A DNA stretch of 53,051 bases from a virus, in IMG/VR virus record IMGVR_UViG_3300021368_002465, positions 1 through 53,051 of that record, one strand, 5' to 3'. The notes beneath the pieces are model-generated. The model did not search any database and had not been told where the DNA came from. It worked only from the letters and a program-made list of their open reading frames with translations. Made by a program: the position numbers and the translations under genes. This document shows positions 1-53,051 of the stretch, piece by piece; position 1 is the stretch's first letter; every line of letters begins with the position of its first letter.

Positions 1-1
1 T

Positions 2-3000
2 TCATCTATAAATGAAAATAGTTCAAATGGTGCAACTGTTGGTTCAATATCCGCAGCAGATAACGAAGGTAACACAATAACATTTGTAAACTTTGAATTA
101 CATCAATTACAATTAGATGATTCAATAGTTTCGAGTGGTTCTTATAGTGGAACATCACAATTAACAGACCCACATGAAAATCCATTCCAAATGAGTACAA
201 GTGGTGTGGTAACAAGAAAATCAGGTGTGTACTTAAACTCTGATTTAATTAATGAATACATTTATAGAGCACAAGTAACAGACCCATATAATGGTACATC
301 TGATGTTGCTTTGATAACAATTAATATTACAGATGATACACCAGCAACCCTTTCAGATAACTGGTCAGCAGGACCTTATATAAAAGAATCTGAATTAAGT
401 GGTACAACTGCAAAAACAACAGATTATGGTTCTACTTCAGCAGATTATGGTTCAAATCAAAGTGGTACTTGGAGTTCATCTAACCCAGCAATATCAATTA
501 ACTCAAATGGTACTTTATCATTAGGTGTTGATTTAAGTGGTTCAGTAACCCAAAGTGGTGATACAATAGATTCAACAATTACATTTACAAATACTTTTGG
601 TACAACAACTACTGATAGTTTAACTTTAGATGTTGTTGGAAATGAAGCACCAACTGCTACATTTACAAATCAAACATCTGTATTTGATTCTAACCAAGCA
701 ACAAGTGGAACAAATTTAGTTTCAGTTTCAATTTCTGATACAGAATCAGATTCACCATATCAATTATCAATTGGTGGAACTGATGCTTCTAAATTAAATG
801 CAGTACCTCAAAACGTTGCTTCTTCATCTTGGGAATTGCAAGCAAGTGAAGATTTAATTGGTGGAACTTATACATACGATGTAACTATAACTGATTCATA
901 TTCAGAAACAACAACTTACAGTAGTAGAACAATTACTATTGCACAAGGAGATACTGGTACTTTAGGTGGAGATACAACTTCTTACATCATTGAATCAGCA
1001 GAAAGTGGAGATGTATTAAGAGATGCAACTGGTTATAACCAAGGAAATGCTTCACAATTATCAGTTTCTTATACAAATTATGGTTCACCGGTAGTTCAAT
1101 CTTATACTTCATCTAATGAGGCGTTTAACATTGATACAAGTGGTAACATAACATTAGGATTAGATATTAGTGGTTCATCTACTGGTAGTGGAGATACTAT
1201 AAGTTCTGATATTACTTTTGTTGACCAATATGGAAACATTGGTAGTGGTTCATTAACTGTTAATGTATTTGCAAATGGAGCACCAACTGCAACATTTACT
1301 GATAATAGTTCATTCTTTAACACAAACCAAGCAACTGGTAGTGTTTCATTGGTAGATATAACTGGTATTTCTGATACAGAATCAGATACTCCATATGTAG
1401 TAACACTTACTGGTACTGATGCAAGTTCATTCAATGTGGTATCACAAAATGTAAATGGAACTGTTTGGGAATTACAACCTTCTTCCGATTTATTAGCAGG
1501 AGAGTATGATTATAATATAGTTGTAACAGATGATTATTCAAAATCTACAACTTATAGTAGAAGTTTAATAGTATCACAATCGGATACTGGTACTTTAGGT
1601 GGAGATACTACTTCTTATATTATAGAATCAGCACAAGATGGAGATGTATTTAGAGATGCTAGTGGATATAATGCTGGAAACGCATCACAAGTAAGTGTTT
1701 CTTACTCACCAAACTATGGTTCACAAGTAGTTCAATCATTTACTTCATCAAACTCTTCAGTAGAAATTGATGGTAGTGGAAACCTTACATTCAATGGTGA
1801 CCTCGCGGGAACTGGTAGTGGAGAAACTCTTAGTTCAACAATAACATTTGCTGACCAATATGGAAATATAGGAAGTGGTTCAGTAACAATAAATGTATTT
1901 GATAATAATCACCCAAGTGCTTCATTTACTGATAATGATTCATTCTTTAATAGTAATCAAGCAACTGGTAGTACTTCATTGGTTGATGTTAGTATAACCG
2001 ATACAGAAAGTGGAACTCCTTATGGATTATCTATATCAGGTACAAATGGAAGTTCATTTAATCCTGTTCCACAAAATTCAGTTTCATCATCTTGGGAAAT
2101 ACAACCTTCTGGTAATTTATCGGCTGGAAGTTATTCATATGATGTAACTATAACAGATAATTTTGGAAAACAATCGGTATATAATAAATCACTTACAATA
2201 TTAGCTGCAGATACTGGTACATTAGTTTCAACTGATACATATATTATTGAATCTGCAGAAACTGGTGATTTAGTTAGAAGAAATACAAATGGTAGAACTG
2301 GTACTCAAAGTTCAGTAGCGGTTACTTACTCACCATCATATGGTTCACCAGTAGCAACAAACTTTGCATCATCTGATTCAAGAATTGCAATTGATTCAAG
2401 TGGTAGATTATCAGTTGGTAACGATGTTAGTGGTAGTGGAAGTACAAATGGTTCAATTATAGCAACAACTATTACTTGGAATGACCAATATGGAAATAAT
2501 GGTTCTGAAGCTATATCAATAGATGTAACTAAAAACTTTGCACCAACTGTAAATTCAACACAAACATTTAGTACAAACACGAATCAGGCAACTGGTTCTG
2601 AAAATATTGTAAGATTAAATCTTGTAGATACAGAAAGTGATACTATTTCTGCAGGTGGATTAACTTGGAGTGGATATAATACAACTTATTTTACACCAAG
2701 TAACTCAACTGGTCAAATGAATTTATTAGTAAACTCAACTTCAGTACCAGCAGGAAGTTATCCATATACCGCATCTATTGAAGATGTACATGGATTTGAT
2801 ACAACAGTACATAGTGGTTCGGTAACAATATCACAAGCTGATATCGGTACTTTGGGAGGAAATACTGCTATTTACTCAATAGAATCAGCAGAAAGTGGAG
2901 ATGTGTATAGAACAGCAACAGGATACAATAATGGAAGTTCAGCACAAGTGAGTGTTTCTTACTCACCAAACTATGGTTCTTCAGTAGTTCAATCTTATAC

Positions 3001-4033
3001 TTCATCAAATGCGGCAATTGCGGTTGATAATAGTGGTAATCTTACATTAGGTTTAGATTTAAGTGGTTCAGTAACTCAAAGTGGAGATACTATAAATTCA
3101 ACAATAACATTTGCTGACCAATATGGAAATATAGGAAGTGGTTCAGTAACAGCAACTCTATTTGGAAACCAATCTCCAGCAGCCTCTTTCGTATCATCAT
3201 CTAATTATGATACCGATGGAGCAAATAGTGGTTCTACTGCAGGTACATTGACAGTAACTGATGTTGAAAACAACTCACCATTTAGTATATCACTTGGAGG
3301 AACACATGGAACTTCATTTGATGTAAGTGGTTCATCTTCACCATTTATTATTCAACCTACTTCTGATTTATCAGCAGGAACATATACAATTGATATAACT
3401 GTAACTGATAGTTATAGTGAAACTGTAACATTATCGAGTGAAACAATAATTGTGGATACTGCTCTAGTAACCGGATTGGCTTATGTGTATAGTACAGGAC
3501 AAAGAAGTGGTACATTATTATATGATATAGGTGCATCGGCTGGAAGTGGTACACCTCCAACATTAACATCATATAGTGGTAATGGATTCTTAGAAAAAAT
3601 TGAAGATGGTGATTTAGGAAGTACTTCATTCACTTACTCATGGGGAGGAACAAAAACAGCTACACTTCTTGCAAGTGGTAGTGGAACAAACTTAGATACA
3701 ATATTACAAGGATTTGGAGATATATCAAAAACAGATTCAAATACATTTGTAATCATTGCACCAAAAGATACAGATATGACTGGAGTACCAACTAGTATGA
3801 GAAATGGTTATTCTGGTACGGCGACTGGAGAGTATGTTTTAGAAGTAGCAACAGATGGAGATGATTTCGGAGCTGGATTAGGAACAGTAGAAGATTCGAT
3901 AGTTTATGATTTTAATATAGGTTCGGCAGTTGGTGGAACAACCAACTACCACTTAATAGTAGCAAATAACACAATTGCACCAGCGAGTTCAATTGCATTG
4001 GCTGTTGTACCATCGAGTGGTTCAACACCATAA
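2..4033 (+). CDS. Giant adhesin/tail-fibre protein with cadherin-like repeats, 5' end outside window
   Basis: The reading frame is open from the first complete codon at position 2, so the ATG at 191 is internal and the true start lies before the window; 1343 residues are visible. The first residues resemble a cadherin-type strand (IxENSxxGxxVGxIxAxD). From 335 to 3454 there are five homologous units of 205-211 residues, each with two Ig/cadherin-like halves: one around YIIESAESGDV and FADQYGNIGSGS, the other around DTES and LxAGxYxYDVxITDxY. The last ~190 residues are unique and may be the tip or anchoring domain. No signal peptide can be assessed. Composition is Ser/Thr/Gly rich with few charged residues, as in phage fibres. 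It heads a tail-fibre cassette, so a receptor-binding or long-fibre role is inferred. No enzymatic motif was recognised. Confidence 0.75.
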   Translation, partial: SSINENSSNGATVGSISAADNEGNTITFVNFELHQLQLDDSIVSSGSYSGTSQLTDPHENPFQMSTSGVVTRKSGVYLNSDLINEYIYRAQVTDPYNGTSDVALITINITDDTPATLSDNWSAGPYIKESELSGTTAKTTDYGSTSADYGSNQSGTWSSSNPAISINSNGTLSLGVDLSGSVTQSGDTIDSTITFTNTFGTTTTDSLTLDVVGNEAPTATFTNQTSVFDSNQATSGTNLVSVSISDTESDSPYQLSIGGTDASKLNAVPQNVASSSWELQASEDLIGGTYTYDVTITDSYSETTTYSSRTITIAQGDTGTLGGDTTSYIIESAESGDVLRDATGYNQGNASQLSVSYTNYGSPVVQSYTSSNEAFNIDTSGNITLGLDISGSSTGSGDTISSDITFVDQYGNIGSGSLTVNVFANGAPTATFTDNSSFFNTNQATGSVSLVDITGISDTESDTPYVVTLTGTDASSFNVVSQNVNGTVWELQPSSDLLAGEYDYNIVVTDDYSKSTTYSRSLIVSQSDTGTLGGDTTSYIIESAQDGDVFRDASGYNAGNASQVSVSYSPNYGSQVVQSFTSSNSSVEIDGSGNLTFNGDLAGTGSGETLSSTITFADQYGNIGSGSVTINVFDNNHPSASFTDNDSFFNSNQATGSTSLVDVSITDTESGTPYGLSISGTNGSSFNPVPQNSVSSSWEIQPSGNLSAGSYSYDVTITDNFGKQSVYNKSLTILAADTGTLVSTDTYIIESAETGDLVRRNTNGRTGTQSSVAVTYSPSYGSPVATNFASSDSRIAIDSSGRLSVGNDVSGSGSTNGSIIATTITWNDQYGNNGSEAISIDVTKNFAPTVNSTQTFSTNTNQATGSENIVRLNLVDTESDTISAGGLTWSGYNTTYFTPSNSTGQMNLLVNSTSVPAGSYPYTASIEDVHGFDTTVHSGSVTISQADIGTLGGNTAIYSIESAESGDVYRTATGYNNGSSAQVSVSYSPNYGSSVVQSYTSSNAAIAVDNSGNLTLGLDLSGSVTQSGDTINSTITFADQYGNIGSGSVTATLFGNQSPAASFVSSSNYDTDGANSGSTAGTLTVTDVENNSPFSISLGGTHGTSFDVSGSSSPFIIQPTSDLSAGTYTIDITVTDSYSETVTLSSETIIVDTALVTGLAYVYSTGQRSGTLLYDIGASAGSGTPPTLTSYSGNGFLEKIEDGDLGSTSFTYSWGGTKTATLLASGSGTNLDTILQGFGDISKTDSNTFVIIAPKDTDMTGVPTSMRNGYSGTATGEYVLEVATDGDDFGAGLGTVEDSIVYDFNIGSAVGGTTNYHLIVANNTIAPASSIALAVVPSSGSTP
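335..3454 (+). repeat. Five ~210-residue repeats within the cadherin-like protein
   Basis: Units run 335-949, 950-1582, 1583-2209, 2210-2839 and 2840-3454 (205, 211, 209, 210 and 205 codons). Units 2-5 begin with D-T/I-G-T-L. The protein is conserved between units while the DNA differs at many third positions, so these are old duplications kept by selection and not recent amplification. Confidence 0.8.
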
Positions 4034-4041
4034 TATTTATA
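4034..4041 (+). promoter_or_regulatory. TATTTATA element (candidate late promoter)
   Basis: This box lies directly after the stop of the cadherin-like gene and 20 nt before the ATG at 4062. It is one of the recurrent TATTTATA boxes found ahead of virion genes here; no -33 TTTG is visible upstream. Confidence 0.45.
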
Positions 4042-4061
4042 ATATAGGGGAATAAAGAAAA

Positions 4062-4625
4062 ATGCCAAGTATTAGTAGTAAAGTAACGTTAACATCAGCA
4101 GCCTCATCAAGTGGTATCGCAATTGCAGATATCGACTTAATAAGAGGTGCTTTTTATACTGTTGCTGAATATGATGATTTAGCGGATATACCAAACGATA
4201 GATTGAGTGATAAACAAATCGTATGGGTAGAAGATGCAGAAGCAACTTATCAGTTATCTATTACTCTTGCAAATCCACCTTTTAGTTTCTCGGATACTTA
4301 CACTTGGTCTGAATTTAGTGGATTTGGTTCTGGTGGTGGAGGAGGTAGTGGTGATATCACTGCTGTAGTTGCTGGAGATGGATTAATTGGTGGTGGATTT
4401 AGTGGAAATGTTACTTTGCACGTTGGAGCAGGGAATGGTATTGTTACTGGTTCAAACTCGGTATCTGTACAAGGAAGTGATGGTATAACAGTTGATACAA
4501 ATGGAGTATCAGTTACCGCACATGATGGTATAACAGTTAGTAGTGATGGTGTATCACTAAACACAGGTTCAGCTCATTTTACAGGTGGAGTACAAAAAAC
4601 AGAATTAGATGGTGGAGATATTTAA
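4062..4625 (+). CDS. Small tail-fibre-like protein ending in LDGGDI
   Basis: This is a 187-residue protein. Residues ~1-85 form a unique head (FYTVAEYDDLADIPNDR, a segment typical of phage fibre attachment regions). A Gly/Ser linker follows at about 87-95. The C-terminal ~90 residues carry repeated beta-strand phrases (GDGLIGGGFSGNVTLxVGAGNGI, then two copies of a DGITVxxxGVS motif) common in phage fibre shafts. The final residues ELDGGDI recur at the ends of the fibres stopping at 8723 (ELDGGTF) and 19614 (LDGGDI), which suggests a shared assembly or docking tail. The start is the first ATG after the TATTTATA box, preceded by a GGGG stretch. The function as a fibre or fibre connector is inferred from composition and neighbours. 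Confidence 0.65.
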   Translation: MPSISSKVTLTSAASSSGIAIADIDLIRGAFYTVAEYDDLADIPNDRLSDKQIVWVEDAEATYQLSITLANPPFSFSDTYTWSEFSGFGSGGGGGSGDITAVVAGDGLIGGGFSGNVTLHVGAGNGIVTGSNSVSVQGSDGITVDTNGVSVTAHDGITVSSDGVSLNTGSAHFTGGVQKTELDGGDI

Positions 4626-4644
4626 CATTTCCATCAAAACGATA

Positions 4645-4652
4645 TATTTATA
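4645..4652 (+). promoter_or_regulatory. TATTTATA element with a 108-nt leader
   Basis: This box sits after the stop at 4625 and 108 nt before the ATG at 4761, giving the longest such leader in the fibre cassette. The leader contains the palindrome at 4667-4682. Confidence 0.35.
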
Positions 4653-4666
4653 AAATATAAGATATT

Positions 4667-4682
4667 AACACTATATAGTGTT
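4667..4682. promoter_or_regulatory. 16-bp perfect palindrome in leader
   Basis: AACACTAT followed by its exact reverse complement ATAGTGTT, just downstream of a TATTTATA box. It could be an RNA hairpin in the 5' leader of the next gene or a protein-binding operator. No T-run follows, so it is not a rho-independent terminator. Confidence 0.35.
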
Positions 4683-4760
4683 TAACTAGGGCAGATGACC
4701 CAATAAATAAAGGTTATATACGAATTTTTAATTAATTAATTTAACAAGGAAAAAATAATA

Positions 4761-7700
4761 ATGGCACAAATAATTAGACATAGAAAAGGTGTCTTAGAAA
4801 GTGTAAATGGCTCAACTAAAAGAAAAGCGGAGCTTCTCATTGTAACGGGTTCATCTGGAATTACTTCTACAAACTCTGATGCTATGGTATTTTTTGGTGA
4901 TGGTACAGACGCTACCGCAGCAAATAAAGTACTCTATGGTTCAACAACACCAAACTTAACTGGTGCATCGTATGGTGATTCAATAAATGGTATCCCTTAC
5001 TATAACACTTCAGAAAATAAACTTTACATTTTAGGTAAAAGTTTTACTGATGGTAAACTTGAGGTTCAAGCTTCTGCAAATACAGGTGGAACTGGTATTA
5101 TATCAGGTTCTTCTCAAATTGTAGGATTGGGAGCAAACATTTACTCATCTTCAGCTATGGTAGCTGCAGATTTACTTTCTGACAACCGAAATATAGATTT
5201 AGGAACTGGTACATTTGATGCAGGAACTATCACATCAGATGGTACACTCAATGTAACTGGTATTTCTAATCTAGGAGTTATCTCAGGTTCGAATATGGAC
5301 TTGACTGGTAACGCAAATATTCAAGGAAATATCGTACTAGGTGGTAACATCACAATTGGTGATGCATCTTCGGATACAATCGCATTCGGTGGTGATTTAT
5401 CAACTGATATTATCCCTAATGCAAATAACACTCTAGATTTAGGTTCATCAACTGACAAGTTTGCACAAGTTCATGCAACTAGTCTTTTTGGTACTTTGAC
5501 TGGAGCTGTAAATGCAACAAATAACATTGTATCATCTTCAAGTGATACTGCAAATGTTAACATAACAATCGCTGATGGTGTAGTATCTGCGGAACTTTAT
5601 GGTGGTGTAGTTTCTGGTTCATCTCAGATTTCTGCTGACCAAACTGATGGTTGGGCTGCTGATGTTAAAACTCAGTTAAACTCAAACACAGTAATTTCTG
5701 GTTCATCTCAAGTTTCTTATACTGGTCTATCTGGTATTCCTGGTGGAATCGTAAGTGGTTCTTCACAAGTTGATGCGGATACAATTACTAACTTTGATTC
5801 TAATGTAAAAGCTAAATTAGATGCTGATGGAGTAATCTCTGGTTCATCACAAGTTGATGCAGATACAATTACGAATTTTGATTCTAATGTAAAAGCTAAA
5901 TTAGATGCTGATGGAGTAATCTCTGGTTCATCACAATTACTTGACCAAGCAACTGACTTTGGTACTGGTAGAGTAAGTGGTGATAACTTTGGTGATGCTG
6001 ATGGTGGTTCTGATTTTACTGGTTCATTTGCTGGTGATGGTTCAAACCTTACTGGTCTTGTATCTACTTTAACTTTTGGTAATAATGGTGTAGATTCAGA
6101 TTCAACTGTTGATTTACAATCTCAACAATTTGATATTGTTGGTACGGCAAATGAAATTGAAACTTCAGTTTCAGGACAAACTTTATCTGTTGGAATTGTA
6201 TCAAACCCAACTCTTACTGGTAATGTAACTGTAACTGGTAACTTTGAAGTTCAAGGTACAACAACAACTGTATCTTCAACAACTGTTCAACTTGATGACA
6301 ATATTTTATCATTAAATGGAACAGGTGCTGCCAATGGTGGTATTCAAGTTGCTGACTCTAATGGTCCGGCTAGTGGTTCTTTACTATGGGATGGTTCAAA
6401 TAACAGATGGATTGCTGGTGGTGAAGGTTCAGAAGAAGAAATTCTTCTAAGAAATACACATGGTGTAATTTCTGGTTCATCTCAAGTAGTTCTTAATGAT
6501 GCTGATAAAACTGGATTTAACACCGCAGATGTTGCTGAAGATGCAACAAATCTTTACTATACAGATACAAGAGTAAAAACTAAATTAGATGCTGATGGTG
6601 TAATTTCTGGTTCATCTCAAGTAGATGCAGATTCAATCACTAACTTTGATGCAAACGTAAAAACTAAATTAGATGCAGATGGTGTAATTAGTGGTTCTTC
6701 ACAGATTTCTGCTGACCAAACTGATGGTTGGGCTGCTGATGTTAAAACTCAATTAGATGCAAATACAGTAATTAGTGGTTCTTCACAAGTAACTGGAATT
6801 GTAAATTCTCAAATTGATGCTAATGCAGCAATTATCCACACTAAATTAGACTTAAGAGGTTCAGGTATCCAATCTGGTTCATCTCAGATTACTGAAAACG
6901 CTGATACTGGTGAAGCATTAATGAAAGCAGGTGATGGTTCGGTTACTGGATTCAATGCATTTTCTGATGGTGTAGATTTATTCTCAATTGGTACTGCAAC
7001 TGGTAATGTTCAAGATTTAGGAAGTGGTAATCAATTAGCATTGTACAATGGAAGTGGAAACTCAGGTATATTGAGTTATGATTTAGGTGGTACAATTAAC
7101 TCTTATGATTATGCAACTGCAACATACAGATATATTGATACAAACTCTGGTATAGGTATTGCACTTAAACCAAATGCTGATGCTAACAAAGCATGGTTAA
7201 TTGATACAGATGGTGACTTAGTTTCTAATGCAACTGTGGCTGGAGCTGCTACTACTGGTAGTATCTATGGTGCGAATTTAGTTGCAAGAGGAGATTTAAG
7301 TGGTTCTAACTTAAAATTAACTGGAAATGCAAATATTGATGGTAACATCGTACTAGGTGGTAATATTACAATTGGAGATTCTTCTTCAGATACTATTGCT
7401 TTTGGTGGTGATTTATCAACTGATATTATTCCAAATGCTAACAATACTTTAGATTTAGGTTCATCTTCTGAAAAATTTGCAGAAGTACATGCAACTACTT
7501 TCTTTGGTAATGTAACTGGTAATGTAACTGGTACTATAAATTCTAACAATGGTGTAATTAGTGGTTCTGCACAATTACTAAATGTTGCTACTGATTTCGG
7601 AACTGGTAGAGTAAGTGGTGATGACTTTGGTGATTTAGTAGGAACTTCAACATTTACTGGTTCATTTGTAGGAGATGGTTCAGGTATTACAGGTCTTTCA

Positions 7701-8723
7701 ACTACTATTTCAATTAGTGGTTCGGATGATTCAACTGATACTGTATCATTACTTAACTCATCATTAGTATTTGCTGGTGGTAATGGTATATCAACAACTG
7801 TATCTGGTGATAAAGTAACTTACTCAATCCAAGATTCTTCAACTGGTCAAAAAGGTCTTTCACAATTCTCGGGAACTAACTTTAGTGTATCGAGTGGTAA
7901 TGTATCTTTAATATCAGGTAATGGTGTAGATTCAAGTGGTGGTGTAACAGGTGCTAACCTTAACGCTGATGTTGCTGGAACTGGTTTATCTTATTCACTA
8001 AGTAACCAACAGATTGATGTTGATTATGGTTCATCAGCAGGACAAGCAGTTCAAGGTAACACTACGATTACTGTTAATGGTACAGCTAATGAGGTTGAAA
8101 TAACTGGTACTGCGGCTCAAGCACTTGGTGGTGGAGCTTCTTATACTATTGGTTTACCTTCTGATGTAACGATTGGTAATGACTTAACAGTTACTACTGA
8201 TGCATCTGTTGGTGGAAACATGACTGTAACTGGTAACCTTTCAGTATTAGGTACAACTACAACTGTTGATTCAACTACTGTTCAACTTGGTGATAACATC
8301 TTGGAACTTAACTATGGTGGAGCACAAACAAATGCTGGACTTTTAGTTACTGATACTCAAGCACCAAATACAAATAGTGGTTCATTACTATGGGATGGTA
8401 CTAATGACCATTGGATGGGTGGAGCAGCTGGTTCGGAAAAAGAGTTCGCAAGATTAAATGCGGCTCCAACTACGAACACAGTTCTTAAAGCTGATTCTAA
8501 TGGATTGTTAGTTGATTCTGTATTAACTGATGATGGTACTGATGCTACATTTAGTGGTGACTTAATCGTTTCGGGTCTTTCAGTAGGTTCAAATGGTGGT
8601 TTCCTTTATGTAGATACATCAAACCAGATTAACTCAGCAACAGCTACTACAGCTGGTGATGTGATTCAATGGAATGGTTCATCATTCGTTGCAAGTAACG
8701 AACTTGATGGTGGTACGTTCTAA
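4761..8723 (+). CDS. Long modular tail-fibre protein (ISGSSQ-repeat type)
   Basis: This 1320-residue fibre starts MAQIIRHRKG, an N-terminal strand shared with four other fibres here and resembling Mtd-type fibre N-termini (MAxIxLxRG). The body repeats a short phrase, (V/I)ISGSSQ(V/I/L), at least ten times, often as DADTITNFDSNVKxKLDADG followed by ISGSSQ. It also has two copies of a NTLDLGSSxxKF segment and two copies of a GTTTTVxSTTVQLxDNIxxLN...SGSLLWDGxNxxW module. A block around 6978-7341 is closely similar to one in the 14867 fibre. It ends in ELDGGTF. There is no enzymatic or chaperone domain. A long trimeric beta-structured shaft is the likely form. A terminator hairpin follows at 8744. 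Confidence 0.75.
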   Translation: MAQIIRHRKGVLESVNGSTKRKAELLIVTGSSGITSTNSDAMVFFGDGTDATAANKVLYGSTTPNLTGASYGDSINGIPYYNTSENKLYILGKSFTDGKLEVQASANTGGTGIISGSSQIVGLGANIYSSSAMVAADLLSDNRNIDLGTGTFDAGTITSDGTLNVTGISNLGVISGSNMDLTGNANIQGNIVLGGNITIGDASSDTIAFGGDLSTDIIPNANNTLDLGSSTDKFAQVHATSLFGTLTGAVNATNNIVSSSSDTANVNITIADGVVSAELYGGVVSGSSQISADQTDGWAADVKTQLNSNTVISGSSQVSYTGLSGIPGGIVSGSSQVDADTITNFDSNVKAKLDADGVISGSSQVDADTITNFDSNVKAKLDADGVISGSSQLLDQATDFGTGRVSGDNFGDADGGSDFTGSFAGDGSNLTGLVSTLTFGNNGVDSDSTVDLQSQQFDIVGTANEIETSVSGQTLSVGIVSNPTLTGNVTVTGNFEVQGTTTTVSSTTVQLDDNILSLNGTGAANGGIQVADSNGPASGSLLWDGSNNRWIAGGEGSEEEILLRNTHGVISGSSQVVLNDADKTGFNTADVAEDATNLYYTDTRVKTKLDADGVISGSSQVDADSITNFDANVKTKLDADGVISGSSQISADQTDGWAADVKTQLDANTVISGSSQVTGIVNSQIDANAAIIHTKLDLRGSGIQSGSSQITENADTGEALMKAGDGSVTGFNAFSDGVDLFSIGTATGNVQDLGSGNQLALYNGSGNSGILSYDLGGTINSYDYATATYRYIDTNSGIGIALKPNADANKAWLIDTDGDLVSNATVAGAATTGSIYGANLVARGDLSGSNLKLTGNANIDGNIVLGGNITIGDSSSDTIAFGGDLSTDIIPNANNTLDLGSSSEKFAEVHATTFFGNVTGNVTGTINSNNGVISGSAQLLNVATDFGTGRVSGDDFGDLVGTSTFTGSFVGDGSGITGLSTTISISGSDDSTDTVSLLNSSLVFAGGNGISTTVSGDKVTYSIQDSSTGQKGLSQFSGTNFSVSSGNVSLISGNGVDSSGGVTGANLNADVAGTGLSYSLSNQQIDVDYGSSAGQAVQGNTTITVNGTANEVEITGTAAQALGGGASYTIGLPSDVTIGNDLTVTTDASVGGNMTVTGNLSVLGTTTTVDSTTVQLGDNILELNYGGAQTNAGLLVTDTQAPNTNSGSLLWDGTNDHWMGGAAGSEKEFARLNAAPTTNTVLKADSNGLLVDSVLTDDGTDATFSGDLIVSGLSVGSNGGFLYVDTSNQINSATATTAGDVIQWNGSSFVASNELDGGTF
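5769..5936 (+). repeat. Two tandem 84-bp repeats in fibre gene
   Basis: Units 5769-5852 and 5853-5936 encode the same 28 residues (VDADTITNFDSNVKAKLDAD, then GVISGSSQ) and differ at only a few bases. Further diverged copies of the same phrase occur near 6580-6700 and in the 14867 fibre. The near-identity points to a recent slippage or unequal recombination event. Confidence 0.75.
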
Positions 8724-8743
8724 TAGAATTTACTAAATAACTT

Positions 8744-8776
8744 AAAAACCCTCACATTTATGTGGGGGTTTTTTTA
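8744..8776 (+). terminator. Rho-independent terminator
   Basis: The arm ACCCTCACA pairs with TGTGGGGGT around the loop TTTA (one G-U pair), with A's before and a run of T's after. It lies 20 nt after the fibre stop at 8723 and separates that transcript from the next. Confidence 0.85.
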
Positions 8777-8846
8777 TATCTTTATTTATTTCTATACTTA
8801 TATTAGTATTGGTGTATCCTAAAAAAACAATTATTTAATTGCCCAA

Positions 8847-8854
8847 TATTTATA
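8847..8854 (+). promoter_or_regulatory. TATTTATA element after terminator
   Basis: The box is 22 nt before the ATG at 8877 and ~70 nt after a terminator, the arrangement expected if transcription restarts here. Confidence 0.5.
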
Positions 8855-8876
8855 TGTAACAAATAGGAAATTATAG

Positions 8877-11375
8877 ATGGCTGGAATATTACAACTAAGA
8901 AGAGGGTTAAAGTCAACATACATTTCGGAAGGAAGTAACCTTGCTGAAGCATTTTTCGTTACAACAAGCGAAACAGGTTCAGTATCGGCTAATACCTTAA
9001 TAGTAGGTGTTAGTGGTTCTCTCGGCTCAGATGTAATTACCCTTGCAAAACTTTCATTAGCAAACAAAGATAATACATACGCAGATTACAACTCAGGTTC
9101 ATTTTGGATAACTGGTGATTATACTGGTTCAAATGCACTAATTTTAGATAACTTAAAAGTTAGTGGTTCTGTTTTTATAGAAGAAGATTTACACTTAGAA
9201 GGACACTTATACTTAGGTTCTGGTTCTGATGATGATGTAGTAAGAGTACAATCAGAATTTAGTGGTTCAATAATACCTGATAATGATATTACAGGTTCTA
9301 GAGTATCAGATGCAACAACAGGTTCATATGATTTAGGTTCGGATTCTAAAAGATGGAGAAATATCTATTTACAAAAAGATGCAACTGGTGCAGGATTCCT
9401 TTCAGGTTCTAATATTGATTTAACTGGAAATATTAAAGTAGATGGTGAAGGTAGATTTGGTACTTTACGAGTTGATGATTTAACCGATAATAGAATTTTA
9501 TTAGCAGGTGTAGGTGGTGAAGTAGAAGATGATGGTAACCTAACATATGATGGTCAAGATTTCAGATTAACAGATAGTGATTTTTATCAAAGTGGTAGTG
9601 GAGCTTCTTTCCAATTCTCGGGAGGTGGTGCAGATTTTACTGGTTCTATATCAAATTACGAATTAAGAGTTGATAATGGTGTTGTATTTACAAATGCAGA
9701 AGGAACTCTAGATAATCAGACACAATTTACTTGGGATGGTGGTTTATTAAACATTGATGGAGGAATTTCAGCATCACAAAACTTAAGTGTAGATGGTGAA
9801 TCTTCTTTAGCATCTGCAATAGTAAAAGATTTAACAGAAAATAGGATTGTAATAGCAGGACCTGTTGGTGAGTTAGAAGATGACCAATATTTCAGATATA
9901 CTGGTAATGAGTTTATCATTGGTTCTGATGAACATTTCAAAGTAACTACTCTAAATGGTAATACTTCAATAAGTGGTTCAGTTCAAATGTTCTCAACACT
10001 TAATGTAGATGGACAATCAACCTTAGCATCTGTAAACGTAGAAGATTTAACAGATAATAGAGTAGTAATCGTTGGAGCAGGTGGAGAAATAGAAGATGAT
10101 GGAAACTTTACATTCAATGGTACAGAGTTAAACATAGGAACTGGTAACTTTACAGTTCAACAAGGAAGTGGTAATACACAAATATTAGGAACACTTGATG
10201 TAGATTCACAATCAACACTATCATCTCTTAATGTAGAAGATTTAACAAGTGGTAGAGTAGTACTCGCTGGAACAAGTGGTGAGATTGAAGATAGTGGTAA
10301 CCTTACATTTGATGGTTCACTTCTTACTGTAACTGGTGATACAACAATTACTGGTGATTTAACAGTACAAGGAGATTTAACACAACTTAATGTTTCTACA
10401 CTTAATGTAGAAGATAAAAACTTATTAATAGCAAGTGGAGCGATAGATGCTTCAGCTGCTAATGGGGGTGGAATTACAATCGATGGAGCAGATGCAACAC
10501 TTTTATATGGTTCATCAGATGATTCATTCACCTTTAACAAATTACTTAAAGTAAATGGGAATATTAGTGGTTCTTCATTTAATGGAACAACATTACTTTC
10601 TTCATCAAACGAAAACTTCGCAGATTATTCACAATCAGTAGATTCAAGATTAGATGAAATAGAAGGACCTCTATCAACATCATTAGATACGAGATTAGAT
10701 GCAATTGAAGGACCGATGAGTACTTCACTTGATTCAAGATTGATAGAAATATTCGCAACAGGTTCAGACCACGAAACAAGATTAGATGCACAAGAACTAT
10801 ATAGTTCATCATTCACATCAAATGATTTAGATATGAATGGTAACAAAGTTCTATTTGGTAACGTTTACTCAACAGAAGGAGATTTACCAAACGCAAGTAC
10901 ATATCATGGTATGTTCGCTCATGTACATGGAACTGGTAAAGGATATTTTGCTCATGGTGGTAATTGGATTCCTTTATTAAACGAAAGTACATTCACAACT
11001 GATTCAGCATCATTTGATTCAAGATTAGATGCACAAGAATCATTCAGTTCAGCTTTAGATGATACATTCGCAACAGAAGCAGAAGTAAATTTAGCAACTT
11101 CAAGTTTAAGTGCATCATTGGCAGTTGATATAGCAAGTAACTTATCTGAAATTACTAATCTAAATTCATTTAGTGAATCTATCGAATCACATCTACCAAG
11201 TGGAGTAATAAGTGGTTCATCACAAATCACAGATGGAAGTGGTATAGTTAGTGGTTCAGGTCAATTAGAAGGATATGTAAGTTCATCCACAGCAAACGTA
11301 ATAGAGGTAATGACTTCTGCATCTTATGCAGCAATCACACCAGTAAGTGGAACTCTTTATATAATACAAGGTTAA
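8877..11375 (+). CDS. Modular tail-fibre protein with four DLTxNR/GExED repeats
   Basis: This 832-residue protein has the shared fibre N-terminus (MAGILQLRRGLKS). A YDLGSDSKRWRNIYLQ segment typical of fibre shafts lies at about 150-165. Four copies of a phrase of the type DLTDNRxxLAGxxGExEDDGN begin at residues 199, 316, 388 and 453, with spacing of 117, 72 and 65 residues, and are interleaved with VDGxSxLxS strands. A coiled LDxRLDxIEGPxSTSLD stretch lies near 580-620. It is followed by a small conserved domain (DLPNASTYHGMFAHVHGTGKG, broken here after 20: DLPNASTYHGMFAHVHGTGK) seen in many marine phage fibres. Two ISGSxQ phrases precede the C-terminus. It reads directly into the spike gene 6 nt downstream, so the two are probably co-transcribed. 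The fibre role is inferred from modules and location. Confidence 0.7.
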   Translation: MAGILQLRRGLKSTYISEGSNLAEAFFVTTSETGSVSANTLIVGVSGSLGSDVITLAKLSLANKDNTYADYNSGSFWITGDYTGSNALILDNLKVSGSVFIEEDLHLEGHLYLGSGSDDDVVRVQSEFSGSIIPDNDITGSRVSDATTGSYDLGSDSKRWRNIYLQKDATGAGFLSGSNIDLTGNIKVDGEGRFGTLRVDDLTDNRILLAGVGGEVEDDGNLTYDGQDFRLTDSDFYQSGSGASFQFSGGGADFTGSISNYELRVDNGVVFTNAEGTLDNQTQFTWDGGLLNIDGGISASQNLSVDGESSLASAIVKDLTENRIVIAGPVGELEDDQYFRYTGNEFIIGSDEHFKVTTLNGNTSISGSVQMFSTLNVDGQSTLASVNVEDLTDNRVVIVGAGGEIEDDGNFTFNGTELNIGTGNFTVQQGSGNTQILGTLDVDSQSTLSSLNVEDLTSGRVVLAGTSGEIEDSGNLTFDGSLLTVTGDTTITGDLTVQGDLTQLNVSTLNVEDKNLLIASGAIDASAANGGGITIDGADATLLYGSSDDSFTFNKLLKVNGNISGSSFNGTTLLSSSNENFADYSQSVDSRLDEIEGPLSTSLDTRLDAIEGPMSTSLDSRLIEIFATGSDHETRLDAQELYSSSFTSNDLDMNGNKVLFGNVYSTEGDLPNASTYHGMFAHVHGTGKGYFAHGGNWIPLLNESTFTTDSASFDSRLDAQESFSSALDDTFATEAEVNLATSSLSASLAVDIASNLSEITNLNSFSESIESHLPSGVISGSSQITDGSGIVSGSGQLEGYVSSSTANVIEVMTSASYAAITPVSGTLYIIQG

Positions 11376-11385
11376 TAAATCATGA
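11368..11385 (+). repeat. Duplicated 18-bp start region, copy 1
   Basis: The 18 bases spanning the stop of the upstream fibre and the ATG of the spike gene are identical to 13589-13606 at the start of the lectin gene. Both genes share the same N-terminal peptide, so this is a cassette junction copied with the N-terminus. Confidence 0.7.
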
Positions 11386-13553
11386 GGTTAAGTGCATCAC
11401 AAAACATTTACTTCAATAATGTTTTGGTGGATAATGTTTATATCAATAATGAACTTATCTGGCAACCATCATATTTTGTATCAAATGATGGTATTGATGC
11501 ATCAAATGTAAGTGGAGATGAAAATAACCCATTCCAAACTCTAAACTACGCTATTTCAAGAATCACAAATCAAAATAGAATATATTTTAAGTCAGGTTCT
11601 TATGAGTTTGATGAAAAAGAAATAACAAATACTGGTCTATCAATACAAGGATATAATAATCAAAATGTTACATTTGATGGAACTAAACCAATTAGTGATT
11701 TAGCAGATAGTTCTGTAAATGGTGGTAATTGGCAAACACATACAACTGATATTGTTACAGATACCAACCAAACACTTAGTAGTAAAACAATTTATAAAAT
11801 AAAATTAAATTCAGATGCTGAAGTATGGCAACTTTTTTATAATAGAGATGAAGTAATAAATGCAAGATATCCAAGTGCTCAATGGACTGATGATAGTGTA
11901 TATACTTTTAATAATTGGGGACATGGATATTATGAATATAAAAATAATGGAGATATAACAGATAATACTGAAACTGTTATAGGTAATGGAACTGGTAGTC
12001 ATTACTATTATGAAAATGGAGAAATAGTTGATGTACCACATACTATTAGTGGAAGTTATACTGCTAGTTTATATGATTTCGTTAAAACTCAACAAGGAAT
12101 AGACCCTTCATTTACTACTTCGGGTTCTTTAGCTAACTTAAATGTTGGTTCATTTAGAAGTTATACAAAAGTAGTAAATTCACAATCATTAGATGATACT
12201 AATAATGTTATTAGATTATCTTATGATGATGTTGCTACATGGAAAACAAAACACCATTATTACTATTTAGAGAATAAATTAGAATACTTGAATAGTGAAA
12301 ATGAATGGTTCTTTGATAATGATACAAAATATCTTTATGTTTGGTTACCAAGTGATGCAGTTCCTACTACAACAAACATAAGAGCAAAACAACAAAGTTA
12401 TTCGTTAAATATTACTGCAGATAATGTATCGATTGAAAATATTAATTTCTTTGGTACTACAATAAAAGGAAATAGTGCTAATAACTTAATAGTTCGTGAT
12501 TGTGATTTCTTATATGCAAGTTGTTATGCTCATATGTTGAATCAAATCAATTCTGGTTCAACTATTTCTCCAGCTTCTAATGAAGTTTTTGAAACTCAAA
12601 CAAGATTTACAAGTAGTCCAAATGTTACTTTTAATCGATGTGCATTTAGATATACAGATGGTGATGTAATTCATACACAAGGTGGAAATACAAGAATCGA
12701 AGATTGTTATTTTAATTATATCGATAAGACTGTTGCAAATTTATCATCTGTAATGACAACCCTTAGATTGATGGGTGATAGTAACATTGTTAAAAATAAT
12801 ACTTTCAGAAAAACAGCAGCATCTTCTACATTGAATTCAGGTAATGCACCGATTGTAGAATATAATGATATGGCTGAAAGTGGATACTTACAAAGTGATG
12901 GTGCTATGATACATCTTATGGTATCTCAACAATCAGGTTCTAAAGTAAGATTCAATTGGGTACATGATACAATCAAGTATGGTATAAGATTCGATGGTGA
13001 TGGTGATGGATTTAATGGAAGTATTCACCATAACATTGGATGGAATTGTGAAGGTGGTATTATGGCTAAAGGTGGTTGGTTAGAAAGTGGAAGTAGTGTT
13101 GGTGGTCATTTTATATACAATAACACCTTCTTTAATAGTGTAGAAAAAAATGATATTATGGTATTGAATACCCAAAAAGGGGTGAATATCAATTATGGTT
13201 CGGTAGTAATGAATAACTTAACTGAAAAACTAAGTGGACACAGAACCGATATAGAAGGATTTGAATCTTGGATAACAAGTTCAAATAATTATACAGCATC
13301 TAATATAGAACCTTTATTAACAGATACGGCTAGTTATGATTTCAGACCAATAAACGATAGTTCAATAGTAGATGCAGGAAATACTACATATACCAATTTT
13401 GAATTCAATCCAAGTGGTGTTGATTCATTAACATCTGATATTGGTGCTATGGAGTATAATGGAACTCAATGGGAAGCTGGAATTACTTGGAATAGTAGTA
13501 CTGGAAGTGATAGTGAATATGTTAGTAGTAATAGATTGAGCTTTTACCAATAA
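11382..13553 (+). CDS. Tail spike with right-handed parallel beta-helix, candidate polysaccharide depolymerase
   Basis: This is a 723-residue protein. Residues ~1-28 (MRLSASQNIYFNN...VDNVYINNELIW) form a docking motif shared with the next gene. From residue ~30, the phrase YFVSNDGIDASN...ENPFQTLNYAI matches the start of DUF1565/pectate-lyase-like beta-helix proteins. Beta-helix rungs follow: VRDCDF, FNRCAF, IEDCYF, VKNNTF, VEYNDM, FNWVHDT, IHHNIGWN, IYNNTFF, VMNNL. The rungs with stacked Asn and Asp/His residues (residues ~500-560, DGDGDGFNGSIHHNIGWN) are where catalytic or metal sites lie in related lyases, but no catalytic set can be assigned. By analogy with phage tailspikes, it may degrade a host capsule or extracellular polysaccharide. 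An inactive binding role is the alternative. Confidence 0.7.
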   Translation: MRLSASQNIYFNNVLVDNVYINNELIWQPSYFVSNDGIDASNVSGDENNPFQTLNYAISRITNQNRIYFKSGSYEFDEKEITNTGLSIQGYNNQNVTFDGTKPISDLADSSVNGGNWQTHTTDIVTDTNQTLSSKTIYKIKLNSDAEVWQLFYNRDEVINARYPSAQWTDDSVYTFNNWGHGYYEYKNNGDITDNTETVIGNGTGSHYYYENGEIVDVPHTISGSYTASLYDFVKTQQGIDPSFTTSGSLANLNVGSFRSYTKVVNSQSLDDTNNVIRLSYDDVATWKTKHHYYYLENKLEYLNSENEWFFDNDTKYLYVWLPSDAVPTTTNIRAKQQSYSLNITADNVSIENINFFGTTIKGNSANNLIVRDCDFLYASCYAHMLNQINSGSTISPASNEVFETQTRFTSSPNVTFNRCAFRYTDGDVIHTQGGNTRIEDCYFNYIDKTVANLSSVMTTLRLMGDSNIVKNNTFRKTAASSTLNSGNAPIVEYNDMAESGYLQSDGAMIHLMVSQQSGSKVRFNWVHDTIKYGIRFDGDGDGFNGSIHHNIGWNCEGGIMAKGGWLESGSSVGGHFIYNNTFFNSVEKNDIMVLNTQKGVNINYGSVVMNNLTEKLSGHRTDIEGFESWITSSNNYTASNIEPLLTDTASYDFRPINDSSIVDAGNTTYTNFEFNPSGVDSLTSDIGAMEYNGTQWEAGITWNSSTGSDSEYVSSNRLSFYQ

Positions 13554-13566
13554 CTCAATCCATCGA

Positions 13567-13574
13567 TATTTATA
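13567..13574 (+). promoter_or_regulatory. TATTTATA element
   Basis: The box is 28 nt before the ATG at 13603 in the short gap after the spike gene. Confidence 0.45.
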
Positions 13575-13588
13575 AGGTAGTATAGTAT

Positions 13589-13606
13589 AAGGTTAATAAA
13601 TCATGA
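13589..13606 (+). repeat. Duplicated 18-bp start region, copy 2
   Basis: Identical to 11368-11385; it ends at the first base after the ATG of the lectin gene. Confidence 0.7.
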
Positions 13607-14838
13607 AGTTAAACGCTGCACAAAACATTTTTTTTGATAATACTGAGGTAGACCAAGTTTATATGAACAATGAACTTGTCTGGCCAACTGGTAGTGAAGC
13701 TCCATCAACTTATACAACAACTTTAGATTTTACTTTGGTTAGTGGTTCAGATTGGGTATTAAAAGGTGGAAATAGTAGTTCACCAGGTTCTACTATACCA
13801 TCAAAAATATATACATTAGGTCCTCAAAGTGCAGGATACGATTATGGTAATACTTTTTTATGGATAGAATCTACAACATCAGAGTCATTTGATGATGTTA
13901 GTCAAGCCAACGTTTTCTGTACTACAAATGGTGCAACAACTCAAAGAGTTATAGCATATGCTGGTCGTGTAAGATTACAAATAGCTTTTAATAATCAGCC
14001 AAGTTCAAATATAACAATGGAATATCAAGGAAGTGTTAATCCTCCAACAACTCCTTGGTCACCAAGTACTGATATAACAACTGTTGCTTGGATTGATGCA
14101 TCAGATTCTTCAACTTACACACAAACTTCAGAAAATTTAACAGGTATAACTGATAAATCAGGAACATTTACAATGACAGTTGGTGGTAATCCGCAAACTA
14201 ATGCAGTAACTCAAAATGGATTGAATGTGTTTGAGTTTGATGGTAATGGTGATTATCTACAAAGTACAACTTATGAGGCACAAGTATCCTCAGGTAACCA
14301 TTGGGCAATTGGAGTATTTAGATATGTAGCTGTAGATAGTAACAAAGATACTCTTTGGAGTTATGAAACAAATGGTTCACCAAAAAGAGATTATGCGGTT
14401 AGTAGTGGTAATTCATCATCATGGTCAGGTGAATTAGATTTAGATGGTTTATCTTCTAATAGAATTAGTAGTACCATTGGTAATACAGAAGTTTGGAATG
14501 CAAAAAGTTTAACACAAAACCAATGGCATGTAGTTGCTTGTTGGTTCAATAAGAGTGGAAATCAAATCGGTGTTAGAGTAGATGGTACAAATGCATTTAC
14601 ACCAGTTAATGATTATGATAACTCATTACAAACGAACCAAGAATTAAGATTAATGAGAAACAGGTCATCACAGGCATTAAATGGTAAATTAGGTGAGTTC
14701 TTTGCAGTAGCGGATATACCTGGTACAAGTGGTACTGATTTAACAGATTTAATAAAAGCAGAAGGTTATCTTGCACACAAATGGGGATTAGAAAGTTCTC
14801 TACCAAGTGACCATTTATATAAGAATTCTGCACCTTAA
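13603..14838 (+). CDS. LamG/concanavalin-like lectin-domain tail protein
   Basis: This 411-residue protein has an N-terminal docking peptide (MKLNAAQNIFFDN...VYMNNELVWP) nearly the same as that of the upstream spike. The xxVYxNxxLVWP ending is common at the base of phage adhesins. After a ~120-residue beta-rich segment, residues ~160-410 form a laminin G/concanavalin-like jelly roll: AWIDASDSSTY, FDGNGDYL, WHVVACWFNKSG, RVDG, LNGKLGEFF. It closes with the family-typical EGYLAHKWGLESSLPSDHLY. Such domains bind glycans, so this is probably a receptor-recognition subunit attached at the same site as the spike. No signal peptide or catalytic motif is visible. Confidence 0.75.
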   Translation: MKLNAAQNIFFDNTEVDQVYMNNELVWPTGSEAPSTYTTTLDFTLVSGSDWVLKGGNSSSPGSTIPSKIYTLGPQSAGYDYGNTFLWIESTTSESFDDVSQANVFCTTNGATTQRVIAYAGRVRLQIAFNNQPSSNITMEYQGSVNPPTTPWSPSTDITTVAWIDASDSSTYTQTSENLTGITDKSGTFTMTVGGNPQTNAVTQNGLNVFEFDGNGDYLQSTTYEAQVSSGNHWAIGVFRYVAVDSNKDTLWSYETNGSPKRDYAVSSGNSSSWSGELDLDGLSSNRISSTIGNTEVWNAKSLTQNQWHVVACWFNKSGNQIGVRVDGTNAFTPVNDYDNSLQTNQELRLMRNRSSQALNGKLGEFFAVADIPGTSGTDLTDLIKAEGYLAHKWGLESSLPSDHLYKNSAP

Positions 14839-14841
14839 ACA

Positions 14842-14849
14842 TATTTATA
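14842..14849 (+). promoter_or_regulatory. TATTTATA element
   Basis: The box begins 3 nt after the lectin stop codon and ends 17 nt before the ATG at 14867. Confidence 0.45.
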
Positions 14850-14866
14850 GCATAGGAAAAAGATAA

Positions 14867-17800
14867 ATGGCAGCAATATTACAATTTAGACAAGGAAGCA
14901 AATCGAGTTTTATCTCATCAGGCCCTTATGTATCAGAACCTTTCTTTGATACAGATACTAATATTATTCATATTGGTAAATCTAGTTCTGCCGTAATAAC
15001 TTTAGTAAAATTAGGTGAAATAAATAGTGGTTCTTTATCTTTGAGTGGTGATTTAACTGCTTCAAATGCAACCTTAAGTGGTGATATTACAATTGGTGGT
15101 AATATTATTTTAGGGGATAGTACTGCTGATGATATCACAATATCAGGTCAACTTGATTCTGATTTAATTCCAAAAACAGATAATACACATGATTTAGGTT
15201 CTACTACTAAGAAATGGGCGAACCTTCACGCAGTTAGTGGTTCAATTGATTTTATTGACTTACGAACAAACTTACCAAGTGGTACAGTTAGTGGTTCAGA
15301 CCAAGTTTTGGGTGGAACTAATATAGTATCATCTTCTATACAAGTGATAAGTTTCTTACCAGATGGTTCAGTTAGTGGTTCATCACAAATAACTTATTCG
15401 GATATATCATCAATTCCAAGTAATATTATAAGTAGTTCAGAACAACTACCTGATGGTATTATAAGTGGAAGTGAACAATTACCTGGTGGTATTATAAGTG
15501 GAAGTGAACAATTACCTGGTGGAATAATTAGTGGCTCAACACAAATAACAGATGGGAGTGGTATATTTTCATCTTCACTTCAAGTAAATCCTGTTAGTAT
15601 TCCTGGTTTCCAATCTGAAGTTAAAAGAAAACTTGATATAGATGGTGTACTTAGTGGTTCAGGACAATTGCCAGATGGGACTGTAAGTGGTTCTGCTCAA
15701 GTTATAGGACATTTACCTAGTGGAACAGTAAGTGGTTCAGAGCAGGTGAATGCCAACACTATAACAAACTTTGATTCAAATGTAAAATCAAAAATAGACT
15801 CGGATGGTGTAATAAGTGGTTCAGTACAAGTTGATGTAACTGCAACAACTAATTATTCATCAGTAGTTCAAACAACAGGTGACCAAACTATTGCTGGTAA
15901 TAAAACATTTTCTAATAACATAGTAATAAGTGGAGATTTGAATGTTGATGGTACAACTACATATACTTCTACTAACAATGTTAATATTGGAGATAATATT
16001 ATAGAACTTAACTATGGTGGTTCTGCAACAGAAGGTGGTATCTATGTAAAAGATGCAACTGGTGGTTCAACTACAAGTGGTTCTTTACTATGGGATGCTA
16101 CAAACGATTATTGGAAGGCTGGAATATCTGGTGGAGAAAGTGAAATTGTAACAGATTCAAATATAGTATCTAAATTACCAAGTGGAACGATAAGTGGTTC
16201 TTCTCAAGTTAATGCAGATACAGTTACTAACTTTGATTCAAATGTAGATGATAGATTAAACGCTAAAACTGTAATTAGTGGTTCTTCTCAAGTTAATGCA
16301 GATACAATAATTAATTTTGATTCAAATGTTAAAGATAAATTAGATGAAGAGGGAATAATTTCAGGTTCATCCCAAATATCACTTAGTGGATTTAGTACAA
16401 GTAATTTATCCGAAGGATTAAATAAATATTATACTAATGCACGAGTTAAAGAAAAATTAGATGAAGAAGGTGTAATATCTGGTTCATCTCAAGTTAATGC
16501 TGATTCTATCTTAAACTTTGATAGTAATGTAAAGGATAAGTTAAATAGTGATAGTGTAGTTAGTGGTTCATCACAGGTTTCTTATGTAGGACTTTCAAAC
16601 ATACCTGATAATATTGTAAGTGGTTCTACTCAAATAAATAATTTAATAATTGGAACATCTTATTCACAATCAATTGATATAAGATTATTGGATGGATTCG
16701 CAAGTGGTTCAGCTACTTCAGAATCATTACACACTTTAGTTGGTAATTTCCCAACAAGTGGTTCATTAGGAACGGCTGCATTTTATAACGTATCATCTTC
16801 ATTAGCAGATGACCCTTCGGTAATTCCAAATGTAAAAGCAGTTTACGATTATATAAATAACACAATCGGAGCAGCAGATATTACTGGTGTTTCTGCATCA
16901 CTTGGTTTAAGTGGCGGTGGAGCTAGTGGATATGTATCACTTTCTTTAGATACTGGTTCTGACCATTTCACAAATGCAGTTCAAGGAATTTCACCTCAGT
17001 TACCAGATGGGTTAATAAGTGGTTCATCACAAGTATCTGCTTCACTAATATATGAATTTGATAATGAGGTAGATAATTATTTAGTTCTTGTGGGTGCAAT
17101 CACACACTCAAATGGTTCTACTGGATTATTTAATGAGGCTGGTTTAATTAGTGGTTCTTCACAAGTATTCTCAGATGTTAGTGGTGATATCATTATAGAT
17201 TCTACTGGAGAAGCTTCCATCGAACCTGGTGTAATTATAGATGGTGATATTAAATCTGATGCAGCAATTTCTCACACTAAATTAGATTTAGATGGTTCTG
17301 GTATTATAAGTGGTTCGGCACAATTACCAACAGGCCTTATAAGTGGTTCGGCAATTACAACTGATGGAACTGATTTGGTTGCAATTGGAACTTCTACTTC
17401 TAATGTTGGTGATTTAGCAAGCGGTAATCAGTTATCATTATATGGAACATCCGTATCAGGTCTAACTTCATTTGACATTAATGGTACTGCAAAATCTTTT
17501 GATTATGTATCATCTGATTTTAGATATATTGATACTAACTCAGGTGTAGGTATTGTACTTAAACCAAATGCAGATGCAGGTAAAGCATGGGTTATTGATA
17601 CAGATGGAGATTTAGTTTCTAACTCAAGTAATGCTTCGGTAACAGGTAGTGTATATGGTGCAAATATTATTGCAAGAGGAGATTTAAGTGGTTCTAATTT
17701 ATTAATAACTGGTGATATTACAGTTAATGGTACAGTAGATGGAATTGATATCGCAACAGATGTAGCAGCAAACACATCAAAGACTGGATATACTGATTCA

Positions 17801-18979
17801 CTTGTAAAAACAAAATTAGATGCAGAAGGTGTATTAAGTGGTTCGACTCATGAGGGTGATTTCACATTTGATGATAATTTAACTATTAGTGGTAACTTAA
17901 CAGTTGATGGTACTACAACATCTGTAAATTCAAATACTGTTAACATTGGTGATAATATGATAGTTCTAAACTCTGATGAGACAGGAACTCCATCACAAGA
18001 TGCAGGTATTGAAATAGAAAGAGGTACTTCTACAAATGTTAAATTCCAATTCAAAGAAAGTACAGATAGATGGCAGTTTACAAATGATGGTACAACTTTC
18101 TTTAATTTACCAACAAGTACTGCAGATGTAGCAGAATTTTCAAATCTTTATTATACAGATGCAAGAGTAAAAACAAAATTAGATGCAGAAACTGTAATAA
18201 GTGGTTCTGGTCAAATATCAATCGGAGCATCACAAGTAACTGAAATTAGTAACTTAACTGCAACTGAAGGAGCACAATTAGAGAACATTGATTCAGTAAC
18301 AATCTCAAATACTCAATGGGGTTATTTAGGTGATTTAGACCAAGATTTATCAACAAACGATGATGCAATATTTAATAAAGTACAATCAAATAATCCTGAT
18401 TTAACCCATGGTGGTCATGTTGCAATAAACAGTTCTTATGATGGTAGTGGGTGGGGTACTAATAAAGGTATAGGAAGAATAACTTTTGGTACACTTGATA
18501 GTAGTTTAGCGAGAACAGTTGCAACTATCGAAGTTAAACAAGAAGATAATGGTTCTGCATATCCAGATGAAACATACATGGTATTCAAAACCATTGCAGC
18601 TGCAGAGGGAACTGCCCAAGAAAAAATGAGATTATCAGCGGATGGTAATCTAAATGTTGTTGGTGATATTGTTGCATATGCATCCTCGGATGAAAGATTA
18701 AAAGATGAAATTATACCAATTTCTAATCCTTTAGATAAAATAAATTCAATTGGAGGGTACTCTTTCGTATGGAAAGAAGAAAAACAGAATATTTATAAAG
18801 GTAAAGATTACGGAGTTATAGCTCAAGAAATCGAAAAAGTATTACCTGAATTAGTTAATACAAGAGAATCTGGGTACAAGGCCGTAAAGTATGATAAACT
18901 TGTATCACTTCTAATTGAAGGTATTAAAGAATTATCTTCAGAAGTAAAAGAATTAAAAGAAAAAATTAATAAGGAATAA
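14867..18979 (+). CDS. Tail fibre with C-terminal S74 self-cleaving chaperone
   Basis: This is a 1370-residue protein. It starts MAAILQFRQGSKS (shared fibre N-terminus), then has a HDLGSTTKKWANLHAVSGS shaft segment and a long ISGSxQ repeat region including an exact 33-bp tandem at 15455. It also carries the module GTTTYTSTNNVNIGDNIIEL...SGSLLWDATNDYW. A block near 17376-17730 parallels the 4761 fibre. The last ~97 residues are an intramolecular chaperone (Peptidase_S74): SSDERLK with Ser1274 and Lys1279 as the expected Ser-Lys dyad, then GVIAQEIEKVLPELV and YKAVKYDKLVSLLIEGIKEL with a terminal coiled coil. In this family the chaperone trimerises the fibre and cuts itself off just before the dyad Ser. 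The mature fibre would therefore end near residue 1273. Confidence 0.85.
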   Translation: MAAILQFRQGSKSSFISSGPYVSEPFFDTDTNIIHIGKSSSAVITLVKLGEINSGSLSLSGDLTASNATLSGDITIGGNIILGDSTADDITISGQLDSDLIPKTDNTHDLGSTTKKWANLHAVSGSIDFIDLRTNLPSGTVSGSDQVLGGTNIVSSSIQVISFLPDGSVSGSSQITYSDISSIPSNIISSSEQLPDGIISGSEQLPGGIISGSEQLPGGIISGSTQITDGSGIFSSSLQVNPVSIPGFQSEVKRKLDIDGVLSGSGQLPDGTVSGSAQVIGHLPSGTVSGSEQVNANTITNFDSNVKSKIDSDGVISGSVQVDVTATTNYSSVVQTTGDQTIAGNKTFSNNIVISGDLNVDGTTTYTSTNNVNIGDNIIELNYGGSATEGGIYVKDATGGSTTSGSLLWDATNDYWKAGISGGESEIVTDSNIVSKLPSGTISGSSQVNADTVTNFDSNVDDRLNAKTVISGSSQVNADTIINFDSNVKDKLDEEGIISGSSQISLSGFSTSNLSEGLNKYYTNARVKEKLDEEGVISGSSQVNADSILNFDSNVKDKLNSDSVVSGSSQVSYVGLSNIPDNIVSGSTQINNLIIGTSYSQSIDIRLLDGFASGSATSESLHTLVGNFPTSGSLGTAAFYNVSSSLADDPSVIPNVKAVYDYINNTIGAADITGVSASLGLSGGGASGYVSLSLDTGSDHFTNAVQGISPQLPDGLISGSSQVSASLIYEFDNEVDNYLVLVGAITHSNGSTGLFNEAGLISGSSQVFSDVSGDIIIDSTGEASIEPGVIIDGDIKSDAAISHTKLDLDGSGIISGSAQLPTGLISGSAITTDGTDLVAIGTSTSNVGDLASGNQLSLYGTSVSGLTSFDINGTAKSFDYVSSDFRYIDTNSGVGIVLKPNADAGKAWVIDTDGDLVSNSSNASVTGSVYGANIIARGDLSGSNLLITGDITVNGTVDGIDIATDVAANTSKTGYTDSLVKTKLDAEGVLSGSTHEGDFTFDDNLTISGNLTVDGTTTSVNSNTVNIGDNMIVLNSDETGTPSQDAGIEIERGTSTNVKFQFKESTDRWQFTNDGTTFFNLPTSTADVAEFSNLYYTDARVKTKLDAETVISGSGQISIGASQVTEISNLTATEGAQLENIDSVTISNTQWGYLGDLDQDLSTNDDAIFNKVQSNNPDLTHGGHVAINSSYDGSGWGTNKGIGRITFGTLDSSLARTVATIEVKQEDNGSAYPDETYMVFKTIAAAEGTAQEKMRLSADGNLNVVGDIVAYASSDERLKDEIIPISNPLDKINSIGGYSFVWKEEKQNIYKGKDYGVIAQEIEKVLPELVNTRESGYKAVKYDKLVSLLIEGIKELSSEVKELKEKINKE
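15455..15520 (+). repeat. Exact 33-bp tandem duplication
   Basis: Units 15455-15487 and 15488-15520 are identical base for base and encode GIISGSEQLPG twice. Partly matching copies flank them. The lack of any difference implies a very recent or gene-converted duplication. Confidence 0.85.
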
Positions 18980-18984
18980 ATAAT

Positions 18985-19614
18985 ATGGCTCAAATCATTA
19001 GATTAAAAAGAAGTACAACGGCAGGGAGTGCTCCAACTACCTCCGACTTATCAATCGGAGAATTAGCAATCAACGTTCATGATGGTAAAGTTTTCTTAAG
19101 AAGAAGTGGTTCTGTTGATGATATTAGAACAATCCTAACAAATGAATACACAGGCTCAGTAAATATTACTGGTTCTTTAACTGCTACTTCTTTTGTTGGT
19201 GATGGTTCAGGATTAACAAACATAACAGTAGACCAAGCGGCAACCGTACAGCAATCATTTGAAGGAACAACATGGAATGTTAATCACAATTTAGATACAA
19301 CAAGTCCACTTGTTGCTGTATATGATGAGAATAATTATCAAATCATACCACAAGGAGTTAGAATAGTAGATGCGGATAATGTACAAATAACATTCCCTAA
19401 TTCTGCAACTGGTTCTGCTGTAATAGCCAAAGGTGGTCATATTGTTAGTGGTTCAATTGATGCCGATAACATTAGTGGATTTGATGTAAAGGTAAAAACA
19501 AAATTAAACGCCGATGGAATATTTAGTGGTTCAGCACAAGTTACCTTACAAGGTGATGTAACTGGTACCGCGGCATCTTCTTCTATTGCTGGATTAGATG
19601 GTGGAGATATATAA
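18985..19614 (+). CDS. Short fibre protein with shared N-terminus and LDGGDI tail
   Basis: This is a 209-residue protein. MAQIIRLKRSTTAGSAPTTS...LSIGELAINVHDGKVF is the clearest Mtd-like fibre N-terminus in the window (ADLxxGELAxNxxDGKxY type). The middle ~70 residues (WNVNHNLDTTSPLVAVYD, IIPQGVRI, VIAKGGHIVSGS) form a small beta domain also present in the 23113 protein. The end LDGGDI matches the 4062 protein. It starts 5 nt after the S74 fibre stop, so co-translation is likely. It is plausibly a connector that attaches another fibre; compare the 4062/4761 pair, where a short LDGGDI protein also precedes a long fibre. Confidence 0.65.
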   Translation: MAQIIRLKRSTTAGSAPTTSDLSIGELAINVHDGKVFLRRSGSVDDIRTILTNEYTGSVNITGSLTATSFVGDGSGLTNITVDQAATVQQSFEGTTWNVNHNLDTTSPLVAVYDENNYQIIPQGVRIVDADNVQITFPNSATGSAVIAKGGHIVSGSIDADNISGFDVKVKTKLNADGIFSGSAQVTLQGDVTGTAASSSIAGLDGGDI

Positions 19615-19665
19615 ATTGAGTTATATTATAAAAAGAAAAAATAATTAAATAAAGGATAGATAAAA

Positions 19666-22600
19666 ATGATATTACACAGTCCCATAATTTCAGGTTCGTT
19701 AACATTCGCTGATAATGCAACCTTCGATTTACCAGATAATGGAATATATTCTGGTTCATTTAGTGGTTCAATACAAATTGACCAAGTAAAATCAGACTTG
19801 ATACCTGACACTTCAGGAGCATATGATTTAGGTTCAGAAGCTTACCCCTATAAAGACCTTTGGTTGGTTGGAAGCACTTTGAATCTAGGTGGTATTGGTA
19901 TTTCTGTTAGTTCAGCGAATTCAGGTCTTAGCTTTAAGAAAAAATCAGATAACACTCCAGCTGATATCGGTGCTAAATCAATTAGTATTGGTGGTATTGG
20001 AATTACTGGTAACAAGAAATTCGGTCTTGATTCTAACAACAAAGTACAAGTACTAGATGATAATGATGATGTTGATACTCTTGTTGTTAAAGATGTGATA
20101 CTTAAAGATACAACTGGAAATGGTAAAAACACCAAATTAAAAGTTACTAATGGTAAATTTACAACTTCTCAAGTTAATAACGCTGGTACAGATACGGCAG
20201 ATGATGCTGAGGGTTCTCTTTCAGGTTCATTTACTGGTTCTATCCAAGATGCACAATTCAATGGTGATGCTACCTTCAATAATGGATTGAGTGTAACTGG
20301 TACTTCAGCACTTGGAGTAACAAATGTTTCTGGTCTTGCTTCCTTAGATGGTGGTATTGATGTAGATGGAGCGTTTACAGTAGCAAACACAAGTGGTAAC
20401 GTATCAACAACTGGTACTTTAGATGCTAGTGGATTGGCAAGTTTAGATGGTGGTATTAATGTAAATGACAATTTTACAGTTTCTGATGTAGGTGGTGATG
20501 TTTCTACAAGTGGTAACTTAGGTGTAACTGGTCTTTCAACATTAGGAGCAGTATCCTCATCAGCAATGGATGTAGCAGGTCATATCCTTCCTGCCGCACA
20601 TAACACATACGATTTAGGTTCAACTGCTAGATTCTGGAGAGACCTTTACTTATCTTCAGGTTCATTATACATTAATGGTGTTCAAGTACTTTCAACAGAC
20701 GGGACTGATTTGACTGTACAAACAGATGCAGGGGAATCATTCAAAGTATTAGAAACTGGTGCTGATACAATCACACTACAAACTGCAAATGGTGATATTA
20801 CACTTACAAATGGAAGTGGTACTGGTAACATCGAATTAGATGCACCAATACAAGTAACAGCTGGTAACAATATTTTATCTTCTGATGGAAATGCAATTTC
20901 ATTTGCTAATGATATAGATGCTGGTAATAACAGAGTTGCAGCAAATAATATAGGTAACCTTGATGGTACTTCTACAATTACTGGTTCATTCGTAGGTGAT
21001 GGTACAAACTTAAGTGGTGTAACATCTTATACTGATTCAGATACAAAAACAAAATTAAATGCTGATGGTGTAATCTCAGGTTCATCTCAAGTATTCTCAG
21101 ATGTTAGTGGTGATGTTACTATCGGTTCTGATGGAACTGCAGCAATTCAAGCTAATTCAGTAGCTTTAGGAACTGATACAACTGGTGACTATGTTGCAAC
21201 TATAACAGGAGGTACTGGTCTTACTTCTACTGGAGCTACAACTGGAGAGGGAATTGCACATTCACTATCAGTAGATTATGGTACAACTGCGGATACAGCA
21301 CTTGAAGGTAATACAACAGTAGATGATGTATCAGTTGCAAACTTAAAAACTAGATTAGCTGGTGGATTTGCTTCTAATGCAGTACAAATTGGTGATTCAA
21401 GTGATACTGTTACAATTGCTGGAAATGCAATCGTTAGTGGTAACTTAACTGTAAGTGGTACAACTACAACTGTTAACTCAAATACTGTTAATATTGGAGA
21501 TAACGTTATCGTACTTAACTCTGATGAGACAGGAACACCTTCACAAAATGGTGGTATTGAAATTGAAAGAGGAACTTCAACTAATGCAGCTATCCTTTGG
21601 GATGAATCTAATGACTATTGGGTATCAGGTCTTGCAGGTTCTGAAGAAAGAATCGTAGTAGGAGCAGGTAACACATCTATTACAACATTAGGAACAATCT
21701 CAACAGGTACTTGGCAAGGTACAGCAATAGCTAGAGATTATATAGCAGGTGATGCAATCAATGGTTCAAAAATAGCTGATGATGCAGTTGATTCAGAACA
21801 CATCGCAGATGGAGCTATTGATTTAGCTCACATGGCAGCTGATTCAGTTGATGGTTCTAAAATTGCTGATGATTCAATTGATTCAGAACACTATGTAGAT
21901 GGTAGTATTGATACCGCTCATCTTGCTACTGATTCAGTTGATGGTACTAAAATTGCTGATGATGCGATTGGTCCAGAACACCTTGCGGATAATTCAGTTC
22001 AAACGGCTGCAATAGCAAATGATGCTATTGATGGAGACAAAATTGCAAACGATGCAGTATCATTTTCTCAAGTACAAAATATAACTACATCAACAATCTT
22101 AGGTAGAGTATCAGCTAATTCTGGTAATATCGAATCATTAAGTAAATCACAAGTATTATCATTTATTAATGTTGAAGATGGAGCAACTGGTGACCAAACA
22201 GCAGAAGAAATTAGAAGTGCAGTTGGTACTGGTAATAATGGTGTTATACCATCAGAGGGTACTGCTGGACATTTCTTAAAGCATGATGGTACTTTTGGAT
22301 TACCTTCTTATACTACTAACACAGATACTAACACTCAGAATACATATTCAACTTCTGTTGTATCATCAAGTGGTATTAAGTTAAGATTGACTGGAGCAGG
22401 ACATGATGGTGATACAACTGATGATATACAATTTGTTGGTGCAGGAGCAACTAGTGTAAGTAGAACAGATGCAAACACTATTACCATAACTTCTACTGAT
22501 ACAAACACAACTTACACAAGAAGTGATTTCATCAATCAGGATGTTAATACTAATTCAAATGTAACTTTTGATGATGTTGATGTTGATGGTTTATTAACAG

Positions 22601-23016
22601 TTAGTGGTACAGGTACTTCAACGTTCTCTTCTCACCTTAAATCACATTGTTTAGGTGTTGGTGTTAACCCATCGGGAACATCGGGTGAAATACATGCTGG
22701 AGCGGATATCGTAGCATATTCATCATCAGATAAAAGATTAAAAGAAAACATCAAACCAATTGAAAACCCATTAGGCAAAATTGCTCAAATAAGTGGTAAT
22801 ACTTTTGATTGGATTGAAAATTCCGAAGTACACTCTCATAAAGGTAGTGATATTGGTGTTATTGCTCAAGAAATCGAAGAAGTTTTACCAGAATTGGTAA
22901 CAACTCGTGAAAATGGATATAAAGCTGTAAAATATGATAAAGTTGTGGCTTTACTAATTGAGGCAATTAAAGACCAACAATCTCAAATTGATGAGTTAAA
23001 AGGAAAATTAAGTTAA
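19666..23016 (+). CDS. Second tail fibre with C-terminal S74 self-cleaving chaperone
   Basis: This 1116-residue protein lacks the MAxI N-terminus and begins MILHSPIISGSLTFADN. It carries two DLGS...W/Y...L shaft phrases (YDLGSEAYPYKDLWL and YDLGSTARFWRDLYL). Its GTTTTVNSNTVNIGDNVIVL module, with the following DETGTPSQ and IEIERGTSTN, nearly copies the 14867 fibre. A run of degenerate repeats follows (GSKIADDAVDSEHIADGAID type), known from marine phage fibres. The final ~96 residues are Peptidase_S74: SDKRLK with Ser1021 and Lys1026, GVIAQEIEEVLPELV and YKAVKYDKVVALLIEAIKDQ. Autocleavage is expected before Ser1021. An AAAGGA stretch precedes the ATG. Tandem hairpins follow the stop. Confidence 0.85.
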   Translation: MILHSPIISGSLTFADNATFDLPDNGIYSGSFSGSIQIDQVKSDLIPDTSGAYDLGSEAYPYKDLWLVGSTLNLGGIGISVSSANSGLSFKKKSDNTPADIGAKSISIGGIGITGNKKFGLDSNNKVQVLDDNDDVDTLVVKDVILKDTTGNGKNTKLKVTNGKFTTSQVNNAGTDTADDAEGSLSGSFTGSIQDAQFNGDATFNNGLSVTGTSALGVTNVSGLASLDGGIDVDGAFTVANTSGNVSTTGTLDASGLASLDGGINVNDNFTVSDVGGDVSTSGNLGVTGLSTLGAVSSSAMDVAGHILPAAHNTYDLGSTARFWRDLYLSSGSLYINGVQVLSTDGTDLTVQTDAGESFKVLETGADTITLQTANGDITLTNGSGTGNIELDAPIQVTAGNNILSSDGNAISFANDIDAGNNRVAANNIGNLDGTSTITGSFVGDGTNLSGVTSYTDSDTKTKLNADGVISGSSQVFSDVSGDVTIGSDGTAAIQANSVALGTDTTGDYVATITGGTGLTSTGATTGEGIAHSLSVDYGTTADTALEGNTTVDDVSVANLKTRLAGGFASNAVQIGDSSDTVTIAGNAIVSGNLTVSGTTTTVNSNTVNIGDNVIVLNSDETGTPSQNGGIEIERGTSTNAAILWDESNDYWVSGLAGSEERIVVGAGNTSITTLGTISTGTWQGTAIARDYIAGDAINGSKIADDAVDSEHIADGAIDLAHMAADSVDGSKIADDSIDSEHYVDGSIDTAHLATDSVDGTKIADDAIGPEHLADNSVQTAAIANDAIDGDKIANDAVSFSQVQNITTSTILGRVSANSGNIESLSKSQVLSFINVEDGATGDQTAEEIRSAVGTGNNGVIPSEGTAGHFLKHDGTFGLPSYTTNTDTNTQNTYSTSVVSSSGIKLRLTGAGHDGDTTDDIQFVGAGATSVSRTDANTITITSTDTNTTYTRSDFINQDVNTNSNVTFDDVDVDGLLTVSGTGTSTFSSHLKSHCLGVGVNPSGTSGEIHAGADIVAYSSSDKRLKENIKPIENPLGKIAQISGNTFDWIENSEVHSHKGSDIGVIAQEIEEVLPELVTTRENGYKAVKYDKVVALLIEAIKDQQSQIDELKGKLS

Positions 23017-23030
23017 AATAAAGGTAAATA

Positions 23031-23048
23031 TCCCCCCTTATGGGGGGT
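23031..23048 (+). other. GC hairpin preceding a terminator
   Basis: Six C's and six G's flank the loop TTAT. There is no T-run directly after it, so alone it is unlikely to terminate. It may protect the 3' end or assist the terminator 1 nt downstream. Confidence 0.6.
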
Positions 23049-23070
23049 AATCCTTATATAAGGATTTTTT
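23049..23070 (+). terminator. Rho-independent terminator
   Basis: AATCCTTA and TAAGGATT form a perfect 8-bp stem with a TA loop, followed by T's. It closes the S74 fibre transcript. Confidence 0.8.
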
Positions 23071-23112
23071 AATTACCAACTAATTATATAATGAAAACGG
23101 TAAGTCATAAAT

Positions 23113-24414
23113 ATGGCACAGACAATCAAGTTAAAAAGAACTTCGGTACAAGGTAAGATACCTACTATATCCAACATCGAACTCGGTGAGTTGGCGATGA
23201 ACACATATGATGGTAGAATATTCTTTGAAAAGAATAATGGAACACCATCAGTACAAGAAATCATAACAACAGATTCCGAAGTAACTGGTTCACTTAATTT
23301 GAATGGTGCTATAACGGCTTCTTCATTAAACATTACTGGTAATACTACAATAGATGGTGATTTAACTTTAGGAGGTCAATTAACCATCGGAGATGCAACT
23401 ACTGATTCAGTAAATGTAATTGCAAGTTTATCTTCTTCACTAATACCTGAAAGTACATTAAGTTTTGATTTAGGTTCATCTTCTAAAAAATGGAGCACTG
23501 CTTATATTGGAACATCTAATGTTGCTATACAAAGTATAATAGATACTCGTTCAGGTCAAAACTATACATTAACAGTAGGAGCAAACTCAACTGGTGATAA
23601 ATTTTTAGTAACAACAGATAATACTGCAACAAAAGGTATAGTTTTATCTTCAAGAAATACAGGAAATACAGCAGATTCAAAATTATCATTTAGTGGTTCT
23701 GCTTTTGAGTTTGGTGGAGGAACTGTATCTGGTACATTTAGTGGTGATGGTAGTGGATTGAGTGGATTATCAGTAGACCAAGTTGCAACTGTAACTGGTT
23801 CGTTTACTAATACTAATTCAGTATCAGTAACTCATAACTTTGGTTCTAAAAATGTATTAGTATCTGTATATGATAATAGTGATAACCAATTAATACCACA
23901 AGGAGTTACCTTAACTAATAATAACTCTATATCAGTTACCTTGAGTGGAAATCATTCAGGTCATGTTGTAGTTGCAAAAGGTGGACATGTTGTAAGTGGT
24001 TCAACTGCTGCAGATAATATTACTGGATTTGATACTAAAGTAAAAACTAAACTAAATGCAGATGAAGTAGTTAGTGGTTCGGGTCATCCAGACCACTCAA
24101 CAATTACACTTGGTAGTGGAAAAGGTTTGAGTGGTGGTGGAACAATTAACGTAAGTAGAAGTATAACATTAGATACTGGTTCTAATCATTTTGTAAATGG
24201 TATTGTAGGTGCAACTTCTTATAGAGTAGATGTAAGTGGAGCCGAATACTATACGGTAACACATAATTTAGATGAAGATTATCCTTTTGTCCAAGCTTGG
24301 AACACAACAACTAATCAGATAGAAGTTCCACAATCAGTCACTAGACAATCTAGTAATGCTTTTAGAATAGATTTTTCAGCAGCATTTTCAGGAAAAATAA
24401 TCGTAAAAAAATAA
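23113..24414 (+). CDS. Tail-fibre protein with shared N-terminus and two VxHN beta domains
   Basis: This 433-residue protein starts MAQTIKLKRTSVQGKIPTIS...IELGELAMNTYDGRIFF, the Mtd-like fibre N-terminus. A FDLGSSSKKWSTAYIG shaft phrase lies near 115-130. Residues ~235-300 (VSVTHNFGSKNVLVSVYD, LIPQGVTL, VVVAKGGHVVSGS) match the 18985 protein. The C-terminal ~65 residues (YYTVTHNLDEDYPFVQAWN, EVPQSVTR) are a diverged second copy of the same domain. No chaperone or enzyme motif is present. The glycosyltransferase gene starts only 3 nt downstream, which links fibre and enzyme in one transcript. No TATTTATA box is seen in the upstream gap. Confidence 0.7.
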   Translation: MAQTIKLKRTSVQGKIPTISNIELGELAMNTYDGRIFFEKNNGTPSVQEIITTDSEVTGSLNLNGAITASSLNITGNTTIDGDLTLGGQLTIGDATTDSVNVIASLSSSLIPESTLSFDLGSSSKKWSTAYIGTSNVAIQSIIDTRSGQNYTLTVGANSTGDKFLVTTDNTATKGIVLSSRNTGNTADSKLSFSGSAFEFGGGTVSGTFSGDGSGLSGLSVDQVATVTGSFTNTNSVSVTHNFGSKNVLVSVYDNSDNQLIPQGVTLTNNNSISVTLSGNHSGHVVVAKGGHVVSGSTAADNITGFDTKVKTKLNADEVVSGSGHPDHSTITLGSGKGLSGGGTINVSRSITLDTGSNHFVNGIVGATSYRVDVSGAEYYTVTHNLDEDYPFVQAWNTTTNQIEVPQSVTRQSSNAFRIDFSAAFSGKIIVKK

Positions 24415-24417
24415 AAT

Positions 24418-25419
24418 ATGTATGATGTTTATTATACAACCGGTGGAGGTCCTTGGTTAAATGCAGGAACTGATACATGGGTTAATATTTGGTTAGAAGA
24501 AATTGCACCAAAGTTGACTGTTAAACCTGTACTTCTCATACATAGAAACAAACCAAAAAACTTCAATAATCATAAATTCGACTTTCCAATAGAAACTCAT
24601 TGGCATGGCGATGATATAAGAAAGTTTGAAAAAATAGTAAAAGATTGTAGAAGGATTCATATTTTACATGGACATTATACACCACAAAGAGCCATAGAAA
24701 ATAATAAACATAAAATATACAGTAACGTACTACATAATTCAGTTGACCATATTGTAAAATCAACTATGTTTAGTGATGTTCCTGTTATATCCCATCCATT
24801 TCATTCCTCTAAGTGGGAGATGGAAGTAAATGAATGGGCAAAAAAATCAATATGGATTGGATTGTATCCATTAAAATATTCTACAATTGATATACCAAAC
24901 TTTTATGAATTCAAAGAGAATAAAGAATTAAGTAATTCAAATAATATTGGATTTGCAGCAAGATGCGAAGGAAGAAAAAATCCTCACCTATTAGATAGAA
25001 AACCAGGATATGCATTTACAGATGGTAAAGAATTAAATGATTTATGGAAAAAAGGACAAGGACTGAATTTTACTAAACTAAAAATATATCAGTATAATCC
25101 AAAATACAAAGATACGTTTTACAATATGGAATGGGGTATATCTCATTCATGTTTTACATATGAACCCTTTGGGTATTCAATATTTGAGGCGGTTGATTAT
25201 GGAAAAATACCAATTTTACACACAACTTGGTGTCCTGATTTCGAATATCCTTATAGAGCGGCATCGCAAACTGATTTTAATAATATTTATAATAGACTAA
25301 CAACAGAGTCATTTGATATAAAAAACAAGTGGTTTAGTATTCTTAAAGAGTATATGGTTAAAAACTACACTAATAAACAAAAGTGGATAAATCAATTACT
25401 TGATATTTATAACATATAG
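24418..25419 (+). CDS. GT-B type glycosyltransferase (GT4-like)
   Basis: This is a 333-residue protein. The N-terminal phrase TTGGGPWLNAGTDTW resembles the glycine-rich donor/acceptor loop of GT-B enzymes. The C-terminal half has an EX7E motif, E249-PFGYSIF-E257, followed by AVDYGKIPIL, the classic sugar-nucleotide-binding segment of retaining GT4-type transferases. Phage enzymes of this kind add sugars to DNA, to virion proteins or to host surface glycans. Placement between a fibre gene and a Hint-domain virion-like gene favours virion protein or receptor modification over DNA glycosylation. No signal peptide or membrane segment is visible, so a cytoplasmic enzyme is expected. The substrate is unknown. 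The stop overlaps the promoter-like box of the next gene. Confidence 0.7.
   Translation: MYDVYYTTGGGPWLNAGTDTWVNIWLEEIAPKLTVKPVLLIHRNKPKNFNNHKFDFPIETHWHGDDIRKFEKIVKDCRRIHILHGHYTPQRAIENNKHKIYSNVLHNSVDHIVKSTMFSDVPVISHPFHSSKWEMEVNEWAKKSIWIGLYPLKYSTIDIPNFYEFKENKELSNSNNIGFAARCEGRKNPHLLDRKPGYAFTDGKELNDLWKKGQGLNFTKLKIYQYNPKYKDTFYNMEWGISHSCFTYEPFGYSIFEAVDYGKIPILHTTWCPDFEYPYRAASQTDFNNIYNRLTTESFDIKNKWFSILKEYMVKNYTNKQKWINQLLDIYNI
25404..25411 (+). promoter_or_regulatory. TATTTATA element inside gene end
   Basis: It lies in the last codons of the glycosyltransferase gene, 17 nt before the ATG at 25429, and an AGGAGA ribosome-binding stretch lies between. It is positioned like the other boxes despite being in coding sequence. 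Confidence 0.4.
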
Positions 25420-25428
25420 GAGAAAAAT

Positions 25429-26700
25429 ATGGCAAGAAGTTCAGGAGACACACTCTCATTAAATGCATTAGCAGGAGCAACGGGAAATACTCAAAATTCC
25501 AATGTATCCTTAAATACAATTAACGGTTCGGCTGGAACAGAAGTATCATTTGATGATTACGGAATTGATTCAGTTGGTTCAATATCAGGATATACTTACT
25601 TAGTAGAAGATACTTCTGATACTTATACACTTGGATTTACTGGTGCTGGAGGTAAATTTTCTTCTATATCTGGTAGATATCAAAACTTTACTTGGGCAAA
25701 AGATGAAATTGAAGTTGAAAGTGATATCACAATATCTTCAAACCAAGATGCAACAGCAACTGTAACTGCTAAAACTGATATAGGTGGTGCATCTCAAACA
25801 TTAATATCAATAACATCTAATCAACAAAATACTCTTCAAGTAACATTCGCTGATGGATTTAATGACCATGCAACAAACTATAATACTGTAAGAGAAAAAA
25901 CTATATATGTAGTTGATTCATATGATGGTAACTCTGATGCTCTTTGTTTATCATTGGATACTCCTATAACAAAGGCAGATGGAACAATCATATCAGCTGG
26001 TGATGTACAAGAAGGAGATGTTCTTAAAGGATTTGAAATAGCAACTTTAGGTGAAGATTCAGATGATGATTATCTAAATTGGTCTACAAATGATTTATCA
26101 ACAACATCGGAAGATGTAACAGTAACTAATATAGTATTTTCATTTGCAGATAGAATATACGATATAAACAATGGTGAATTACAAATTACAGGTGAACACC
26201 CAATGTTAGTTAAAGTAGATAATACATTTAAGTTCAAACCTGCTTTAGATATTCAAGTAGGAGAATATTTGGTAAAAGGAGATAACTCATTAGTAGAAGT
26301 TACTTCCAAAGAATCAACAGTTGGTTCAACCGAAGTTGTTTCAATAGATGTAGAAACTGAAGATACTTATTTAGTAAATGGATATATTACTCACAACAAA
26401 GGTGGTAATACATTTAGTGACCCTCTACCATCAGCGGTAACAGGTCTTTCTTATTCAGACCCTGATTTATCATGGACTGCATATACTGGAGCTAGTGATT
26501 ATTCTGTACAAGTAGATAATAATTCTGATTTCTCATCACCTATTATTAATAAAGGTAATTGGAATGATACATCAATGCAAGTTAGATTAGGTGCATCACC
26601 ATTTAACTTAACTGATGGTACTACATACTATGCAAGAGTAGCGGCTAGAAAAGGTGGAAGAATTGGAACTTACTCAAATACATTGACATTTGAAGCATAA
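25429..26700 (+). CDS. Virion-like protein with internal Hint (bacterial intein-like) domain and Fn3-like tail
   Basis: This is a 423-residue protein. Residues 1-172 are beta-rich and unassigned. A Hint domain spans Cys173 to Asn323 (151 residues): CLSLDTPITKADG at its N-terminus, TxxH block B at Thr254-His257 (TGEH), and a C-terminal YLVNGYITHN ending in His322-Asn323. The next residue is Lys324, not Cys/Ser/Thr, so ordinary protein splicing is unlikely. This matches type B bacterial intein-like domains, which mainly cleave themselves. Residues ~330-423 (VTGLSYSDPDLSWTAY, TTYYARVAARKGG) look like a fibronectin type III domain, which binds surfaces or glycans in many phages. Cleavage could release or rearrange that tip. 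There is no endonuclease insertion, so it is not a mobile intein. Confidence 0.75.
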   Translation: MARSSGDTLSLNALAGATGNTQNSNVSLNTINGSAGTEVSFDDYGIDSVGSISGYTYLVEDTSDTYTLGFTGAGGKFSSISGRYQNFTWAKDEIEVESDITISSNQDATATVTAKTDIGGASQTLISITSNQQNTLQVTFADGFNDHATNYNTVREKTIYVVDSYDGNSDALCLSLDTPITKADGTIISAGDVQEGDVLKGFEIATLGEDSDDDYLNWSTNDLSTTSEDVTVTNIVFSFADRIYDINNGELQITGEHPMLVKVDNTFKFKPALDIQVGEYLVKGDNSLVEVTSKESTVGSTEVVSIDVETEDTYLVNGYITHNKGGNTFSDPLPSAVTGLSYSDPDLSWTAYTGASDYSVQVDNNSDFSSPIINKGNWNDTSMQVRLGASPFNLTDGTTYYARVAARKGGRIGTYSNTLTFEA

Positions 26701-26726
26701 TATTTTATGTTTTCTAAAAATTTATA

Positions 26727-26734
26727 TATTTATA
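26727..26734 (+). promoter_or_regulatory. TATTTATA element
   Basis: It lies in a very AT-rich 67-nt gap, 33 nt before the ATG at 26768; the surrounding alternating TA makes this instance less certain than others. Confidence 0.35.
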
Positions 26735-26767
26735 TATATTAATGTAAAAACACAAAATTAATTAGTT

Positions 26768-27073
26768 ATGGCAAATACGCAAAAATTTACAGAACAAGAA
26801 ATTCAATCAATTAACGAATTGAAAAAATCAGTTAGTATTGTTTTCACACAATTAGGACAACTTTCTATTCAAAAGGCAAGAACAATTCAACAAATAGAAG
26901 AAAAAGAAGCTGCTTTAATACAAAAACATCAAGAGTTGGCTAATTCTGAACAAGAACTGTTCAAAGGATTGAATGAAAAGTATGGAGATGGGAATTATGA
27001 CCCTAATACTGGAGAATTTACACCAGTTGAATCAGAAGCTCCAGCTGAAGAGGAAGTAGCAGAAGAAAAATAA
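26768..27073 (+). CDS. Small coiled-coil protein with acidic tail
   Basis: This is a 101-residue protein. Residues ~8-75 are heptad-like and strongly helical (IQSINELKKSVSIVFTQLGQ, IQQIEEKEAALIQKHQELAN). The end is a Pro/Glu-rich tail (EAPAEEEVAEEK). Proteins of this shape are common next to structural genes in marine T4-like phages, and their function is not established. The gene lies between the Hint protein and the oxygenase with short gaps. A scaffold, chaperone or minor virion role is possible but cannot be decided from sequence. Confidence 0.7.
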   Translation: MANTQKFTEQEIQSINELKKSVSIVFTQLGQLSIQKARTIQQIEEKEAALIQKHQELANSEQELFKGLNEKYGDGNYDPNTGEFTPVESEAPAEEEVAEEK

Positions 27074-27087
27074 GCTTCCTTATTGAT

Positions 27088-27828
27088 ATGAAACACGAAT
27101 CATTTATTTTACCATTCCCTCATGTAGAAATTGAAAATCTAATCACCAAGGAAGAGAATGAATACTTGTATTCAGCTTCACTTGATGTATTATCACCATC
27201 TGAAGAAGATTTGAAATCTTACAAATATTGGGTTTTAGATGAGGATAGATATAAAATAGATGATTTTGGAATAGAGAACTTAACAAATGAAGAAAATAAG
27301 TTCTTAGTACAGAACAACCATGGAGTATTTTTGTACACACAAGAATATCTTGATATCCAAGATAGAGTTAATACTAGGTTAAGTAAAATACAGGCAGATA
27401 ATTTAGATAATTTTCCTATTCAAATTAATCCTAGTACTGGAAAAACGATGAAATGGAGTGTAAATTTATGTATTTCTAATGATTTACATGCACTTTATCC
27501 TCATTCAGATGATATTTATATTATAGGTGGTCATATGGGTTATGATGATAGAAAAACTATTGAAAAACTTGAACTACCTAGATATAAAGGAATTTTATTC
27601 GTAGGAGATTTAGATTTGGATTATAAAGATTACGGAACTAGATTTTATACGAAAGAAGAAAAAAATGATTCATCAAATCCATATGATGGGTTTGTAGAAG
27701 AAAAAGAAGTGAAATATATTCCTAGGAATGCTCACTTTTTCAAAACACAACCGAATAGTTATCATGGTACTGATTTCAAAGAAGGGTTTCCACACAAAAG
27801 AATATTTGGAACAATTTCTTATTATTAG
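27088..27828 (+). CDS. 2-oxoglutarate/Fe(II)-dependent oxygenase
   Basis: This 246-residue protein carries the double-stranded beta-helix iron site: HxD at His139-Asp141 (YPHSDD), distal His226 (NSYHG) and Arg238 (PHKRIF) 12 residues later as the expected 2-oxoglutarate anchor. A phrase ISNDLHALYPHSDD precedes the iron loop. These enzymes hydroxylate proteins, nucleotides or small molecules using O2 and 2-oxoglutarate; many marine T4-like phages carry them next to structural genes. The gene sits 14 nt after the coiled-coil gene and immediately before the tail sheath, so a virion-protein substrate is a reasonable guess. A second, unrelated-looking oxygenase lies at 46922. Confidence 0.75.
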   Translation: MKHESFILPFPHVEIENLITKEENEYLYSASLDVLSPSEEDLKSYKYWVLDEDRYKIDDFGIENLTNEENKFLVQNNHGVFLYTQEYLDIQDRVNTRLSKIQADNLDNFPIQINPSTGKTMKWSVNLCISNDLHALYPHSDDIYIIGGHMGYDDRKTIEKLELPRYKGILFVGDLDLDYKDYGTRFYTKEEKNDSSNPYDGFVEEKEVKYIPRNAHFFKTQPNSYHGTDFKEGFPHKRIFGTISYY

Positions 27829-27910
27829 TACAAAAAATATTTTTCGGTGAAGTTATTAATACTTATATAAGAGTATATTATACAAAAAAATTAACTAAGG
27901 AGTAAATAAA

Positions 27911-30286
27911 ATGGCAGAAAAGATTGTATCACCTGGTGTATTTACGAGAGAAAACGACCTTTCTTTCTTATCACAAGGGATTGGCGAAATCGGAGCAGCA
28001 ATAATTGGACCTTTCCATAAAGGGCCTGCTTTCGTACCAACCGTTGTTAATACACAATCAGAATTCGAAGAAATATTCGGTACACCGAATGGAGACTACT
28101 ATTCAGGATATACCGTACAAAATTACCTAAGAGAAGCTGGTGTGGCTACTATTGTTCGTGTAGGACATATTGGTGGTTATACACAAAGTAAACCTCTAGG
28201 TATTAAATTAAGTGGAGTTGGAACTAAAGATGACCAAATAATTGGTATTCTTCATGCAACTGATAACTTAGCATTAGATGTTGAGTTAAACGATACCACA
28301 GTAATAAATTCATCACCCTCAGCATCAGCATTTGAGATTTCAGGTTCTTTATTAGGAACTGCAATTTCAGCATCTGTACTTCCATCAGCTGGAAATGATA
28401 TATCAGATGTATTTGGTGAAGATGCTTTCGGTAGTAAAAACGTATATTCATACAAATATTTTGAAAATGCAGCAACAAACTTTGCTGACCACTTAACTAA
28501 TAGTGGTTCACAAGTTTCACTTGTTGAATTAGCAGACCAAGATTTTTCACATGATGTTCAACACGCTTCCACTCCTTGGATACAATCACAGTTGATTTCT
28601 GGTGAAAGACATAACTTATTTAAGTTACATACCCTTGGTGATGGTAATTATGCAAATACAGAATATAAAGTATCTATCTTTAATGTAAAAGCAGCTGGTA
28701 CTTCAAATGCAACTGATTATGGAACTTTCTCAATTGCTATTCGTTCATTTGGTGATACTGATAAAAGAAAAGTAGTACTAGAAACATTTAACAATGTAAC
28801 ACTAGACCCTGCATCACCTAACTATATTAAGAAAGCAATAGGTGACCAAAACATCACTATTGATGCAGTTGGAAAAATGACAATGAATGGTGATTATGCA
28901 AATCGTTCTAAGTTTGTTAGAGTTGAATGTATCGCTGAAGGTGCATCACCTGTAACTGCAGTACCATTTGGACATGGTGCTTATACTAATCCAATTTTAG
29001 TAGGTGGTTCAGAATCAGATATTCCTGCAGTAATTTTCTCTACTGGTTCAGCTGATAACAACTCATCAAAATCAGTAGTTTACTCTGGTATTGACTTAGA
29101 AAGTAACCTTATTAAGATTGATAACAAAGGATATTTAGCACCACTACCTGCTTCGGCAACTATTGGTGGAAATACTGCTTTCTCATTCGATGCAAATATC
29201 AATGTTTCAGGTGGTACTAAGAATCATCAAGATGATGGATATGGAACATTTAACTTCGGTTATACTATATCTACATCAGATGATGCTTCAACAATTAACA
29301 AAAGACAATTTACAGTAGGATTCCAAGGTGGATTCGATGGTAAGGCTCCAACAATAAAATCGGCTAAAGCTGATGATTCAGAATGGGGAGCAGGAAATAC
29401 ACAAGGATTTAACTTATCAACTTCAACGGCTAGTGGTTCAGTTGCTTATGTAAAGGCAATTAACTCAGTATCTAATCCAGATGATTTCGATATCAACTTG
29501 GTATCTGCACCTGGTGTTGTAAGAAGATTACACTCTTATGTATTTGATAAAGTAACTGATATGGTAGAGGCTAGAGAAGATGCATTCTTCATCGGTGATA
29601 CAACTGATAAGAATGATACAATTGCTCAGGCAATCTTACAAGGAGAATCAGTTGATTCTAACTATGTAGGTACTTACTACCCATGGGTTAAAACAATCGA
29701 TTCAAGAACTAATAAGTTAACTTCAGTTCCACCATCAGTATTGATGCCAGGAATATACGCTGAAAATGATGCAGTTGCTGCTGAATGGTTTGCACCAGCT
29801 GGATTGAATAGAGGTGGTATCACAGGAGCTGTTTCTGTACTAAACAGATTAACACATGCTGAAAGAGATACACTATATGAAGGAAAGATTAATCCAATCG
29901 CTTCGTTCCCTGGTGAAGGTATCGTTGCATTTGGACAGAAAACTCTACAAGATAGAGCATCTGCACTTGATAGAATCAACGTAAGAAGATTATTAATCAA
30001 AGTTAAGAAATACATTGCTTCTACTTCAAGATACTTAGTATTTGAACAGAATACATCTCAAACTAGAGGAAAATTCTTAAATACTGTGAATCCTTATTTA
30101 GAAGGAATACAACAAAGACAAGGACTTTACGCTTTTAGAGTAGTAATGGACGAATCAAATAACACACCAGACGTTATCGATAGAAATATCTTGGCAGGGG
30201 CTATTTATTTACAACCTACAAAAACGGCTGAATTCATTGTAATTGATTTCAACATTTTACCAACAGGAGCATCGTTCTCGGCATAA
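27911..30286 (+). CDS. Contractile tail sheath protein (T4 gp18-like)
   Basis: This 791-residue protein is close to but longer than T4 gp18 (659). The N-terminus has the sheath hallmark SPGVFTRENDLSFLSQG...GAAIIGPFHKGPAFVP, then FGTPNGDYYSGYTVQNYLRE. The C-terminal ~180 residues have AGLNRGGITGAVSVLNRLTH, RDTLYEGKINPIASFPGEGI, QDRASALDRINVRRLLIKVK and a final YLQPTKTAEFIVIDFNILPT, the conserved inner core that interlocks sheath subunits around the tube. The middle is variable and outward facing. It has a good AAGGAG ribosome-binding site 9 nt before the ATG. The tube gene follows as in T4. It is a late gene, though no exact TATTTATA is present; a variant TACTTATA lies ~45 nt upstream. Confidence 0.95.
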   Translation: MAEKIVSPGVFTRENDLSFLSQGIGEIGAAIIGPFHKGPAFVPTVVNTQSEFEEIFGTPNGDYYSGYTVQNYLREAGVATIVRVGHIGGYTQSKPLGIKLSGVGTKDDQIIGILHATDNLALDVELNDTTVINSSPSASAFEISGSLLGTAISASVLPSAGNDISDVFGEDAFGSKNVYSYKYFENAATNFADHLTNSGSQVSLVELADQDFSHDVQHASTPWIQSQLISGERHNLFKLHTLGDGNYANTEYKVSIFNVKAAGTSNATDYGTFSIAIRSFGDTDKRKVVLETFNNVTLDPASPNYIKKAIGDQNITIDAVGKMTMNGDYANRSKFVRVECIAEGASPVTAVPFGHGAYTNPILVGGSESDIPAVIFSTGSADNNSSKSVVYSGIDLESNLIKIDNKGYLAPLPASATIGGNTAFSFDANINVSGGTKNHQDDGYGTFNFGYTISTSDDASTINKRQFTVGFQGGFDGKAPTIKSAKADDSEWGAGNTQGFNLSTSTASGSVAYVKAINSVSNPDDFDINLVSAPGVVRRLHSYVFDKVTDMVEAREDAFFIGDTTDKNDTIAQAILQGESVDSNYVGTYYPWVKTIDSRTNKLTSVPPSVLMPGIYAENDAVAAEWFAPAGLNRGGITGAVSVLNRLTHAERDTLYEGKINPIASFPGEGIVAFGQKTLQDRASALDRINVRRLLIKVKKYIASTSRYLVFEQNTSQTRGKFLNTVNPYLEGIQQRQGLYAFRVVMDESNNTPDVIDRNILAGAIYLQPTKTAEFIVIDFNILPTGASFSA

Positions 30287-30310
30287 TTAATTAAAAATAA
30301 AAAAGAACTA

Positions 30311-30318
30311 TATTTATA
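30311..30318 (+). promoter_or_regulatory. TATTTATA element
   Basis: It lies between sheath and tube genes, 22 nt before the ATG at 30341, followed by AGGAGA. This would give the highly expressed tube gene its own start. Confidence 0.5.
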
Positions 30319-30340
30319 GTAGTTAATAGGAGATAAAAAA

Positions 30341-30829
30341 ATGGCAGAAGTATTAGAATTTAACGATATGTTCTACACGAACTTCGAACCGAAGATGAAG
30401 AACAGATACATCATGGAAATTGATGGTATCGCTTCTTATCTTATCAAAGCGGCTAACAGACCTTCAATTACATTTGAACCTGTTGTTCTAGACCATATCA
30501 ACGTAAAGAGAAAATTAAAAGGAAAAGGTGAGTGGCAAGATGTAGAGGTTACTCTATATGACCCAATCGTACCAAGTGGTGCACAACAAGTAATGGAGTG
30601 GGTAAGAACATCTCACGAATCTATTACAGGTAGAGATGGATATGCTGATTTCTATAAAAAAGATATCGATATCTATATGTTAGGACCAGTTGGAGATAAA
30701 ATCGAAAATTGGAAACTAAAAGGTGCATTCATTAACAGTGCAGTATTTAATGATTTAGACTGGGCTTCTAATGACCCATCAGAAATCACTTTAACACTTT
30801 CTTACGATTACGCTATATTAGAATACTAA
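30341..30829 (+). CDS. Tail tube protein (T4 gp19-like)
   Basis: This 162-residue protein matches the size of T4 gp19 (163). Typical features are an N-terminal FNDMFYTNFEPKMKNRYIMEIDGI, the phrase IKAANRPSI, the central loop ISGxxxWxDVEVTLYDPIVPSG with QQVMEWVRT, and the C-terminal WKLKGAFINSAVFNDLDWAS...ITLTLSYDYAILEY. It forms hexameric rings stacked inside the sheath through which DNA passes. A strong terminator follows, so the sheath-tube pair may be a separate abundant transcript. Confidence 0.92.
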   Translation: MAEVLEFNDMFYTNFEPKMKNRYIMEIDGIASYLIKAANRPSITFEPVVLDHINVKRKLKGKGEWQDVEVTLYDPIVPSGAQQVMEWVRTSHESITGRDGYADFYKKDIDIYMLGPVGDKIENWKLKGAFINSAVFNDLDWASNDPSEITLTLSYDYAILEY

Positions 30830-30860
30830 TACAAACAATACTTTTGATACTTCCATATAA

Positions 30861-30890
30861 AAGGTTCTCTTAGTGAGAACCTTTTTTTTT
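30861..30890 (+). terminator. Rho-independent terminator after tail tube gene
   Basis: AAGGTTCTC (30861-30869) pairs perfectly with GAGAACCTT (30875-30883) around TTAGT and leads into a run of T's. Position 30873, sometimes taken as an upstream start for the next gene, is in its loop. Confidence 0.92.
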
Positions 30891-30910
30891 ACAACTTTTT
30901 CAAAATTATA

Positions 30911-30918
30911 TATTTATA
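30911..30918 (+). promoter_or_regulatory. TATTTATA element after terminator
   Basis: It lies 20 nt downstream of the terminator T-run and 23 nt before the ATG at 30942, a clean terminator-promoter pair. Confidence 0.5.
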
Positions 30919-30941
30919 TACAAACAATAAAAATTAAGTTT

Positions 30942-31700
30942 ATGGCAAATTATGATTTTCCAACAGAAATAATCTCATTACCATCACAAGGTAAAGGTTA
31001 TCCTGAGAGTAATCCTCTCTCGAAGGGAACCGTTGAGATAAAATATATGACTGCAAGAGAAGAAGAAATTCTCGCATCGCAGAATCTAGTGAGAAAGGGG
31101 GTGGTGATAGATAAGTTATTCGAATCAATTATAGTTGAAAAAGAAATTAACGTAGATGATATCTTATTAGGGGATAAAAATGCAATACTACTTGCAACTC
31201 GTGTACTAGGTTATGGTCCAGAGTATAAGATACAACTCACTAACTCAATAGGAGAACAACAAGAGGAAATAGTTGATTTAGGTAAAGTACAAACAAAAGA
31301 AATTGATTTTGATAAACTTTCACCAGACAACAAATACGAATTCACCACACCACATGGAGGAAATAAGTTAGAATATAAAATTTTAACTCATGGTGATGAG
31401 AAAAAAATTGATGCTGATATCAAAGCACTACAAAGATTAAATAAAGGTAGTGTTGCAGCTGAATTAACAACAAGATATAGATATATGATTCTATCAGTAG
31501 ATGGGGAATCAGATACTAAAACAATAACAAATTTCATTAACAATAAGTTTATAACTCGTGATACCAAAGCGTTTAGAGAACACATACAAACGATAACACC
31601 CGATATCGTTATGGAGTTCGAGTTTGTAGATGATGAGACGGGAGAAGGAGAGGTTAGGTCCATTCCCATGGGCGTTGGGTTTTTTTGGCCTACCGAGTAA
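30942..31700 (+). CDS. Tail assembly chaperone / T4 gp26-like baseplate protein, zero-frame product
   Basis: This is a 252-residue protein starting MANYDFPTEIISLPSQGKGY. The phrases LPSxGxxYPxxxPLxxGxVEI, MTAREEEIL and LxGDKNAILLATRVLGYGPEY are hallmarks of the T4 gp26-type (T4_baseplate) family. Related proteins often carry a CxxC zinc site after YGxEY, but that is absent here (QLTNSIGEQQEE). I chose the ATG at 30942 because an upstream in-frame ATG at 30873 lies in the terminator loop. The gene ends in TTTs and TGG CCT ACC GAG TAA. A +1-frame extension overlaps the 3' end (see 31687-31917). Its place immediately before the tape measure gene matches lambda G-type tail chaperones. Confidence 0.75.
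   Translation: MANYDFPTEIISLPSQGKGYPESNPLSKGTVEIKYMTAREEEILASQNLVRKGVVIDKLFESIIVEKEINVDDILLGDKNAILLATRVLGYGPEYKIQLTNSIGEQQEEIVDLGKVQTKEIDFDKLSPDNKYEFTTPHGGNKLEYKILTHGDEKKIDADIKALQRLNKGSVAAELTTRYRYMILSVDGESDTKTITNFINNKFITRDTKAFREHIQTITPDIVMEFEFVDDETGEGEVRSIPMGVGFFWPTE
31677..31686 (+). other. Candidate programmed frameshift site, GGG + seven T
   Basis: Zero-frame codons here are GGG TTT TTT TGG. A +1 slip of the TTT-TTT pair keeps full pairing on the seven-T run and enters the 31687-31917 frame; a -2 slip reaches the same frame with one extra Phe. The zero-frame stop follows at 31698-31700. Confidence 0.6.
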
Positions 31701-31917
31701 CTACTCAGTTATACTCCATCAACAGATTTTTGAAATGTGTTATTATGGTAATGGATTTACTCAAGAAGGAGTTTACAGATTACCGATACATATTAGGAGA
31801 TTTTACTACAAACAACTTTCTGATACAAAGAAGAAAGAATCAGATGATGTAAAGAAATCTCAAAGACAACAAGGAGGTTCTTCCCCAAAAGGACCAAATG
31901 TAAGAGTGAGGAAATAA
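31687..31917 (+). CDS. Frameshift extension of tail assembly chaperone (T part of a G/GT-like pair)
   Basis: The +1 frame encodes 76 residues from GLPSNYSVILHQQIFEMCYY through GFTQEGVYRLPIHIRRFYYK, ending with a Lys/Gln-rich basic tail. The LHxQIFxxCYYGxGFxxExVYxLPIxxRRFYYxxL pattern is typical of the second domain of phage tail chaperones that bind the tape measure protein. The coherent protein begins right at the frameshift site. The first in-frame ATG inside it (31735) has no ribosome-binding site and would drop the LHQQIFE part. The fusion product would be about 324 residues. The stop codon lies in the loop of a terminator hairpin. Independent initiation at 31735 or 31630 is the alternative. 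Confidence 0.65.
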   Translation, partial: GLPSNYSVILHQQIFEMCYYGNGFTQEGVYRLPIHIRRFYYKQLSDTKKKESDDVKKSQRQQGGSSPKGPNVRVRK

Positions 31918-31933
31918 TTTCCTCACTTTTTTT
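31905..31933 (+). terminator. Rho-independent terminator with a stop codon in its loop
   Basis: AGTGAGGAAA (31905-31914) pairs perfectly with TTTCCTCACT (31918-31927); the three-base loop is the TAA stop of the frameshift extension. A T-run follows. Ribosomes translating the extension would cover the hairpin, so termination may depend on frameshifting. Confidence 0.9.
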
Positions 31934-31941
31934 ATGCTCTA

Positions 31942-31949
31942 TATTTATA
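31942..31949 (+). promoter_or_regulatory. TATTTATA element after terminator
   Basis: It lies 8 nt beyond the terminator T-run and 21 nt before the ATG at 31971, in front of the tape-measure gene set. The context TATATTTATAG also matches the -7 box of the early-type promoters. Confidence 0.5.
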
Positions 31950-31970
31950 GTAGTATAATTGGAGATTAAT

Positions 31971-32210
31971 ATGAAGATAACTAAAAAACAATTAAGAGAA
32001 CTTAAATCTAAGCCTTATTTTCAGAACGAAGGTTTTATATCAAGACTATTTGCTAGAAAACTTGGAAAATTATTAAAAAAAGATAATGATTTCAAAAAGG
32101 CAGTAGATAATTTAGATAACTCAATGGAAAACTTAAGAAAGCAAATAATTGATGCAGAAAAAAATGGTATCAAGATTCCACCTGGAATGAAAAAATATGC
32201 TGGAATGTAA
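31971..32210 (+). CDS. Small basic helical protein before tape measure
   Basis: This is a 79-residue protein beginning MKITKKQLRELKSKPYFQNE. The start MKITKxQLRxLxxE is a recurring N-terminal signature of small proteins in marine T4-like phages, of unknown role. The rest is helical and Lys-rich (FKKAVDNLDNSMENLRKQII), ending PPGMKKYAGM. I chose the ATG at 31971 because GGAG lies 7 nt upstream; a TTG at 31959 is less likely. It is 3 nt from the tape measure start and probably co-translated, so a tape-measure chaperone or minor tail role is a fair guess. Confidence 0.65.
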   Translation: MKITKKQLRELKSKPYFQNEGFISRLFARKLGKLLKKDNDFKKAVDNLDNSMENLRKQIIDAEKNGIKIPPGMKKYAGM

Positions 32211-32213
32211 TAA

Positions 32214-34637
32214 ATGGCAAAGAATAAAGCACAGTTAGAGAAAGAGTATCAAGATGCTCTAAAAATATCATCTTCTATGGTTAGTGACTTAACTAAACTA
32301 TTAGATGAGAATACTAGTGCCACAAACAAAAAAACAAAAGCAGAGAAAGGTTATCAAAAATCTCTAAAACAAATGTTAGAAGATAGTGATAAGGCATCTA
32401 GTATTCAAGACCGTATTGCTAGTATAGAACAACAAAAAGAAAAGTTTGCTAAAAATTACTTTGGTAAAAATAAACAAATTGGTCAATTAGCAATTGCAAA
32501 TCTAAATGTAGAACAAGATAAATTAAAAACTCTTGATATTGTTGACCAAAAAGCTAATGGACTTGCAGATAAACTAAGTTCAGGTCTTGATGGAATGCAA
32601 TCTAGCTTAAAAAGTATCCCAGTCTTGGGAGGATTATTAGATAGTGTTACCAAAGGCCCTCTTGAGGGAATGAAAAGTGCTATTTCTGATTCTGCAAAAA
32701 GATTTGTTACCGGATTTGGTGAAGCCGCTAAAGGTGGTAAAGCTGGTATAATGGGATTTGTTAAATCTTCAATAGGAGGATTTAGAGCAATGGGTATTGC
32801 AATGTTAACAGGTCCTCAAGCAATTATATTTGGATTACTTGCAATAATAGCCGCAGGTGTTAAGGCCTTTGCAAACATGGAGGCTAGTGCAAAAGCATTT
32901 AGGGATGAGACTGGATTACTAAATTCTCAAACCCAACAAATGCAAACCAACATCAATTCTGTTTATATGGAAACTGTTGGATTGGGTGCATCGATGGAAG
33001 ATGTTGCTAAAGCAGCAGCTGATTTCACAAACGAATTTGGTGGTATTGAACAACCCGCTAAGAATACAATGAAATCCATGATGGTTCTTAGTAAGAACTT
33101 TGGAGTTTCAACACAAGATGCCGCAAAATTAAATAAAGCATTCCAAAATATGGGAGGATTGAGTGAAGAAGTTGCTCAATCTAATTTAGAATCCCTTACC
33201 TCATTAGCGGCTCAAGAAGGAGTTGCTCCGAGTAAAGTGATGGCTGATATTGCTGATTCTGCTGAAGATGCAAATGGATTCTTTAGAGGAAATGTAGAAG
33301 CGATGGGAGCTGCGGCAATAAATGCTGCAAAATTAGGTACATCTCTTAAAAAGGCAGTAGAGGTTTCTAAAGGTTTATTAGATTATCAAAATTCAATTGG
33401 TGGTGAAATGGAAGCTAGTGCTATCCTAGGTACTAACTTAAACTTTTCACAATCTCGTTATCTTGCGGCTCAAGGTGATGTAGTTGGTGCACAAGCCTCG
33501 ATGGTAGAACAACTTAGAAATCAAGTTGATTTACAGAATCTAAGTATATTTGAACAAGAGGCTCTTGAAAAAGCAACTGGTATGACAGTTGGTGAAATGC
33601 AGAACATGGCTAGAATCCAAGAACTAGGATTAAGTACAGAAGGTGAAAGAGGAAAACTTTTACAAAAAGCACTTAAAGCTGGAATGGATATCTCTAAGAT
33701 GAGTAAAGAAGAGATTAATGCAGCAACTGATAAATTAGCATTAGAAGAAGAAAGACAAGGTAGATTAGAATCAATGGGTAATCAATTATCTGCAATGGGT
33801 TCTCAAATACTACAAATGTTTTTACCTATTGGTGAACTTTTAATAGGAGCTATATCATTTGTAATGCCACTTATCAAAGGAATATTCGGAACAGTTTCAG
33901 TTGCTATTAAAAACCTTATTAAGGCATTTGACCCAATCAAAACAATATTTAATGATATTTTTGGAGGAGAAAGTGGAGAAGCTGTAGATGGAATTAAGAA
34001 AACGTTTGAAGTTATTGGTAACATAATTGGAGGAGTTCTTACAGTTGGAATTAATTTATTTGCCAACTCAATCAAAGCAGTATCTAATGTTATAAGTGGA
34101 ATATACGATATATTCAAAGGATTGATGAATGGAAACTTTGACCAGGTAAAAGAAGGTTTATTTTCATTAGGTGAGGGTATCTTAAGATTCTTTACAGCAA
34201 TACCAATGGCTTTATTAGATACATTTGGAAACGTATTTACTGCTGTTAGAGAATCTCTTAGTGGAATGTTTACTGGTCTTAAAGAAAAAATACTTAATAT
34301 ATTACCTAATTGGGCATTAAAATTACTTGGTAAAAGTGGAGGAGCTGAAACACAAGAAGCAGCAATGGAAACTAAAGTTAATGATGCGGTAATTGGTCCA
34401 AGTGGAGATGTAATATCAACATCACCTCAAGATTACTTAATTGCAACACAAGACCCACAATCACTTGCAGGAGGTGGTACTGTATCAATGGAAGGAGTTA
34501 TTGCTGAACTAAAAGAACTAAAAGCGGCTTTTGTATCAAATAAAGATGTTTATATAGATAATGAAAAAATTACCTCTCGTATCACCAAAACACAAGAGAA
34601 AAGTAATATTAACCAATTTGGATTAATGGGAGCTTAA
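32214..34637 (+). CDS. Tail tape measure protein
   Basis: This is an 807-residue protein. The N-terminal ~120 residues are coiled coil (Lys/Glu/Gln-rich), followed by Gly/Ala-rich helical sequence. A hydrophobic stretch lies near 195-220 (MLTGPQAIIFGLLAIIAAGV) and two more near 540-565 and 600-630 (LIGAISFVMPLIKGIFGTVS). This pattern is typical of tape measure proteins, which fill the tube, set its length and are ejected to contact the inner membrane. At about 1.5 angstrom per residue, the length predicts a tail near 120 nm. It follows the chaperone and precedes tube-initiator and hub genes, the standard order. No lytic domain was recognised. Confidence 0.85.
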   Translation: MAKNKAQLEKEYQDALKISSSMVSDLTKLLDENTSATNKKTKAEKGYQKSLKQMLEDSDKASSIQDRIASIEQQKEKFAKNYFGKNKQIGQLAIANLNVEQDKLKTLDIVDQKANGLADKLSSGLDGMQSSLKSIPVLGGLLDSVTKGPLEGMKSAISDSAKRFVTGFGEAAKGGKAGIMGFVKSSIGGFRAMGIAMLTGPQAIIFGLLAIIAAGVKAFANMEASAKAFRDETGLLNSQTQQMQTNINSVYMETVGLGASMEDVAKAAADFTNEFGGIEQPAKNTMKSMMVLSKNFGVSTQDAAKLNKAFQNMGGLSEEVAQSNLESLTSLAAQEGVAPSKVMADIADSAEDANGFFRGNVEAMGAAAINAAKLGTSLKKAVEVSKGLLDYQNSIGGEMEASAILGTNLNFSQSRYLAAQGDVVGAQASMVEQLRNQVDLQNLSIFEQEALEKATGMTVGEMQNMARIQELGLSTEGERGKLLQKALKAGMDISKMSKEEINAATDKLALEEERQGRLESMGNQLSAMGSQILQMFLPIGELLIGAISFVMPLIKGIFGTVSVAIKNLIKAFDPIKTIFNDIFGGESGEAVDGIKKTFEVIGNIIGGVLTVGINLFANSIKAVSNVISGIYDIFKGLMNGNFDQVKEGLFSLGEGILRFFTAIPMALLDTFGNVFTAVRESLSGMFTGLKEKILNILPNWALKLLGKSGGAETQEAAMETKVNDAVIGPSGDVISTSPQDYLIATQDPQSLAGGGTVSMEGVIAELKELKAAFVSNKDVYIDNEKITSRITKTQEKSNINQFGLMGA

Positions 34638-34640
34638 TAT

Positions 34641-36338
34641 ATGCCAACACTATTAGAACTTTTTAAGAATAAAGATTCGTTCAAGTATGGAACAGCTTAC
34701 TCTGAAGTAAAATCTGATACTGAAACTCTTGTAGAACAAGAAACAACTGGTATTAGAATTAAATCTTTGGTAGAGATTAATAATCCTCTTATTTATGGAA
34801 ATGAAGCTGGTAGAATATCATTAAGAAGTACACCTGATTTAGAAAAAATGAAATCTAATACAGGTGGTGAAGGTGGAGATGGTGGATTAATCGGAAAAGG
34901 TTTAAGTAAAATTACTGGTGGAGCTGTATCCTCAATTTCTGATGTTAGAGATAAAATAAACTCTAAGTTAGGTATACCAGAAAACTTAATACCAACAAAA
35001 GTATCTGATAAAGTAATTGAATTAAGAGGTAAAGAACTAACGTCTGCAGACCCAATAACACCTGATACTATGGGTAAAAATGGAACTGGTCTTGGTAAGT
35101 TCTTAAAAAATAGTGGTGGTGGTAACCCTAAAACAATTGGAAAACAAGCTTTAGGTAATGGTATTGGATTTGCAAAAGATAAACTTAGAGGAGCTTTATT
35201 TGGAGAAGCACAAGGTTTAGGAGATGCACAAAGTACAAAAGAACCTCAAGTTAATTATACGACTAGTAAAAAGGGAGAAACATATTCTGACCAAAAAGAA
35301 TCTGTTAAAAATGCTAAAGGTGATGAATTATTAAAAGAATTAAAAGAAACTAAATTAGATTTATCTAAAGTATCACCTATATATGGAGTAGAAAGAAAGG
35401 CAAGTGGTAATAAACAAAAAGGAACATTTGGTATAGGAAACAATCCATTTTCATTTGATTCTGCTAATCCAAAAAAAGGAGAAAAATTACCAACATTTAC
35501 ACCAAAAGATGGAGAAGGATATTCTGATTTTATAAAAGATAGTGATGATAAAGTAACATTAGCTCAAAGAGGTATTTCAAATAGTGGTGATGTTATCGCA
35601 ATGGGTGACCCATACACTACCACAGTAAATACTGAAAATGGGGAAGTAACAGTTGAAGGATTTTCACCAGTAAAAGATTTAATACCACTATTCATTGGTA
35701 GATATAAATCAACAACATATCCAATGATGGCATTTAGATGTTCAATTACAGGTCTAACTGAAACTTCTTCACCATCTTGGGCATCAAATAACTTTGTTGG
35801 TAATCCATACAAATATTATATCTTTGAAACAGTAGAAAGAAGTGTATCTTTTAATTTACAAGTATATGCACAAAATCCATTAGAACTTGCAAATAACTGG
35901 TCTAAACTATCGAACTTAACCAAATTATCATATCCTTTGATTGAAAACAATATGGCTCATCCTAACTTTACAGAATTTACTCTTGGAGATATGTATAGAG
36001 AAAAAGTATGTATCCTAGAAGCACTTACATATACATTTCCTGATAATGGGACATGGGAAATTGATACAGAAGGATTACTATTACCAAAATTCATTGATGT
36101 TGCTTTAACACTTAAATTTGTTGAGAATATAGAAGATGGTTCGGTAAGAGGATTATATTCATATCCAAAAAATCTTTCTAGTGAAGGTGAGGTTAGTTCA
36201 CAACATGAAATTTATTCACAACCAAATAAAATAGAATATTTTGTAACTGATGAAAATGGTGAATTAAAATCATCAAGTAAAAATAATTACATTGATGCAG
36301 GTGTAGGAGTTAGAAAAACAATAAAGATTAAAAATTAA
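34641..36338 (+). CDS. Tail tube initiator / baseplate protein (T4 gp48/gp54-like position)
   Basis: This is a 565-residue protein. Residues 1-330 are low-complexity and Gly/Lys-rich (KGLSKITGGAVSS, GEGGDGG). The C-terminal ~240 residues are well folded: YKSTTYPMMAFRCSITGLTE, FVGNPYKYYIFETVERSVSF, ANNWSKLSNLTKLSYPL, EFTLGDMYREKVCILEALTY, DVALTLKFVE. The phrase series (VERSVSFxLxVYA, ...LxLKFVE) resembles tube-fold proteins that cap the baseplate and nucleate the tail tube. The gene starts 3 nt after the tape measure and stops 2 nt before the LysM gene, so all are one translational unit. The assignment to gp48 or gp54 is by position and fold impression. Confidence 0.6.
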   Translation: MPTLLELFKNKDSFKYGTAYSEVKSDTETLVEQETTGIRIKSLVEINNPLIYGNEAGRISLRSTPDLEKMKSNTGGEGGDGGLIGKGLSKITGGAVSSISDVRDKINSKLGIPENLIPTKVSDKVIELRGKELTSADPITPDTMGKNGTGLGKFLKNSGGGNPKTIGKQALGNGIGFAKDKLRGALFGEAQGLGDAQSTKEPQVNYTTSKKGETYSDQKESVKNAKGDELLKELKETKLDLSKVSPIYGVERKASGNKQKGTFGIGNNPFSFDSANPKKGEKLPTFTPKDGEGYSDFIKDSDDKVTLAQRGISNSGDVIAMGDPYTTTVNTENGEVTVEGFSPVKDLIPLFIGRYKSTTYPMMAFRCSITGLTETSSPSWASNNFVGNPYKYYIFETVERSVSFNLQVYAQNPLELANNWSKLSNLTKLSYPLIENNMAHPNFTEFTLGDMYREKVCILEALTYTFPDNGTWEIDTEGLLLPKFIDVALTLKFVENIEDGSVRGLYSYPKNLSSEGEVSSQHEIYSQPNKIEYFVTDENGELKSSSKNNYIDAGVGVRKTIKIKN

Positions 36339-36340
36339 TT

Positions 36341-36634
36341 ATGGCAGGTAGATACACATTTAATCCAAAAAAGAAATTATCAGATGGTAGAGAAGTTTAT
36401 GTTTCTAAAAAACTTCCAAAAATACCAAAAACTGATAATGATATCTATGTAGCAGTTCAAACAGGAGATAGATTAGATTCGATTGCACAAGAATATCTTG
36501 GAGATGCTTCTCTATGGTGGGTTATTGCAAATGCTAATCAAATTCACGATGCACCATTTTCATTACCAGATGGAACTGTTCTTAGAATACCTGCTAATAT
36601 AGACGGATTTTTAAGTCAAGTAGATAATAGGTAA
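36341..36634 (+). CDS. LysM-domain baseplate wedge protein (T4 gp53-like)
   Basis: This is a 97-residue protein. After a ~25-residue N-terminus, it carries a LysM fold: VQTGDRLDSIAQEYLGDASL, WWVIANANQI, LPDGTVLRIPANID. LysM domains in myophage baseplates (T4 gp53, P2 gpX-type) join wedge and hub proteins around the tube end. Size and position between tube initiator and hub agree. It starts 2 nt after the upstream stop and ends 4 nt before the hub. Confidence 0.8.
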   Translation: MAGRYTFNPKKKLSDGREVYVSKKLPKIPKTDNDIYVAVQTGDRLDSIAQEYLGDASLWWVIANANQIHDAPFSLPDGTVLRIPANIDGFLSQVDNR

Positions 36635-36638
36635 TAAT

Positions 36639-39227
36639 ATGGGTAACTGGCCACAATTTTCATATCCTTATAGTGGGATACAAACTAAATTAGATACATG
36701 GGGTGGAAACAACTCACCAATGCCATATGCAAGTGGTAGAGGTGGTGTTAGTGGTTTAATGCCTTGGGTACGAGTAATCTCATCATATGGTGCAACTACA
36801 CCAGAATCTTCAAAAAATGGACTTATAATGCAATCTAATTATCCTGAAGATGGATTCAATATTAGATATGGAAATGGTTCTACTGGTCAAAGTGGTGAAT
36901 CTGGTATTTGTGGATTTGAATTGGATTATGAAACACCAGTTAGAGTACCAGGTAGACCAACACGACCTGCACCTATTATTAGTGGGTTATCTGTAAGTGA
37001 AGTAGATGTGGGTAGAAAAACCACAAACTTTTCAATCACTTGTTATACATTAGAACATATGGAAAAACTGGCTAAATATTTTTTAGAACCAGGTTTTTAT
37101 GTTTTAGTAGAATGGGGATGGAATACTCGTGATGCGAGAAAAAATTGGTGTGGAGACCCAAATACAGGTGCGATAACACCTTGTATGATGGCAAAGTATA
37201 TAAATCAAAAATATCTTTTACAAAAAAGAATAAGTTCTAATTTTGAATATGATGCAACTCTTGGTTTAACTACAAATGGGGGTGTTAAGTTTGGAGATAA
37301 TGAAACATTTATATTAGATATACAACTAACTTCTCAAGGTGAGGTTGCTGAGTATATGCAAGGTCATAAAGGAGGTAGTTCTAATAGTACTAAAAATATA
37401 TCATCTGAAAGATATGACCCAGCGGAAATAGATGATTCAGCTTCTAAAGATGGAGTTGCAAAAGCACTATTTAGGCAAATGTTTAATGATTTGAATTCAG
37501 AAAAACAAACAACTGAAATTAAATCTTGGGAATCTCAAAACATTTCAGATAAGAAAAAAGATTATGCATTTATAGAATATGGTAAAGCAAATGCTGATAA
37601 TCTATGGGCAGATGAATCTAACTATATTAATATTGATAAAGTTATGCAAACATCAATATTAAAGGCGCTCAAAGATAAAAAAAGTGTAAAGGCAACTAAG
37701 GAAAAAACAGGTAGTGATTTTGAGATGCCAGAAGATAAACCATTACTATCAACCGAAAGATTTATTAGATTCGAACTTGCTTGTGCAATAATGAATGAAG
37801 ATTTTACTGAAAAATCTAGTAAAGCTGAAGGTTCTCTTAACTCTTCTTGTAGTAATGAAAAGGTTAGTCACATAGTTAATATAGATACTTGTATTTGTGG
37901 TGCATTTCCACATATGTATTCTCTTGATAAAAATATATTATATCTACCAAACCCAACAGCACCTTCTTTTAATATAGATAACGCTTTCAATGGAGAAACT
38001 ACTGAAGTTAAGTTTGTTGATTTAGAAAACTTAGATTCTAATTTACAAAACTTACACCCTAAACCAACTGATGGTATAAGTTGGAGTGGAACAAGAAAGA
38101 AAAATAATGATGGTTTTGGTGGAGCACCCCATGCCTTTCCTTGTCAATACGATTTAACTACTGATGATAATAAATGGGAATACGACCCTCAAAGCTCTGT
38201 TAAGAGTTATGAAATGAAAAAAGGATATTGGGGATGGTTAAAAAATATGTACATAAATTTTGATTACTTTAACAAAGTAATGAAAACCCCAAACTATACA
38301 ATAAGAGATGTTCTATATGATTTACTAAATGGTATGAGTTCCGCTGTTAATTCCCATTGGAAATTTCAGATTATAGAAAGAGCACATCCAAATACAGGAA
38401 AAACAGAATTACAAGTAGTTGATATGAATTTTAGTGGTATAATAAATCATAATGAAGATAAAATACCAACTTATCAATTAAGAGGAACAACTTCACCATT
38501 CATCGAAGTTGATTTTGATGTTACTACTCCAGCGGCAATGCAGAATAGTATATTACAAAAAAGAGCAAGTAATGATAAAAATGCGGAAACTATACAAGAG
38601 TTTGGAGGATTGATACCAGTTGTGGGTTCAGTATGGTCTAATCCTGATGCAGCAGATAATGATGGTATTACACCAGTTGATATGGTAGGTACGATAGTAA
38701 GTGGTATAAAATTCAAAGAACCTCAAAAACCTAATGAAACAACTAATGCTAGTGAAACTCAAGAAAAGGATGCCGATGCTATTAGAAGTTCTAATTATCA
38801 ATTTTTTACAAACAAAGCGGGTGTTTATCCTAAAGTACAAAATAGAAATGATATGGCAGGTATTGTTGAAGAGTTAAATGATGGAAATGTTAAAGAAGTT
38901 TTTATGGTTGGTACTTTTAATGACCCATTATTATTAAGACAAATATACTTAAAAGATATAGATGCTGAGGGTTGGAGAGATATCACTTCACAAAATGGAG
39001 GTAAGGTAAATACTCCATTTGGTATGGCAAAAGTAAACTTTAAGGTTCATGGAATTAGTGGATTCAAACGAGGTGATACTTTAAGATTTGCTGGTTTACC
39101 TAAAAACTTTTCAAATCCTCATGTATATGAAGTTACAGGTTTAGAACATGAAATAACAACAACAGGTTGGTACACTATGGTACAAACAGGTATGAGAGCC
39201 TATGGTTCAAACACAGCGGCAAGATAA
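36639..39227 (+). CDS. Large baseplate hub-like protein
   Basis: This is an 862-residue protein. The N-terminal part has MPWVRVISSYG, GFELDYETPVRVPGRPTRPA and ITCYTLEHMEKLAKYFLEPG with FYVLVEWGWN, patterns seen in baseplate hub proteins of marine T4-like phages. The C-terminus (INFKVHGISGFKRGDTLRF type, with VYEVTGLEHEITTTGWYTMV and GMRAYG) matches the hub (gp27/gpD-like) barrel domain that sits on the tube. The middle has several Cys residues (CGDP, TPCMMAK, SSCSNEK, NIDTCICG). No lysozyme catalytic motif was recognised, unlike T4 gp5. It runs 1 nt from the next gene. Confidence 0.7.
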   Translation: MGNWPQFSYPYSGIQTKLDTWGGNNSPMPYASGRGGVSGLMPWVRVISSYGATTPESSKNGLIMQSNYPEDGFNIRYGNGSTGQSGESGICGFELDYETPVRVPGRPTRPAPIISGLSVSEVDVGRKTTNFSITCYTLEHMEKLAKYFLEPGFYVLVEWGWNTRDARKNWCGDPNTGAITPCMMAKYINQKYLLQKRISSNFEYDATLGLTTNGGVKFGDNETFILDIQLTSQGEVAEYMQGHKGGSSNSTKNISSERYDPAEIDDSASKDGVAKALFRQMFNDLNSEKQTTEIKSWESQNISDKKKDYAFIEYGKANADNLWADESNYINIDKVMQTSILKALKDKKSVKATKEKTGSDFEMPEDKPLLSTERFIRFELACAIMNEDFTEKSSKAEGSLNSSCSNEKVSHIVNIDTCICGAFPHMYSLDKNILYLPNPTAPSFNIDNAFNGETTEVKFVDLENLDSNLQNLHPKPTDGISWSGTRKKNNDGFGGAPHAFPCQYDLTTDDNKWEYDPQSSVKSYEMKKGYWGWLKNMYINFDYFNKVMKTPNYTIRDVLYDLLNGMSSAVNSHWKFQIIERAHPNTGKTELQVVDMNFSGIINHNEDKIPTYQLRGTTSPFIEVDFDVTTPAAMQNSILQKRASNDKNAETIQEFGGLIPVVGSVWSNPDAADNDGITPVDMVGTIVSGIKFKEPQKPNETTNASETQEKDADAIRSSNYQFFTNKAGVYPKVQNRNDMAGIVEELNDGNVKEVFMVGTFNDPLLLRQIYLKDIDAEGWRDITSQNGGKVNTPFGMAKVNFKVHGISGFKRGDTLRFAGLPKNFSNPHVYEVTGLEHEITTTGWYTMVQTGMRAYGSNTAAR

Positions 39228-39228
39228 G

Positions 39229-39621
39229 ATGGGTATATTAGATTCATATGGTAAATTAAAAAAGGGTAACAAACCAAGAACAAAGGTTACTCTATCCGCA
39301 TATGTCCCAAAACCAAAAGCCTCTGATTATAAAAGAGGATATATTAGAAGATTCTTTGCACAACCAACAAATGATAAACTTGGAGTGGTAACTGAAATAT
39401 CAGGAGATGATTATATAAGAATATCAACTTCTTCTTTATATAGAGCAGTTACTTTAAGATGGAGAATAAAAGGACCATTAAAAATGACTTTCAAAGATGA
39501 TGGTACTATTGCTGATAGGGGAGTTTCTGAATCAAATAGAATAGCCTTAGATTTAGTTTCAAAGGATATGCCTGGTATCAAACTTTATATACTACATCTT
39601 CTACAATTTTACAAAAAATAA
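39229..39621 (+). CDS. Conserved baseplate-associated small protein
   Basis: This is a 130-residue protein starting MGILDSYGKLKKGNKPRTKV. An in-frame ATG at 39202 lies inside the hub gene and is less likely than 39229, which is 1 nt after the hub stop. The core YKRGYIRRFFAQPTNDKLG, VTEISGDDYIRIS, LYRAVTLRWRIKGPL is beta-rich and of a type often found at this site in uncultured marine myophages. It probably belongs to the virion (baseplate). No motif defines its activity. An early-type promoter follows, so it ends the tail operon. Confidence 0.65.
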   Translation: MGILDSYGKLKKGNKPRTKVTLSAYVPKPKASDYKRGYIRRFFAQPTNDKLGVVTEISGDDYIRISTSSLYRAVTLRWRIKGPLKMTFKDDGTIADRGVSESNRIALDLVSKDMPGIKLYILHLLQFYKK

Positions 39622-39628
39622 TTCACTT

Positions 39629-39664
39629 TTTGCTTGGATTTCTCATTATTTTTTCGTATATTTA
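39629..39664 (+). promoter_or_regulatory. Early-type promoter 1 (Bacteroidota -33/-7)
   Basis: TTTGCTTG at 39629-39636, a 20-nt spacer ending TTCG, and TATATTTA at 39657-39664. The ATG of the 76-residue gene is 19 nt after the -7 box. Confidence 0.75.
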
Positions 39665-39683
39665 CTATGTAAATAACTGATAT

Positions 39684-39914
39684 ATGAGAAATAAAATAAG
39701 CTTTGAAACCCTAACTAAAATCAACGAAACATTTGGTGAATTTGAAATTGGACAAACCTTTGGTGGTGGTAATCCTGTTTATTTAAGATTTGGATATTGG
39801 AAACAAGTTGATGTAAAAAAACTCAATGAAATATTAAATCCAATCAATGAGGTTGTTGAAGAAAAGTGGGATGATGATGATTGTGGATGGCAATATAGTT
39901 ACAAAATAATGTAG
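39684..39914 (+). CDS. Hypothetical early protein, 76 residues
   Basis: The protein starts MRNKISFETLTKINETFGEF and ends DDDDCGWQYSYKIM. It is acidic near the C-terminus. The phrase TFGGGNPVYLRFGYWKQVDV is not recognised. It has its own early-type promoter 19 nt upstream and is immediately followed by a second copy of that promoter, so it is expressed alone or as the first gene of a short transcript. The function is unknown. Confidence 0.6.
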   Translation: MRNKISFETLTKINETFGEFEIGQTFGGGNPVYLRFGYWKQVDVKKLNEILNPINEVVEEKWDDDDCGWQYSYKIM

Positions 39915-39916
39915 TT

Positions 39917-39952
39917 TTTGCTTGGCAGTCTCGGCTTTTTTTCGTATATTTA
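39917..39952 (+). promoter_or_regulatory. Early-type promoter 2
   Basis: TTTGCTTG at 39917-39924, a 20-nt spacer ending TTCG, and TATATTTA at 39945-39952. It overlaps the end of the upstream gene by nothing and is nearly identical to promoter 1 through CTATGTAAAT. Transcription would begin almost at the ATG at 39961. Confidence 0.75.
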
Positions 39953-39960
39953 CTATGTAA

Positions 39961-40581
39961 ATGAGTGATAATAAAACAATAAAATTAAACCTTAAAACTA
40001 TGAGTAAAAAATTCAAATTTTCAATTAAAGGAACTGAGTTCCAATTACCCCTTTCTCAAGTACAAGAAGATTCGTACAACAACAATGAGAAATATATCTA
40101 CATGAACGCTAAATCAGCGGCTTCAATAATCAAACAATTTGTTAAACAAAATTATCCTGAACTTAAAGTATGGGCTACTTCTGATGTTTATAGTGGTGGT
40201 TCTTCTGTAAGAGTTAATGTTTCTGAAAAAGATGGTTCACCAGTTGATTCAACTATCTTTGATAAAATCCAAGAATGGGAATATATGTTGAAAGGTGGTT
40301 CTTTCAATGGTATGATTGATATGTACGAAAGTAGAGAAGATAAACCTACTACTGATAATGGTACTCCAATGAAGTATTTCCCTTCTTACATCTTTATTGA
40401 GAATAAACCTAAGTGGGATTCAATTGAATATTGGATATCTCAATGGAATGAGTACCAAGTTAACATAGATGCTGAATGGACTGAAAAAATCCAAAGATTG
40501 GGTGGTTGGTTAGAATATAACAAACAATTCATGAACAAGAAGATTGTTGATAAAGTTGCTAGTTTAACTGTAAATGCTTAA
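39961..40581 (+). CDS. LPD29-like protein
   Basis: This protein has 206 residues from the ATG at 39961, or 193 from the ATG at 40000. With the -7 box ending at 39952, the first ATG would be leaderless and the second would have a ~40-nt leader, so the true start is open. The core (SAASIIKQFVKQNYPELKVW, YSGGSSVRVNV, then a helix and YFPSYIFIENKPKWD) resembles the large polyvalent protein-associated domain 29 (LPD29), known from phage and conjugative-element proteins that are often delivered or act early in infection. The remainder is helical with many Trp/Tyr. The biochemical function of LPD29 is not established. Confidence 0.5.
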   Translation: MSDNKTIKLNLKTMSKKFKFSIKGTEFQLPLSQVQEDSYNNNEKYIYMNAKSAASIIKQFVKQNYPELKVWATSDVYSGGSSVRVNVSEKDGSPVDSTIFDKIQEWEYMLKGGSFNGMIDMYESREDKPTTDNGTPMKYFPSYIFIENKPKWDSIEYWISQWNEYQVNIDAEWTEKIQRLGGWLEYNKQFMNKKIVDKVASLTVNA

Positions 40582-40584
40582 AAT

Positions 40585-40803
40585 ATGAAAACACTATTAG
40601 AAAGATTAAAACCAGAAATAAAAACAACCTTGTTAGATGAACAAGAAAAATACCCAAATACTGTTGGTGAGTTACTAGAAGTTCTTGGAGAAGAAGTAGC
40701 AGTTACTCAATTAACATTGAAAAATATTAATAACTTAAGTGACTTTTCACCAAATAGAGTTAGTACTATTTTAGAAATTTACGATATGTTCGATGAAATA
40801 TAA
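40585..40803 (+). CDS. Hypothetical small acidic helical protein
   Basis: This is a 72-residue, Leu/Glu-rich, likely all-helical protein (LLERLKPEIKTTLLDEQEKY, TVGELLEVLGEEVAVTQLTL). It starts 3 nt after the upstream gene and overlaps the next by 11 nt. Not recognised. Confidence 0.55.
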   Translation: MKTLLERLKPEIKTTLLDEQEKYPNTVGELLEVLGEEVAVTQLTLKNINNLSDFSPNRVSTILEIYDMFDEI

Positions 40804-42187
40804 ATTATTACTATTATCATTATTAATTATAGGATGTACTAAAGAACCATTTGAATACGAAGATTCTACTCCTATTGGCAATCCAAAACCTACAATAGAT
40901 TTTAGAAACGAATCATATTCTAGTATAAATAATACTGTTGGTAATATTGAAAGACAAAAATGGAATCTTCACTTTAGTGATTATGATTTTATTTGGAATG
41001 AAGTTACACAAAGAACAAATGTAGATAATTATTATCCAATCTATAAAGCATCTGTACAATATGATTTCTTCGATGATGGTAAGGTGGATTTACTTGTATT
41101 TAATGCAGGTAGTGGAGAGAAAATACCAGGTCTTTATGTATTAGTAGAAGATGTACTTGAAGATAATAGAACTATAACAACCTTCCCAAGTAAATTATAT
41201 TCAGCTAATTCAGCAGTTTTATCAGATACCGATGGTGATGGTAGAAATGAAATGTTATTATTTGGTGAAAATAGTCATAACAATTCTGAGTTTGGTGGAC
41301 CTAATAATTATTTAGAAACAGGATATAGAATATTTTTTGATTCTAATAAAAATATTATAGAACAAAATATTGGTAGTGTTCCAATTGGAGTACATGATGT
41401 AACAAGTGGTGATATTGATAATGATGGTGATATAGATATTGTAGTATTTCCAACAGGTGTAAACCAAGCAACTGTAACACCAAACTTTTACTTTCCATTA
41501 AAACTAATCAATGATGGTTTTGGTAATTTTGTTGAAAAACCATTTTTTTCTGATGAGGAGTTGATAACTTCAAAATATGGTTTTAATGAATGGCTAGCAA
41601 CAACCTTTCACTTATTTGATGTAAATAATGATGGTTATTTAGATTTAGTTGGAGGTCATTATATAGGAACAGGAGACCCTAGATGGGGTGCTGAATTTAT
41701 TAAAGATAAAAAAGATTTAACCTTTACTGGTATTTTTATTTCATATGGAACATCTAGTGGAGATTATTATTACGAACAAGTTGGATATTTTTCAGAAAGT
41801 GCATTAAGTGATAAAACACAAATATTATATGGATTAACTTTTACTGATTACGATAATGATAATGATTATGATATTGTAATGAGTACATATGAAGTTGATA
41901 TAAATGGTTCATTTAATTTAGATTCTGATTCATATATAGTACACTTGTTAAAAAACGATAACAATAACTTTGTAAATGTAACTGAATCGGTAATTGATGG
42001 TTTTTCTGATTTATCTGGTACAAGATTCAGTAATTTTTATAGACCAATAATTAATGATGTAGATGATGATGGTGATTTTGATATTGTTGCAACTGCATAT
42101 AGATATGGAAACAATAATATAACTTATCCTAAATTATTATATTGGGAAAAAATTGGAAGTGGATATGTTAGAAAAGAAATTTATTAA
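40793..42187 (+). CDS. Lipoprotein with FG-GAP/VCBS beta-propeller repeats
   Basis: This is a 464-residue protein. Residues 1-15 are a lipoprotein signal: MKYK, a hydrophobic LLLLSLLII, and lipobox I-I-G-Cys15. The mature N-terminus CTKEPFEYED is acidic, reminiscent of surface-export signals of Bacteroidota lipoproteins. Five or six repeats with calcium-binding loops follow at residues ~145 (DTDGDGRNE), ~206 (DIDNDGDID), ~276 (DVNNDGYLD), ~352 (DYDNDNDYD) and ~422 (DVDDDGDFD), each ending in hydrophobic VVF/LVG/IVM strands. These are FG-GAP/VCBS blades of an integrin-like seven-bladed propeller. A phage gene for such a surface lipoprotein is unusual. It may have been acquired from a host and may alter the cell surface or block adsorption. 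The start overlaps the preceding gene, implying translational coupling. Confidence 0.8.
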   Translation: MKYKLLLLSLLIIGCTKEPFEYEDSTPIGNPKPTIDFRNESYSSINNTVGNIERQKWNLHFSDYDFIWNEVTQRTNVDNYYPIYKASVQYDFFDDGKVDLLVFNAGSGEKIPGLYVLVEDVLEDNRTITTFPSKLYSANSAVLSDTDGDGRNEMLLFGENSHNNSEFGGPNNYLETGYRIFFDSNKNIIEQNIGSVPIGVHDVTSGDIDNDGDIDIVVFPTGVNQATVTPNFYFPLKLINDGFGNFVEKPFFSDEELITSKYGFNEWLATTFHLFDVNNDGYLDLVGGHYIGTGDPRWGAEFIKDKKDLTFTGIFISYGTSSGDYYYEQVGYFSESALSDKTQILYGLTFTDYDNDNDYDIVMSTYEVDINGSFNLDSDSYIVHLLKNDNNNFVNVTESVIDGFSDLSGTRFSNFYRPIINDVDDDGDFDIVATAYRYGNNNITYPKLLYWEKIGSGYVRKEIY

Positions 42188-42191
42188 AATA

Positions 42192-42223
42192 TTTGTATAA
42201 TTCAAAAATAATTCGTATATTTG
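42192..42223 (+). promoter_or_regulatory. Early-type promoter 3 (perfect -7 TATATTTG)
   Basis: TTTG at 42192-42195, a 20-nt spacer ending TTCG, and TATATTTG at 42216-42223. The ATG of the 45-residue gene is 7 nt after the -7 box. It drives the DNA polymerase unit. Confidence 0.78.
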
Positions 42224-42230
42224 TAAAATT

Positions 42231-42368
42231 ATGGTAAAAACAGACTTAAAACAATTCGAAGGTATGTACTATATAGGTGATATTGTAGATGTAGATGGTG
42301 ATGGTTGGGTAGATGAAGAAACGGCAGAGTTAATCCTATTAGAACATAACGCAGGAGTTACTGAATGA
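42231..42368 (+). CDS. 45-residue microprotein with EF-hand-like loop, coupled to DNA polymerase
   Basis: The reading frame from 42231 encodes MVKTDLKQFEGMYYIGDIVD and then VDGDGWVDEETAELILLEHN, ending AGVTE. The loop D-V-D-G-D-G-W-V-D-E-E matches the first eleven positions of an EF-hand or dockerin calcium loop; position 12 is Thr instead of Glu. The stop TGA overlaps the polymerase ATG as ATGA (42365-42368), so translation is coupled. An ideal early promoter lies just upstream, which supports it being a real gene. The function is unknown; a polymerase partner is one possibility. Confidence 0.55.
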   Translation: MVKTDLKQFEGMYYIGDIVDVDGDGWVDEETAELILLEHNAGVTE

Positions 42369-43621
42369 TTATAGTAGAAACCAATAAAGAGAAAGACCAA
42401 TTTCTCGAATATTGGAATAATGAGGAATCTACAATTATTCCGATTTGGGAAGATTTGGAAAGACATCCTATGAATAATAGGTTGTCATTTTTGTATGTCC
42501 GATTTCCAAACATGGATTTCATTCTTCCTTTTAATCATAATGATTGTGAACCTTTAACTATTGATTTATCTCAATCCAAGCAACAAAAGTGGATTTGGGA
42601 TAAAAAAGGGTTCTTACAAACCGATATTTTAATTGAAAATCTAAAAGATGTACAAACCTCTTTATTTTTCAATTCAAACAAAATATATCCATTTAAGGAT
42701 AAATTAGAGGTTCTAACAAACTTTTATTATCGTTTGGGTATAAGAGATGATTTAGGTAAATCAATCCCTATAATGAAGTGGGGTGAAGTACTACGAGGTA
42801 TTGTAGATGAATGGAAGTTAATTCCTAACAATACTTGGGTAGATGATACGATGATTCCTATCCTTTCAGACATTGAACGAATGGGGATTCGGGTCGATAC
42901 AGAAAAATTTATTGATAGATGGCCTAATCACCAAAAACATATACTATTGGGGAATGTATTCACCGAATATAACCCTTATACCATAACAAGTAGACCTTCT
43001 AACAGACATGGTGGTGTAAACTTTAGTGCTTTGAACAAGAAAGATGGTTCGAGAGAATCCTTTGTACCAAGAGATGGTAAGTTGTTCTTACAATTTGATT
43101 ACGATGCTTATCATGTACGAATTATTGCCAAGTTGATTAAATACAAACTACCCGATACATCGGTTCACCAATGGTTGGCAGACCAATATGGTTGTTCATA
43201 TGATGAGAGTAAAGGAAGAACATTTAGAATCTTATATGGTGGTGTGAGTGATGAAGATAGAAAAATCCCTTTCTTTGATAAAGTAGATACCTTCATTAGA
43301 AAGATGCAAGAAGAATCAATCAAGAATGGGTATATCCAAACACCTAAAGGTAGAAAAATACCATTAGGATGGATTGAACAACCCAATGGACAGAAGTTCT
43401 TCAATTATCTACTTCAAGCGACTGAAACTGAATTCAATATTGAGGTACTGAATAAACTTAAGAAATTACAACTTCCTCTTCCTATCCTATACACTTATGA
43501 TTCATTTCTATTCGAGTTTGATGATTCTGAGGTAGAAACAATTAAATTGGTTAAATCCGTTCTCGAAAGTTATGGGTTTCCTATCAAAGCCGATTGGGGA
43601 AGTGATTACTCAAAAGTTTAA
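42365..43621 (+). CDS. Family A DNA polymerase, compact, no separate 5' nuclease
   Basis: This is a 418-residue protein. Motif A is LQFDYDAYHVRIIAKL with catalytic Asp245. Motif B is KGRTFRILYGG with Lys283, Phe287 and Tyr291 in the K-xxx-F-xxx-Y-G spacing; the Arg normally four residues before the Lys is Tyr279. Motif C is YTYDSFLFEF with catalytic Asp379, but the usual His-Asp-Glu is Tyr-Asp-Ser. The N-terminal ~110 residues (IPIWEDLERHPMNNRLSFLY, FILPFNHNDC) look like a degenerate 3'-5' exonuclease fold without a clear Asp/Glu set. It is much shorter than Pol I or T7 gp5. The proofreading and 5' nuclease activities would come from other genes (a flap nuclease is at 52595). T4 itself uses a family B enzyme, so this replication module is not T4-like. 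Rhodothermus phage RM378 is a known case of a split family A polymerase. Confidence 0.8.
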   Translation: MIIVETNKEKDQFLEYWNNEESTIIPIWEDLERHPMNNRLSFLYVRFPNMDFILPFNHNDCEPLTIDLSQSKQQKWIWDKKGFLQTDILIENLKDVQTSLFFNSNKIYPFKDKLEVLTNFYYRLGIRDDLGKSIPIMKWGEVLRGIVDEWKLIPNNTWVDDTMIPILSDIERMGIRVDTEKFIDRWPNHQKHILLGNVFTEYNPYTITSRPSNRHGGVNFSALNKKDGSRESFVPRDGKLFLQFDYDAYHVRIIAKLIKYKLPDTSVHQWLADQYGCSYDESKGRTFRILYGGVSDEDRKIPFFDKVDTFIRKMQEESIKNGYIQTPKGRKIPLGWIEQPNGQKFFNYLLQATETEFNIEVLNKLKKLQLPLPILYTYDSFLFEFDDSEVETIKLVKSVLESYGFPIKADWGSDYSKV

Positions 43622-43629
43622 TATTTATA
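43622..43629 (+). promoter_or_regulatory. TATTTATA element
   Basis: It starts at the base after the polymerase stop codon and ends 28 nt before the nuclease ATG at 43658. Confidence 0.4.
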
Positions 43630-43657
43630 TATTGATATACAAAATTAAAGAAATATT

Positions 43658-44278
43658 ATGAAACTATTAAAAATCTTAATGATATCACTACTGCTTGCAG
43701 GATGTGGTAGGGAAGAAGTTCTTGGTCAAGAACCTCGTGAAAAAATGACAGAGGTAATTGTAGAGAACCAAGTGTTCAAGGTTTGGTATAACGAAATCAA
43801 AGAACAACCAGTGAAATTGGTCTACACTTCAACAGACAGACCTAAAAATGTAGATAGAGGTTCAATGAACTTTTATACAGAACCAGATTATTACACTTCT
43901 AACAATGCAGATTATTACAGAAATGTATGGGATAAAGGACACCTTGCTCCAGCTGCAACTTATTCTGATTCTATGGAGAATCTAAAGTTAACATTTTCTT
44001 ATCTAAATTGTGCTCTACAAAATCAATATCTTAATAGAGGTGAGTGGAGATTATTAGAAGAACAAGAAAGAGTTTGGGATGATGAACAAAATCTTACAAT
44101 CACAGTTGAACTAATATGGGAAGATGGGTATGAAATCTTACCAACAGATGCTCATGTTCCAACTCATATGAGTAAAACAATTTACTTTGAAAAAGATGGT
44201 AATTGTAGAAAATTTGTATTTCCTAATGAAAAACCAACAAAAGATTGGGAAGAGTACGAAGTAACTTGTACTAATTGA
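43658..44278 (+). CDS. Lipoprotein DNA/RNA non-specific endonuclease (NUC family)
   Basis: This is a 206-residue protein. Residues 1-16 are a lipoprotein signal with lipobox LAG-Cys16; the mature end CGREE is acidic. The nuclease core has W-D92-K-G-H95-LAPAATYS, the DRGH-type motif with general-base His95. Asn126 and Glu134 follow in LQNQYLNRGEWRLLEEQE at the same spacing (+31, +8) as His89-Asn119-Glu127 in Serratia nuclease. This is the beta-beta-alpha metal fold that cuts DNA and RNA without sequence preference. With a lipid anchor it should sit in the periplasm or on the surface, away from phage replication. It could degrade DNA entering from a second phage or extracellular DNA. Four Cys residues beyond the lipobox could form disulfides. 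Confidence 0.82.
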   Translation: MKLLKILMISLLLAGCGREEVLGQEPREKMTEVIVENQVFKVWYNEIKEQPVKLVYTSTDRPKNVDRGSMNFYTEPDYYTSNNADYYRNVWDKGHLAPAATYSDSMENLKLTFSYLNCALQNQYLNRGEWRLLEEQERVWDDEQNLTITVELIWEDGYEILPTDAHVPTHMSKTIYFEKDGNCRKFVFPNEKPTKDWEEYEVTCTN

Positions 44279-44286
44279 TATTTATA
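44279..44286 (+). promoter_or_regulatory. TATTTATA element, very close to start codon
   Basis: It overlaps the nuclease stop region by none and ends 7 nt before the ATG at 44294, which would give an almost leaderless message. A GTATAGTATGG context follows. Confidence 0.4.
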
Positions 44287-44293
44287 GTATAGT

Positions 44294-46414
44294 ATGGATT
44301 ATAAGCAACTCATAGATAAACTAGTAAGAGAACTCTCATATAGGGTAGGTGTTCCTAATATATACGATAAGGAACATCAATCTATTATATCAGAAATTCT
44401 TACAGAGTGGGGTGAGTTTGAAGCAAAACAAACTATTTTTGAATTTCTTACTGAAAAAGATGATACGATTGACCCTGAAACTGAAATTACTTATCAGAAC
44501 AAAAAGGGTGAAACAAGAAAAACGACTTATAAAACTGCTATAGCATCTAATCAAGATTCACCACAATTCAAAGCTGCAGATGCATTAAGAAACAAAACAA
44601 AAAATAAAGGTACTGAAAAACTAAAAACTTCTATAAGTGGTAAAAAGAATTATCAACATGCACCTGATGTAAATCCAGAAGTAAATAACACAGATGGAAG
44701 TAACGAACCGATAGAAATAAAATCTAATGAAGATGTAAAGGTAGAAGTTGATGAAATTCAATCTGATTTACAACAGAAAAGAGATATGGGAACTGCAGGT
44801 GCAGGTGGACCAGTTGCATCTCAAGGTGAATCTCGATATTGTAATACAATGAATACTTTGAACGTATCGGATTTCAAAGAAAAAAATAAAGAATCAATAT
44901 CAGAAAGAAAAAAAGAATTAGAATCATCTAAAAAATTAGCATCAGAATTAAGAACTGCACAAGCTTTAGGATTAGACCCTAATAGTGATGAATTTAATGA
45001 TTATCTTGCAACTCGTGAAGAATTTGCTCAACAAGAATTAGAAAGAATTAAAAATATTGATAATTCTGTATTTTATCTAAAAGGGAAAAAAGGATTTAAT
45101 GGTAAGGATGACCCATATCTTGAGTGGATGAGAGCTTCTTACGATGGTACTCTTGCAACTCGTAAAATATTAGATGAAAATACTAATATGGATATGAGTA
45201 AACCTAATACTACAATTCAATCTGAAGGTGAAATTGATGATAAAGTAGAATCTAAAATATCTAATAGATTAAAAAAGGCTACTCAAGATGGTAATCAAAA
45301 TGATATTGATTATTATAGAAATGAATTAAAATCATTCCAAAAATTTAGAAAATATCACGATACATATACTGTTGGACAGGACTCTGAAGGTAGAATGAGT
45401 GTAGTATCTATTTCAAATAAAAAAGGAGATGATTTAAGAGACCCACAAAATAATACCACACCAGCGAAACGATTTAATATTATCAAAGAACGATTTGGTC
45501 AAGATGTTGCAAAATCAGTAATAAAATCAATTGATGAAGGTATTGAGTTAGTATCAGATGTAAAAAAGGCAGCAGTTAAATCAACTAACGTAATTGATAT
45601 AGATGAAAATATTGTAAAAGTTTGTGAACTTCCACAAATGAAAAAATATATAGATACACTTGATGGTAATGCTAAGTTTGTAAAATATGTTGGGGATAAG
45701 GGTAAATCTTATGATACATTAAATACTGAAGATAAACTTAGATTAATGCAAGAACATTCTAGTTTTTTACTTGCAAATGGAAAAAATCCTGCATTTGAAC
45801 CTTATGGTAAAATTATGACAAAGGTTGGTGAGTTTACACAAACAAAAAAATTCCAACAAGAAAATCCATCTATTAATTTTGAATCATCATCAATAACACA
45901 ATGTATTACGATAAAACAAAATGAAAAAGATGCTGTTAAAAGTTCACATAATAAAGTAGTTGAAGATATAAAGGGTGCTGATGAAAAACTTGGATTTCCA
46001 AAAGATGGTAAAAACGGCCCTCATACACAAGGATACATTGGAACAGTAATGGATGCAATGCATTTTGATTCTTATATAGATGGTGGTGATGGGAAAATGA
46101 TTGTACAAATGGGAATCAGAGGAGCACAACCACAAGATATAAGAGGATGTTTAGGAGAAAAGAGTGGATACAAAGGAGATATATCTACAACTGAAGGTAG
46201 GGAAGGGTTAAAGAAACATCTTAGAGAAAAATGTAAAGTGGATTCTAAATCAGGTGCAATAATTATTACAAATGAAAATGGCTCAACCGAGATATGTGAA
46301 GATACTTGGAGAACCGCTGGTACATCACAAAAAGTAGCCAGTCATTTTGGTAAAGATATGAGAGATTGTATCTCATCTAAGGTTGATAATAGAAGAACAA
46401 CCCCCTCTGAATAA
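44294..46414 (+). CDS. Large unknown protein, possibly virion-associated
   Basis: This 706-residue protein has no recognised domain. The N-terminal ~60 residues (MDYKQLIDKLVRELSYRVGV, ISEILTEWGEFEAKQTIFEF) are helical, followed by Lys/Asn/Asp-rich low complexity to ~180. A long charged coiled coil runs at ~195-270 and another helical region at 310-360. The C-terminal ~200 residues have more structure, with conserved-looking HTQGYIGTVMDAMHFDSYID, QMGIRGAQPQDIRGCLG and ICEDTWRTAG plus several Cys. A TATTTATA box 7 nt before the start suggests late expression and therefore a virion or ejected protein. It is hydrophilic with no signal peptide or membrane segment. Confidence 0.5.
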   Translation: MDYKQLIDKLVRELSYRVGVPNIYDKEHQSIISEILTEWGEFEAKQTIFEFLTEKDDTIDPETEITYQNKKGETRKTTYKTAIASNQDSPQFKAADALRNKTKNKGTEKLKTSISGKKNYQHAPDVNPEVNNTDGSNEPIEIKSNEDVKVEVDEIQSDLQQKRDMGTAGAGGPVASQGESRYCNTMNTLNVSDFKEKNKESISERKKELESSKKLASELRTAQALGLDPNSDEFNDYLATREEFAQQELERIKNIDNSVFYLKGKKGFNGKDDPYLEWMRASYDGTLATRKILDENTNMDMSKPNTTIQSEGEIDDKVESKISNRLKKATQDGNQNDIDYYRNELKSFQKFRKYHDTYTVGQDSEGRMSVVSISNKKGDDLRDPQNNTTPAKRFNIIKERFGQDVAKSVIKSIDEGIELVSDVKKAAVKSTNVIDIDENIVKVCELPQMKKYIDTLDGNAKFVKYVGDKGKSYDTLNTEDKLRLMQEHSSFLLANGKNPAFEPYGKIMTKVGEFTQTKKFQQENPSINFESSSITQCITIKQNEKDAVKSSHNKVVEDIKGADEKLGFPKDGKNGPHTQGYIGTVMDAMHFDSYIDGGDGKMIVQMGIRGAQPQDIRGCLGEKSGYKGDISTTEGREGLKKHLREKCKVDSKSGAIIITNENGSTEICEDTWRTAGTSQKVASHFGKDMRDCISSKVDNRRTTPSE

Positions 46415-46474
46415 CTCTAATTTGTGGTAATGTACATTTATAGTGTATTTTCAAGTTTTGAAAAAATCCTATTA

Positions 46475-46482
46475 TATTTATA
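46475..46482 (+). promoter_or_regulatory. TATTTATA element
   Basis: It lies 28 nt before the ATG at 46511, in a 96-nt gap that holds nothing else recognisable. Confidence 0.45.
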
Positions 46483-46510
46483 TACGAACATATAATTGAT
46501 AGGAAGATTA

Positions 46511-46912
46511 ATGCAAACACAGTTACTCTGTACATTTACAACTAAAGAGAAACTTCAAAATACCCTACAACTTATTAGAGAAACATATCATATAGTTTAT
46601 AACTACATATATGTTCTTCAGAATAAGGGTAACTTGGATGAGTTGTTTATTACATACAATATAGATACGGCTTATAAACCGGATAAACCTTTGGATGATA
46701 CTATATTAGTACATCGTAAAAAACAAAGTAATACATTGTACACTATTAATGCTCTTAACGAATTAGTTAAAGAAGAAAATGGTGGAGTATTGGATAAAAC
46801 ATTTACTATTGATTGGGATAAATTCAAAAACTCAATTATAGTAACCAATGTAGAGGGAACTAAAAAAATCTCTACAAGAATTTTTGAAATTATAGAGTTT
46901 AACAGTCTATAA
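46511..46912 (+). CDS. Hypothetical protein, 133 residues
   Basis: The protein begins MQTQLLCTFTTKEKLQNTLQ; an AGGAAG stretch lies just before the ATG at 46511, which I prefer to a TTG at 46496. It has mixed alpha/beta content with phrases YHIVYNYIYVLQNKGNLDEL and TLYTINALNELVKEENGG. Similar short proteins occur beside oxygenase and structural genes in cyanophage-like T4 relatives, but I cannot name a family with confidence. It is 9 nt upstream of the oxygenase gene, with which it probably forms a transcript. Confidence 0.6.
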   Translation: MQTQLLCTFTTKEKLQNTLQLIRETYHIVYNYIYVLQNKGNLDELFITYNIDTAYKPDKPLDDTILVHRKKQSNTLYTINALNELVKEENGGVLDKTFTIDWDKFKNSIIVTNVEGTKKISTRIFEIIEFNSL

Positions 46913-46921
46913 CTTAAAGTT

Positions 46922-47530
46922 ATGCTAAAAGACATTCATGTTTTTGATGATATCATTTCATCAGAAAGTCAAGATTTATTAGAATCATTCGTTATCGATA
47001 CAAAAGGTTTCAAGTTTGGAAATAACTTAAAACACTTTGGAGTAAACTTTCCACAATATGTTTTTGCAAAATCATCAACTGATTCTTTCCCTCATTACAT
47101 AAATCAAATATTCACAGAAATACAACATAATACTTTATCTAAAGTTAGATTAAGTAATTCTATTAATTGGAGAACTAAAATAAATAAATTGGTATCTAAT
47201 GATAAACCATCTGATAATCCAAACTATTCAATACACATAGATAGAGATGAAGAACATTTATCTTTGGTATATTATATAAATAATTCAAGTGGAGATACTG
47301 TATTTTATAAATTAAAAGATACTTATAATATAGATAATTGGAAAGAAACAGTAATCAATGGTGAGTTTGATGCATTCACAGAAACAAATTCAATCCCACC
47401 AAAGAAAGGAAGAGTAGTTCTATTTAATGGAAAAACATTTCATAGGTCAACATATCCAACTGATGGAGATAGATTCGTAGTAAATATGAACTTTTATTAC
47501 AATAAGATACAGAATACCAAGTTATTTTGA
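46922..47530 (+). CDS. 2-oxoglutarate/Fe(II)-dependent oxygenase (prolyl hydroxylase-like)
   Basis: This 202-residue protein has a complete iron-binding triad: His105-x-Asp107 in YSIHIDRDEEHLSLVYYINN and His174 in LFNGKTFHRST. Arg184 (DRFVVNMNFYY) lies 10 residues later to bind 2-oxoglutarate. The strand between, SGDTVFYK, and the PPKKGRVVLFNG turn before the distal His are typical of the prolyl 4-hydroxylase-like superfamily seen in cyanophages. It is closer to that family than the 27088 oxygenase and shares little sequence with it. It lies next to a late-type promoter and a Hint-domain virion-like gene, hinting at a protein substrate. The substrate is unknown. Confidence 0.85.
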   Translation: MLKDIHVFDDIISSESQDLLESFVIDTKGFKFGNNLKHFGVNFPQYVFAKSSTDSFPHYINQIFTEIQHNTLSKVRLSNSINWRTKINKLVSNDKPSDNPNYSIHIDRDEEHLSLVYYINNSSGDTVFYKLKDTYNIDNWKETVINGEFDAFTETNSIPPKKGRVVLFNGKTFHRSTYPTDGDRFVVNMNFYYNKIQNTKLF

Positions 47531-47571
47531 TATGTATATTAGTCATGATTACTTAATTTTAATTTTAATAA

Positions 47572-47579
47572 TATTTATA
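47572..47579 (+). promoter_or_regulatory. TATTTATA element
   Basis: It lies 28 nt before the ATG at 47608; the 77-nt gap otherwise shows only AT-rich sequence. Confidence 0.45.
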
Positions 47580-47607
47580 GGTACATAGTAAATAAGGAAA
47601 AACTAGT

Positions 47608-49539
47608 ATGAGAGGAACAATAATTGGAAGTGATTATATCTTTGACGGAACAGATGCTAAGGTTCTAGAGATAAACACCAACACAGGAATATTCAATCAA
47701 GCATTACAATACATAGATGTAGACCCATTTTTTGACTTCTTGGAAGCAAATAATATAGAAACTTTAGAATTCATTTACAATGAAAATATTACACCTGCAA
47801 CTGGTCAATATAACTTAGGTTTCAATGGTCTCCTCGCTTCAGAATGTGAAGCTAGAGGAATTACTTACGTTCAACATGAAGTACAATCTAGTGCAATCAC
47901 AATTCCATCAGTAACAGATGCTGATGATAAATTTATCTTAAGACATGCTTACGATGTATCAGCTATTGTTGATTCAACATACTGTGCTGATAAATTTGAA
48001 TTCCTTGAGTTGATGAGTGGTTCGGATGCACTTCCAAAAACATATGTTTCATCATCTGATTTCTTATACGATACTTTAGATACAATAGATACATCAGTAA
48101 CAGATGCTCCTAATCTTATTGAAAAGGCTAGATACCCAAATTATGATTTACAGTTATATCCTAAAATGTATAGATTTACTAATTCTAGTGATTTGGCAGA
48201 TAAAAAGGCTGATATTACATCTGATAACTTCTTTATTCAAGAATATATCAAAGATGATAATAACATAGTAGATGATAGAATTACTGTAATTAGAAGTTTA
48301 GATATTATACATGGAGCTAACCTAGATATTATAAATCTAGGCTCATACAGAAACTCTTCTGTTTTACCACTATCACATGATAGTTCAACTTTTAGATTAA
48401 ATTTAGGAGCAGAAGGATTAGAATCTAGTTCGATAGATTCTTATACAAGATTTAAGTATTTGAATAAATATTCGGGTAAACAAACAATGCAATACCACAC
48501 AGATGCGGAATCTGATATTTTGATACCGAATGATGGTACTACAAATGTTGAAAGTTTAGAGGTAAGTTCTTCAGTAATTGCACCTAGATTCCAATTAATA
48601 ACTGGTTCTGAATATGATGGTAATCCAAGTGAAGAATATCAAGAACATAACGGTACTTTAGAATTAACCACATCATCACTTTCATACGAAACATCATCAG
48701 TAGTTAGTATAGTTTCGGAAAGTGTAGAAGATTTATTTGTTAGAGTAACACTTAATGATGGAACTTCATTTGATGATGCACCAGAAAACGAAATTTATAC
48801 TGTAATATCAGGTTCAAATGATATAACAAGATTTGAATTTATTAATAAATTGTTAGTAGGTGATAAGATTGTATATTTTGAAACTGGTTCAAGTAATGTA
48901 CAAACAAAAGAAATCACTTCATTGGATATAGTTTATAAAGATAACTTTTATATATACAATGTAGATATCGAACCATATGACTACTTCTTAGTTGATTCGA
49001 AAAATGACGATGGTTTATTCTCAATTCACCACAACGCATGTAACTACTGTTATACAACTTGGGCACCATGTGGTAACTATTGGTGTGACAATAACTGCTC
49101 TACTTGTTATGGTGGTTGTTTCGTAGCAGGAACTAAAGTTATATTATCAGATGGAAGTGAAATGAATATAGAAGAAATAGAACCTGGCCAGATGGTTAAA
49201 ACATTTGATACTGATGAAAATGTTGTTTCAGAAGGTTTTGTTGGTGATATTCAAGAAAAGCAAGTAGAAACACTTGTTAAGATAACATTTGATAGTGGGT
49301 TAGTTATTAAAACTACACCAGACCACCCATTCTATTTATCTAATAGAGAAGATGCAGATTATTGGACTGTGGCTGATGATATTGTAAAAGATGATGTTTG
49401 TCTTAAACTTGATGGAGGAGAACTTAAAGTAACTGAAGTAGAAATTATAGAAGAAGAAACAACAGTATATAACTTAATAGCAGTTTCTAATTTTAACAAC
49501 TTCTTTGTAGAAGGAATATTAGTACATAATAAAAAATAA
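47608..49539 (+). CDS. C-terminal Hint-domain protein with Cys-rich linker
   Basis: This is a 643-residue protein. The last 140 residues are a Hint domain, Cys504 to Asn641: CFVAGTKVILSDGSEMNIEE at its start, block B Thr570-PD-His573 and C-terminal FFVEGILVHN followed only by Lys-Lys-stop. With no C-terminal extein, the domain can only cut itself off the upstream protein or pass it to a nucleophile, as in Hedgehog-type or BIL domains. Just before it, Cys478, 481, 488, 493, 497, 500 and 504 form a CxxC-x6-C-x4-C-x3-C-x2-C-x3-C cluster. Residues 1-300 (KVLEINTNTG, FILRHAYD, NFFIQEYIKDDN) faintly recall an ATP-grasp enzyme, not proven. The segment 330-470 is Ser/Thr-rich and fibre-like. It is probably a virion protein processed after synthesis. 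Confidence 0.7.
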   Translation: MRGTIIGSDYIFDGTDAKVLEINTNTGIFNQALQYIDVDPFFDFLEANNIETLEFIYNENITPATGQYNLGFNGLLASECEARGITYVQHEVQSSAITIPSVTDADDKFILRHAYDVSAIVDSTYCADKFEFLELMSGSDALPKTYVSSSDFLYDTLDTIDTSVTDAPNLIEKARYPNYDLQLYPKMYRFTNSSDLADKKADITSDNFFIQEYIKDDNNIVDDRITVIRSLDIIHGANLDIINLGSYRNSSVLPLSHDSSTFRLNLGAEGLESSSIDSYTRFKYLNKYSGKQTMQYHTDAESDILIPNDGTTNVESLEVSSSVIAPRFQLITGSEYDGNPSEEYQEHNGTLELTTSSLSYETSSVVSIVSESVEDLFVRVTLNDGTSFDDAPENEIYTVISGSNDITRFEFINKLLVGDKIVYFETGSSNVQTKEITSLDIVYKDNFYIYNVDIEPYDYFLVDSKNDDGLFSIHHNACNYCYTTWAPCGNYWCDNNCSTCYGGCFVAGTKVILSDGSEMNIEEIEPGQMVKTFDTDENVVSEGFVGDIQEKQVETLVKITFDSGLVIKTTPDHPFYLSNREDADYWTVADDIVKDDVCLKLDGGELKVTEVEIIEEETTVYNLIAVSNFNNFFVEGILVHNKK

Positions 49540-49550
49540 AAGGAAAACTC

Positions 49551-49685
49551 ATGGCAAAAATTCAACCAAGACTATATAACGATATTATTTCGACTAAAAT
49601 TTCAAGTACATCCTCGGATGAAAAAACAAAAATTTCAGCTATTTTTGCAAACATAGTTCAAAGAATAAAAGACGCTAATTCATAA
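49551..49685 (+). CDS. Small hypothetical protein, 44 residues
   Basis: The reading frame starts at an ATG 11 nt after the Hint-protein stop, with AGGAAA upstream, and encodes MAKIQPRLYNDIISTKISST, then a Ser/Lys-rich helix ending RIKDANS. Good spacing and a ribosome-binding stretch suggest it is translated. Not recognised. Confidence 0.5.
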   Translation: MAKIQPRLYNDIISTKISSTSSDEKTKISAIFANIVQRIKDANS

Positions 49686-49696
49686 ATTTTTTATTT

Positions 49697-49732
49697 TTTG
49701 CTTGGATTTGTAAAATAAATTTCGTATATTTG
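49697..49732 (+). promoter_or_regulatory. Early-type promoter 4 (perfect -7 TATATTTG)
   Basis: TTTGCTTG at 49697-49704, a 20-nt spacer ending TTCG, and TATATTTG at 49725-49732. The ATG of the Nmad1-like gene is 17 nt downstream. Confidence 0.8.
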
Positions 49733-49749
49733 TATCAAATATAAGTTTT

Positions 49750-50214
49750 ATGGCAAAAAAGAATACAACGAGTACTACTACGACTCAGAAAAAAGTAGTA
49801 AAAAAGCAAACTAGAAATCATAAGTTAAACTTTAAGGCACCTGAAGAAGAATCTTATTCTGTTATTAGGTATGATAATCCTGATATAGTAGAGAAGATGG
49901 AAAAGGAATGGCCTGAAATGACAGATGAATTCAAGAGAATCATGTTTACTCAATATGAGCTTTTCTGTAAAAAGCAGGCAAACTATGGACCAGATAATAT
50001 TTCTGTTGGTTCTAATTTAGAAACCAAACAAGATATTAATATATCTCTTACAGGTCTTTGGTTTAGAATGAATGATAAGATTCAAAGATTAAAACAAATG
50101 GTAGTACAAGGTAAGAAAGATGAGGTTGGAGAGGCAATTGAAGATTCATACCAAGACCTATCAGTTTACGGCATCATTGCTCAGATAGTTAGTAATGGTA
50201 AGTGGGCAAAATAA
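49750..50214 (+). CDS. DUF1599 / nucleotide modification-associated domain 1 protein
   Basis: This is a 154-residue protein. The first ~30 residues are a Thr/Lys-rich basic tail (KKNTTSTTTTQKKVVKKQTR). The domain then reads FCKKQANYGPDNISVGSNLE, ISLTGLWFRMNDKIQRLKQM, a Glu-x-Asp helix (EAIEDSYQDLSVYGIIAQIV) and a final GKW. This is the pattern of DUF1599 (Nmad1), a small helical family found in phages and bacteria near nucleotide-modifying enzymes. The conserved Glu and Asp residues suggest a nucleotide pyrophosphatase-like, metal-binding role, but the activity is not established. It has its own early promoter, in keeping with a role before DNA replication. Confidence 0.75.
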   Translation: MAKKNTTSTTTTQKKVVKKQTRNHKLNFKAPEEESYSVIRYDNPDIVEKMEKEWPEMTDEFKRIMFTQYELFCKKQANYGPDNISVGSNLETKQDINISLTGLWFRMNDKIQRLKQMVVQGKKDEVGEAIEDSYQDLSVYGIIAQIVSNGKWAK

Positions 50215-50221
50215 TTCAATA

Positions 50222-50257
50222 TTTGCTTGTATAATCAAAATATTTTTCGTATATTTA
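50222..50257 (+). promoter_or_regulatory. Early-type promoter 5, ahead of the ssDNA-binding gene
   Basis: TTTGCTTG at 50222-50229, a 20-nt spacer ending TTCG, and TATATTTA at 50250-50257. It would give a leader of about 155 nt before the ATG at 50418. Confidence 0.75.
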
Positions 50258-50417
50258 CAAAGTAAATTGAATTAACACAATTGTTAATAAAAAACCAAAG
50301 AGATTCGGTGGTTTTTGAGGTTTTATTATATTTATATATACACCGAGTGTTAATAAGTTTGGCACTCAAAAATTAAACTTAAAACAATAAATTATTTAAC
50401 ATTAAAGGATTAAAATT
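50258..50417 (+). promoter_or_regulatory. Structured 5' leader of the ssDNA-binding gene
   Basis: It holds TTAACA/TGTTAA around CAAT (50272-50287). TCGGTG (50305-50310) can pair with CACCGA (50341-50346), and GAGTG (50345-50349) with CACTC (50363-50367). The last two stems share bases 50345-50346, so they compete or form a pseudoknot-like fold. An A/T-rich single-stranded tract precedes the ATG. T4 gp32 represses its own mRNA by binding a pseudoknot-nucleated leader, so the same could occur here. Confidence 0.4.
50329..50336 (+). promoter_or_regulatory. TATTTATA element within the leader
   Basis: It lies 81 nt before the ATG at 50418. If active it would give the ssDNA-binding gene a second, later start site in addition to early promoter 5. 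Confidence 0.4.
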
Positions 50418-51224
50418 ATGGCTTTAGACATTAACGCAATCAGAGGTAGACTGAACAAACTACAAAACACACAACGTAAATCAGATGCATTATGGAAACC
50501 AACTCCAGGTAAGCATCAAGTAAGAATCGTTCCTTACAAATTCAATCCAGACAATCCATTTATTGAATTGTATTTTCACTACAACATTAACAACAAAACT
50601 TATTTATCACCACAATCATTTGGTAGACCAGACCCTATTGTAGAGTTTGCGGATAAACTAAAAAGAATGGGTGATAAGGAAGATTGGAAAGCGGCGAAGG
50701 CGATGGAGCCTAAGTTAAGAACTTTCGTACCTGTTGTTGTAAGAGGTGAAGAAGGTGAAGGAGTAAGATTTTGGGGATTTGGTAAAACTGTATATCAAGA
50801 GATTCTTGGTTACATTGCTGACCCTGACTATGGTGATATCACAGACCCAACAAGTGGTAGAGATTTAACAATCGAGTATAAATCAGCTGAAGAAGCTGGT
50901 ACTACTTATCCAACTACTACTATTAGAGTTAAACCAAGTGAAACTGCAGTTAGTGAAGATTCTGAAAGAGCAACTTCTTTCTTAGAAACACAAACTGAAA
51001 TTACAGATTTATACTCTGAATTATCTTACGATGAATTAAAATCAGTATTAGAAGGATGGTTGAATCCAAGTGGAGAAGGTGAAGATGAATCAAAGAATGA
51101 AGCAGTATCTCAATCAACACTTTCAACTGAAACTAAGAGTGAACCAGTAGCACAACCTACAACTTCAGATTCAAAGAAAACTGATGATGTAGCGGCTGCA
51201 TTTGATGATTTATTTAACAACTAA
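50418..51224 (+). CDS. Single-stranded DNA-binding protein (T4 gp32-like)
   Basis: This is a 268-residue protein. It starts MALDINAIRGRLNKLQNTQR, matching the basic cooperative N-terminus of gp32. Residues ~25-175 form the OB-fold region (LWKPTPGKHQVRIVPYKFNP, IELYFHYN, FVPVVVRGEEGEGVRFWGFG, GYIADPDYGDITDP). The last ~60 residues are Glu/Ser-rich and end DDVAAAFDDLFNN, the acidic tail that contacts replication and recombination partners. It contains no Cys at all, so the zinc site of T4 gp32 is missing. It coats exposed DNA strands and is co-transcribed with the recombinase 10 nt downstream. Confidence 0.85.
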   Translation: MALDINAIRGRLNKLQNTQRKSDALWKPTPGKHQVRIVPYKFNPDNPFIELYFHYNINNKTYLSPQSFGRPDPIVEFADKLKRMGDKEDWKAAKAMEPKLRTFVPVVVRGEEGEGVRFWGFGKTVYQEILGYIADPDYGDITDPTSGRDLTIEYKSAEEAGTTYPTTTIRVKPSETAVSEDSERATSFLETQTEITDLYSELSYDELKSVLEGWLNPSGEGEDESKNEAVSQSTLSTETKSEPVAQPTTSDSKKTDDVAAAFDDLFNN

Positions 51225-51234
51225 ACCTTACTAA

Positions 51235-52356
51235 ATGGCGAAAAAGAAAGCAAAAGAGCTTGACTTGGCAGATATTCTGGCGGGTGAACTTAACAAACAA
51301 TCAAAAGACCAGAAGGTAGCATTCTTCCTTAATGAAGATGAGGCTCCTACAAATGTAGAGGGTTGGATTTCTACTGGTTGTGCAATGTTGGATGTTGCTA
51401 TCTCCAATCGTCCTTATGGTGGTTTACCAGTCGGTAGAATCACAGAAGTTACAGGTTTGGAACAAAGTGGAAAATCACTACTATCAGCTCACCTCCTTGC
51501 AGAAACACAGAAACAAGGTGGAGTAGCGGTATTGATTGATACAGAAACTGCAGTGAGTAGAGAATTTTTAGAGGCTATCGGTGTTGACGTCTCTAAACTT
51601 CTTTATGTATCAGCAGATTCAGTTGAACAAATCTTTGATTTTACCGAAACAATCATCGAGAAGGTTAGAGAAACATCTAAAGATAAAATTGTTACTATTG
51701 TAGTAGATTCAGTTGCGGCGGCTTCAACTAAAACAGAGTTAGCGGCAGATTATGGCAAAGATGGATATGCTACTGATAAAGCAATTATCATTTCAAAGGC
51801 AATGAGAAAGATTACCAATATGATTGGTAGACAGAAAATCTCATTAGTATTCACTAACCAACTTAGACAAAAGATGAATGCCATGCCATTCGGTGACCCA
51901 TGGACTACAAGTGGTGGTAAAGCTCTTGCTTTCCATGCATCTGTAAGATTGAGGTTGAAAGGTATGGGACAAATCAAAATGAAGGTAAACGGCAACGATA
52001 AGGTTGTTGGAATCAAAGTTCGATGTCAAATAGTAAAAAACAGAATGGGCCCACCATTAAGAGCGGCTGATTTTGAGATTTACTTTGATAGAGGAATTGA
52101 TAATTATGGTTCATGGCTTAAGGTTATGAAAGAAAACAAATTGGTAAAACAATCAGGTGCTTGGTACACTTATGTAGATACAAGTACTGGTGAAGAAATC
52201 AAATTTCAATCAAAAGATTTTATTGGATTGATGGAAGAAAGAGAAGATGTTAGAGAGCAAATCTATAAAAGGATTTGTGAAGAATCTATCTTACAGTATA
52301 AATCAGATACATTGGATATTGATAATATGGAAATAGATACAGAATTACCTGAATAA
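51235..52356 (+). CDS. uvsX: UvsX/RecA-type recombinase
   Basis: This is a 373-residue protein. Walker A is G74-LEQSG-K80-S81 and Walker B is IVTIVVDS with Asp158. Other RecA-core features are an LSAHLLAETQKQGGVAVLID strand-helix and VFTNQLRQKM (L2-type loop region), plus SGGKALAFHASVRLRLK (RecA-like SGGxALxFxxSxR). It forms filaments on ssDNA, displaces gp32 and catalyses strand exchange for recombination-dependent replication. It sits directly behind gp32 as a replication pair. Its length is close to T4 UvsX (391). No intein or frameshift was found. Confidence 0.9.
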   Translation: MAKKKAKELDLADILAGELNKQSKDQKVAFFLNEDEAPTNVEGWISTGCAMLDVAISNRPYGGLPVGRITEVTGLEQSGKSLLSAHLLAETQKQGGVAVLIDTETAVSREFLEAIGVDVSKLLYVSADSVEQIFDFTETIIEKVRETSKDKIVTIVVDSVAAASTKTELAADYGKDGYATDKAIIISKAMRKITNMIGRQKISLVFTNQLRQKMNAMPFGDPWTTSGGKALAFHASVRLRLKGMGQIKMKVNGNDKVVGIKVRCQIVKNRMGPPLRAADFEIYFDRGIDNYGSWLKVMKENKLVKQSGAWYTYVDTSTGEEIKFQSKDFIGLMEEREDVREQIYKRICEESILQYKSDTLDIDNMEIDTELPE

Positions 52357-52367
52357 ATTCAAAAATT

Positions 52368-52598
52368 ATGAGTAAATTAATTACAATGTTGAGAAAAAGT
52401 GCCGAGGCTGATAGAGCTAAGGCAATTTTATCTCTAGATTTATTAGATAAGAAGGCGGTTGGTATTGGAGACCATTCAACAGAAGATTTCTATAAAAATG
52501 CAGAGGAAGCACTTGGATTACTTGCTGATTCTCAAGATAGATTGGAAGCTATTGAAATTTATATCTCTGAAACCCAAAACAAAGACCTTCTTACATGA
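52368..52598 (+). CDS. Small hypothetical helical protein
   Basis: This is a 76-residue protein: MSKLITMLRKSAEADRAKAI, then LDLLDKKAVGIGDHSTEDFY and a Leu/Ala/Glu-rich helix. It lies 11 nt after uvsX and its stop TGA overlaps the next ATG as ATGA, so the three genes are translated together. Its position between recombinase and flap nuclease suggests a replication accessory, but no family is recognised. Confidence 0.65.
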   Translation: MSKLITMLRKSAEADRAKAILSLDLLDKKAVGIGDHSTEDFYKNAEEALGLLADSQDRLEAIEIYISETQNKDLLT

Positions 52599-53051
52599 AG
52601 CAACTATACAAAAACATACTAGAGTCAGTTGAAACTGATAGAACTCAAAATATCAATAGACACAAGAATTCTCGTGTATTAATTATTGATGGGTTAAACA
52701 CATTTATCAGATGTTGGTCATCCATTCCTACAATGAATGATGATGGTGACCATGTTGGTGGAGTGACTGGTGCATTGAAATCTATTGGATATGCAATCAG
52801 ACAAACTCAACCGACTCGAGTTGTTGTTGTATTTGATGGTAAGGGAGGTTCAACCTCTCGTAAAAAGAAATTTGGTGGTTATAAGGCACAAAGAGATAAA
52901 AACAAACTCAGAGTAAATCGAGCATATGCTGATTTGATGAACGATGAGGATGAAAGAGAATCCATGAAAAGACAATTCGTTTGGTTAAATGAAATGTTAG
53001 ATGGGTTACCTCTTACAACTATGATATATGATGGTGTTGAAGCCGATGATA
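52595..53051 (+). CDS. 5'-3' flap exonuclease / T4 RNase H-like, 3' end outside window
   Basis: The start ATG overlaps the preceding stop. The 152 visible codons encode RVLIIDGLNTFIRCW (first metal Asp), RVVVVFDGKGGSTSRKKKFG, YKAQRDKN with the basic arch helix region, and IYDGVEADD, where acidic residues bind further metals. This is the N-terminal half of the FEN/T4 RNase H family, which removes RNA primers and 5' flaps. It supplies the 5' nuclease that the compact family A polymerase (42365) lacks. Confidence 0.85.
   Translation, partial: MKQLYKNILESVETDRTQNINRHKNSRVLIIDGLNTFIRCWSSIPTMNDDGDHVGGVTGALKSIGYAIRQTQPTRVVVVFDGKGGSTSRKKKFGGYKAQRDKNKLRVNRAYADLMNDEDERESMKRQFVWLNEMLDGLPLTTMIYDGVEADD

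Follow-up and report, generated by a model that had tools for sequence, protein, structure and literature searches.

The DNA analysed here, called the window throughout, is the whole 53,051-base IMG/VR virus record IMGVR_UViG_3300021368_002465, and it very probably holds a programmed +1 ribosomal frameshift by which two forms of a tail assembly chaperone, the short TAC-N and the long TAC-NC, would be made from one locus. A two-part chaperone produced by programmed frameshifting into the +1 frame had been predicted earlier from the letters of the sequence, and every comparative test has backed it. Judged by the genomes compared, the long chaperone appears to be formed by a +1 slip on a T run in a large group of T4-related phages, most of them uncultured, while cyanophage relatives appear to use a -1 shift and T4 two genes. 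One homologous chaperone family whose two forms are made in three ways (+1 shift, -1 shift, two genes) would allow the evolution of the direction of frameshifting to be tested on a single tree, and the annotation is corrected for many phages in which the C domain is missing, drawn as a separate gene or left as a fragment. The two-form chaperone, its -1 frameshift and the two genes of T4 were already known, and a +1 shift has been proposed for HSTV-2 (PMC5009743). No report of a +1 shift in the gp26/gp51 chaperone family was found in the accessible literature, a scope to which Vladimirov 2022 does not belong; new in this literature are the +1 direction across a clade and a Shine-Dalgarno (SD)-like GGAGG, conserved at synonymous sites and usually located 26 nt upstream.

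Organisation of the locus

The features of the locus are listed in Table 1. TAC-N starts with the ATG at 30942 and ends with the zero-frame TAA at 31698-31700, its 3' codons from 31677 being GGG TTT TTT TGG CCT ACC GAG TAA, in which GGG occupies 31677-31679 and the T7 run 31680-31686. The +1 extension covers 31687-31914, begins GLPSNYSVILHQQIFEMCYYGNGFTQEGVYRLPIHIRRFYYKQL, comprises 76 codons and is closed by TAA at 31915-31917. These positions agree exactly with the original prediction of a gp26-like gene ending at GGG and seven T's and of a 76-residue +1 domain from 31687; the stop of the extension had also been placed in a terminator loop, and the TAA does fall in the 3-nt loop of the terminator at 31902-31930 (z -5.5 vs shuffles). 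The chaperone unit is flanked by two strong terminators, as found by terminator scan and folding. The tail sheath and tail tube genes lie 5' of the chaperone and a 79-codon ORF, without a Pfam match, followed by the tape measure gene lies 3' of it. The extension had been said to sit directly before the tape measure gene; it is indeed upstream of this gene, but not directly, as the 79-codon ORF (31971-32210) intervenes. No tRNA genes were found in the window.

Two side observations were made in the same window. The motif TATTTATA is found at 25404, 26727, 30311, 30911 and 31942, some 25-40 nt 5' of several late genes, and its copies in the window number 21 on both strands (18 on the + strand) against 11.6 expected; it is possibly a late promoter or a processing motif. 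The protein encoded at 25429-26700 weakly matches the intein-splicing (Hint-like) PF14890, at 8.6e-4 and below the cut-off, and after this region it ends in a fibronectin III-like part.

Table 1. Features of the chaperone locus and its surroundings in the window
Feature	Coordinates	Strand	Evidence
Tail tube protein (T4 gp19-like)	30341..30829	+	PF06841 2e-9, phrog_4542 3.4e-30
Terminator 3' of the tail tube gene, 5' limit of the chaperone transcription unit	30859..30885	+	Terminator scan and fold, z -5.4
TAC-N, short tail assembly chaperone, T4 gp26/gp51-like, 252 aa	30942..31700	+	phrog_150 1.6e-7; AlphaFold2 pLDDT 92
Shine-Dalgarno-like AAGGAGAGG, end 26 nt 5' of the slip codons	31645..31653	+	Synonymous-site conservation
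Slip site GGG TTT TTT TGG CCT	31677..31691	+	Invariance in relatives, codon bias, re-pairing analysis
+1-frame C-terminal domain of TAC-NC, 76 codons, small, helical	31687..31917	+	Synonymous differences, C-domain HMM, AlphaFold2 pLDDT 85
Terminator with the TAA of the extension in its loop	31902..31930	+	Terminator scan and fold, z -5.5 vs shuffles
ORF, 79 codons, between the chaperone and tape measure genes	31971..32210	+	ORF list
Tail length tape measure protein	32214..34637	+	phrog_167 1.1e-7

Protein family and predicted structure

By sequence and by fold the N domain is a member of the tail assembly chaperone family of T4 gp26/gp51 (PF12322, phrog_150). The phrog_150 match of TAC-N (1.6e-7) extends over residues 5-234; the protein of the window is below the reach of the Pfam family PF12322, which is matched by its SP-15 relative at 1.5e-28. 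T4 gp51 combines the N-family match with a match of its C part to phrog_634, to which the -1-frame domain of cyanophages belongs, and T4 gp26 matches the N family only, which agrees with the short gene and fused long gene reported for some T4-like phages (as cited in PMC10885494).

The N and C domains were folded separately with AlphaFold2, each as read from the DNA. The N-domain model is confident (pLDDT 92) and 57 BFVD entries match it at E <= 0.001, including T4-like baseplate hub assembly proteins; its TM to SP-15 is 0.85, and no solved structure matched it significantly (HK97 2ob9 at E 2.1). The C domain is modelled as three helices (pLDDT 85), and its fold search gave no significant match, the best having an E of 0.08. 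Fold matches to N and to C were also seen paired within the same phage, for example Tenacibaculum phage pT24 and Myoviridae sp. ctgXL3, and possibly in the BFVD pairs A0A8S5VPU5/VPS8 and G4KKH9/G4KKI0, suggesting from the models that there may be more unannotated frameshifted chaperones.

Conservation of the slip site and coding nature of the C domain

A scan of viral contigs provided 80 IMG/VR homologues of the N part with 66-100% identity. In 80/80 of these loci TTTTTTTGGCCT is unchanged (T7GGCCT being invariant), with about 40 different flanks, and the conservation of the slip site is far beyond chance. The C domain comes next in the +1 frame in every homologue but L015, whose C domain contains a change of length; a few further loci are truncated where the contig stops. 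The choice of codons is equally strict among the 31 representatives: both Phe codons are TTT in all of them, with 34% of the Phe codons elsewhere in the same genes being TTC, the Pro codon is CCT in all of them (27% of Pro codons elsewhere in the gene), and GGG precedes the run in 29 of 31 as compared with 13% of the Gly codons elsewhere.

In the +1 frame of the C domain 76% of the single-base codon differences are synonymous, compared with 12% and 16% in the other frames, and the third codon positions are the most variable. There is purifying selection in the +1 frame and on both parts. Among 62 non-identical close relatives, 24 are without ATG, GTG or TTG in the +1 frame, both upstream as far as the nearest stop and over its initial 20 codons, and in 31 the whole frame lacks an ATG. 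Because of selection in the +1 frame and the existence of these startless relatives, the C domain is regarded as coding sequence without its own start. The earlier view that it has "no good start of its own" is therefore upheld by the relatives but not by the window itself, where +1-frame ATG codons are located upstream of the T run at 31630 and 31633.

Proposed mechanism of the frameshift and rival explanations

The simplest reading of the conserved letters would be that tRNA-Phe slips by +1 while the A site holds a slow codon. Most ribosomes would read 30942-31700 and release TAC-N with the C-terminal end GVGFFWPTE. While the P site holds the second Phe codon and the Trp codon UGG waits in the A site, a fraction of the ribosomes would move one base forward, tRNA-Phe passing from UUU (31683-31685) to the overlapping UUU (31684-31686), and reading would restart at GGC, giving TAC-NC of 324 aa (GVGFF-GLPSNYS...VRVRK). 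On the model of lambda G and GT, we infer that many copies of TAC-N would coat the tape measure protein and a few copies of TAC-NC would recruit tail tube subunits by the C domain, and that the GGAGG-type element upstream probably raises or tunes the slip. No stimulatory RNA structure was detected near the slip site, as there was no covarying helix and the local fold was no better than shuffles.

The re-pairing analysis comprised 106 +1 representatives below 80% identity, and cognate or prfB-type +1 re-pairing in the P site is possible in 106/106. It takes place at the FF/FL pair in 101, 7 of which may also use prfB-type CTT to TTT, and outside this pair at the preceding TTT C in L084 and at CCC A in four representatives; the base after the second slip codon is T or C in 101/106. 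Relatives deprived of the T7 run (CTT TGG, TTC TTT CGT, CTG TTT CGC, CCC AGT) all allow cognate or prfB-type +1 re-pairing. Conserved +1 re-pairing is thus found together with selection in the new frame, the combination looked for in a programmed +1 frameshift, and this mechanism is preferred because it fits all representatives, whereas a -2 shift fits only 84/106 and transcriptional slippage is at odds with the short runs.

The original prediction had allowed "+1 or -2", of which the first part stood. A -2 shift of the ribosome on the T run, of the kind suggested for phage Mu (PMC5009743), would yield the same domain with one extra Phe, and in the window T4-6 can re-pair at T2-4; nevertheless, re-pairing of this kind is impossible in 22 of the 106 representatives with the same frame relation (e.g. 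TTT CTT TGG, TTC TTT CGT, CTG TTT CGC), in which +1 is possible as in all others, so a Mu-type site is not kept among relatives and the -2 shift is considered improbable. Transcriptional slippage on T7, by which a fraction of mRNAs with one U fewer would carry the fusion in a single frame, has a slightly poorer chance still: the run is invariant among close relatives, but many relatives show the same +1 relation with interrupted runs or with only 3-6 T, which takes slippage out as a general mechanism, and the codons around the run (GGG, TGG, CCT) are fixed as well. Both the -2 shift and slippage are ruled out as general mechanisms by the analysis of the 106 representatives. It is less probable again that there are simply two genes, the C domain being translated from its own start by re-initiation or by internal initiation from the GGAGG element. 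The GGAGG-like element 25-27 nt 5' of the site and the +1-frame ATGs of the window speak for such an arrangement, and separate ORFs have been drawn by the annotators of Mel-JY01 and cyanophages, but the startless relatives described above (24/62 with no usable start, 31/62 with no ATG) speak against it, it would leave the fixation of TTT TTT TGG CCT at synonymous sites unexplained, and internal initiation from GGAGG was rejected since no start codon at a consistent spacing was seen by eye. Homopolymer runs are error-prone, but a sequencing or assembly error or a broken gene has a negligible probability and is refuted by the same run and frame relation in 80/80 contigs and several isolate genomes and by purifying selection on both parts. 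None of the outcomes named beforehand as contradicting the frameshift (a sequencing error, a conserved separate start, single-frame homologues) has occurred.

The upstream Shine-Dalgarno-like element

Of 104 representatives, 42 have GGAGG 24-42 nt upstream of the slip codons, compared with 5.4 +- 1.9 when synonymous codons are shuffled with the protein and the codon usage of each representative preserved; as the representatives are interrelated, the z-scores of the shuffles make them look more independent than they are. The distance from the end of GGAGG to the site is exactly 26 nt in 31 of these 42, and the count in four control windows is 0-1. Mostly it is phased as ACG GAG GTA, with AGG AGG GAA and GGA GGG GTC in other subclades, in other phases and at nearly the same distance; the variant of the window is AAGGAGAGG. 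The element is therefore conserved at synonymous sites, usually 26 nt upstream. Most chaperone genes of these phages have no SD-like sequence at their start: one was seen in 16/175 and 0/80, by crude start-finding that may have put the immuto starts at an internal Met. Although the anti-SD of Bacteroidia, the hosts of immuto, is occluded, they retain the SD-like element in prfB frameshifting (PMC8710568).

At a distance of 26 nt the GGAGG element cannot act as in prfB. It may be, although this is a tentative and rather doubtful proposal, that GGAGG 25-27 nt upstream represents a new kind of +1 stimulator, too far to pair with the slipping ribosome and acting through a second ribosome directly behind it (paused on the element, or a 30S subunit recruited there) or by an anti-SD interaction specific to hosts whose initiation does not use SD. 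If the distant element works, it would be a new stimulator geometry, in phages of hosts thought to ignore SD at initiation.

Distant relatives and direction of the proposed shift

Further scans increased the collection to 371 loci in total, with the frame of the C domain assigned by a C-domain HMM. In the lineage of the window the C domain lies in +1 at 270 of 272 loci, overlapping the end of the N ORF, and in -1 at 2; this frame relation, and the location between the tail tube and tape measure genes with one small ORF before the latter, are those of the G/GT type. Alignment of homologues had been proposed as a check of the T run and the frame relation, and both proved conserved (80/80 close homologues with the run, 270/272 loci of the lineage in +1). 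In the cyanophage lineage the C domain lies in -1 at 82 loci and in +1 at 0.

The +1 lineage is composed of IMG/VR contigs and isolate phages of Flavobacterium, Microcystis, Bacillus, Listeria, Streptococcus and Streptomyces. The C domain comes next in +1 after TTT CTT TGG CCT in Flavobacterium phage immuto, TTT TTT TGG CCT in Microcystis phage Mel-JY01, TTT TTT CAC in Bacillus phage SP-15, TTT TTT AGT in Listeria phage LIS04, TTC TTT CGT in Streptococcus phage GXN1 and CTG TTT CGC in Streptomyces phage BRock. Cyanophages carry the canonical -1 heptamer T TTT TTC in nearly all of 84 surveyed loci, and Atu_ph07, PA5oct, XacN1 and LR756511, read by eye, look like -1. One member of the lineage of the window, L161, has TTC TTC TGG in place of TTT TTT TGG and its C domain in -1, which is either an indel or a switch of mechanism. 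The subclade of L196, L199, L201 and L205 has AAT CCC AGT, and the slip appears to have moved there to CCC A, resembling CCC UAA of SPP1.

In a quick tree of 99 N domains with long T4 branches (99 rows, all four labels counted, two rows with truncated contigs included) the direction labels are strongly clustered, with 6 changes against a shuffled mean of 21.6. Between the C domains of the +1 group and those of the cyanophage -1 group there is only a weak match (hhalign 26%); by way of the SP-15 group the values are 73% and 95%. What had been predicted from the window included neither the upstream SD-like element nor the -1 shift and the two genes of related phages.

Comparison with known systems

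The locus resembles lambda gpG/gpGT and G-T of other long-tailed phages (PMC5009743) in having a short and a long chaperone with a frame-shifted C domain just 5' of the tape measure gene; the shift of lambda is -1, whereas here it would be +1, and a lambda-type site was rejected, the C domain being in +1 with no fitting X XXY YYZ heptamer in frame. The review of the G-T frameshift excepts T4 from the conservation (PMC5009743). T4 gp26 and gp51 are given as TAC-N and TAC-NC (Vladimirov, Gautam and Davidson 2022, Virology 566:9-15, as cited in PMC10885494 and PMC12846349); so far as these citations go, the N-domain family (PF12322, phrog_150) and the existence of two protein forms are common to both systems, but T4 has two genes in place of the one gene and putative frameshift found here. 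Cyanophage gp26 and gp51 (S-RIM50, S-H34) share a homologous N domain, a C domain in another frame and Phe-Phe slip codons, and differ by a -1 shift at T TTT TTC and by an SD-like element located 10-20 nt upstream instead. The Vandenendeviridae TAC (phage Adele, PMC12846349) has the same two-form design with a -1 shift.

A tail chaperone fusion by +1 has been proposed for the G-T analogue of the haloarchaeal myovirus HSTV-2 (PMC5009743), which has an archaeal host and is compared here by its +1 design. With prfB (release factor 2) the locus would share a P-site +1 slip and an SD-like element upstream, and CTT TGG C of immuto is one base from CTT TGA C of prfB; by definition, however, it is not a prfB-type site, because prfB has a stop in the A site and its SD-like element about 3 nt upstream, whereas here the A site holds a sense codon (TGG, TAC or CGT) and the distance is 25-27 nt. 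In SPP1 17.1/17.1* is made by +1 at CCC UAA and 17.5/17.5* by -1 at UUUUUUC (PMC6316719), so that a +1 shift in a tail gene and a CCC slip, as in four relatives here, have a counterpart there; the +1 shift of SPP1 nevertheless belongs to its tail tube gene and the SPP1 chaperone uses -1 (PMC6316719).
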